Source: Alicyclobacillus sendaiensis NBRC 100866
GTDB lineage: Bacteria > Bacillota > Bacilli > Alicyclobacillales > Alicyclobacillaceae
Assembly: GCF_001552675.1 (NCBI RefSeq)
Contig: NZ_BCRQ01000021.1
Location: 1 to 40,609, forward strand
Length of the DNA: 40,609 nucleotides
Direction of reading: 5' to 3'
Below the pieces are notes generated by a model. It was not told the origin of the DNA. It was given only the letters and a program-made list of their open reading frames with translations, and ran no database searches. Numbering within the stretch: the stretch's first letter is position 1; each line of letters starts with the position of its first letter. The translations under genes were made by a program, and so were the position numbers. Of this stretch, positions 1-40,609 are shown piece by piece.

Positions 1-30
1 CTGCCGCGCCAGCCGACGCCGACACTGCTG

Positions 31-840
31 TTATGACACAAAGGCGCCCGCGCGGTCAATGGCATCCCAGATCTGATCCAAATTCGCCACCGCCGCCTGG
101 TAGCCGAGATCGATGGCCTCGGCTGCGCGCTGAAACTGCGCCGTCCCGATGTGAGACACCTTCGGCACGAGCGTCAGGCTTGCTCCACGGTTGCGCGTGC
201 GCAGCGCTTCTTCCTGCATCAGCTCGAGGCTCTGCATGATCACGTCCATCGCCGAGGTGGGCGGGGTGCCTCTGGGGGTCACGCCGACGTCCACGGCGAT
301 GACGAGATCGACGCCGAGATCCCAGCACGCCTGCACAGGGACGCGCTCCAGTACCCCGCCGTCGACGTACACGGCGCCATCGCGCACGACGGGAACAAAC
401 ACGCCGGGAATCGAAATGCTCGCCCGAACGGCGTCGGCGATGAGGCCCGATCGGAACACCACCAACCGGCGCTGGATGAGGTCCGTCGCCACGATGGCGA
501 GCGGAATGACTGTGTCGGCGAACGTCCCCTGGCGGGTCATGGTGGCCACCACGGCGCGCACCTTTTCGCCCTGGATGAAACCCATCTTGGGGACGGTGAA
601 ATCGAGCCAATGCCGCCGCCTCAGGTGAACCGCGAGGGCGCGCATGACCCGCGGTGGCACCCCCATCGCGTACACGCCCGCCACGAGCGCCCCCATGCTC
701 GATCCGGCGATGGCGTGCACCGGGACGCCGTGCTCGGCGAGCGCGAGCAACACGCCGATATGGGCAAATCCCTTGGCGCCGCCAGAGCCGAGGGCGACGC
801 CCACCTTGACGTTGTCCCGCATGCGCCGCGCGTCAGACAT
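31..840 (-). CDS. Patatin-like phospholipase / lipid acyl hydrolase (RssA/YlbK type)
   Basis: Predicted serine hydrolase of the bacterial patatin family. Three family signatures are visible in order: a glycine-rich oxyanion loop GSGGAKGFAHIG near the N-terminus, the nucleophile elbow GSSMG, and the catalytic aspartate in VDGG. These give the Ser-Asp dyad expected to cleave acyl ester bonds of lipids; the true substrate is unknown. I place the start at ATG 840, giving about 269 residues, because ATGTCTGA there overlaps the coaD stop by 8 bp. A longer reading from 879 would lie deep inside coaD. An internal ATG at 822 is also possible. The order rsmD-coaD-patatin resembles ylbH-ylbI-ylbK of B. 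subtilis, without ylbJ. The 30 bases beyond its stop, to the window edge, hold nothing I can identify. Confidence 0.85.
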   Translation of the reverse strand: MSDARRMRDNVKVGVALGSGGAKGFAHIGVLLALAEHGVPVHAIAGSSMGALVAGVYAMGVPPRVMRALAVHLRRRHWLDFTVPKMGFIQGEKVRAVVATMTRQGTFADTVIPLAIVATDLIQRRLVVFRSGLIADAVRASISIPGVFVPVVRDGAVYVDGGVLERVPVQACWDLGVDLVIAVDVGVTPRGTPPTSAMDVIMQSLELMQEEALRTRNRGASLTLVPKVSHIGTAQFQRAAEAIDLGYQAAVANLDQIWDAIDRAGAFVS

Positions 841-1330
841 GGCGATTCGCCAGTCTCCCCGCGCGCTCGGCAAGGGCATCGGCCACCCGCGGCGTCACGA
901 ACCGCGACACATCGCCACCGTGCATCGCCACGTCCTTCACGAGCGACGAGCTCACGAAGGACCACTCGGGCGAAGTCGGGACGAAGAGCGTGACGAGATC
1001 CTCGCACAGCGCCCGGTTCATTTGCGCCATGGCCATCTCGTTCTGGAGGTCGATGTGATTGCGCACGCCGCGCACGACGCACAGAATGCCGGACGAGCGG
1101 CAGTAGTCCACCAAGAGGCCGCTGAACGCGTCCACGCGTACGTGGGGATAGGGAAGGACGGCCTCCCGGATCATGTCGAGCCGCTCGTCGAGATCGAACC
1201 ATGGGCGCTTCGACGGATTGTGCAGCACCGCGACCACGAGTTCATCAAAGAGCGGCGCGACCTGCGCGATCACGTCCACGTGCCCGAGCGTGATGGGATC
1301 AAATGTGCCAGGGTACACAGCTTTGCGCAT
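833..1330 (-). CDS. coaD: Phosphopantetheine adenylyltransferase
   Basis: Catalyses the fourth step of coenzyme A synthesis: 4'-phosphopantetheine plus ATP gives dephospho-CoA and pyrophosphate. The 165-residue length is typical. The nucleotidyltransferase signature GTFDPITLGH occupies residues 8-17, with T9 and H17 as expected ATP-binding and transition-state residues. RGVRN follows in mid protein, and a late SSSLVK corresponds to the SSxxVK motif. The start is ATG 1330, preceded by AGGAGGGG that overlaps the rsmD stop codon (TAGGAGGGG), so it is probably translated directly after rsmD. It overlaps the following patatin gene by 8 bp. coaBC, the preceding pathway steps, lies far away at 20583-21800. 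Identification is firm. Confidence 0.97.
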   Translation of the reverse strand: MRKAVYPGTFDPITLGHVDVIAQVAPLFDELVVAVLHNPSKRPWFDLDERLDMIREAVLPYPHVRVDAFSGLLVDYCRSSGILCVVRGVRNHIDLQNEMAMAQMNRALCEDLVTLFVPTSPEWSFVSSSLVKDVAMHGGDVSRFVTPRVADALAERAGRLANRHV

Positions 1331-1341
1331 GAAGACCCCTC

Positions 1342-1896
1342 CTATATCTCTACGCCAAATCGGCTCCGGTAAATCCGAACCGCAATGTCGCCGTACCGCC
1401 GCGCCTTGTCGAGGACAAAGTCGCCCACCTCGTCGGGCAGGTCAAGCGAGGCGGGCAGCTCGCACACGACACCCCCCAAAATGCGGGCGGCTGGCAGCGC
1501 GCGAAGCACCGGCACCCACAGACACGCATCATACGGCGGGTCCACGAAGACGTAGGTGGCGGACTCCTCCGACGCCTCGAAGCGCCGAAGGGCGCGCGCC
1601 CAATCCACTACCCAAACCTCCGCCTGCGAGAGGGCGCCGACGCGGTCCAGGTTGCGCCGCACGAGCCGCGCCGAACGCGAATCCTTGTCCACAAAGATGG
1701 CCCTCGATGCGCCACGGCTCAGCGCCTCGATGCCGAGCGCACCCGTCCCCGCGAACAGGTCGATGACGAGTCCCTCCAATTGATGCGGGATCAGATTGAA
1801 CATCGACTCCTTCACGCGGTCCGTCGTGGGCCGAACCGCGCTCCCCCTCGGCGACTCGAGCGGGATGCCGCGCCATCTGCCCGCAATGATCCGCAT
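1342..1896 (-). CDS. rsmD: 16S rRNA (guanine(966)-N(2))-methyltransferase
   Basis: SAM-dependent methyltransferase that modifies G966 (E. coli numbering) of 16S rRNA during small-subunit assembly. The 184-residue protein begins MRIIAGRWRGIPL, the usual RsmD N-terminus. It carries the SAM-binding motif LFAGTGALGIEALSRGA and the catalytic DPPY tetrapeptide in VFVDPPYD. ATG 1896 is preferred because GAGGAGA stands at good spacing upstream; the open frame runs on to 2145, but that extension is low-complexity and unlike the family. It is first in a rsmD-coaD-patatin unit, with 11 bp to coaD. Confidence 0.95.
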   Translation of the reverse strand: MRIIAGRWRGIPLESPRGSAVRPTTDRVKESMFNLIPHQLEGLVIDLFAGTGALGIEALSRGASRAIFVDKDSRSARLVRRNLDRVGALSQAEVWVVDWARALRRFEASEESATYVFVDPPYDACLWVPVLRALPAARILGGVVCELPASLDLPDEVGDFVLDKARRYGDIAVRIYRSRFGVEI

Positions 1897-2245
1897 GCCT
1901 CTTCTCCTCTCAGGAAACCATGCCACTGTTCTCTGCACCAACGTATCACATCGCGAAGCGAGCGCCAACGCGACGTATATCCGTTCCTGGTTTTGGACAT
2001 TCTGTGAACGACAACGGCGACAGCTGTTGTGGCAACCGAGTGCGAAGAGGCGATCCCCATCCACTCTTCCTCCGGTTTCTCCTCTCCCAGAACGCGTCAG
2101 GCGATGCTGACGCAGGGCCTCGCGCAAACCCGGCGCGGGGCCCATTTCGTCTTCACCCGGTCACCTTCCCGCATACCCCAGCGCGCGTCCGCTATAATCG
2201 TCCTAGGCACGTTTCTTGCACGTTGAGCTTTGGAGGACGGAGGCG
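1897..2245. other. Divergent intergenic region between rsmD and the amidase gene
   Basis: About 350 bases without a gene I can support; short open frames here look random. On the plus strand a consensus -10 hexamer TATAAT lies at 2193-2198, about 50 bases before the amidase start, but no good -35 lies 16-18 bases upstream. A small inverted repeat, GCGTCAG / CTGACGC around six bases, is at 2094-2113 and is not followed by a T tract. I could not locate a convincing rsmD promoter on the minus strand. Confidence 0.5.
2193..2198 (+). promoter_or_regulatory. Probable -10 element of the amidase promoter
   Basis: TATAAT, a perfect sigma-A -10 hexamer, in an otherwise GC-rich stretch, placing a transcript start near 2205 and a leader of about 40 bases before the amidase ATG. 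The -35 is weak or absent, so only the -10 is called. Confidence 0.45.
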
Positions 2246-3610
2246 ATGGCGTTGTCAATCATAAGCCCCACCATTCGCCAGCAAGTAGCAAGTCTCGGCC
2301 GCGGCCTCTCCGCCTCGGCCCTGCTCGCGCAGTGGCTTGGCGCCATCCAGCGCGAAAACGGGAAATTGAACGCGCTCCTGTGCGTGGCCACCGAGATGAG
2401 CCGCCAGCAGGCGCATGCCCTTGACCAACTCGCCGAGCGGTTTCCCGAAGGCCTCGGACCGCTCGCGGGCATCCCCATCAGCGTGAAGGACCTCATCGAC
2501 ACCTCGTTTCTGCCGACCACCTATGGGCACGGCCGCTTTCGGGAGCACGTGCCGGATAGCACCGCACTGTGCGTGACGAGGCTCCAGCGCGCCCACGCGA
2601 TCATCGTCGGAAAAGCCCACCTACACGAATTTGCCTTTGGCGTGACCAACGAGAACCCGCACTTCGGCCCCGCGCGCAACCCGCGCGATCCGAGTCGGAT
2701 CACCGGCGGCTCCAGCGGCGGCAGCGCCGCCTCCGTCGTGGGCGGGATGGCGCAGGCCAGCGTGGGCACCGACACCGGAGGCAGCGTTCGCATCCCAGCT
2801 GCGCTCACCGGCTGCGTCGGGTTCAAGCCATCGTACGGCCTCGTCCCCACGGACGGCGTGCTTCCGCTCGCCCCGACGCTCGATCACGTCGGGACGCTGG
2901 CGAACTGCGTCGAGGATGCGGCCATCGTCACCGCGGTGATGGCGGGCATCGACCCGGACCGATGGCTGTCGCCGCCGCCTCCCGCTTTGCGCCTTCGGGT
3001 CGCTCTTGTTCCCGGCTTGGTCAGCCGGTTTGCCGCGCCCGAAGTGTCCGCGTGGTTTGACAGCCTCGTCCACGTCCTGCAGAGCCGCGGCATGATCGAA
3101 CTCGCAGGATCCATCGAGCTCGACGCCGACGAGATCGCCCGACACCAGAGCAACATTTTGGGGGCCGAGGCGTACGCGACGCATCGAACGTGGCTCGCGG
3201 AGCACAAAGACGCGTACGGCGCGGATGTGCGGGAGCGTCTGGAGGACGGTGCGCGCGTGGAAACGTGGGCGTACGCGGAGAGTTTGCGCTTCCGCGCCCG
3301 GTTCCAGCATGCCGTCCGCAGCTGGTTCTCTCAGTACGATTGCATTCTGCTGCCGACGACGCCCATTCCGGCGCCGCGCATTGGGGAGACGACCGTGTGG
3401 ATTCATGGAGAGGCGCGCGCCGTGCGGCCGCTCCTTACGCGATTCACCAACCCGTGGAACCTATCGGGGGCACCGGCCATCTCCATCCCGGCCGGCCAAG
3501 TTTCGGGCTTGCCGATGGGGCTTCAAATTGTGGGGAAACCCAATGCCGACGGCCGACTCCTCCGCATCGCCCGCCGCATCGAGGCGGACATCGCCTCTCA
3601 TCTCCCGTAA
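2246..3610 (+). CDS. Amidase-signature family amidohydrolase (GatA-like)
   Basis: Hydrolase of the amidase-signature superfamily. The full catalytic triad is visible: K81 in ISVKD, the cis-serine S156 in GGSSGGS, and the nucleophile S180 in GTDTGGS. The 454-residue length fits the family. It resembles GatA, but no gatB or gatC is nearby, so it is more likely a stand-alone amidase acting on an unknown amide than the tRNA amidotransferase subunit. The start is ATG 2246, with GGAGG nine bases upstream at 2232-2236; a TTG at 2216 would extend the frame but has no such site. It has its own -10 element and is divergent from rsmD. No signal peptide is seen. The family is certain; the substrate is not. 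Confidence 0.88.
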   Translation: MALSIISPTIRQQVASLGRGLSASALLAQWLGAIQRENGKLNALLCVATEMSRQQAHALDQLAERFPEGLGPLAGIPISVKDLIDTSFLPTTYGHGRFREHVPDSTALCVTRLQRAHAIIVGKAHLHEFAFGVTNENPHFGPARNPRDPSRITGGSSGGSAASVVGGMAQASVGTDTGGSVRIPAALTGCVGFKPSYGLVPTDGVLPLAPTLDHVGTLANCVEDAAIVTAVMAGIDPDRWLSPPPPALRLRVALVPGLVSRFAAPEVSAWFDSLVHVLQSRGMIELAGSIELDADEIARHQSNILGAEAYATHRTWLAEHKDAYGADVRERLEDGARVETWAYAESLRFRARFQHAVRSWFSQYDCILLPTTPIPAPRIGETTVWIHGEARAVRPLLTRFTNPWNLSGAPAISIPAGQVSGLPMGLQIVGKPNADGRLLRIARRIEADIASHLP

Positions 3611-3619
3611 TAAGCGTGA

Positions 3620-3650
3620 GGCGCCGTCAGCGGGTGCCGGTGACGGCGCC
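3620..3650. terminator. Hairpin between convergent amidase and sqdX-like genes
   Basis: Perfect 10-bp inverted repeat GGCGCCGTCA / TGACGGCGCC around an 11-base loop. It begins ten bases after the amidase stop and covers the last codons of the convergent glycosyltransferase. It has no T tract on either strand, so bidirectional termination is plausible but not proven. Confidence 0.4.
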
Positions 3651-4784
3651 CGCGACGACGCCAAACGACTGCAGGACGCGCTCGTAGTGACCGAGCAATT
3701 GTTTGCTCGGTCCCTCCCAGTCCAACTCCTCCGCAATGGCCAGTCCCCGCCGCCGAACCGCCTCTCGCTTCGCCTCGTCGCGCATCACGAGATCGACGAT
3801 CGCAATCAGGGACTCTGTGGAATTCGGATCGAAGATGAACCCCGCCCGCCCGTCTTCGAGGACCTCGCGCGTGGGAGGGCTGTCCGCGGCCACGATGGGA
3901 AGCCCAGCGGCCATCGCCTCGAACAAGACCAGCCCGAGGGTCTCGGTCGTCGACGGAAACAAGAAGGCGTCTGCGGCGCGATACGCTTGCGCCAACGCTT
4001 CCCCGTGGAGATACCCGGTAAAGTGGGTCCGCGTCCCGGCAAACACGCGCTCGAGTTCAGGGCGGTGCGGGCCGTCACCCACGATGGCCAGGTAGAGGTT
4101 CGGAATGGCGTCCAACACCGGGCGCATGCGCTCGATATTCTTTTCGGACGCCAAGCGCCCCACGTACAACAGGACGCGATCGCCCGGTTGGGCGTCGGGC
4201 GCGAGGCGGCGGCGCATCTCCTCGCTGTACGGCGCGTTTCGGAACAGCGCCACATCCACGCCGCGCTCCCAGAGCTCCAGATTCTGAAACCCCTGGCGCT
4301 CCAGCTCTCGCAGCGTCGCGCGGGACGTGGCGAGGTTGAGGTGAGCCCGGTTGTGGAGCGTCCGGAAGTACCACCACAGGAGAGGCTCGAGAAACTCGAG
4401 CTTGTAATGGCGAGCGTAGGCCGGCACGTTGGTGTGATACGAGGCGACAAGCGGCAGATGGGACTTCCAAGCGTAGTAGATGCCCCCGATGCCGAGAAAC
4501 GCCGGATTCACCACGTGGATGAGATCCGGCCGAAATGCTCGCAGATGTTTGCCGATTCGCGGCAGCGGCAACGAGTACCGTTTTTCCGGATACAGGATGA
4601 ACGGCATCGCAGGGATCCCGACGATGGTTGCGGAAGCGTAGGTCTCCGGCGATCCCGACGGGGCAAACAGCAGCACCTCGTGGCCCTCGCGCTCCAAGTA
4701 CTTGAGCGTCGCACAGAGCCTGGTGACAATTCCGTCGGTCGACGGCAGAAACGTCTCCGTAAACATCGCGATCCTCATGCTCAC
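3627..4784 (-). CDS. sqdX: GT4-family glycosyltransferase, probable sulfoquinovosyl-diacylglycerol synthase (SqdX/SQD2-like)
   Basis: Predicted to transfer sulfoquinovose from UDP-sulfoquinovose to diacylglycerol, the last step of sulfolipid (SQDG) synthesis at the membrane. The 385-residue protein has the two-domain GT-B layout: an N-terminal acceptor half (FTETFLPSTDGIVTR; SYHTNVPAYARHYK) and a C-terminal nucleotide-sugar half with YVGRLASEKN, VGDGPHRPELE and the E-x7-E segment ETLGLVLFEAMAAGLP. The SYHT(N/H)VP and LWERGVD segments match plant SQD2 and cyanobacterial SqdX as I recall them. The immediate upstream gene is sqdB, two bases away, which makes SQDG synthesis much more likely than a generic mannosyl- or glucosyltransferase role. 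GTG 4784 is used; ATG 4778 is an alternative served by the same GGAGG at the sqdB 3' end. Confidence 0.82.
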   Translation of the reverse strand: MSMRIAMFTETFLPSTDGIVTRLCATLKYLEREGHEVLLFAPSGSPETYASATIVGIPAMPFILYPEKRYSLPLPRIGKHLRAFRPDLIHVVNPAFLGIGGIYYAWKSHLPLVASYHTNVPAYARHYKLEFLEPLLWWYFRTLHNRAHLNLATSRATLRELERQGFQNLELWERGVDVALFRNAPYSEEMRRRLAPDAQPGDRVLLYVGRLASEKNIERMRPVLDAIPNLYLAIVGDGPHRPELERVFAGTRTHFTGYLHGEALAQAYRAADAFLFPSTTETLGLVLFEAMAAGLPIVAADSPPTREVLEDGRAGFIFDPNSTESLIAIVDLVMRDEAKREAVRRRGLAIAEELDWEGPSKQLLGHYERVLQSFGVVAGAVTGTR

Positions 4785-4786
4785 CG

Positions 4787-5944
<1,158 letters not shown>

Positions 5945-6026
5945 TCACCCCAACATTCCGCTAGCACTACTGACTTCCCTACCAATGTACAAGTTTTCGA
6001 TCGGTGCAGCAAGTACGAGGTTCTTC

Positions 6027-6815
6027 CTAACCCTTTTGACCCATGGCTATCTTTGCTAGATTCTGTCCCATGCGCACATGATCGCCAACGGCCACCGACC
6101 ACTCCAGGGCCCAAGACGACGGGAAAAGAACCAAAACGGTCGAACCGAGCGCGAAATGGCCGATTTCTTCACCTCTTCGATACGCTTGGCCAGGGATCAG
6201 GTTCAACTGCCGCCCTCGGTTCACGGCGTACCGAAGGCGAATGGTGCCGACTCCGCAGGCGCCCACCATCACCATGACAAACGGGCCCCAGGGCGAGGAA
6301 AACCGCGTCACGACTCGCTCATTTCTCGCCAGCAGGCCGGGCATGACGCGCGTGGCTGCCGGATTGACCGGATAGAGCGATCCCGGAATCCTCCACACCT
6401 GCTCTGGCGCGCACTCCACCGGCGCGTGGATGCGATGGTAGTCGCGCGGGCTCAGGTACACCGTCACGCTCTGCCCGCCCGACAACTCCTCCGCAAGACC
6501 ATTATCCTGAACCAACTGCCTGAGGTTGAACAGCGACCCTTTCACAAAGAGGCGGCGGCCTCCCTCGAGGCCTCCCACTTCCTGCACGAGTCCGTCCGTC
6601 GGCGACGTGATGCCGTCTTCAATAGGCCGCGCGCCGAGTCGCAGCTGGCGAGTAAAGAACTCGCCGAGGGTTCGGTAGTCAGACAGGTCTTTCGCAATCT
6701 CGCGAAGCTCGACGTTGTAGTGACGAATGAACCACGGTATGGCCCTGCGACTGATCTCAGAGTCCACAAAATGCCGGAGGCAAAACGTGTACGCGCGTTT
6801 CGGAAAGGCGTACAA
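6027..6815 (-). CDS. psd: Phosphatidylserine decarboxylase proenzyme
   Basis: Pyruvoyl-dependent membrane enzyme that converts phosphatidylserine to phosphatidylethanolamine. The 262-residue proenzyme shows SPTDG (D74), YLSPRDYHRIHAP (H127, H130) and the self-cleavage site LGST at 223-226. Cleavage before S225 would yield the beta chain and a pyruvoyl-capped alpha chain; D74-H130-S225 fits the known autocleavage triad. The start is uncertain: TTG 6815 is the most upstream usable codon in frame, but its Shine-Dalgarno is weak. A TATAAT at 6878-6883 probably drives it. No phosphatidylserine synthase gene is in the window. It appears to head a psd-sqdB-sqdX unit. Confidence 0.93.
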   Translation of the reverse strand: MYAFPKRAYTFCLRHFVDSEISRRAIPWFIRHYNVELREIAKDLSDYRTLGEFFTRQLRLGARPIEDGITSPTDGLVQEVGGLEGGRRLFVKGSLFNLRQLVQDNGLAEELSGGQSVTVYLSPRDYHRIHAPVECAPEQVWRIPGSLYPVNPAATRVMPGLLARNERVVTRFSSPWGPFVMVMVGACGVGTIRLRYAVNRGRQLNLIPGQAYRRGEEIGHFALGSTVLVLFPSSWALEWSVAVGDHVRMGQNLAKIAMGQKG

Positions 6816-6877
6816 GGCCGCTCTCGTTATACGAATATGCCATCCCGCCTCTCACATGCATTGCACGGTCAAGTCCC

Positions 6878-6883
6878 ATTATA
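6878..6883 (-). promoter_or_regulatory. Probable -10 element upstream of psd
   Basis: Minus-strand TATAAT in GC-rich surroundings, about 60 bases before the psd start and just beyond the SASP 3' hairpin. No recognisable -35 sits at standard spacing, so the call rests on the -10 alone. Confidence 0.45.
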
Positions 6884-6908
6884 GTGCGTGGGATGGCGCT
6901 TCATCACG

Positions 6909-6940
6909 CGACGAGGGTTGGCTCACGCCAACCCTCGTCG
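6909..6940 (-). terminator. Long perfect hairpin after the SASP gene
   Basis: 13-bp perfect inverted repeat CGACGAGGGTTGG / CCAACCCTCGTCG around a six-base loop, starting nine bases after the SASP stop codon. It is placed like a terminator separating the sporulation gene from psd, but no T run follows on the minus strand, so its efficiency is uncertain. Confidence 0.55.
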
Positions 6941-6949
6941 TCACACCCG

Positions 6950-7147
6950 TCAGTGACCCGCAAGCTGTTGCTCGGCATAGGCCACCAAGCGCTTGGTGAT
7001 CTCGCCCCCGACCGAGCCATTTTGACGGGCAGTCGTGTCGGGGCCGAGCTGAACGCCGAACTCCGTCGCGATCTCGTACTTCATCTGATCCAGCGCGCGG
7101 TTGGCGCCTTGCACGAGCACCTTGTTGCTGCCGCTTTGGTTTGCCAT
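6950..7147 (-). CDS. Small acid-soluble spore protein, alpha/beta type
   Basis: 65-residue spore DNA-binding protein that coats and protects DNA in the dormant spore and is degraded by the GPR protease at germination. The classic family core is present: [10 protein letters not shown], including the GPR recognition site, then [12 protein letters not shown] and [17 protein letters not shown]. Start ATG 7147 follows GGGAGGTGA at suitable spacing; GTG 7150 directly before it is less likely. Regulation can be read from the DNA: a sigma-G-type promoter at 7175-7204. It is monocistronic, between recG and psd, with a hairpin after its stop. Its presence shows the organism forms endospores. Confidence 0.97.
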
Positions 7148-7174
7148 CACCCTTCACCTCCCCCTGGTGTACCG

Positions 7175-7204
7175 TAGTATGTTCGGGGGAAGTGGAATTA
7201 TAGA
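7175..7204 (-). promoter_or_regulatory. Sigma-G-type (forespore) promoter of the SASP gene
   Basis: Minus strand: -10 CATACTA at 7175-7181, identical to the sigma-G consensus -10, and a -35-like TCTATA at 7199-7204, separated by 17 bases. It is about 30 bases upstream of the SASP start codon, as expected for late forespore expression. Confidence 0.7.
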
Positions 7205-7232
7205 TGTCACTTCGATCCACTCGTGGTGGCCA

Positions 7233-9266
7233 TCAGTCTCGATACGAAACCTTGTCCATGGCCTCCTTGAGCGCGTTCCGCAGGCCCATAGCCCACGGGG
7301 CATACCAAAAATCGTCGCGCCGAATCAACGCGAGCGCCTCCTCTCTCGCGACCTCCATGATCCGATAATCGCGGGCGAGATCGCCCAACGCGAACTCGGG
7401 AAGGCCGCTCTGCTTCAGGCCGAACAGCTCCCCGGGCCCGCGCAGTTCCAGGTCTCGCTCGGCGATCTCAAACCCGTCGTTCGTGTGCAGCATGGTCTCG
7501 ATGCGCGCGCGGGCCGCCTCGGACGATGCGTCGTGAATCAGCAGGCAGTAGCTTGAATGCGGCCCGCGCCCGACGCGCCCACGGAGCTGATGCAGTTGCG
7601 CCAAGCCGAACCGCTCCGCGCCGTAGATGGCCATCACGGTGGCATTCGGCACGTCGATGCCGACCTCAATCACGGTGGTCGCGACGAGCGCGTGGATGTC
7701 TCCGTCGCGAAAGGCGCGCATGATGCGCTCCTTCTCCGCGCTTGGCATGCGCCCGTGCAAAAGTTCCACGCGAAATCCCGCCAGGTGTTCGCGCACGCGC
7801 TCGTACAACTCGGTCACGGACGCAACGTCGTCGCGATCGCCCGCCTCGATGGCCGGCGCGACGACGTAGGCCTGGCGCCCGCGTGCCAACTCCCTGCGGA
7901 TAAGGCGAAAGACGGCCTCGTCTTCGCTCGACCGCACCGCGAGGGTCTGGATGGGCTTTCGGCCCTTCGGTAACTCGTTCAGGACGGACACATCCATGTC
8001 GCCGTAAATGGCGAGCGCCAGCGTCCGCGGAATGGGGGTCGCCGACAGCATGAGAACGTCGGGCGCCCGGCCCTTCTCGCGCAACCGCGCGCGCTGTGCG
8101 ACACCGAACCGATGCTGCTCATCGGTGACGAGGAGGGCGAGATCGCGAAACTCCACGCCCTCCGACAGAAGGGCGTGCGTGCCGACGGCAAGCGACACGT
8201 CCCCGGAGGCGAGACCTTGCAAGACGCGATCCCGCTCGCGCCCCGTCACCGAGCCCGTCAGAAGCTCGACGCGCACACCGGCTTGCTCGAGCAACTGCCG
8301 CGCGAGCTTCGCGTGCTGTTCCGCGAGAATTTCGGTGGGCGCCATGAGCGCCGACTGACCGCGGGCGAGGTGAACCGCGAAGCAGGCGAAAAGCGCCACC
8401 CACGTCTTGCCCGACCCGACGTCTCCCTGAATCAGCCGCGCCATGGGCACAGGCCGCTCGAGGTCTCGCAGGATGTCCTCGCACGCCTGCCGCTGCGCAT
8501 TGGTCATCGGGCTGGGGAGAAGGGCCTCGAACCTCGCCAGCGCATCGCGCGGCACGGGCTGCGCGCGTCCTGCGGGCTCCTCGCGCTTCGAACGAAGCCA
8601 CTGCAGCTGAATTTGGAACAAAAGGAATTCCTCGAACACGAGCCGGCGCCGGGCCTGACGCACGTCCTCGGGCGATGTGGGCCGATGGATGCCGAAGAGC
8701 GCATCGCGGTGCGTCCAAAGCCGGTACTTGCGCACGAGCGCATACGGCAGCGACTCCGGGATGTCGTCCGCGTACTGCTCCAGCGCCTTCAGGATCAGCT
8801 GGTGGATGGCCTTCGACGACAGATCTTTGCTCGCGCGGTACACGGGTACCCAAGCGGGCGCTTGGGCCCCGCCGAAGGATGTCTCACTCACGACGAGGCG
8901 GCGCATCGCTTCGTTCCACTTGCCGGTGACCACGATGAGCCGCCCGTCGGTTAACTTCGAGCGCAGGTAATGCTGCGAAAACCAAAGGCAGACGACCGGG
9001 TACTGGCCGTCCACGCGCACGCGCGCGGTCATGATGGACTTGGAACCGCGCCACCTCACCTGCACAGGCCCCTCGACGACCGCGCGCGCCGTGACGCGAT
9101 CCCCGTCGCTCCACTCAGGAAAAGGCTTGTCTGCTCGCTCGTCATACCGAAACGGATACGTGTGCAACAGGTCGTCGATGGTTCGAATGCCCAGCGCTTC
9201 AAGTGCTCGCTCCTTCTGCGGGCCCACGCCCGGAAGGACGCGTACGGACAGCGATCTGAGCGACAA
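7233..9266 (-). CDS. recG: ATP-dependent DNA helicase RecG
   Basis: Branch-migrating helicase that remodels stalled replication forks and recombination intermediates. From the preferred start it is 677 residues, normal for RecG. An N-terminal wedge/OB region begins VLPGVGPQKERALEALGI, followed by Walker A GDVGSGKT (281-288), the RecG-type DEQHRFG box (from 382), SATPIPRTLA, and in the second helicase domain VIEVGIDVPNA and QLRGRVGRG. The start is TTG 9266, which has GGGGAGGG seven bases upstream; the frame extends to 9305 without a better signal. It is divergent from rpmB across 188 bases, where a minus-strand TATAGT is the only promoter hint. In B. subtilis several genes separate rpmB and recG, and none is here. 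Confidence 0.95.
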   Translation of the reverse strand: MSLRSLSVRVLPGVGPQKERALEALGIRTIDDLLHTYPFRYDERADKPFPEWSDGDRVTARAVVEGPVQVRWRGSKSIMTARVRVDGQYPVVCLWFSQHYLRSKLTDGRLIVVTGKWNEAMRRLVVSETSFGGAQAPAWVPVYRASKDLSSKAIHQLILKALEQYADDIPESLPYALVRKYRLWTHRDALFGIHRPTSPEDVRQARRRLVFEEFLLFQIQLQWLRSKREEPAGRAQPVPRDALARFEALLPSPMTNAQRQACEDILRDLERPVPMARLIQGDVGSGKTWVALFACFAVHLARGQSALMAPTEILAEQHAKLARQLLEQAGVRVELLTGSVTGRERDRVLQGLASGDVSLAVGTHALLSEGVEFRDLALLVTDEQHRFGVAQRARLREKGRAPDVLMLSATPIPRTLALAIYGDMDVSVLNELPKGRKPIQTLAVRSSEDEAVFRLIRRELARGRQAYVVAPAIEAGDRDDVASVTELYERVREHLAGFRVELLHGRMPSAEKERIMRAFRDGDIHALVATTVIEVGIDVPNATVMAIYGAERFGLAQLHQLRGRVGRGPHSSYCLLIHDASSEAARARIETMLHTNDGFEIAERDLELRGPGELFGLKQSGLPEFALGDLARDYRIMEVAREEALALIRRDDFWYAPWAMGLRNALKEAMDKVSYRD

Positions 9267-9350
9267 CGCGCCGCCCTCCCCGTGAACGCCGCCGCGGCGG
9301 CACAACTCTTCCTCATTGTACTATACCCGGAAAGACGCCTGGAAGGACGG

Positions 9351-9380
9351 TTGCGGGATTCTCGGGGAATGTGCTAAGCT
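9351..9380 (+). promoter_or_regulatory. Sigma-A-type promoter of rpmB
   Basis: TTGCGG at 9351-9356, an 18-base spacer, and TAAGCT at 9375-9380 preceded by TGC, an extended -10. The match is moderate but the position, about 75 bases before the rpmB start, is right. Confidence 0.5.
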
Positions 9381-9454
9381 AGGCGAGGTTCGTCACGCTT
9401 TGGCCCATGCGTGAGGCTTCCTTTCCATACAATTCGAGGAATGGAGGTGCGCAA

Positions 9455-9646
9455 ATGGCTCGCCGTTGTGAAGTGTGTGGCCGGGGGCCGCAAGTCGGCA
9501 ACAAGATCAGCCACTCCCACATTCTGACGAAGCGGCGCTGGTATCCGAACCTGCAGACGGTGCGTGCCGAAGTGGACGGCTCGGTGAAGCGCATCCGCGT
9601 CTGCACCCGCTGCCTCAAGGCAGGCAAGGTGAAGCGCGCTATCTGA
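9455..9646 (+). CDS. rpmB: 50S ribosomal protein L28
   Basis: 63-residue large-subunit ribosomal protein. It begins [17 protein letters not shown] and keeps [15 protein letters not shown] and the C-terminal [11 protein letters not shown]. Two CxxC pairs, one at each end, mark it as the zinc-binding (C+) form of L28. Start ATG 9455 is preceded by GGAGGTG. It is the only plus-strand gene between recG and rqcH, with its own promoter and a strong terminator right after the stop, so it is probably monocistronic. Zinc-free L28 paralogues exist in some Bacillota under zinc control; none is visible here. Confidence 0.97.
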
Positions 9647-9650
9647 AACA

Positions 9651-9681
9651 AGAAAAAAGCACCTCTCTGGTGCTTTTTTCT
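9651..9681. terminator. Bidirectional intrinsic terminator between rpmB and spoVM
   Basis: 13-bp perfect stem AGAAAAAAGCACC / GGTGCTTTTTTCT with loop TCTCT. The A run on one arm and the T run on the other give a U tract in both directions, so it should end rpmB transcripts (plus) and spoVM transcripts (minus). Confidence 0.92.
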
Positions 9682-9729
9682 TTGTGCCCTTGTATGGACG
9701 TTTCACGCGAGTGCTCTTCTGATGTCGCC

Positions 9730-9813
9730 TCACTCGTCCTTCGTAAACGTGCTCAGCACAGCCTTCACAATTCCGCCCAGAAAGCGCGGCAATTTGATGG
9801 TGTAGACCTTCAC
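9730..9813 (-). CDS. spoVM: Stage V sporulation protein M (27-residue amphipathic peptide)
   Basis: Tiny sporulation protein that recognises the curved forespore membrane and anchors the SpoIVA coat platform. The frame reads MKVYTIKLPRF then LGGIVKAVLSTFTKDE. Compared with the 26-residue B. subtilis peptide as I recall it, 19 positions are identical, including P9 and the FLGGIV helix. The start is GTG 9813, with GAGGGGGG eight bases upstream; the stop is TGA at 9730-9732. Gene order supports it: in Bacillus spoVM lies between rpe and rpmB, as here, although thiN is absent. A bidirectional terminator follows, and a candidate sigma-E promoter is upstream at 9915-9943. Confidence 0.93.
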   Translation of the reverse strand: MKVYTIKLPRFLGGIVKAVLSTFTKDE

Positions 9814-9914
9814 GACCTCTACCCCCCTCGAACAACCTGCGCCATTGTCGGAGCGGAGTCTGACCCGCCGCAAGTCCCGCTCTGCCTCGAGGGCATAGGC
9901 GTCTGTCGCTAGCT

Positions 9915-9943
9915 ATGTATATGCGCCTTCTGTCGAAATGTGC
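9915..9943 (-). promoter_or_regulatory. Candidate sigma-E-type (mother-cell) promoter of spoVM
   Basis: Minus strand: GCACATT at 9937-9943, six of seven matches to the sigma-E -35 KMATATT, then 13 bases, then CATATACAT at 9915-9923, a partial match to the -10 CATACAHT. It lies about 100 bases before the spoVM start and after the rpe stop. spoVM is sigma-E dependent in B. subtilis. Confidence 0.45.
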
Positions 9944-9966
9944 CAGGACGAGCTCACCGATTCACG

Positions 9967-10632
9967 TTACTCGCGAAGCGCCGCGCGCAGCGCCTCGATG
10001 GCGAGGGCGCGATTGGGTTCGCCAAACACGGCCGATCCGGCGACAAACACATCGGCGCCCGCGTCTCGGGCCTGACGGATGGTGCCTGGGTGAATGCCGC
10101 CGTCCACCTGCACGTGCACGTCGTGTCGGCCGGCGTCGTCCAACATCCGCCGAACTTCCGCGACCTTGGCCAGCGTGCTCGGCACGAGCGACTGTCCGCC
10201 AAAGCCCGGATTTACCGTCATGACGAGGACGAGATCGACGTCGGCGAGAAGGTACGACAACCCATCCGGAGACGTCCCCGGATTGAGCGCGAGGCCCGCT
10301 CGTCTGCCGCACTCGCGAATCATCTGCAGCGCGCGATGGACGTGCGGGGTCGCTTCATAGTGCACGGTCAGCATGTCGGCGCCCGCGTCCACAAAGGCTT
10401 GGATCCATCGCTCGGGCGACTCCACCATCAGGTGCACATCGAACGTCGCTTGGAAGTGTTGCCTCAGCGCCTTCACCACGGGAGGACCGATGGTGAGATT
10501 GGGTACAAAATGGCCGTCCATCACATCGATGTGAATCCAGTCGCAACCAGCCCGGATGACTTCGTCGACCTCTTCGCGCAGCCTGGCGAAGTCCGACGAC
10601 AGAATGGAAGGAGCAATGACCGGCGTTTTCAT
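9967..10632 (-). CDS. rpe: Ribulose-phosphate 3-epimerase
   Basis: Interconverts ribulose 5-phosphate and xylulose 5-phosphate in the pentose phosphate pathway. It is a 221-residue TIM barrel with IAPSILSSDFARL at the start, metal-binding HIDVMDGHFVPN, VHLMVE, MTVNPGFGGQ and the phosphate-binding VDGGI and VAGSAVFG near the end. ATG 10632 shares one base with the rsgA stop (TGATG), so the two are probably translationally coupled. It is the last gene of the long housekeeping run starting at yicC. No terminator hairpin is evident directly after it. Confidence 0.97.
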   Translation of the reverse strand: MKTPVIAPSILSSDFARLREEVDEVIRAGCDWIHIDVMDGHFVPNLTIGPPVVKALRQHFQATFDVHLMVESPERWIQAFVDAGADMLTVHYEATPHVHRALQMIRECGRRAGLALNPGTSPDGLSYLLADVDLVLVMTVNPGFGGQSLVPSTLAKVAEVRRMLDDAGRHDVHVQVDGGIHPGTIRQARDAGADVFVAGSAVFGEPNRALAIEALRAALRE

Positions 10633-11507
10633 CAGTACGCGTTCAACTCCTGTTCGCGCGCTTCCTCATACAGCTGCCTGTAGGAGGTGTAGCGAGTGGC
10701 GGGAAGGCGGCCATCCTCGACCGCCCGTTTCACCGCACAGTTGTCTTCATCCACATGGAGGCAATCCCGATAGGCACATTCCTGCGCGAAACGACGGAAC
10801 TCCGGAAAGTGGAGCCTCACCTCGCGCGACGCCACGGGCAGCTGAAGCTGGCTGAATCCGGGGGCGTCGGCCATCCAGGTGACGTCGTCCAGCCGCACCA
10901 GTTCCACGTGCCGCGTGGTCTGCCGACCTCGTCCAATCCTCTCGCTCACCTCGCCGGTTTTGAACGAAATGCCCGGCGCAAGCGCGTTGGCGAGCGTCGA
11001 CTTGCCCGCGCCGGACGGTCCGGCGAGAACCGTCACGCGCCCCTGCAGCCGCGCCCGAAGGAGGTTCACGCCTTCGCCCTGTTTCGCCGCCACGGCGATG
11101 GCCTCGTAGCCGAGGCGGCGATAGAGGTCGACCGTCGCCGCCGCGCGATCCGCCGGCACCAAATCGGCCTTGGTGAACGCAATCGTCGGTTCCACGCCCG
11201 ACACGCTGGCCTGAACCAGCGTCTTGTCCAGCATATAGAAATTGAGGTCTGGCGTCACAAAGGAACACGCCACAACGACGTGATCGACGTTCGCGATAGG
11301 CGGGCGGATCAATTCCGTGCGCCGAGGGAGCACCTCGCGGATGATGCCTTCCTGTGCCCCCACGGGCTCATAGCGGACAAAATCCCCCACCAGGACCGTG
11401 GTCCCCTTGACCTTGAACACGCCGCGCGCTCGGCAACGGCGGACCTCGCCATCGTCGTACACGTCAAAAAAGCCGCTGATGGCGCGAATGATACGCCCTT
11501 CTCTCAC
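10632..11507 (-). CDS. rsgA: Ribosome small-subunit-dependent GTPase A
   Basis: Circularly permuted GTPase that helps mature the 30S subunit and is stimulated by it. The order is an N-terminal OB fold (residues about 5-60), then G4 TKAD (112-115), G1 GPSGAGKST (163-171), G3 DAPGF, and a C-terminal zinc knuckle (C-x5-C-x-H-x5-C in ECAYRDCLHVDEDNC). The G4-G1-G3 order is the family hallmark. I start it at GTG 11507, giving 291 residues, since AGGAGG lies six bases upstream; a TTG at 11522 would fall inside the prkC stop region. The Shine-Dalgarno directly follows the prkC stop, and the prpC-prkC-rsgA order is conserved in Bacillus. Confidence 0.95.
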   Translation of the reverse strand: MREGRIIRAISGFFDVYDDGEVRRCRARGVFKVKGTTVLVGDFVRYEPVGAQEGIIREVLPRRTELIRPPIANVDHVVVACSFVTPDLNFYMLDKTLVQASVSGVEPTIAFTKADLVPADRAAATVDLYRRLGYEAIAVAAKQGEGVNLLRARLQGRVTVLAGPSGAGKSTLANALAPGISFKTGEVSERIGRGRQTTRHVELVRLDDVTWMADAPGFSQLQLPVASREVRLHFPEFRRFAQECAYRDCLHVDEDNCAVKRAVEDGRLPATRYTSYRQLYEEAREQELNAY

Positions 11508-11518
11508 CGCGCTCCTCC

Positions 11519-13471
11519 TCAAAGCCCTTTGTGCTTCCCTGGACCGGACGGCGCATGCCCAGGCGGCTGGGGCTTGGGCGAGGGCTGCGTGGTGGTCAGC
11601 GTCGCGTTGGCTGGGGCACCGCTGGCACCGTTCTCCGCCACCCCATTGTCGGCCCCGCTGCCGTTCGACGTCGACGACGCATTGCCGGTCTCATTTTGCG
11701 CCCCGCCGTTTGCCGAATTTCCGGTCGCGTTGCCCGTGCCACTCGACGGTGGGACGGAGGCGGGGTTCGGCACGACGTACAGGTTGATGGTCGATCCCAC
11801 CGGCACCTGATCCCCTTGAATGTAAGGATACGCGTAGGAGACCAGCGGATTCTGGTTGACGAGATCGCTCGGCGTCACCGTTCCCAGGGTCAGCCCAGCC
11901 GCCTGAATCGCCGCCTCCGCCTGTTGAAGCGTGAGGCCCACGAGCTTGGGCACCGTCACGTATTGCTGCTGGCTCACGGTGAGCGTGATCTTGGAGGTGA
12001 TGGGGACCTGGACCCCTGGCGCCGGATCGCTCGAGATCACGTCACCGGACGGAACCGACGTGCTCGTCTCCGTCTGTACGACGATGTTGTTGGCCGAGAA
12101 GCCCGCGCTCACGAGCGCCTGTTTCGCCTGATCAACGGGCTCGTTGGTCACATCGGGAACCGCGACCTTCGGCGCGCCCTGGCTCACGTACAGCGTAATG
12201 TCTCGTGTCTTTTTGACCTGCGTGTTGCCCGCAGGCGATTGTTGATACACGATACCGGACGCGGCCTTGAGATTCGGCTCAAACTTCTCTTGAATCTGCT
12301 GCCTGGAGAAGCCTGCCGCTTCCAGCGTGGCCACGGCCGAGGCGACGGGCTTGCCGACGACGGAAGGCAACTCGACGTTTGGCACGGTGAGGAGCCTCGT
12401 CACAATCACGATGGCGGCATAGCCTCCGAGGCCGAGCGCCGCCAAGGACAACACCACAATGCCCGCAATCAGACTCGCCCGCTTCCACGGCGCCATCGGA
12501 GGTTTGGAAGCGCGCGCTTCGCCCGCGTCTTCACGGCCGCCCTGAGCTTCCGCCGATTTCAGGGCCTCGCTCAGGCGATCCCCCATCGCGGGCACCACGA
12601 TGGTGTTGTCGTCCATGCCGTTCGACGGGACGAACTTGGGGACGTTCGGGCGCGCAAGCGCGGTGTCGAGATCGGCCATCACCGCGGCCATGTTCGGGTA
12701 GCGGCCTTCCGGCTCCTTGACGAGGCAACGCAGAACGATGTTCTCCACGCTCTGCGGAATGTCCTTGTTCAGCTGGCGCGGCTCCACGAATGGGTCCCTC
12801 AGGTGCTTGAGCGCGACGCTCACGGGCGAGTCCCCCTCAAACGGGAGTTTGCCCGTCAACATCTCGTACATCACGACGCCGAGGGAATAGATGTCGCTTT
12901 TCGCGTCGGTCGGAGCCCCTCTCGCCTGCTCAGGCGAGAAATAGTGAACCGAGCCGAGCACCGTCGTCGCCTGCCGACGAGCGATGGTCTGACCGGTCGC
13001 GGCCCGGGCAATGCCAAAGTCGGCGACTTTCACCTGTCCGCTCTTCGTCAGGAGAATGTTGTGTGGCTTGATGTCGCGGTGAACGACGTTTAACTCGTGC
13101 GCGTGCTGCAAGGCCGAGCAGATCTGCTTGCTGATGCGGATCACGTCCTCGACCGGGAGCGGCGCGCGCTCGACGATCACGTCCTTCAGCGTGGGACCGT
13201 CCACGTACTCCATCACGATGTACTGCTGGCCGTCCTCGACGCCCACATCGTACACGTTGACGATGTTCGGATGGGACAGGCGCGCAGCAGCTTGCGCCTC
13301 CTGACGAAAGCGGCGAACGAACTCCTCATCCTCCGCGTACTGGCTGCGCAACATCTTCACAGCCACCATGCGATCGAGGAGCGTGTCGATGGCGCGGTAC
13401 ACTTCCGCCATGCCGCCTTCGCCGATTTTCTGTTCGAGACGGTAACGACCCCCGAGCACGCGCGCCGTCAT
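11519..13471 (-). CDS. prkC: PASTA-domain serine/threonine protein kinase
   Basis: Membrane kinase that senses peptidoglycan fragments through external PASTA domains; in Bacillus it promotes spore germination and adjusts growth. The 650-residue protein has a kinase domain at about 10-272: glycine loop GEGGMAEVY, K39 in VAVK, HRDIKPHN with catalytic D133, DFG with D151, and a Thr-rich activation loop around 159-170. A juxtamembrane linker follows, then one membrane span at about 333-357. Three PASTA repeats fill about 363-572. The last 75 or so residues are a low-complexity Asn/Gly/Ser/Ala tail ending in a Pro/Lys-rich segment, unlike the compact end of many homologues. ATG 13471 overlaps the prpC stop by ATGA, pairing the kinase with its phosphatase. 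Confidence 0.97.
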   Translation of the reverse strand: MTARVLGGRYRLEQKIGEGGMAEVYRAIDTLLDRMVAVKMLRSQYAEDEEFVRRFRQEAQAAARLSHPNIVNVYDVGVEDGQQYIVMEYVDGPTLKDVIVERAPLPVEDVIRISKQICSALQHAHELNVVHRDIKPHNILLTKSGQVKVADFGIARAATGQTIARRQATTVLGSVHYFSPEQARGAPTDAKSDIYSLGVVMYEMLTGKLPFEGDSPVSVALKHLRDPFVEPRQLNKDIPQSVENIVLRCLVKEPEGRYPNMAAVMADLDTALARPNVPKFVPSNGMDDNTIVVPAMGDRLSEALKSAEAQGGREDAGEARASKPPMAPWKRASLIAGIVVLSLAALGLGGYAAIVIVTRLLTVPNVELPSVVGKPVASAVATLEAAGFSRQQIQEKFEPNLKAASGIVYQQSPAGNTQVKKTRDITLYVSQGAPKVAVPDVTNEPVDQAKQALVSAGFSANNIVVQTETSTSVPSGDVISSDPAPGVQVPITSKITLTVSQQQYVTVPKLVGLTLQQAEAAIQAAGLTLGTVTPSDLVNQNPLVSYAYPYIQGDQVPVGSTINLYVVPNPASVPPSSGTGNATGNSANGGAQNETGNASSTSNGSGADNGVAENGASGAPANATLTTTQPSPKPQPPGHAPSGPGKHKGL

Positions 13472-14229
13472 CCGATGGTGTCCTCCTCTCGATGCACCGC
13501 GACGAGTGCGGTGACGTTGTCCGTCCCGCCCCGGTCGAGCGCAAGTTCAATCATCGCGTCCACGGCCGCGGACACGTCCTGCTGCGCCCGCGCACCGCGC
13601 GCCTGCTCCAGGAACCCCTGGAGTTCATCGTCCTCCACCAGATTCGAAAGCCCATCCGAACAGAGCAACAGGACATCGCCTTCTCCCCACGGCAGCTCCG
13701 TCAGATCCGGGAGGCTCACGGGCTCCGTGCCGAGCGATCTCGTCACGATGTTGCGCTGCGGATGATTCCTGGCTTCCGAGGCAGACAGGTGGCCTCGCCG
13801 CACCAACTCCGCCACGAGGCTGTGATCTTCCGTGACCTGGCGGAACTCGCCTCCGGTTAACGCGTACGCCCGGCTGTCTCCCACGTGAGCCACCACCATC
13901 CTGTCCGCGAGCGCGAGCGCGCACACGATGGTGGTTCCCATGCCTGCGTATTCGGGGACTGCCGAAGCTCGCCTGTAGATCTCTTCATTCGCGTACGCGA
14001 TGGCCGAAGAAACGACTTCCCTCGGGTCCGTCTCGGCCGAGAGATGGCGCGCGACGTACTCGCTCACCCGTTCCACGGCGATCCGGCTGGCTACATCCCC
14101 GGCCTGAGGTCCTCCCATGCCATCGGCTACCACGAAGAGGACCCCAACCGGCAAGTCGTCCACGACTGCATAGCCGTCCTGATTCATGGTGCGCACCAGC
14201 CCGATATGAGACTTCGCCGCGTAAATCAT
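13468..14229 (-). CDS. prpC: PP2C-type protein serine/threonine phosphatase
   Basis: Metal-dependent phosphatase that reverses PrkC phosphorylation. The 253-residue protein has the bacterial PPM pattern: RTMNQDG near residue 18, VADGMGG with metal-binding D36, GTTIVCALAL, VGDSRAY, LLCSDGLSN and GGTDNVTALV at the end. ATG 14229 follows GAGGTG at good spacing; a longer frame to 14331 would enter rlmN and adds residues unlike the family, so I reject it. It overlaps prkC by 4 bp and lies 49 bp downstream of rlmN. Confidence 0.96.
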   Translation of the reverse strand: MIYAAKSHIGLVRTMNQDGYAVVDDLPVGVLFVVADGMGGPQAGDVASRIAVERVSEYVARHLSAETDPREVVSSAIAYANEEIYRRASAVPEYAGMGTTIVCALALADRMVVAHVGDSRAYALTGGEFRQVTEDHSLVAELVRRGHLSASEARNHPQRNIVTRSLGTEPVSLPDLTELPWGEGDVLLLCSDGLSNLVEDDELQGFLEQARGARAQQDVSAAVDAMIELALDRGGTDNVTALVAVHREEDTIG

Positions 14230-14278
14230 CTCAACACCTCGACTCCCGAACCGAGCTTCATCGAGCGCATGGGCCGCC

Positions 14279-15325
14279 TCAGGCTTGCCGGTTCGCATAC
14301 TGAGCGCGAAGCTGTCCACACGCCGCCGCAATGTCGTGCCCCATCTCGCGGCGAATCGTGGCGTTCACGCCCGCGTCCAACAGCGCGCGCCAAAAGGCGA
14401 AGATCTGCTTCCTGTCCGTTCGGCGATAACCGCGCTCCGGCACATAGTTGACCGGAATCAGGTTCACGTGGCAGGGCAAGCCCTTGACGAGTTCCGCCAG
14501 TTCCTTGGCGCACTCGAGGCTATCGTTTTCGCCCGCCACCAGCGCGTATTCGAACGAGATCCGACGTCCGGTTTTTCGATAGTAATCATGACATGCCTCC
14601 ATCAACTTGGCAATCGGGTACGCCTTGTTGACGGGCATCATGCGCCCGCGAATCGCGTCGTTCGGCGCATGCAGCGACACGGCCAGCGTAATCTGGCGGC
14701 CTTCTTCGGCGAGGCGGCGGATGCCCGGGACGAGCCCGACCGTGGACACCGTGATGTGGCGTTGTCCGATGTTCAGACCGTGCTCGTTCGTGATGATGTC
14801 GATGAAGCGCATGACCTGATCGTAGTTGTCCATCGGCTCTCCGGAGCCCATCACCACCACCGAGGACACGCGCTGCCCCACCTCGTCCAACAGCGCCTGG
14901 CTGTGCATGACCTGCTCCACCATCTCCCCGGCGGTCATGTGGCGGATCATGCCCCCGAGCGTGGACGCGCAGAACGTGCACCCCATCTTGCACCCCACCT
15001 GCGACGACACGCACACGCTGTTGCCGTAACCGTGGCGCATCAGGACCGACTCGACCGTGACGCCGTCCGGCCAGGCGAGCAGAAACTTCGTCGTGGGATC
15101 CACCTTGGAGTCTTGGCGCACCACCTGCTCGGCGGATCGCAAGTACGCTATTTCGTTCAGGCGCTGACGGAGCCCCTTCGGCAAATTGGTCATTTCGTCA
15201 AACGACGTTGCGCGCTTTTGGTACATCCACTCGTACAGCTGAACGGCGCGAAACGGGCGCTCGCCGAGTTCACGGACCACCCAGTCGCGCAACTCCTCGA
15301 GCGTGAAATCGTACAGATGGACCAT
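14279..15325 (-). CDS. rlmN: Dual-specificity 23S rRNA A2503 / tRNA A37 C2-methyltransferase (radical SAM)
   Basis: Radical-SAM enzyme that methylates C2 of A2503 in 23S rRNA and A37 in some tRNAs, affecting peptidyl-transferase accuracy. It has 348 residues. The iron-sulfur cluster motif is C112-x3-C116-x2-C119 in GCKMGCTFC. C105, seven residues earlier, and C336 near the C-terminus correspond to the two conserved extra cysteines (C118 and C355 in E. coli) used in methyl transfer. Also visible are GSGEPMDNYD and the late EYALVAGENDS. ATG 15325 is preceded by GGGAGGTGA. An A8-methylating Cfr resistance enzyme is unlikely, as the housekeeping context and RlmN blocks fit throughout. Confidence 0.96.
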   Translation of the reverse strand: MVHLYDFTLEELRDWVVRELGERPFRAVQLYEWMYQKRATSFDEMTNLPKGLRQRLNEIAYLRSAEQVVRQDSKVDPTTKFLLAWPDGVTVESVLMRHGYGNSVCVSSQVGCKMGCTFCASTLGGMIRHMTAGEMVEQVMHSQALLDEVGQRVSSVVVMGSGEPMDNYDQVMRFIDIITNEHGLNIGQRHITVSTVGLVPGIRRLAEEGRQITLAVSLHAPNDAIRGRMMPVNKAYPIAKLMEACHDYYRKTGRRISFEYALVAGENDSLECAKELAELVKGLPCHVNLIPVNYVPERGYRRTDRKQIFAFWRALLDAGVNATIRREMGHDIAAACGQLRAQYANRQA

Positions 15326-15358
15326 CGTGTCACCTCCCTGGAGAACGCCTGTCTCATC

Positions 15359-16714
15359 TTATAGGCGGCGCAGGCGCGCCATAAAAAACCCGTCCGTCTC
15401 ATGCCAGTCCGGCCACAGCAAGAAACCGCCCGCGCGCTCGCCCACCTTCGCGCCTAACGCGGCCGGCAAGTCACTGGCCACGTCTTCCACCCGCACGCCG
15501 GCCGACGGATCGGAGGCCACGGCGCGCACGACGGATTCGTTCTCCTCCTTCAAGAGGGTGCACGTCGCATACACGATGACGCCGCCGGATCGGACGATGG
15601 CACACGCGTGGCGCAGCAAGTCCCGCTGAAGCTGCGCCAGCTGCAGGACATCCTCGGGACGCCGACGATACCGCAGATCCGGCCGACGGCGCATGACGCC
15701 AAGGCCCGTGCAGGGAGCGTCCACGAGCGCCGCGTCATACGGCCCCTCCGGCGTGACCTGCCGGCCGTCGCCGAGCCGCGGGTGGATGCTTTGCAGCCGA
15801 AGCCGCTCCGCCTGTTGGCGCACGACCCGGACCTTGGCCACGGTGACGTCGTAGGCGTCAATCTCGCCGCGATCGCCCATCAGCTCGGCGAGATGCGTCG
15901 TCTTGCCGCCCGGCGCGGCGCACAAATCCACCACGCGCATGCCGGGTTCCGGGCGAAGAAGCGGCGCGACCAGCATCGCGCCCTCGTCCTGAATGGTCAC
16001 GACGCCATCCCGGTACGCCTGGAGGCGCGTCACGTCGACCTGGCCCTGAACGCGCAGGCCCTCCTGCGCGAGCGCCGCAGGTGAGGCCTGGACGCCCTCC
16101 GCGGATAGGATGGCGATGGCCTCCTCGCGGGATGCGCGCAGGTGGTTCACGCGCAGTGACATGGCCGCCGGCTCATTCATGGAACGAAGCGCTTCGAGCG
16201 CGCGCTCCGCCCCGTGATCCGCGACGAGCCGCTCCACGATCCAGGTCGGCACGCTGTGCATCACCGACCACCGCTCGACGTCGCTCGCCCGCGCGAGATC
16301 CCGGTTCAGCACATCCTGCCACTCCCGCGCGCGCTCCGCGTACCTGCGAAGCACCGCATTCACCAAGGGCGCCGCCTGAGGGAGGTGCCGCTTGGCGAGT
16401 TCAACCGCGTCGTTCGCCGCGGCGTACGCCGGCACGCGGTGGAGCCAGCTCATTTGGTAGGCGCTCATGCGCAGAATCACGCGCACCTCGGGATCGAGTT
16501 TGGACAGGGGCCGGCGCAAAAGCGGCGACAGCAACCGGTCGAGCGTGATCTGGCGGCGCAGCGTCCCATAGGCGATCTCGGTGGCCAAAGCCCGGTCGCG
16601 CTCATCCACAACTGCGCCCGCGAGGGCCTCCTGGAGGGCGACGCTGAGATACGCCCCGTCTCGTTCCACACGGATGAGCGCCTGATACGCGCGCCGCCTC
16701 CCCTCAGCGATCAC
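15359..16714 (-). CDS. rsmB: 16S rRNA (cytosine(967)-C(5))-methyltransferase
   Basis: Methylates C967 of 16S rRNA. The 451-residue protein has an N-terminal NusB-like RNA-binding domain (about 1-140, with RAYQALIRVE and ATEIAYGTLRRQ), a linker, and a SAM-dependent domain with DLCAAPGGKTTHLAE. The two active cysteines are in DAPCTGLG and YATCTLLKEENE, the pattern of m5C RNA methyltransferases. GTG 16714 is the start and overlaps the fmt 3' end by 11 bp, so translation is probably coupled to fmt. rlmN follows after 33 bp. Confidence 0.96.
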   Translation of the reverse strand: MIAEGRRRAYQALIRVERDGAYLSVALQEALAGAVVDERDRALATEIAYGTLRRQITLDRLLSPLLRRPLSKLDPEVRVILRMSAYQMSWLHRVPAYAAANDAVELAKRHLPQAAPLVNAVLRRYAERAREWQDVLNRDLARASDVERWSVMHSVPTWIVERLVADHGAERALEALRSMNEPAAMSLRVNHLRASREEAIAILSAEGVQASPAALAQEGLRVQGQVDVTRLQAYRDGVVTIQDEGAMLVAPLLRPEPGMRVVDLCAAPGGKTTHLAELMGDRGEIDAYDVTVAKVRVVRQQAERLRLQSIHPRLGDGRQVTPEGPYDAALVDAPCTGLGVMRRRPDLRYRRRPEDVLQLAQLQRDLLRHACAIVRSGGVIVYATCTLLKEENESVVRAVASDPSAGVRVEDVASDLPAALGAKVGERAGGFLLWPDWHETDGFFMARLRRL

Positions 16715-17648
16715 CCGCTGCGCCTCCCTTCATGCGCACGCTCGGCTCCCGCAGGCCTCGCCAAAACGCGCCCGCTGGCATCGCCCGGCGGCCACTCGGC
16801 TTGACTTCCGCAATTTCATAGACGCCCGCGCCGCAACACACCAGGACCCCTTCGCCGCGCGGCCTCACCTCGCCGGGCTCGCCGAAAGGCTCCATGTCGA
16901 TGGGCCGCCCCGCGAGGACCTTCAGCTCCTCGCCCGTGGTGAGCGCGGTACTCGCCCCAGGTGCCGGCGCGAGCGCCCTCACCTGCCGGTCGATCTCGGC
17001 CGCGCTCCTCGCCCAGCCGATCCACTCGTCCTCGCGCGTCAGCTTCTCGGCGTACGTGACCCCCTCCTCCGGCTGTGGAGTGGGCGCAAGCTCGCCCGCG
17101 ACGTAGCGCGGCAGGTACCGCTCGCACATCTCGCCGCCGAGCCGGGCCAATTTGTCATGCAGCGATCCCGCCGTGTCCGTCGGCTCGATGATCACGCGCT
17201 CCTGCGCCAAAATGGGCCCCGCGTCGAGATCGCGCACCATTTCCATCAGCGTGATGCCGGTCTGCTCATCGCCGGCCCACAGGGCGCGCTGGATGGGTGC
17301 GGCGCCCCGCCAACGTGGGAGAAGTGACGCGTGCACGTTGACGGATCCGACGCGCGGAAGGTTCAAGACCGCCTCACTCAAGATCTTGCCGTACGCCGCC
17401 GTGACGATGATATCCGGCGCGAAACGACGAAGGTCGTCCATCACGTCGCGCAGCCGCTCGGGTTGCAACACCGGCAGGCCGAGGTCGAGCGCGCGCACCT
17501 TCACGGGCGGCGGCGCGAGCTTACGCGATCGCCCCCGAGGCCGATCCGGCTGCGTGACCACCAGCACCTCGTAGCCCAGGCGGCACAGCGCATCGAGGCT
17601 CGGTACCGCAAAATCCGGTGTCCCGCAGAACAGGGCGCGCACGGTCAT
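16704..17648 (-). CDS. fmt: Methionyl-tRNA formyltransferase
   Basis: Formylates initiator Met-tRNA using 10-formyltetrahydrofolate. The 314-residue protein starts with the Rossmann-like VRALFCGTPDFAVPSLDAL, and the active-site block VNVHASLLPRWRGAAPIQRA carries the expected Asn, His and SLLPRWRG loop; DLDAGPI follows. A C-terminal OB-like tRNA-binding domain covers roughly the last 100 residues. It overlaps the def stop by ATGA (17645-17648). The def-fmt pair makes a unit that adds and later removes the formyl group. Confidence 0.97.
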   Translation of the reverse strand: MTVRALFCGTPDFAVPSLDALCRLGYEVLVVTQPDRPRGRSRKLAPPPVKVRALDLGLPVLQPERLRDVMDDLRRFAPDIIVTAAYGKILSEAVLNLPRVGSVNVHASLLPRWRGAAPIQRALWAGDEQTGITLMEMVRDLDAGPILAQERVIIEPTDTAGSLHDKLARLGGEMCERYLPRYVAGELAPTPQPEEGVTYAEKLTREDEWIGWARSAAEIDRQVRALAPAPGASTALTTGEELKVLAGRPIDMEPFGEPGEVRPRGEGVLVCCGAGVYEIAEVKPSGRRAMPAGAFWRGLREPSVRMKGGAAGDR

Positions 17649-18148
17649 CGCGACGACTCTCCGACGGGCTGGCGTTCAATCTCCTCCGGCCGCAAGTAGT
17701 CCGTGAACAGGATGCCATCGAGGTGATCGATCTCGTGCTGCAGGCACCGCGCCAGGAGGTCTCGGCCCTCCAATTCAAACCATTCCCCGTACCGGTTCTG
17801 CGCCCGCACGCGCACGTACGCGGCGCGCTCCACCACGCCCGAGATCCCCGGGAGGGAAAGGCACGCCTCCCGCTCGCGCTGAACGCCGCTTCTCTCCACG
17901 ATCTCCGGGTTCACGAGCTCGATCCAGGCGCGTTTCTGGAAGCTGTCTTCCTTCGGCTGCACGTCGATCACGACGAGTCGCTTCAGGATCCCAATCTGAT
18001 TGGCAGCGAGGCCGATGCCGTCGGCGTCATACATCGTCTCGGCCATGTCATCGAGCAGCCGGTGAATGGCCGGGGTGAACTGCTTCACCTCCTGGGCCTT
18101 CTGGCGCAGCACCGGATCCTCGCCTTTGCGAATGATGCGAATGGCCAT
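17645..18148 (-). CDS. def: Peptide deformylase
   Basis: Metalloenzyme that removes the N-formyl group from nascent proteins. The 167-residue protein has all three motifs: GIGLAANQIG (motif I, with Asn where many enzymes have Pro), EACLSLPG (motif II, Ala for the usual Gly, metal-binding Cys kept) and HEIDHLDG (motif III, two metal-binding His and the catalytic Glu). The essential residues are intact, so activity is expected. ATG 18148 has GGGAGGGATG upstream. It lies 20 bp after priA and overlaps fmt by 4 bp. Confidence 0.97.
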   Translation of the reverse strand: MAIRIIRKGEDPVLRQKAQEVKQFTPAIHRLLDDMAETMYDADGIGLAANQIGILKRLVVIDVQPKEDSFQKRAWIELVNPEIVERSGVQREREACLSLPGISGVVERAAYVRVRAQNRYGEWFELEGRDLLARCLQHEIDHLDGILFTDYLRPEEIERQPVGESSR

Positions 18149-18168
18149 CGTTCATCCCTCCCTGGACA

Positions 18169-20586
18169 TCAACCAATGCGCTGGGCATTCACGTCGAGCA
18201 CCGCGGATCCACCCAGCCGATTCATCTTTTCCTTCACCAATCGGTACGCGCGCACCACGTCCTCTTTCACATCCTGCCACGACGCGTACTTCATCACAAC
18301 CTGATACCGGTACACGTTGTCGATCCGCCGAATTCCACTCGGCCCCGCCGGCAACACGGTCAGCGAAGCTGCGGAGGCTGAGCGTGCGAGCTCCCGCTCG
18401 AACCTCGCCGCCGCGCCGCGCGCCAGCCGCTCCTCAGCGTGGGACGCGAGAAAAACCGCCAGCTCGCAAAACGGCGGGTAGCGAAAAAATTCGCGGCTCT
18501 CTCGCTCTCGCTCGTAGAAGGCGCGGTAGTCGTGCGACCGAGCCGCTTGGATGGCCCGATGCCCCGGCTGATACGTCTGGATGAGCGTGATCCCGTCCGT
18601 GTCCGCGCGCCCGGCCCGCCCGGCCACCTGTGTGAGAAGCTGGAATGCGCGCTCGTTCGCCCGGTAGTCGGGCAGCGTGAGCATCGCGTCCGCGGCCACC
18701 ACGCCCACCAGCCGTACCCGCGGGAAGTCCAGCCCTTTCGCGATCATCTGCGTGCCCACGAGCACGTCCGCTTCGCCCCGCTGGAACCGCTCGATGATGG
18801 ACTCGAGCGCGCCTTTGCGCCGCGTGGTGTCCCAGTCCATCCGGAGGACGCGCATCGCGGGCCAGGTCCGCAGCAGGTGCTGCTCCACCTGCTCCGTTCC
18901 GAGTCCATACGGGACGAGCGCCTCCTCGCCGCAGGCGGGGCAGCGCCGCACGAGCGGCTCCTCGTGCCCGCAGTAGTGGCACACCAGTGCGTGCCCCTCC
19001 GCTTTGCGGTGCACCGTGAGATGAATGTCGCAGCGGGGGCACTCCATGCTGTGCCCGCACGCTCGGCACAGCGCCGCGTGCGCATAACCCCGGCGGTTCA
19101 AAAACAGGATGGCCTGCATGCCCTCGGACACCGTCCGCTCCAGTTCCTCCGCCAGCCTGCGGCTGAAGATGGACCGGTTGCCCGCGCGCAGTTCCTCGCG
19201 CATGTCGATCACGTCGACCGGTGGCAGCGGCCGCTGGTTCGCGCGGACGGGCAGGGAGACGAGCCGCGCGTCGCCCCGCTCGACCCGAAACATCGAAGCC
19301 ACCGAGGGGGTCGCCGAGCCGAGGACCACAAGTGCCCCCGCCTCGCGGGCGCGCCACATCGCCACTTCGCGCGCGTCGTAGTGCGGCGCATCCTCCTGCT
19401 TGTAGGAAGGCTCGTGCTCTTCGTCGATCACGACGAGCCGAAGATCGCGCATCGGCGCAAAGACCGCCGATCTCGCGCCGATCACCACGTTTGCGTCGCC
19501 GTCGAGAACCCGCGTCCACTCCTCACGCCGTTCGCCGAGCGACAGCCCCGAATGTAAAACGGCCACCCGGCCGCCGAACCGCCGTTCGAAACGCTGCACA
19601 AGCTGTGGCGTGAGCGCAATCTCGGGGACCAGGACGAGCGCCTGCCCCCCGCCTTCGATGGCCCCGCGAATCAAATGCATGTACACCTCGGTCTTGCCGC
19701 TGCCGGTCACGCCGTGCAGCAGGGCCACGCCATGTCCCTGTCGCGCCATCTCGGTCAGCGCTCGCACCGCCGACGCCTGATACGGCGTCAGCTCAGGCCA
19801 CGCCGCATCCTCGTTCCGCGGCGGATGAGCCCTTGTCACCCGCCGCTCCGCGATCGACACTAGTTCCGCCTCCACGAGCGGCGCCACGGACGCAGGCGGA
19901 AACGCCCGCCTGTCCCACATCATCTCGCCCGCTTCCGCGAGCTGCTGTAAGAGATCGCTCTGGCGCCGAGCGCGCCGCCGCCGCGATTCGGCCTCGCGCC
20001 TGAGCACCTCGTCCGGCGCGCGGGCCACGAGATACGCCCGGCGCTTTTCGCCCACCGCTTCGTCCACCTGAATCTCTTCCCGGACGAACCCGGCGCCCAC
20101 CCAGGCCCTGGCGGTGCGCTCGTCCGCCTTCGATCGCGCCCGAACCTCGCTCCATTCGGGCCCCGACTCCGCGATCCAGCGAAAGAGCGGCGAAGCTTGC
20201 ACGTCGTCCGGGACCTGCGCGCCGTCGTTTGGAACCAGGACTTTGCGCACGCGCACCCGAAAAGCCCCGGGCAGGATGGCGGACACGGCCTCCGGCAGCG
20301 TCGCTCCATATCGGTCGCACAGCCACTCCGCCATGCGCATCTGGTGGGGCGTCAGCACCGGAACGCGATCCAGCACGCGCGCGACGGCACGAAGCCTGCC
20401 AGCGTCAGCGACCTCGCGCACAGCCCAGACAATGCCAGATCGCACCGAGTCGCGCATCGGCACCACCACGCGCACCCCGGGTGCGATGTCCACGTCCGGC
20501 GGAACGGCGTAGTCGAACCGCTTGTCCAAAAAGAGCGCCGTCCCCTCCACCACAACCTCCGCGACCCGGGTGATCCCAGCGGTCAT
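18169..20586 (-). CDS. priA: Primosomal protein N' (replication restart helicase PriA)
   Basis: Superfamily-2 helicase that reloads the replication machinery at stalled forks. The 805-residue protein has an N-terminal DNA-binding region beginning VAEVVVEGTALFLDKRFDYAVP, Walker A GVTGSGKT (292-299), DEEH (388-391), and a zinc-binding insertion with eight cysteines (CRACGHSMECPRC and CHYCG, then CPACG) at roughly 505-555. GTQMIAKGLDFPRV and VAGRAGR complete the helicase core. ATG 20586 overlaps the coaBC stop by ATGA. The coaBC-priA-def-fmt order is the usual Bacillus arrangement. Confidence 0.97.
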   Translation of the reverse strand: MTAGITRVAEVVVEGTALFLDKRFDYAVPPDVDIAPGVRVVVPMRDSVRSGIVWAVREVADAGRLRAVARVLDRVPVLTPHQMRMAEWLCDRYGATLPEAVSAILPGAFRVRVRKVLVPNDGAQVPDDVQASPLFRWIAESGPEWSEVRARSKADERTARAWVGAGFVREEIQVDEAVGEKRRAYLVARAPDEVLRREAESRRRRARRQSDLLQQLAEAGEMMWDRRAFPPASVAPLVEAELVSIAERRVTRAHPPRNEDAAWPELTPYQASAVRALTEMARQGHGVALLHGVTGSGKTEVYMHLIRGAIEGGGQALVLVPEIALTPQLVQRFERRFGGRVAVLHSGLSLGERREEWTRVLDGDANVVIGARSAVFAPMRDLRLVVIDEEHEPSYKQEDAPHYDAREVAMWRAREAGALVVLGSATPSVASMFRVERGDARLVSLPVRANQRPLPPVDVIDMREELRAGNRSIFSRRLAEELERTVSEGMQAILFLNRRGYAHAALCRACGHSMECPRCDIHLTVHRKAEGHALVCHYCGHEEPLVRRCPACGEEALVPYGLGTEQVEQHLLRTWPAMRVLRMDWDTTRRKGALESIIERFQRGEADVLVGTQMIAKGLDFPRVRLVGVVAADAMLTLPDYRANERAFQLLTQVAGRAGRADTDGITLIQTYQPGHRAIQAARSHDYRAFYERERESREFFRYPPFCELAVFLASHAEERLARGAAARFERELARSASAASLTVLPAGPSGIRRIDNVYRYQVVMKYASWQDVKEDVVRAYRLVKEKMNRLGGSAVLDVNAQRIG

Positions 20587-21800
20587 AGAGGCCGTTCACC
20601 GTCCGACACGCGAAGGACCTGGCGCACGCGGGTCAGGATGTGATCCGCCACCCGGTGCTTCTCCATGACCGGGAGGGCCTCCGCCGATCCGTCCTTGCCG
20701 ATGAGCGTCACCTGGTTGGTGTCCACCTCGAACCCGGCGCCCGGCTTCGTCACGTCGTTCACCACGATGAGATCCAGGCCTTTGTCGACGAGCTTTCTCC
20801 GGGCGTGCTCGACCGGCATGTCCGTCTCCGCCGCAAAGCCCACCACCACCTGGCCTGGCCGCTTCGCGTGGCTCGCGGCGAGCAGGATGTCGGGCGTCTC
20901 GACGAGATCGAGCTTCAACGGGCCTTGAGATTTCTTCCACTTATGATCCAGCGCGCGAGCCGGACGGAAGTCGGCCGGCGCCGCGGCGGAAATGAACGCA
21001 TCTGCTTCAGGGAAGAACTCGCTCACCGCGTGCAACATCTGCTCGGTCGAGCGGACGTAAACCATTCGGGCCCCCGGGACCGGTTTGAGATGCGTTGGTC
21101 CCGAAATCAGCGTGACCCGAGCCCCGCGGCGCGCCGCCTGCTCGGCGAGCGCGTACCCCATTTTACCGCTCGATCGATTGGTCAGATACCGGACGGGATC
21201 GATGTCCTCGATGGTCGGGCCGGCCGTGATGAGAATTGAAAACCCTTCCAAATCGCGCTCCTGGTGGAGCACTGCCTCAATCACGTCCGCGATGTCCTCG
21301 GGTTCGGGCATGCGGCCGCGCCCGGTGTATCCGCAGGCGAGCGGACCTTCGCCCGGATCCAGGACGAGCGTACCGCGGCGCCGGAGAATGTCCAGGTTCT
21401 CCTGGACCGCCGGGTGCTCAAACATGTGCACATTCATGGCCGGCGCGACGATGGTGGGACAGGTCGCGGCGAGCGCGGTCGTCGTGACCATGTCGTCCGC
21501 GAGGCCGTGCGCAAGCTTCGCGATGAGATTCGCCGTGGCCGGCGCAATGACATACAGATCCGCGCGATCCGCCACCGCGATGTGAGCGATCTCCGACGGA
21601 TTGGGCTCCGCAAACGTGTCGAAAATGACCGGGTGCTTGGTCAGGGCCTGCAGGGTGAGCGGCTGAATGAACCGGGTCGCGTGTTCGGTCATCAGCACCT
21701 GCACCTCGTAGCCGCGCTTGACCAGGAGTGAACACAAATTCGCGGACTTGTACGCCGCAATGCCTCCTCCCACCCCGACGAGGATGGTCTTCTTCTCCAT
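20583..21800 (-). CDS. coaBC: Bifunctional phosphopantothenoylcysteine decarboxylase / phosphopantothenate-cysteine ligase
   Basis: Catalyses two coenzyme A steps: coupling cysteine to 4'-phosphopantothenate (CoaB) and decarboxylating the product with FMN (CoaC). The 405-residue protein has a CoaC half with GVGGGIAAYKSANL, the catalytic His in SEIAHIAV, PAMNVHM and ACGYTGRGRMPEP, then a CoaB half with TAGPTIEDIDPVRYLTNRSS and GKMGYALAE, AAAPADFRP and VVGFAAETD. ATG 21800 follows GGGAGGG. A hairpin lies between rpoZ and this gene, so its expression may differ from rpoZ. Confidence 0.97.
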   Translation of the reverse strand: MEKKTILVGVGGGIAAYKSANLCSLLVKRGYEVQVLMTEHATRFIQPLTLQALTKHPVIFDTFAEPNPSEIAHIAVADRADLYVIAPATANLIAKLAHGLADDMVTTTALAATCPTIVAPAMNVHMFEHPAVQENLDILRRRGTLVLDPGEGPLACGYTGRGRMPEPEDIADVIEAVLHQERDLEGFSILITAGPTIEDIDPVRYLTNRSSGKMGYALAEQAARRGARVTLISGPTHLKPVPGARMVYVRSTEQMLHAVSEFFPEADAFISAAAPADFRPARALDHKWKKSQGPLKLDLVETPDILLAASHAKRPGQVVVGFAAETDMPVEHARRKLVDKGLDLIVVNDVTKPGAGFEVDTNQVTLIGKDGSAEALPVMEKHRVADHILTRVRQVLRVSDGERPL

Positions 21801-21836
21801 TCCGCACCCTCCCTTGGCTCCTGCCGTTCATGACAA

Positions 21837-21867
21837 GAGGCAGAACAACGCGCGGTTGTCCTGCCTC
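21837..21867 (-). terminator. Strong hairpin between rpoZ and coaBC (possible terminator or attenuator)
   Basis: 13-bp stem, read on the minus strand as GAGGCAGGACAAC, loop CGCGC, then GTTGTTCTGCCTC, with one G-U pair. It starts 22 bases after the rpoZ stop and is followed by TTGTC, a weak U tract, with the coaBC start 37 bases further on. It could cause partial termination inside the operon or stabilise an RNA end. Confidence 0.5.
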
Positions 21868-21889
21868 ATCGCCTGACCACGGGTCTAGG

Positions 21890-22090
21890 TCACTCGCCGT
21901 CGAAATGCTTGGGGCGAACGACGCCGTCGTGAATTTCCCAGAGCGCGCGGCTCACGTTCCGCGTTGTGGACGCGCCGGGCTGATTCAGGGTCTCGTTCTG
22001 CAGCTTGCGCGCGCGCTTCGCCGCGAGCACGACGAGCGCGTATTTGCTGTTGCACCGCTCCAAAAGTCGGTCGATGGACGGATAGATCAA
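21890..22090 (-). CDS. rpoZ: DNA-directed RNA polymerase omega subunit
   Basis: Small RNA polymerase subunit that supports assembly of the beta' subunit. The 66-residue protein reads MIYPSIDRLLERCNSKYALV then VLAAKRARKLQ, the typical omega N-terminal helix pattern for Bacillota. It starts at TTG 22090 with GGGGTGA upstream; the parallel GTG-initiated frame at 22100 is out of phase and unlike any omega. In B. subtilis gmk is directly upstream, but here the next gene is yicC, 124 bases away, and a -10-like TAGAAT lies in that gap. Confidence 0.93.
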   Translation of the reverse strand: MIYPSIDRLLERCNSKYALVVLAAKRARKLQNETLNQPGASTTRNVSRALWEIHDGVVRPKHFDGE

Positions 22091-22165
22091 CCACGGTCAC
22101 CCCATATCAAAATCTCCGCCCCGCGGGCGGACGCGAATCCTCGAACTCAGATGACGCTTCTTTAC

Positions 22166-22171
22166 ATTCTA
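22166..22171 (-). promoter_or_regulatory. Possible -10 element upstream of rpoZ
   Basis: Minus-strand TAGAAT, five of six matches to TATAAT, with a poor -35-like TTTCCT 17 bases upstream. It could start an rpoZ transcript separately from yicC. Confidence 0.35.
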
Positions 22172-22214
22172 CATGGATTTCGGCGCAAAGGAAAGTGCTA
22201 CACCCGTGCGACGT

Positions 22215-23093
22215 TTACTCGACGTTCTGCGCCTGCTCCCGCAGTTTCTCGACCAAAGCCTTCATCTCGACCACGTGCTTACTGATTTCGCCGTCCTGAG
22301 ACTTCGCGGCGATGGTGTTCACCTCGCGGTGCATCTCCTGGACAAGGAAGTCGAGCCGCCGCCCCACGGGCTCCGTGCGGCCGAGATCGCCGCGCATCGC
22401 GCGCACGTGCGCCTCGAGGCGGACCAATTCTTCGTCGATCGCGACGCGATCCGCAAACAGCGCGACCTCCTGCGCCAAGCGGGCGTCGTCGACCGAGAGG
22501 CCAAGTTCCGACACCCGGGCCATCAGGGCGGCGCGGTACGCCGCGACGGACGCGGGCGCCTGCTCGCGGATGGCGCGGAGGTGCGCTTCAACTTCGTCGA
22601 GGTACCCCTCACACGCGCGGGCGAGATGACCCCCCTCGCGCTCGCGCATGGCCACGAGCCTGTCGAGCGCGACGTCCACAAGACCGGCGAGCGAGGAGGT
22701 TGCCTCCTCCTCGGACAAAGCCGCCGGGCGCACCAGGACAGCGCCGGGGAATGTCAGCCACTGGCGCGCCGCACGCGGATCAAACGGAATCCCAAGTTTC
22801 TCGCACAGCGTTCGATCCGCCTCGACGAGCGCGTCGACGAGCGCCCAATCGACGTGAACCTCTCCGGCCTCCGCCCCCGTGCCCGCGAGCGAGACGGCGA
22901 CATCGAGCCTGCCGCGGTGCAGGCGAGCCTTGACGCGATCGCGCACCATCATCTCGGCAAACGACCAGTCCCTCGGCAGGCGCACCGAGACCTCGAGGAA
23001 GCGGTGATTCACGGACTTCGCCTCAATCACCACGTCATACGGCCCGACGCGCCCTTCGGCCCGGCCAAACCCTGTCATGCTGCGAATGCCCAC
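22215..23093 (-). CDS. yicC: YicC/YloC family endoribonuclease
   Basis: Member of the YicC family, recently shown in E. coli and B. subtilis to be an endoribonuclease. The 292-residue protein has the conserved N-terminus IRSMTGFGRAEG and the C-terminal signature GRRLDFLVQEMHREVNTIAA plus SKSQD-like, VEMKALVEKLREQAQNVE segments; the middle is helical and charged. GTG 23093 follows AGGAGG at seven bases. The Shine-Dalgarno overlaps the 3' arm of a hairpin at 23104-23128. The ATPase-yicC adjacency matches yloB-yloC in B. subtilis; remA and gmk, expected next, are not there. Confidence 0.93.
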   Translation of the reverse strand: MGIRSMTGFGRAEGRVGPYDVVIEAKSVNHRFLEVSVRLPRDWSFAEMMVRDRVKARLHRGRLDVAVSLAGTGAEAGEVHVDWALVDALVEADRTLCEKLGIPFDPRAARQWLTFPGAVLVRPAALSEEEATSSLAGLVDVALDRLVAMREREGGHLARACEGYLDEVEAHLRAIREQAPASVAAYRAALMARVSELGLSVDDARLAQEVALFADRVAIDEELVRLEAHVRAMRGDLGRTEPVGRRLDFLVQEMHREVNTIAAKSQDGEISKHVVEMKALVEKLREQAQNVE

Positions 23094-23103
23094 ACCTACG
23101 CCT

Positions 23104-23128
23104 CCTGACCACGTCTCATCTGGTCAGG
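23104..23128 (-). terminator. Hairpin between the P-type ATPase gene and yicC
   Basis: Perfect 8-bp stem CCTGACCA / TGGTCAGG with a nine-base loop. On the minus strand it starts 29 bases after the ATPase stop, and its 3' arm runs into the yicC AGGAGG. It could weakly terminate ATPase transcripts or mask the yicC ribosome-binding site; no T tract follows. Confidence 0.35.
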
Positions 23129-23157
23129 ATTGTAGCGATGGCACGGCGGCTTGGCAA

Positions 23158-25878
23158 TCAAGCGGCCGCGTCTGAGCCGGACCGATGTTGCAGCTTGTGC
23201 AGATGGTTGCGGCCCATGCGGCGCACGGAAAGCGCGAACGTGGGCACCGCCGCCGCCACGAGGACGATGACCCAGTCGCCAAGGCCGAGCGGCGTCGTGT
23301 GAAACACCTCGGCCATGCGGGGGACGTACATCGTGCAGGCAAACAAGGCCACAGAAGACAGCACCGCCAAAAGAAGCCAGACGTTCTCCAACGGGTTACG
23401 GCGCAGGATGCCGCCCTCGAGGCTGCGCGAATCGAAGACGAGAATGAGTTGGGCCATCGTGAGCGTCGCGTACGCCATCGTCTGCGCGCGCGCGAGCTCC
23501 GCGCCCTGTTGCAGCGACCATGCGAACACTGCGAGCGTCGCAAGTCCGATGAGGACGCCGCGAGACAGAATCTTCACGGCCATGCCGCGCGCGAAAATGC
23601 CTTCGTGCACGTTCCGCGGCGGGCGGCTCATGATGTCGTCTTCGGGCGCGTCGACACCGAGCGCGATGGCCGGCAGGCCATCGGTGACGAGGTTCACCCA
23701 GAGGATCTGGATGGGCGAGAGCGGCAGCGGCCAGCCTGCAAGCATGGCCAAAAACATGGTCAGGATTTCGCCCACGTTCGACGCGAGAAGGTATCGGATG
23801 AACTTCTTGATGTTGTCGTAGATAGCGCGGCCCTCCTCGACCGCGGCGACGATGGTCGCGTAGTTGTCGTCCGCGAGGATGAGGCTCGACGCTTCCTTGG
23901 CCACGTCCGTCCCGCTTTGCCCCATGGCGATGCCGATGTCCGCCTGTTTGATGGCCGGCGCGTCGTTCACGCCATCGCCCGTCATGGCGACGACCTCGTG
24001 ATTCGCCTGGAGTGCACGAACGATTCGAAGTTTGTGTTCGGGCGTCACGCGCGCATAGACATACGTGTCGCGCACGAGATTGGACAACCGCTTGTCGTCC
24101 AACTGGTCAAGGTCGGCTCCCGTGAGCACGCGCCCGCCGGGCGGCAGGATGTCGAGTTGCCTCGCGATGGCGGTTGCCGTCGCCTGGTGATCCCCGGTGA
24201 TCATCACCGTGCGGATGCCCGCCGACTTGGCCTTGGCGATGGCGGCCTTCGCCTCGTCGCGCGGCGGATCCATCATGCCGCAGATGCCGACGAACACGAG
24301 CTCCGATTCCCAGTCCGCCGCGCGCGCCTCCTCGGCGGAGCGGAAGCGCCGGTACGCAAACCCGAGGTTCCGCAGCGCGCGAGCGGCCATGTCCTCGTTG
24401 GCCGCGAGGATCTGCTTCCGCAACGACTGCCCCATCGGCTCTTCGCGGTTGCCGAGAAGGACATGGGTGCAGCGCGCCAAAAGCACGTCGGGCGCCCCCT
24501 TGACAAACGCGAACCATTCGTCGCCTGAACGCACGAGCACGCTCATCATCTTCCGATCGGCGTCAAAGGGGCGTTCGTCGACGCGCTCGTAGGCTCCGTC
24601 AGGGCGTTTGAAGCCCGCCTTGTGCGCGAGCACGAGCAGCGCGATTTCGGTCGGATCGCCCTTGACCGCCCGCGCGGTGGAGCCGTCTTCCCCCGGCTCG
24701 AGGTGAGCCTGGTTGCACACGGCGGCGATCTCGACCAGACTCTTGAGCGCGGCCCGCCGCCCGGGTTCGATCCGGCGCCCGTTGGCGGTGAACTCGCCTT
24801 GCAGCTGGTGGCCCGAACCGGTGACGTCCACGTACTGTCCGTCCGCGTAAATCTGCGTGACCGTCATCTTGTTCTGTGTCAACGTTCCCGTTTTGTCTGA
24901 GCAGATGACCGTCGCGCATCCCAGCGTTTCGACCGAGGGCAATCGGCGGACGATGGCGTTCCGCTTGATCATCCGCTGCACGCCAAGCGCGAGGGCGATG
25001 GTGACGATGGCCGGCAGGCCCTCCGGAATAGCCGCGACGGCAAGCGACACACCTGCCAAAAACATCTCGTAGAGCGCGTGGCCGTGCATGACGCCCGCCA
25101 CCACCACAAGCACCGTGATGCCGAGCGAGATCCAGACGAGCGTCTTTCCCAGTTGATCCAACCGCTTCTGCAGCGGCGTCTCCTGGTCCTCCGACTGATC
25201 CATGAGATCCGCGATCTTCCCCATCTCGGTCTGCATGCCGGTGGCCGTCACGACGTATTCCGCCCGGCCGCGAGTCACCATGGTCCCCATGTACACCATG
25301 TTCCGCCGCTCCGCAAGCGGGCTCGCCGCCGGCACCCGCACGCGCGGGTCCTTCGCCACCGGCACCGATTCCCCGGTGAGCGCCGACTCCTCGACTTCGA
25401 GCCATCGCGCCCGAACGAGGCGGCCGTCCGCGGGGACGCGATCGCCGTCCTCCAAGAGGACGATGTCCCCAGGCACCAACTCCTTCGCCGGGACCTCCAC
25501 GACAACCCCCGCTCGCCGCACCTTCGCCACCGGCGCCGTCAGCTCCTTGAGCGCCTGCAGCGAGCGCTCGGCGCGCACCTCCTGGATGAACCCCAGGATG
25601 CCGTTCAGAAACACGATGGCGATGATGGTGATGGCGTCGGTGTATTCGCCGAGGAGGCCGGAGATGAGCGTGGCCGCGATGAGTACAAGCGTCATGAAGT
25701 CGCGAAACTGATTGAAGAAGACGGTCAAGAGCGACACCTGATTCCCGCCGTGCAAGAGGTTCAACCCGTGCACTTGGCGCCGCCGTTCCACTTCCGCTTG
25801 GGAGAGCCCGTCGAGCGACGTCTGAAGCTGCGCGAGGCATTCGACCTCGCTCTCTGCATGCCACGTGTGTTGTTCCAC
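23158..25878 (-). CDS. Calcium-type cation-transporting P-type ATPase (P2A, YloB-like)
   Basis: Membrane pump of the SERCA-like P2A group, probably exporting Ca2+. It is about 906 residues. Features in order: an N-terminal cation ATPase region ([13 protein letters not shown]), two membrane segments around 65-110, the actuator motif TGES (168-171), PEGLP in M4 (286-290), phosphorylated D328 in [16 protein letters not shown] and KGAPDVLL in the nucleotide domain, [12 protein letters not shown], and several C-terminal spans with [16 protein letters not shown] 25878 is chosen because AAGGGGTG precedes it; an ATG at 25917 has no ribosome-binding site. The neighbours rqcH and yicC match yloA-yloB-yloC, but here rqcH is divergent. 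Mn2+ transport cannot be excluded. Confidence 0.93.
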
Positions 25879-26009
25879 CGAGCACACCCCTTCATCAACA
25901 ACTTGTCTCGTGATCATCTATGCGCCGCGCTTGGCGAACATGTCCGAGACCCGGCCGCAGCGGACGACCTTTGTCAAGAAATCACCGCGCCGAAACAGGG
26001 AAACTGCGG

Positions 26010-26015
26010 TATACT
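26010..26015 (+). promoter_or_regulatory. Possible -10 element of the rqcH promoter
   Basis: TATACT, about 27 bases before the rqcH GTG, which would give a very short leader. No -35 with standard spacing is seen; a TTGTCA lies too far upstream (25971-25976). Confidence 0.35.
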
Positions 26016-26041
26016 GGCTACGTGAGAGAGGAGCATCGAGC

Positions 26042-27829
26042 GTGGACGGTTGGACCTTGCGCCGCCTCGCGCGCGAGCTGAACGACGCGTTGCGAGGCGC
26101 ACGGATCGACAGAATTTATCAACCTGGCGAGCGCGATCTCGTCCTCGCCGTCCGCTCGGCCCATTTGGGAGCGCGGCGCTTGTACGTGTCCGCCCACCAA
26201 CAATTTGCGCGCGTCCACTTTCTCGCGGACGAGCGCCCAGACAACCCAGCCACGCCGCCGATGTTCTGTGTCCTCCTGCGCAAGCACATCGAGGGAGGGC
26301 GCATCGTCCGCGTCACGCAGCCGGGATGGGATCGGATACTCGAAATCGAAATTGAGGCGCTGGACGATCTCGGCGACCGGCGCACGTACGCGCTCGTGTG
26401 CGAGATCATGGGGCGTCACAGCAACATCGTGCTCGTCGAAACGCGAGACGACCAGAGCCGATGGATCATCGACAGCGCCGTACGCGTGTCGGAGGACATG
26501 TCCCGCTACCGATCCGTGCTGCCGGGCATCCCCTATGTCCCGCCGCCTCCACAGTCCAAAAAGCCCGTGGAAGCGTGCGAACCGGAGGACTTCCTCGGTG
26601 TCGATCCATCCGCCGGCGCCTCCCGCGCCAACCAGATGGCGATTGTGGAGAAGCTGGCCGGGACCGGACCTGTGACGGCCCGCGAAATCCTCCATCGCGC
26701 CATCGCGCGAACGGGCTCCGCCGAGCCGACGTCCATTCATCGGGCTGCCCTCGAGCTCAGAGCCGCCGTGGAGGAAGGTCAGGAGCCCCCTTCCGTCGGC
26801 CTCGACGGCGTCGGCCGAGCTGTGGAGTGCGCGCCGTTTCGGCTGACGTCGCGCGACCGGTTCGCCGAGTGCGAGACGATGAGTGATGCCATCCGCCGGC
26901 TCTTCGCGGATACCGGCGAGTCCCTTCGTCAGTCGCGCTTGGCCCGCGAGCTCGTTCGGGCCGTGCGAGAACACATGGACCGCCTCCGGGGCAAGCTCGT
27001 CCGGCTCGAACAGGAGTGGGAGGACGCGGCGGCGGAGGAGGCACTGCGGGTTCAAGCGGAACTTCTCACCGCGTACGCGCACCAGGTGCCGCGCGGCGCA
27101 TCGGAGGTCGAGCTGCCGAACTACTACGACGACAACCGGCCCCTGCGGATCGAACTGGATCCCGCGCTCGACGCCATCGCCAATGCGCAACGCCTCTTTC
27201 GCATGGCGGCGAAGCGAAAACGGGCGCGGCAGTGGATTGAAGCGGAGCGGGAACACACGCTGCGCGATCTGCGCTACCTGGAGGACGTCCTGCAGGCGCT
27301 CGGAGATACGTCCCTCGAAAACCTCGAAGAGGTGCGCCGAGAACTCGAGGCGCAGGGTTTCTTGGCGCCCACCGGTCGGAGAGGAACCGGAGGGGGCAAA
27401 AGGCGCCCCGCGGAGTCAGAGCCGCACGCCTTTCGGTCGAGCGACGGATTGGTGATCCGCGTCGGCCGCAACAATATCCAGAACGATCGGCTGACGTTCC
27501 GAAAGGCGGACAAGCGCGATCTTTGGCTCCACGTCAAGGACGCGCCGGGATCGCACGTCGTGATCGAAAGGGGCCAAGCGGACGAGATCCCGGAACGCAC
27601 CATCGAGGAGGCGGCTGTGCTCGCCGCATACTTCAGCAGGATGCGCGATTCGGCCAACGTGCCCGTCGACGTGACGGAAATCCGCCACGTGTGGAAGCCG
27701 AATGGAGCCCGGCCCGGGTTCGCGCTGTACGACCACCAGAGGACGCTGTATGTGACGCCGGAGCGATCGCTTGTGGAGAGCATCGTGTCCCGAACGGTTG
27801 CCGGGCGCGAAACGAGCGATTCCCGCTAA
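26042..27829 (+). CDS. rqcH: Ribosome-associated quality control factor RqcH (NFACT / fibronectin-binding family)
   Basis: Binds stalled 50S-peptidyl-tRNA complexes and adds C-terminal alanine tails that mark the nascent chain for degradation. The 595-residue protein has an NFACT-N domain with PPMFCVLLRKHIEGGRI, the D97-R98 pair required for tailing (same numbers as in B. subtilis by my count) and EIMGRHSNIVLV; a helix-hairpin-helix and coiled-coil middle (about 215-440); and NFACT-R with SSDGLVIRVGRNNIQNDRLT and DLWLHVKDAPGSHVVI. GTG 26042 follows AGAGGAG; the longer frame to 25865 overlaps the divergent ATPase gene and is rejected. Older annotations name this family FbpA. Confidence 0.95.
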   Translation: MDGWTLRRLARELNDALRGARIDRIYQPGERDLVLAVRSAHLGARRLYVSAHQQFARVHFLADERPDNPATPPMFCVLLRKHIEGGRIVRVTQPGWDRILEIEIEALDDLGDRRTYALVCEIMGRHSNIVLVETRDDQSRWIIDSAVRVSEDMSRYRSVLPGIPYVPPPPQSKKPVEACEPEDFLGVDPSAGASRANQMAIVEKLAGTGPVTAREILHRAIARTGSAEPTSIHRAALELRAAVEEGQEPPSVGLDGVGRAVECAPFRLTSRDRFAECETMSDAIRRLFADTGESLRQSRLARELVRAVREHMDRLRGKLVRLEQEWEDAAAEEALRVQAELLTAYAHQVPRGASEVELPNYYDDNRPLRIELDPALDAIANAQRLFRMAAKRKRARQWIEAEREHTLRDLRYLEDVLQALGDTSLENLEEVRRELEAQGFLAPTGRRGTGGGKRRPAESEPHAFRSSDGLVIRVGRNNIQNDRLTFRKADKRDLWLHVKDAPGSHVVIERGQADEIPERTIEEAAVLAAYFSRMRDSANVPVDVTEIRHVWKPNGARPGFALYDHQRTLYVTPERSLVESIVSRTVAGRETSDSR

Positions 27830-27842
27830 AGGAGAGATGACC

Positions 27843-29135
27843 ATGTCGCAGGAGCAAGGAAACAAACGCCTGATTGTCGGCGCCAACAAGCCCGCGCACG
27901 ACACCAACATTCTCGCCAACACGCAGGCCACTATCCGCGAGGCGCTGGATCGCCTTGGTTATGAAGAGGCCGTGTACGAGCTGCTCAAGGAGCCCATCCG
28001 GGTCATGACCGTTCGCATCCCGGTTCGCATGGACGACGGGCATGTGGAGGTGTTTACGGGGTATCGGGCGCAGCACAACGACGCCATCGGGCCGACGAAA
28101 GGCGGCGTTCGCTTCCATCCCGATGTGACGCTGGACGAGGTCAAGGCGCTCTCCATCTGGATGTCGTTGAAGTGCGGGATCTTCAACCTTCCGTACGGCG
28201 GAGCCAAGGGCGGGGTTGTCTGTGACCCGCGCAGCATGAGCCTGTCCGAGCAGGAGCGACTCGCGCGCGGCTACGTTCGGGCTATCAGCCAGATCGTCGG
28301 CCCGGCCAAGGACATCCCGGCGCCGGACGTGTACACCAACAGCCAGATCATGGCGTGGATGTACGATGAATATAGCCGCATCCGGGAGTTCGACTCTCCG
28401 GGCTTCATCACGGGCAAACCGCTGGTCCTCGGCGGATCCCGCGGGCGCGAGTCGGCGACGGCACTCGGCGTCGTGGTGGCGTTGCGAGAGACCGCGGAGC
28501 GCATGGGCAAAAAGCTGTCGGAGCTGCGCGTGCTCGTCCAGGGATTTGGCAACGTGGGTTCGAACGTCGCCCGCATCCTTCACGAGCTCGGCGCGACCGT
28601 GGTGGGCATCAGCGACGCAGGCGGCGGCGTATACAACGAGAACGGACTGCCGATCCCGGAACTCATCGAAGAAAAGGACTCGTTCGGCATGGTCACGCCA
28701 AGATTGTCCGGCGTCATTCCGACGGAGGAATTCTTGACCAAGCCGTGTGACGTGCTCGTCCCCGCAGCCCTGGAGAATCAAATCCACGAAGGCAACGCGG
28801 GCAAGATCCAGGCGAGCCTGATTGTCGAGGCGGCGAACGGCCCGACCACGCCGGAGGCGGATCACATTTTGCACGAGCGGGGTATCGTCGTGGTGCCGGA
28901 CGTGCTCGCCAACGCGGGCGGCGTCACCGTTTCGTACTTCGAGTGGGTGCAAAACAATCAGGGCTTCTATTGGACAGAAGAAGAGGTCAACCAACGGCTT
29001 GAGAATATGATGGTGCAGAGCGTGCACAACATCCTCGACACGGCGGAGCGGTACGACGTGCTTCCGCGGATGGCGGCCTATATGGTAGGCATTCGGCCGT
29101 TCGCGGAAGCGATGCGCTGGCGCGGATGGGTGTGA
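27843..29135 (+). CDS. Glutamate dehydrogenase (Glu/Leu/Phe/Val dehydrogenase family)
   Basis: Catalyses reversible oxidative deamination of glutamate to 2-oxoglutarate. The 430-residue protein has GPTKGGVRFHP, the catalytic lysine K122 in LPYGGAKGG, the catalytic aspartate in DIPAPDVYTN, the dinucleotide-binding VQGFGNVGS (232-240) and NGPTTPEAD. It matches the hexameric RocG/GudB class, usually NAD-dependent; cofactor preference is not proven. Two ATGs (27837 and 27843) are in frame; the second is used because GGAG at 27831-27834 is only two bases from the first and eight from the second. The Shine-Dalgarno abuts the rqcH stop (TAAAGGAG), so co-transcription is likely. Confidence 0.95.
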   Translation: MSQEQGNKRLIVGANKPAHDTNILANTQATIREALDRLGYEEAVYELLKEPIRVMTVRIPVRMDDGHVEVFTGYRAQHNDAIGPTKGGVRFHPDVTLDEVKALSIWMSLKCGIFNLPYGGAKGGVVCDPRSMSLSEQERLARGYVRAISQIVGPAKDIPAPDVYTNSQIMAWMYDEYSRIREFDSPGFITGKPLVLGGSRGRESATALGVVVALRETAERMGKKLSELRVLVQGFGNVGSNVARILHELGATVVGISDAGGGVYNENGLPIPELIEEKDSFGMVTPRLSGVIPTEEFLTKPCDVLVPAALENQIHEGNAGKIQASLIVEAANGPTTPEADHILHERGIVVVPDVLANAGGVTVSYFEWVQNNQGFYWTEEEVNQRLENMMVQSVHNILDTAERYDVLPRMAAYMVGIRPFAEAMRWRGWV

Positions 29136-29171
29136 CGCCTCTCGACAGCGCGTGAACACAAACCAATTCTC

Positions 29172-29192
29172 GGGCGCGGCGCGGCCGCGCCC
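29172..29192 (+). terminator. GC-rich hairpin after the glutamate dehydrogenase gene
   Basis: 9-bp perfect stem GGGCGCGGC / GCCGCGCCC with a three-base loop, 36 bases after the stop. It is followed by TTCCGCT, a poor U tract, so it may be a weak terminator before the MFS gene. Confidence 0.4.
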
Positions 29193-29224
29193 TTCCGCTG
29201 GGGATGTGTATGAGGAGCGCGAAC

Positions 29225-30481
29225 ATGAGCCCCGACGACGTGGTCACCCGCCTCGGGATGCAGATGAAGTGGAAGACGTGGTGGAATTTCCGAATCGATT
29301 TTGGCGGTTCGGTCCTGTTTGCCTTGTTCAATGTCGTGGTCAACCAGTTTTACGTTCCCATGGCCATCCGGCATGGCGCATCCAACCTCGAGGTGGGGCT
29401 GCTCACAGCGGCGCCTGCCATCGGCATGTTGTGGTCCCCGATGTGGGCCCACCTGATGCGCGGCCGTTCCACAAAACCTTTTGTCCTGTGGCCGCTCGTC
29501 GTCGGCCGTTTATCCGTCCTGTGGGCAGGCGCGCTGCTCACGCCCGCGGCCTTCCTGGCGACGGCGTTCATCGTCAACTTCATGAACGGGATTCAGGCGC
29601 CCGCCTATCCCGCGCTGCTCGCGCGCATGTACCCGCCTGCGCTCCGCGGGCGGCTGATGGGCTACGTGCGCGTCGCGCAGGGAATGCTCCTCATCCCCCT
29701 TGCCTACGTCGTCGGCGAATGGAGCCAGCATCAGGGAGACCGATGGCCGCTTATCGGCGCCGCCATCATGGGAACACTGTCGGTCGTTCTCTTCTCCCGC
29801 GTGCGCGAAGTCGAAACTCCCGATCCCGAAACGGCGCCTGCGCAGCCCGCGCGGCGCATATCGCAGATCCTCGGGCATTGGCACATCGCCCGCGCCAGCC
29901 GACCGCTCCGCATCTTCCTCATGGCCACCATGGCCACGGGCTTTGGCAACCTGTTGGCGGGACCCATTTACCAGATCTATCAGGTTCATGCCTTAAACCT
30001 GTCCAACGCCCAAATTGGCTTGACGCGCGTGTCGTACTACGTCGCGCTGCTGGTGGCGTATTTCGTCGTGGGGTGGATCATCGACACGTGGTCCCCGCGC
30101 CACGCCATGTTCATCGGCATGACCGCCTACGCCCTCGCCCCGGTGCTGTACGTGCTGTGGGGATCGTTTCCTGCCGTGATCGTCTCCTGCGCCCTGCTTG
30201 GCGTCGGCGATGCCGTGTGGGACATCGGCTGCATGTCCTACATTTTCCGCGCGGTCCCCGGGCGAGAGGCCGAGGCGTTTGGGCTTCACTTCCTGCTGTT
30301 TGGGATCCGCGGCGCCATTGCGCCGCTGGTCAGCACGGCGATGACGCACGCGATGTCGCTCACGGACATTTTCCTCGTCGCCATCGGCATCTGCGCGCTA
30401 GGCATCGCCATTTTCGCCGTGTGGCCCACGCCGCGCGCGCCCTCGCCCACGGTCGAAGCGCCTCAGCCCGGCGCGCCGTGA
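29225..30481 (+). CDS. Major facilitator superfamily transporter
   Basis: Integral membrane protein of 418 residues, largely hydrophobic, with about 10-12 predicted spans (for example around AAPAIGMLWSPMWAHLM, VVGRLSVLWAGALLTPAA, GGSVLFALFNVVV). The loop after the second span and GRLMGYVRVAQG resemble MFS loop motifs; a central cytoplasmic linker ([19 protein letters not shown]) separates two halves. The C-terminus is a Pro/Ala-rich tail. ATG 29225 follows GAGGAG at seven bases. The substrate is unknown. It ends one base before the convergent oxidoreductase gene, so no room remains for an ordinary terminator between them. Confidence 0.82.
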   Translation: MSPDDVVTRLGMQMKWKTWWNFRIDFGGSVLFALFNVVVNQFYVPMAIRHGASNLEVGLLTAAPAIGMLWSPMWAHLMRGRSTKPFVLWPLVVGRLSVLWAGALLTPAAFLATAFIVNFMNGIQAPAYPALLARMYPPALRGRLMGYVRVAQGMLLIPLAYVVGEWSQHQGDRWPLIGAAIMGTLSVVLFSRVREVETPDPETAPAQPARRISQILGHWHIARASRPLRIFLMATMATGFGNLLAGPIYQIYQVHALNLSNAQIGLTRVSYYVALLVAYFVVGWIIDTWSPRHAMFIGMTAYALAPVLYVLWGSFPAVIVSCALLGVGDAVWDIGCMSYIFRAVPGREAEAFGLHFLLFGIRGAIAPLVSTAMTHAMSLTDIFLVAIGICALGIAIFAVWPTPRAPSPTVEAPQPGAP

Positions 30482-30482
30482 G

Positions 30483-31745
30483 TCACGGCCGCACCGCGAC
30501 CGAGAGCCTTCTCGCAGCGCGCCGCCACAGCGACAGTCGTTCCGGCCCGAGCATGAGGTCCTCGGGCCGATCTTCTCCGGCGATCCGCCTCGCGAGGATG
30601 TCCGCCGCCACGGCGTAACAGACCGTGCCGTTTCCACCGTAACCGAGCGAGCAGAAGACCCGGCGAAAGCCTGGATACAGGCCGACGATGGGCCAGCCGT
30701 CGACGGTGGAGCCAAACGTCGAGGCCCAGCGGTACGCAATGGAGATGGTCCCTAGGCCGGGCAAAACCTCCCTGGCCAACTCCGCGAGCTTATCCGCTCG
30801 GATGTTCAGCTCCCGATCTCGCCGGGGTCCGTCCGGAACGGGCAGGTCAAGGCCGCCGATCACGAGCCGCCTGTCGGGCGTCGTGCGCATGTACAGGTAC
30901 GGGCGCGCGGTCTCCCAGACGACTGCACCTTCCGGCCAATGCGACAGGTCTGAGACGGGCTCCGTCGCGATGGCGTAGGTGCATCCCAGTCTGACGCCTG
31001 CAAGCGGCGTCGCGCGTTGAAACCCGTATCCCGTCGCGACGATGGCTGCACGCGCCTTCACGCGACGTCCGCCGTCCGTCTCCAGCACGACGCCTCTCTC
31101 CCCCTCGTCCATCCGCACCACCGCCGTGTCCTCGAAGACGCGGGCTGCGCCGCGGCGGACGAGTTCCGCCAGCAGGTCGCGCGTGAGCTTCAGCGGATTC
31201 ACCTCCGCGTCTCCGTACGTCACCAGCACAGCGTCGCGGTCGAGTCCGAACGCGTCCCGCACCTCTCGCCGGCCGAGGACGATTTCGGCGGCGAACCCAT
31301 GTTCAATCAGGACGCGCGCTTCTTCTTTCAGCCGCGGGATATCGGCCGGCACCGACGCGTAACAGAGGCTCATGCGCTCGGCGAACTCGACGTCCTCCGG
31401 CAGTGCCTTCGCGATGTTCCGCAGCCTGCTCACGCCCTCCCAGCACCTGCGGTAGAAGTCCACCGCCCGTCGCCGGCCATGCACGCGAATCATCTCGGCG
31501 AGCGGCATGTCGTTCGCGTACTGCAAAAGGCCCGTGTTCCCTCGCGTGGATCCCATGCCCACCCGGTGGCGCTCCAACACGACGACTTCGAACCCCCGCT
31601 CCGCGATCTCCCACGCCGCGATGGCACCGCCAATTCCTCCGCCCACCACGGCGACATCGCTTTCCACGTCTCCGTCGAGCCGAGTATACCGCGACCCACT
31701 GGCTCCGGACTCCGACCAGAGCGTGCAGCCCATGTGAAGATCCAC
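30483..31745 (-). CDS. FAD-dependent oxidoreductase of the DAO family
   Basis: Flavoprotein of the D-amino-acid oxidase / glycine oxidase / gamma-glutamylputrescine oxidase type. The 420-residue protein has the FAD-binding Rossmann VAVVGGGIGGAIAAWEIAER (about 31-50) with VVVLER at the end of the second strand, STRGNTGLLQYAND after it, IVATGYG in the middle, and the C-terminal YRWASTFGSTVDGWPIVG and SLGYGGNGTVCYAVAAD blocks. It likely oxidises an amine or amino acid; the substrate cannot be told from sequence. GTG 31745 follows AAGGAGGG at five bases. It lies downstream of the pyr terminator in the same orientation, so it has its own promoter, which I could not find, or depends on read-through. 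Confidence 0.85.
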   Translation of the reverse strand: MDLHMGCTLWSESGASGSRYTRLDGDVESDVAVVGGGIGGAIAAWEIAERGFEVVVLERHRVGMGSTRGNTGLLQYANDMPLAEMIRVHGRRRAVDFYRRCWEGVSRLRNIAKALPEDVEFAERMSLCYASVPADIPRLKEEARVLIEHGFAAEIVLGRREVRDAFGLDRDAVLVTYGDAEVNPLKLTRDLLAELVRRGAARVFEDTAVVRMDEGERGVVLETDGGRRVKARAAIVATGYGFQRATPLAGVRLGCTYAIATEPVSDLSHWPEGAVVWETARPYLYMRTTPDRRLVIGGLDLPVPDGPRRDRELNIRADKLAELAREVLPGLGTISIAYRWASTFGSTVDGWPIVGLYPGFRRVFCSLGYGGNGTVCYAVAADILARRIAGEDRPEDLMLGPERLSLWRRAARRLSVAVRP

Positions 31746-31800
31746 GTGAACCCTCCTTCTCGCCTGACGGGTAGGATGTCCGGTTTGGCGAAGAAAGAGT

Positions 31801-31837
31801 CGGGCGGACCTTGGATACCAAACCCAAGGACCGCCCG
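31801..31837 (-). terminator. Terminator of the pyr operon
   Basis: 14-bp stem with one A-A mismatch (CGGGCGGACCTTGG / CCAAGGACCGCCCG) around a nine-base loop, 16 bases after the pyrE stop. On the minus strand it is followed by ACTCTTTCTTCG, a T-rich tail. Confidence 0.75.
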
Positions 31838-31853
31838 TCTGTCTGATCCAGCC

Positions 31854-32513
31854 TCAGAGTCCGTACGTGTCAGGAGATTTGCGCCAGCGCATCAGAAGCG
31901 CCACATCCGATTCCTGAATGTCGCCGCGCTCAAGCGCCACTTGAATCAATACCTCGTACGGCACCAGCCGATACGCAGGAATGCCGGTGTCTTCGGCGCG
32001 CTTCGTCGCGACGTCGAAGTCGTACGAGAGGATGGTGAGGATGGCCATCACGTCCACCCCCGCGTCGCGGAGGGCCTGCGCCGCCTGATAGGCGGATCGC
32101 CCCGTCGACAGGGTGTCTTCGATGACCACAGCCTTCATGCCCGGGCGCGCGTAGCCTTCGATCTGCTTTCCCCGGCCGTGGGCCTTGGCCTCCGCGCGCA
32201 CATACGCGCACGGCAGGCCCAGCCGATCCGCCAGCATGGCGGCGTGCGGAATGCCGCCCGTCGCCGCGCCCGCGATGAGTTCGACGGCGGGCAACTCGTA
32301 GTCGATGATCGACTCGAAACCAGAGACCACCTGGCTGCGAAGTAGTGGGTAACCCAGGATCAGCCGGTTGTCGCAGTAGATGGGAGAGCGCCAGCCGCTC
32401 GACCAGGTGAACGGCTGATGCGGCCTCAGTTCCACCGCGCCAATCTGCAAAAGCCCCTTGGCAATGGTATAGGACAGGTCGTCGTATTCGACCGTAAACG
32501 TCGGTTCACTCAT
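31854..32513 (-). CDS. pyrE: Orotate phosphoribosyltransferase
   Basis: Joins orotate to PRPP to make orotidine 5'-phosphate, the fifth step of pyrimidine synthesis. The 219-residue type-I phosphoribosyltransferase shows the flexible loop AKAHGRGKQIEG and the PRPP-binding site VVIEDTLSTGRSA; FTWSSGWRSPIYCDNR near residue 40 fits the orotate site. ATG 32513 overlaps the pyrF stop by 8 bp (ATGAGTGA). It is the last gene of the operon, followed by a terminator. As in B. subtilis, pyrF precedes pyrE. Confidence 0.97.
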   Translation of the reverse strand: MSEPTFTVEYDDLSYTIAKGLLQIGAVELRPHQPFTWSSGWRSPIYCDNRLILGYPLLRSQVVSGFESIIDYELPAVELIAGAATGGIPHAAMLADRLGLPCAYVRAEAKAHGRGKQIEGYARPGMKAVVIEDTLSTGRSAYQAAQALRDAGVDVMAILTILSYDFDVATKRAEDTGIPAYRLVPYEVLIQVALERGDIQESDVALLMRWRKSPDTYGL

Positions 32514-33270
32514 GGGACAAGCCCTCCCTCACGGAACGAAGGTAGCGCGCCAAGCTGCCGACGGGATCGTCCGCTTTTGTCACCGCTCTGCCCAGCACGA
32601 GGCGCGTCGCGCCGCGGCGGATGGCCTCGTCGGGCTGCATCACGCGGGCCTGGTCGTGAACCGCATCGCCCGCGAGCCGGATGCCCGGCACCACGCGCTC
32701 GAAGGCGGGGGTTGTGACCTCGCGCACGATGTCCAGCTCGTGCGCCGAGCAGACCACGCCGTCGAGCCCCGTCTGCTGGGCCATCTGGGCCAGGCGGCGC
32801 ACCCAAGCGGACGCGGTCGTCCCGACGCCCATCGACTCGAGATCGGCGTCCGTCAGGCTCGTGAGGACGGTGACGCCCACGAGGAGCGGGCGGTGGGGCG
32901 ATCCGTCCACGGCCTCGCGCGCCGCGGCGAGCATCTTGAGGCCGCCCGAGGCATGGACGTTCACCATCTCGACGGGATACTGCGCGATGGCGCGAAGTGC
33001 GCCGGCGACGGTGTTGGGGATGTCGTGCAGCTTGACGTCCAAGAACACCCGCAAGTTGAGCTTCAACAGAGACTCGACGAGGCGCATGCCCGCCTGGTGA
33101 AACAGCTCCAAACCGACCTTGTACCCGTCCACCACGGGCGCCAGGCGATCCACGAGCGCCAAGGCGCGGCTTTCGGAATCGACGTCGAGCGCCACGTAGA
33201 TGCGCCTGCGCGCCTCGTCGTAGGCGGGTGAAGCGAGCTCCTGCATGAGTTGCTCATTCACCTTCGCCAC
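32506..33270 (-). CDS. pyrF: Orotidine 5'-phosphate decarboxylase
   Basis: Converts OMP to UMP, the last step of the pathway. The 254-residue TIM barrel has the catalytic array [10 protein letters not shown] with D78, K80 and D83, preceded by YVALDV and followed by [14 protein letters not shown] and [13 protein letters not shown], which bind the phosphate. The start is ambiguous: GTG 33270, or GTG 33261 with AGGTGG close upstream and an 8-bp overlap with carB. Either way it overlaps the carB 3' end directly; in B. subtilis pyrK and pyrD lie between these two genes. It shares an 8-bp overlap with pyrE. Confidence 0.96.
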
Positions 33271-36200
33271 CTGCCTCTCCCGGGACGGGATCGCCGAGCG
33301 CCATGGTCTGGAAGTGGATGAGCTTCATGATGTCCAAGACGGACCGAACGGTGTCGAGCGAGGTCAGGCACGGCACACCGTGCTCGACGGCCGTGCGGCG
33401 AATGCGGAAGCCGTCCCGCTCGGGCTTCAGGCCCTTCGTCAGCGTATTGATGACGAGTTGAATCTTGCCTTGGCGGATGTCGTCGGCGAGATTCGGCGTG
33501 CCCTGCGCCAGCTTGTTCACGACGCGCACTTCAAGGCCGCGCTCGCGCAGGTATTTCGCCGTCCCCTCCGTCGCCGCGAGACGATAGCCGAGGCGCGCGA
33601 ACTCGCGCAACAAGGGATACGCCTCCGGCTTGTCCTTGTCCGCGATGGTGGCGAGCACGGTCCCGTGCGCCGGGATGGCTATCCCAGAGGCGAGAAGCCC
33701 CTTGTAGAGCGCCTTTTCGTAGACGAGATCGCGCCCCATGACCTCGCCCGTCGACTTCATCTCCGGCCCGAGGCTGATGTCGACCTGGTGCAGCTTCGCG
33801 AACGAGAACACGGGCACCTTGACGGCCACTGCCGGCGACTCCGGCACGCGCCCGCTTTGGTAACCGAGATCCGCTAACTTGCCGCCGCAGACCGCGTGCA
33901 TGGCGAGTTGCACCATGGGCACGCCGGTCACCTTCGAGAGGAAGGGCACGGTGCGCGACGATCTCGGGTTCACCTCGATGACCTCCACCTCGCCGTCGTG
34001 CACGATGAACTGGACGTTCATGAGCCCTTTCACCTGGAGGCTTTGCGCAATGCGAATCGTGTGGTCCTCGATGATCCGCTTCACGTCCTCGCTCAGGTTT
34101 TGCGGCGGGTACACGGCAATGGAATCGCCCGAGTGCACGCCCGCGCGCTCGATGTGCTCCATGATGCCCGGTATGATGACCGTCTCGCCGTCCGAGATGG
34201 CGTCGACCTCCGCCTCAATGCCGTTCACGTACCGATCCACGAGCACCGGATGCTGTTGCGACACCTCGACCGCTTCCTCCATGTACTGAAGAAGCTCATT
34301 GGTGTTGGTGATGATCTGCATAGCGCGGCCGCCGAGGACGTACGAAGGCCGCACGAGCACCGGATAGCCGAGCGACTCCGCCGCCTCCACCGCCCCCTCC
34401 ACGGTCGTGACGGTCCGCCCCTCCGGGCGCTGGATGCCGAGCTCCGTGAGCAGCGCGTCAAACTTCTCGCGATCCTCCGCCGCATCGATGCTCTCGCGCG
34501 ACGTGCCGAAGATCCGCACGCCCGCATCCGCCAAGGGCCCCGCCAGGTTGATGGCCGTCTGCCCGCCGAACTGGACAATGACGCCCTCCGGCTGTTCTCG
34601 GTCGATCACGTTCAGCACATCTTCCACGTCGAGCGGTTCAAAGTACAGGCGGTCGGACGTGCTGAAGTCCGTCGAGACGGTCTCGGGGTTGTTGTTGATG
34701 ACGACCGCCTCATATCCTTCGCGCTGCAGCGCCCAGACGGCGTGCACCGTGCAGTAGTCAAATTCGATGCCCTGGCCGATGCGGATGGGGCCGGAGCCGA
34801 GCACCACCATCTTCTTGCGCGCGCTCGTCTCTACCTCGTCCTCCCGCTCGTAGGTGCTGTAATAATACGGGGTCGATGCCGCAAACTCGCCGGCGCACGT
34901 ATCGACCATCTTGTAGACGGGCACGATGCCCCGGCGCTTGCGCCACGCTCGGATGGCCATCGCATCCGCCTTGAGCAAGCGCGCGAGTTCCCGGTCCGGG
35001 AAGCCGTTCCGCTTGGCCTCGTGGATGAGTTCGCGGTGCTCGTCCAACACCTGTTCAATCGGCAGGCGCGGGTTCGCCACCGCGGCAATGCGCTGCTCCA
35101 GATCCACCAGGGCCTCCAAATGCCACAGGAACCAGCGGTCGATCTTCGACCAGTCGTGGATTTGCTCGACGGTCACACCGCGCCGCAGCGCCTCGGCGAT
35201 GGCAAACAGGCGGTCGTCGTCGGCCACGCGGATTTTCTTCTCAAGCTCGACATTCGACCACTTGTCCGATTGCTTCGTCCACAGGCTATACGCGCCGATT
35301 TCCAGGCTGCGCACCGCCTTGAGCAGCGACTCGCCGAACGTGCGGCCGATGGCCATGACCTCTCCCGTCGCCTTCATCTGTGTGCCGAGCGAGCGGTTGG
35401 CGCTGCGAAACTTGTCGAACGGCCAGCGCGGAATTTTCGTGACGATGTAGTCCAAGGCCGGCTCAAACGCGGCGTACGAGTCCTGCGTGACCGGGTTCTT
35501 CAGCTCCGCGAGGCGATACCCCACCGCAATCTTCGTCGCAATCCGCGCGATGGGATAGCCCGTGGCCTTGGACGCGAGCGCGCTCGACCGGCTGACGCGG
35601 GGATTGACCTCAATCACATAGTAGCGCGAAGAGTGGGGATCGAGCGCCAGCTGGACGTTGCAGCCACCCTGAATGCCGAGCGCGTGAATGATCTGCAGGC
35701 TCGCGTCGCGAAGCATCTGGTACTCCTCGTCGGAAAGTGTCTGGCTCGGCGCCACGACGATGGAGTCGCCCGTGTGCACGCCCACGGGGTCCATGTTTTC
35801 CATGTTGCACACCACGATGGCGGTGCCGTCCGCGTCGCGCATGACCTCGTACTCGATCTCCTTGAAACCCGCGATGCTCTGCTCCACGAGCACCTGGTGA
35901 ATCGGCGAGAGCGTCAGGCCGCGCTCGACAATCTCGTGGTACTCGCGCCAGTTCGACGCGATGCCGCCGCCCGTTCCGCCGAGCGTGTACGCCGGGCGGA
36001 TGATGATGGGGAAGCCCACCTCCTCCGCAAACGCGTCCGCCTCCGCCTGGTTTCTCACGATGGCGCTTCGCGGCACGGGCTGGCCAATCTCCTGCATCAG
36101 CTGGCGAAATTTCTCGCGGTCTTCCGCCTTTTCGATGGCCTCGAGCGGCGTGCCGAGGAGCTCGACGCCCTCCGCCTCGAGGACGCCGGCCTCCGCGAGC

Positions 36201-36502
36201 TGCACCGCCATATTCAAGCCCGTCTGGCCGCCGAGCGTGGCGAGAAGGCCGTCCGGCCGCTCTTTCCGGATGATCTGCGTCACGAAATCCAGCGTGATGG
36301 GCTCGATGTATACGCGATCCGCCATGTGCTCGTCGGTCATGATGGTAGCCGGGTTCGAATTGACGAGCACGACTTCGTAGCCCTCTTCCTTGAGCGCTTG
36401 GCAAGCCTGCGTGCCCGCGTAGTCGAACTCGGCCGCCTGGCCAATGACAATCGGCCCCGAGCCGATGACCATGATCTTGCGAATATCCGTCCGCTTAGGC
36501 AT
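33254..36502 (-). CDS. carB: Carbamoyl-phosphate synthase large subunit
   Basis: Makes carbamoyl phosphate from bicarbonate, ammonia (channelled from CarA) and two ATP. The roughly 1082-residue protein has two homologous ATP-grasp halves. The first begins [20 protein letters not shown] and contains [11 protein letters not shown] and [19 protein letters not shown]; the second begins [18 protein letters not shown] and contains [11 protein letters not shown] and [18 protein letters not shown]-terminal methylglyoxal-synthase-like domain (from about 940) is the usual allosteric site. ATG 36502 overlaps the carA stop by 8 bp (ATGCCTAA); TTG 36508 is possible. In the pyr operon this enzyme most likely serves pyrimidines; no separate arginine-specific copy is in the window. 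Confidence 0.98.
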
Positions 36503-37601
36503 GCGCAAACCGCCCCTCTCTCACGCGCGTCATGAGGTCGATGAACTCGTCGAACAAGTAGCGGGCGTCGCTCGGCCCCGGCCTCGACTCCGGATGGTAC
36601 TGCACGCAAAAGACCGGTTCGTGCCGGTGCACGAGTCCCTCGACCGTGCCGTCATTCAAATTGATGTGGGTGAGTTCGAGCGGCGTTCCCTGCAGCGAAT
36701 CCGCGTCGACGACGTAGCCGTGATTCTGCGACGTGATGTCCACGCGGCCCGTCCGCAGGTCTTTGACCGGGTGATTCGCGCCGCGGTGGCCGAACTTCAA
36801 CTTGCGCGTCTTCGCGCCGCAAGCGAGCGCAATGAGCTGATGCCCCAGGCAGATGCCGAAGATGGGCACCTTGCCGATGAGGCCGCGAAGCGCCTCCACG
36901 GCGTAGGGCGCGTCCTCCGGGTTGCCTGGGCCGTTCGACAGCATGACGCCGTGTGGTTTCCAGCGGAGCACGTCCTCTGCCGTCGACGTGGCTGGCACCA
37001 CAATCACGTCGCACCCGCGCTCGAGCAAAGCGCGCAGGATCCCAGCCTTCATGCCGTAATCGATGAGCACCACGCGGTGCCCCGCGCCCGGCGCGCGGTA
37101 CACGGTCTGCGTGGTCACGCGTTTGACCGCATCCGGCACCAGCGCCTCATCCATGCGCGCGAGAAGCGATTCGACCGGCAAGTCCTCCGTGGTGATGACG
37201 CCCGGCATCGCTCCGACCGTCCGGATGGCCTTCGTCAGTTCGCGCGTGTCGATCCCGGCGATCCCGACGATGTCGTGCTGGACCAAGTACGATTCGAGTT
37301 GATCCACCAGCTTGTGGTGAGACGGCCATTCGCAGAACGTCCGCACCGCAAATCCCCGCACGTGGGGATGCCGGCTCTCGACGTCGTCCACGTTCACGCC
37401 GTAATTGCCGATGAGCGGGTACGTCATCGTGACGATCTGCCCGTAATACGACGGATCCGTCAAAATCTCCTGATAGCCCGTCATGCCCGTGTTGAACACG
37501 ACCTCGCCGAACCGGGTGCCGGCGGCGCCGAAGTGCACACCTTCAAACACGAGGCCGTTTTGGAGCACCAGCCGAGCCTTTCTCCGCCCGTTCACCATCA
37601 T
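36495..37601 (-). CDS. carA: Carbamoyl-phosphate synthase small (glutaminase) subunit
   Basis: Hydrolyses glutamine to feed ammonia to CarB. The 368-residue protein has the N-terminal domain characteristic of CarA ([19 protein letters not shown]) and a class-I glutamine amidotransferase domain with the nucleophile C251 in GICLGHQ and the H336/E338 pair in YHPES. The catalytic triad is complete. ATG 37601 overlaps the pyrC stop by ATGA, and AGAGGAG stands eight bases upstream. It is translated with carB through an 8-bp overlap, suited to a one-to-one complex. Confidence 0.98.
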
Positions 37602-38893
37602 GCCAACCGCTCCTCTCCCTCGCGAAAAATCACGCGCCCTGCGCGAATCGTCTCTACCACCTTGCCGACAACCGACTGCCCGGCAAACGGCGTGTTCCGG
37701 CCCTTGCTGTAAAAGGCGCTCGGATCGATAGTCAAGCGCCTGTCGAGATCGACCAGCACCAAATCCGCGCGCGCGCCGGGGCGAATCTGACCGCCTTCAA
37801 GCCCAAACAGTCGGCAGGGCCGCTCGCTCATGGCCTCGATGAGCCGGCGCATCGGCACGAGCCCCTCGCGCACCAGCCTCGTGTACAAGAGGGCAAACGC
37901 CGTCTCCAGGCCCACCATGCCAAACGGCGCTTCGTCCATGCCCCTCGCCTTTTCGTCCGGGTGGTGCGGCGCGTGATCGGTCGCTATCACGTCCAGCGTG
38001 CCATCGGCGAACGCGGCGACACACGCCAGCCGGTCTTCTTCGGCCGCCAGGGGCGGATTCACCTTCCAGTTGGCGTCCGCGCGAGGAATGTCCCGCTCCG
38101 ACAGCAGCAGATGGTGCGGCGTCACTTCTGCCGTGACGCGGATGCCTCGGGACTTTCCAAACCGAACCAAGGCCGCCGAAGATTCTCGGCTCACGTGGCA
38201 GACGTGCAGGTGCGCGCCCGTCTCTTCCGCGAGCAGGATGTCGCGCGCGATCATCGCCGCCTCCGCGCTCCCCGGCTGGGCCGTCGTGCTAAGTCGCGCG
38301 GCCGCCCGCTCGTGTAGCGCACCCCCGCGCGAGATGGACTCGTCCTCCGCGTGGATCATGGCGGGTTTGCCAAGCTGGGCGAGCCTGGTCAACGCGTCCC
38401 GCATGAGCCCCCCGTCCTGCACGCCGCGGCCGTCGTCGGAAAACCCCAAAGCCCCCGCTTTGGCGAGCGCCTCGAAGTCCACGAGCGCCTCGCCTTCCTG
38501 ATCCATCGTCAGACAGGCGATGGGATGCACCTGCGCCTTCCCGATGGCCGCTCCGCGGCGGATGATGTCCTCTGCGATCTCGGCCCGCGAAATGGGAGGC
38601 TTGGTGTTAGGCATGCAGGCCACCTGCGTGAACCCGCCGGCTGCGGCGGCCTGCAGGCCGCTCGCCAGCGTCTCCTTGTGCGTGAGGCCGGGATCGCGCA
38701 GATGGACGTGCACGTCGACGAAACCGGGCAACACCGACAGTCCGCGGATGGAGCGCACCTCCTCCGCGCGGATGGCGGACGGATGCCCGATGGCCACAAT
38801 CTCACCCGTCTCGGTGTCGAACGCCACGCTCGCCTCGACAAAATCGCCGAGGCCCGTATCCCACACGCGTCCTCCGTCCAATCGCACCCTCAT
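37598..38893 (-). CDS. pyrC: Dihydroorotase
   Basis: Zinc amidohydrolase that cyclises carbamoyl aspartate to dihydroorotate, the third pathway step. The 431-residue type-I enzyme has the metal-binding HVHLRDPG (H62, H64), CMPNTKPP, further metal ligands in CHVSRES and EVTPHHLLL, and the catalytic aspartate in ATDHAPHH. I start it at ATG 38893, overlapping the pyrB stop by ATGA with GGAGG nine bases upstream; ATG 38899 is too close to that site. The frame stays open upstream to 39529, but that part is antisense-like shadow of pyrB and not a fusion. Confidence 0.97.
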   Translation of the reverse strand: MRVRLDGGRVWDTGLGDFVEASVAFDTETGEIVAIGHPSAIRAEEVRSIRGLSVLPGFVDVHVHLRDPGLTHKETLASGLQAAAAGGFTQVACMPNTKPPISRAEIAEDIIRRGAAIGKAQVHPIACLTMDQEGEALVDFEALAKAGALGFSDDGRGVQDGGLMRDALTRLAQLGKPAMIHAEDESISRGGALHERAAARLSTTAQPGSAEAAMIARDILLAEETGAHLHVCHVSRESSAALVRFGKSRGIRVTAEVTPHHLLLSERDIPRADANWKVNPPLAAEEDRLACVAAFADGTLDVIATDHAPHHPDEKARGMDEAPFGMVGLETAFALLYTRLVREGLVPMRRLIEAMSERPCRLFGLEGGQIRPGARADLVLVDLDRRLTIDPSAFYSKGRNTPFAGQSVVGKVVETIRAGRVIFREGEERLA

Positions 38894-39828
38894 CGCCATT
38901 CTCCTCCCAGCATGGCGTCGAGAAGCGCCATGCGCATGTAGAGCCCGTTTTCCACCTGTCGGAAGTACGCCGCGCGGGCGTCGTCGTCCACCTCGGGCGC
39001 AATTTCCCCGACGCGAGGGAGCGGATGCAGGATCCGGGCGTGATCGGGCAGGAGCGCCAGATGCTCCTTGGTGAGGGCGTACAGGCTGGCGGCGTTGGGA
39101 TCCACCTCGCCCGCGAGCCGCTCGAACTGAATGCGCGTCTGGTAGACCACGTCCGCGCCGCGGATGGCCGACGCCAGATCCGGCGCCTCCTCCATCGCGA
39201 GGCCCGAGCTGGCGAGTTCGCCGACGAGATCGTCCGGCAAGCCGAGCGGCGCGGGATGGAACAGGCGCACCCGCACGCCGGGGAACTTGGCCAGCAGCCG
39301 AAGCAGGGAGTGAACGGTGCGGCCGTACTTGAGATCGCCCATCACCGCGACGGTGAGCTGTTCGATCCGGCCGAGTTCGCGCCAGATGGTGTACGCGTCG
39401 AGCAGCGCCTGCGTCGGATGTTCGCCCGATCCGGCACCGGCGTTCACGATGGGCACGGGCGAGAAGCGCGCGGCCCGATCGAGCTCGTGCTGATCGTGAT
39501 GGCGGATGACGATGGCGTCGGCGTAGCAACCCACGACGCGAAACACGTCCTCAAGCGTCTCGCCCTTCTTGGACGAGGACGACTCGCGCGCGTTCTCGGC
39601 CCCCACCACGCTGCCGCCGAGGCGCAGAACCGCGGATTCGAACGACAGCCTCGTGCGCGTCGACGGCTCGTAGAACAGCGTCGCGACAATCTTGCCCTGG
39701 AGCCGCGCGCGAGCCTCGTCCCGGTCCAAACCGCGGAGCCAATCGGCGCGCTCCATCAATTCCCACACCAAGGGCACGTCGAACTGATTCACGGTCAACG
39801 CGTGAAACACCGCACTTCGCATGTTCAC
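38890..39828 (-). CDS. pyrB: Aspartate carbamoyltransferase catalytic subunit
   Basis: Joins carbamoyl phosphate to aspartate, the committed step of pyrimidine synthesis. The 312-residue protein has the carbamoyl-phosphate loop FYEPSTRTRLSFE (STRTR at 56-60), KKGETLEDV, GSGEHPTQALLD and HPLPRVGEI. No regulatory chain gene (pyrI) follows, as expected for Bacillus-type unregulated enzymes. GTG 39828 has GAGGG seven bases upstream; ATG 39822 two codons on is an alternative. The frame extends to 40002 inside pyrR, which I reject. Only 10 bp separate it from pyrR, so no second attenuator or pyrP lies between. Confidence 0.97.
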   Translation of the reverse strand: MNMRSAVFHALTVNQFDVPLVWELMERADWLRGLDRDEARARLQGKIVATLFYEPSTRTRLSFESAVLRLGGSVVGAENARESSSSKKGETLEDVFRVVGCYADAIVIRHHDQHELDRAARFSPVPIVNAGAGSGEHPTQALLDAYTIWRELGRIEQLTVAVMGDLKYGRTVHSLLRLLAKFPGVRVRLFHPAPLGLPDDLVGELASSGLAMEEAPDLASAIRGADVVYQTRIQFERLAGEVDPNAASLYALTKEHLALLPDHARILHPLPRVGEIAPEVDDDARAAYFRQVENGLYMRMALLDAMLGGEWR

Positions 39829-39838
39829 CGCCACGCCC

Positions 39839-40440
<602 letters not shown>

Positions 40441-40494
40441 AGCCCGGAAGGCGCGCCACGCATGCACAGCGCCCCCAAAACGTCCGACTCCTTA

Positions 40495-40512
40495 CCAACC
40501 TCACGGGATTGG
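40495..40512 (-). promoter_or_regulatory. PyrR-binding (anti-antiterminator) hairpin
   Basis: The minus-strand RNA contains AAUCCCGUGAGGUU (40497-40510), a full match to the Bacillus PyrR site ARUCCNGNGAGGYU, closed by CCAA/UUGG. Its 3' part GAGGUUGG (40495-40502) can instead pair with CCACCUC in the terminator 5' arm (40430-40436), forming an antiterminator. PyrR-UMP binding would hold the hairpin, free the terminator and shut the operon off. Confidence 0.93.
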
Positions 40513-40554
40513 TTTAAAGGCAGTGTCCATCTTCAATTTGCTTCAATCGAAAGT

Positions 40555-40583
40555 AGACTATCAGTTCGGACGACAAGTGTCAA
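40555..40583 (-). promoter_or_regulatory. Sigma-A promoter of the pyr operon
   Basis: Consensus -35 TTGACA (40578-40583), 17-base spacer, and -10 TAGTCT (40555-40560, four of six). Transcription would start near 40547, giving a leader of about 175 bases that contains the attenuator. It is the best promoter in the window. Confidence 0.85.
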
Positions 40584-40609
40584 GTTCCCATCCGCCCCTG
40601 GTCCGTGTC

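Follow-up and report, generated by a model that had tools for sequence, protein, structure and literature searches.

A predicted spoVM gene of Alicyclobacillus sendaiensis, ordinary apart from a few local substitutions

Does the 27-codon frame between rpe and rpmB on a contig of Alicyclobacillus sendaiensis NBRC 100866 encode a genuine SpoVM, and are its GTG start and its odd residues peculiar to this gene or typical of the lineage? The question arises from an initial annotation of the window, by which we mean the whole stretch of 40,609 nucleotides that was analysed (NZ_BCRQ01000021.1). The annotation described the frame, its neighbours and a Shine-Dalgarno site eight bases upstream, and named no strand. 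All of this holds for the minus strand, which from 9813 to 9730 translates to VKVYTIKLPRFLGGIVKAVLSTFTKDE, followed by TGA; no SpoVM-like frame is found there on the plus strand. The features are as follows.

9730..9813, minus strand: spoVM, SpoVM basement-layer spore-coat peptide, 27 codons plus TGA, GTG start
9822..9829, minus strand: Shine-Dalgarno-like site GAGGGGGG (read 9829..9822), ending 8 bases before the spoVM GTG
9967..10632, minus strand: rpe, ribulose-phosphate 3-epimerase, upstream neighbour (PF00834, 1.8e-80)
9455..9646, plus strand: rpmB, ribosomal protein L28, convergent and downstream of spoVM (PF00830, 1.2e-23)

The genes rpe and spoVM run in the same direction and are separated by a 153-base gap. 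The start of rpmB is placed at 9455, where the protein begins with MARRCE; the ORF list starts this frame at 9407. RNA families and tRNAs were not reported anywhere in the window.

Membership in the SpoVM family

Profile searches place the peptide above the curated cut-offs of three SpoVM models, namely PF08183 (E = 1.3e-12, 47.9 bits, cut-off 20.6), NF011327 (57.1 bits, cut-off 55) and NF033436 (51.7 bits, cut-off 31), and the solved B. subtilis SpoVM structure (PDB 2mvh) was matched over 26 residues with E = 1.2e-08. The SpoVM pattern that the initial annotation had read in the peptide is thus confirmed, with a family match far above chance. A search of the own genome with the peptide returned a single match at E values up to 10. 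We predict with great confidence that 9730..9813 on the minus strand is a functional spoVM gene of the ordinary kind, from a spore former of the Alicyclobacillus type. Such genes are already known, and this one stands out only in a handful of minor local substitutions.

The concern that such short genes are often missed by automatic annotation has a historical basis. According to the available text of Galperin et al. 2012 (PMC3533761), spoVM was 'rarely recognized in genome annotation', although the authors identified it in all bacilli that they studied, a set that included A. acidocaldarius. The concern is less pressing now, since the peptide passes both NCBIfam SpoVM equivalog models, NF011327 and NF033436, which NCBI uses for naming proteins.

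PF08183 was above cut-off in 41/41 searched genomes of the family Alicyclobacillaceae, in 17 of the 18 genomes of the sister family (f2) and in 58/59 genomes of the order, the exception being G051, a 91% complete assembly in which a gap is the likely cause. All 17 sister-family peptides (L228-L244) carry R2 in place of K2 and have short, basic tails. A search of DNA for a spoVM pattern was uninformative across the phylum (8/398 genomes match, the window's own included) and found spoVM in 0/18 genomes of the sister family, which it missed because this family has R2 and the pattern demands a lysine codon. For comparison beyond these families, at least 120 wider loci were matched, a sample that is neither a census nor random, and a filter on length and a GG motif kept 108, at least three of which belong to Alicyclobacillus (L045, L047, L050). 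Among the 12 dropped loci, five look like genuine SpoVM (L048, L075, L102, L107 and L131, with GS or AS replacing GG, all starting with ATG), L123 is incomplete, and the remaining six look like chance matches.

The frame evolves as a coding sequence. Among the 40 distinct spoVM sequences, codons 2-26 vary at the first, second and third position in 12, 6 and 25 codons, respectively. Differences between distinct pairs over the same codons are 9397 synonymous and 3495 nonsynonymous, compared to a random expectation of 56/225 synonymous single changes; the pairs are not independent, and the direction is unambiguous. The constraint on spoVM is clear. K2, I6 and P9 are present in 41/41 family copies, located with a DNA pattern that itself allowed only K/R at position 2, I/V at 6 and proline at 9, and I15 is present in 38/41; the window peptide keeps all four. 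Roles in SpoVM are assigned to P9, I6, K2 and I15 in the accessible part of PMC5607322, and SpoVM is described, in what is available of PMC4307972, as an amphipathic helix that is mislocalised by P9A.

Start codon, product length and flanking signals

The GTG start is not exceptional in the family, whose spoVM genes start with TTG (26), GTG (12) or ATG (3). It could be argued that weak starts are selected in spoVM because they keep the peptide scarce. Non-ATG starts are indeed much more frequent in the family (38/41) than in the sister family (4 GTG and 13 ATG among 17) or in the wider sample, where the 108 copies among the matches listed have 94 ATG, 7 GTG and 7 TTG starts, at least three of these 14 non-ATG copies being from Alicyclobacillus. 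The adjoining rpmB keeps ATG in 28/29 loci (those recognised by the rpmB pattern among the 41 of the family), and the window's own rpe has ATG as well. Against the idea, these genomes use weak starts widely: GTG is the spoIVA start in 36/36 fetched loci, and in 25 of the 39 rpe genes recognised by pattern in the 41 family loci, no start codon other than TTG or GTG is found up to nine codons away from the conserved motif. Moreover, ribosome-binding sites accompany the weak spoVM starts, and the RNA structure around the start site, considered on the model of cmpA work (PMC13317604, available text), is not unusual (z = +0.98). As spoIVA and many rpe genes share them, weak starts appear to be a local habit rather than a property of spoVM alone, and we regard selection for scarcity as very doubtful.

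A different question is whether translation begins further upstream. The spoVM frame is open up to an in-frame TTG at 9873, which would give a SpoVM of 47 residues with an N-terminal extension. In 28/41 family loci, an ATG, GTG or TTG lies in frame between the short start and the preceding stop, and the 47-residue form remains above the cut-offs of PF08183 (41.3 against 20.6) and NF033436 (44.3 against 31). However, it falls under the NF011327 cut-off (51.2 against 55), an upstream in-frame start is absent in 13/41 family loci, and the upstream open stretch ranges from 0 to 119 codons. In addition, a Shine-Dalgarno-like site, counted as GGAGG, GAGGG or GGGGG at 4-20 bases before the start, precedes the short start in 41/41 family loci. 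The longer product is hardly credible in view of these findings, and we retain the 27-residue peptide.

A scan of 9300-10100 for consensus promoters and terminators reported none. Comparison of same-genus loci and folding revealed two further elements.

9913..9943, minus strand: promoter-like block GCACATTTCGACA-N4-GCGCATATACATAG, with the -10-like element CATATACAT at 9923..9915, from comparison of same-genus loci
9650..9681, no strand assigned: hairpin bordered on one side by an A-run and on the other by a T-run, from folding and same-genus alignment

The block, which can also be written GCACATTTCGACA-N4-GCG-N-ATATACATAG, lies about 130 bases upstream of spoVM. It resembles what we take to be the sigma-E consensus and is probably a mother-cell sigma-E-type promoter, a putative assignment made from motif likeness. 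At 15/15 same-genus loci, 25-26 of the 26 scored bases are conserved. Across the remaining 26 loci of the family, scores for the complete block are 14-20 of 26, a range overlapping the maxima of 15-19 obtained after shuffling of single bases. The -10-like pattern reaches further and is found 20-200 bases upstream of spoVM in 38/41 family loci (mean 0.37 and maximum 2 after shuffling in two-base blocks). It is also present before spoIVA in 23 of the 32 loci covered by this count, out of 36 fetched (shuffled mean 0.3, maximum 3). Its absence from 3/41 family and 17/17 sister-family spoVM loci and from 9/32 spoIVA loci, among them that of the window's own genome (GCATATATTG, one base off), limits the promoter reading to the lineage. 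In the available text of PMC5607322, spoVM is reported to be sigma-E controlled in C. difficile and SpoIIID-dependent in B. subtilis. Upstream of spoIVA (L162-L197), several family genomes have a long conserved leader after the -10-like element, with motifs such as GATTGTCAGTGGCTCGGGG and CTRCGCCGGTCAT; this is possibly a structured 5' leader.

The hairpin at 9650..9681 has fold z-scores of -5.1 (minus strand) and -6.0 (plus strand) and is present in all 15 rows of the same-genus alignment. It is likely a bidirectional terminator common to the convergent spoVM and rpmB genes.

Residue changes and the SpoIVA partner

The initial annotation had pointed to one extra C-terminal residue and to tail substitutions relative to B. 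subtilis SpoVM, and these exist: E27 is added, and M19V, G21S, S22T and R24T are changed. Its suggestion that the additional residue could matter finds no support, as a length of 27 is common and K2, I6, P9 and I15 are kept. Peptides of 27 residues make up 14/41 family copies, ending in S (7), E (6) or A (1), and 24/108 wider copies among the matches listed. The oddities thus mostly dissolve into features that are mostly typical of the lineage. The most unusual substitution is not in the tail at all, but is F3V, which the initial annotation did not name. Valine at position 3 is confined to 10/41 family copies that form one clade. It occurs in 0/17 sister-family peptides and in 0/108 wider peptides among the matches listed, even though the search pattern allowed it, and because of this absence from the wider peptides listed, behaviour known from B. 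subtilis may not transfer exactly.

SpoIVA, the partner protein, is encoded by an intact gene in the window's genome (TIGR02836, E = 2.4e-248). A match was found in 37/41 family genomes, this one included, and in none of the other four. One genome without a match (G035, 97% complete) has SpoVM, and an assembly gap is the likely cause. SpoIVA sequences were fetched for 36 of the 37 matching genomes, leaving out G031, where the gene is in two pieces. According to the available portion of PMC5607322, SpoVM I6 is linked to SpoIVA G486 in B. subtilis. Column 486 of our SpoIVA alignment, which holds glycine in 36/36 rows, was taken as the equivalent of this residue because both proteins have 492 residues, and not via an alignment to B. 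subtilis. The presumed partner residue would then be kept as well.

SpoVM has been claimed to interact with the protease FtsH in B. subtilis. One alternative reading is a lineage-modified SpoVM, in which F3V in a ten-genome clade, followed by G21S and E27 in a six-genome clade, altered SpoIVA binding, membrane affinity or turnover by FtsH, with faster change of SpoIVA alongside. Several observations speak for it. F3V maps to a single branch of the SpoIVA tree with support 99/94, covering 10/36 rows, S21 and E27 each occur in 6/41 family copies, and the net charge of the peptide is +3 here compared to +5 in B. subtilis. The six-genome clade (spoIVA loci L185, L188, L190, L194, L195 and L197), whose members all carry exactly the peptide encoded in the window, stands on the longest internal branch of the SpoIVA tree within the genus (0.12 changes per column), and this length is much less mirrored by Rpe. 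Likewise, SpoIVA of the six-genome clade lies at a distance of 0.113 from the F3 group and that of the other V3 rows at 0.055, compared to 0.375 and 0.328 for Rpe; the SpoIVA tree and distances carry a small error, since in the six rows of the own clade one N-terminal residue was lost on extraction and the next is written as M. We treat the long branch as a lead for co-adaptation, not as evidence for it.

Other observations speak against a modified SpoVM. F3V and G21S map to separate branches, and each is a single event that is indistinguishable from shared ancestry. SpoIVA has 21 columns specific to the six-genome clade (columns 1-2 come up in addition, as artefacts of the loss on extraction); nine of the 21 fall within 254-304, and a single one, 467, is close to G486. 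Only two SpoIVA columns (43 and 294) split V3 from F3 rows, no more than membership in a clade would give; with two columns and one event, the comparison of SpoIVA with V3 is uninformative about coevolution. Finally, K2, I6, P9 and I15 of SpoVM and G486 of SpoIVA are all kept. We therefore consider a lineage-modified SpoVM unlikely. A fuller version would have the SpoVM-SpoIVA basement layer retuned in one Alicyclobacillus clade: F3V came first, then G21S, an acidic residue added to the tail and accelerated SpoIVA change, and the outcome would be a natural variant whose membrane affinity, or whose contact to SpoIVA or FtsH, is altered. This seems to us quite improbable.

Expected role and significance

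By homology with SpoVM of B. subtilis, the mechanism is almost certainly the standard one, namely that of a curvature-sensing anchor for SpoIVA. The amphipathic peptide, kinked at Pro9, would settle on the outer membrane of the forespore, which is positively curved. There it would recruit the ATPase SpoIVA via the contact from I6 to G486, and this recruitment would start the coat and permit cortex formation.

The closest known system is SpoVM of B. subtilis (PF08183; NF011327/NF033436; PDB 2mvh). The two share a length of 26-27 residues, K2, I6, P9 and I15, the KLP-FLGGIV core, a SpoIVA gene in the genome and the location beside rpmB, a proximity that, in the available text of PMC5607322, is conserved in SpoVM-carrying organisms. 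They differ in that the peptide described here has F3V, K10R, R17K, M19V, G21S, S22T, R24T and the extra E27, and in that its gene starts with GTG. SpoVM of C. difficile belongs to the same family and is likewise encoded close to rpmB. Its gene, however, shares a transcript with an upstream gene encoding a 50-residue protein of unknown function, whereas the gene described here has its own conserved promoter-like block (comparison based on the available text of PMC5607322). Since C. difficile can, according to the same text, largely do without SpoVM, the effect of losing it in Alicyclobacillus cannot be assumed.

The first-stage reading of the 27-codon gene was correct. What is gained beyond it is modest, a set of SpoVM loci that documents natural variation in the family (41 loci) and the sister family (17 loci), together with a conserved promoter-like element. 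Within this set, the rare F3V substitution could inform work on the contact between SpoVM and SpoIVA.
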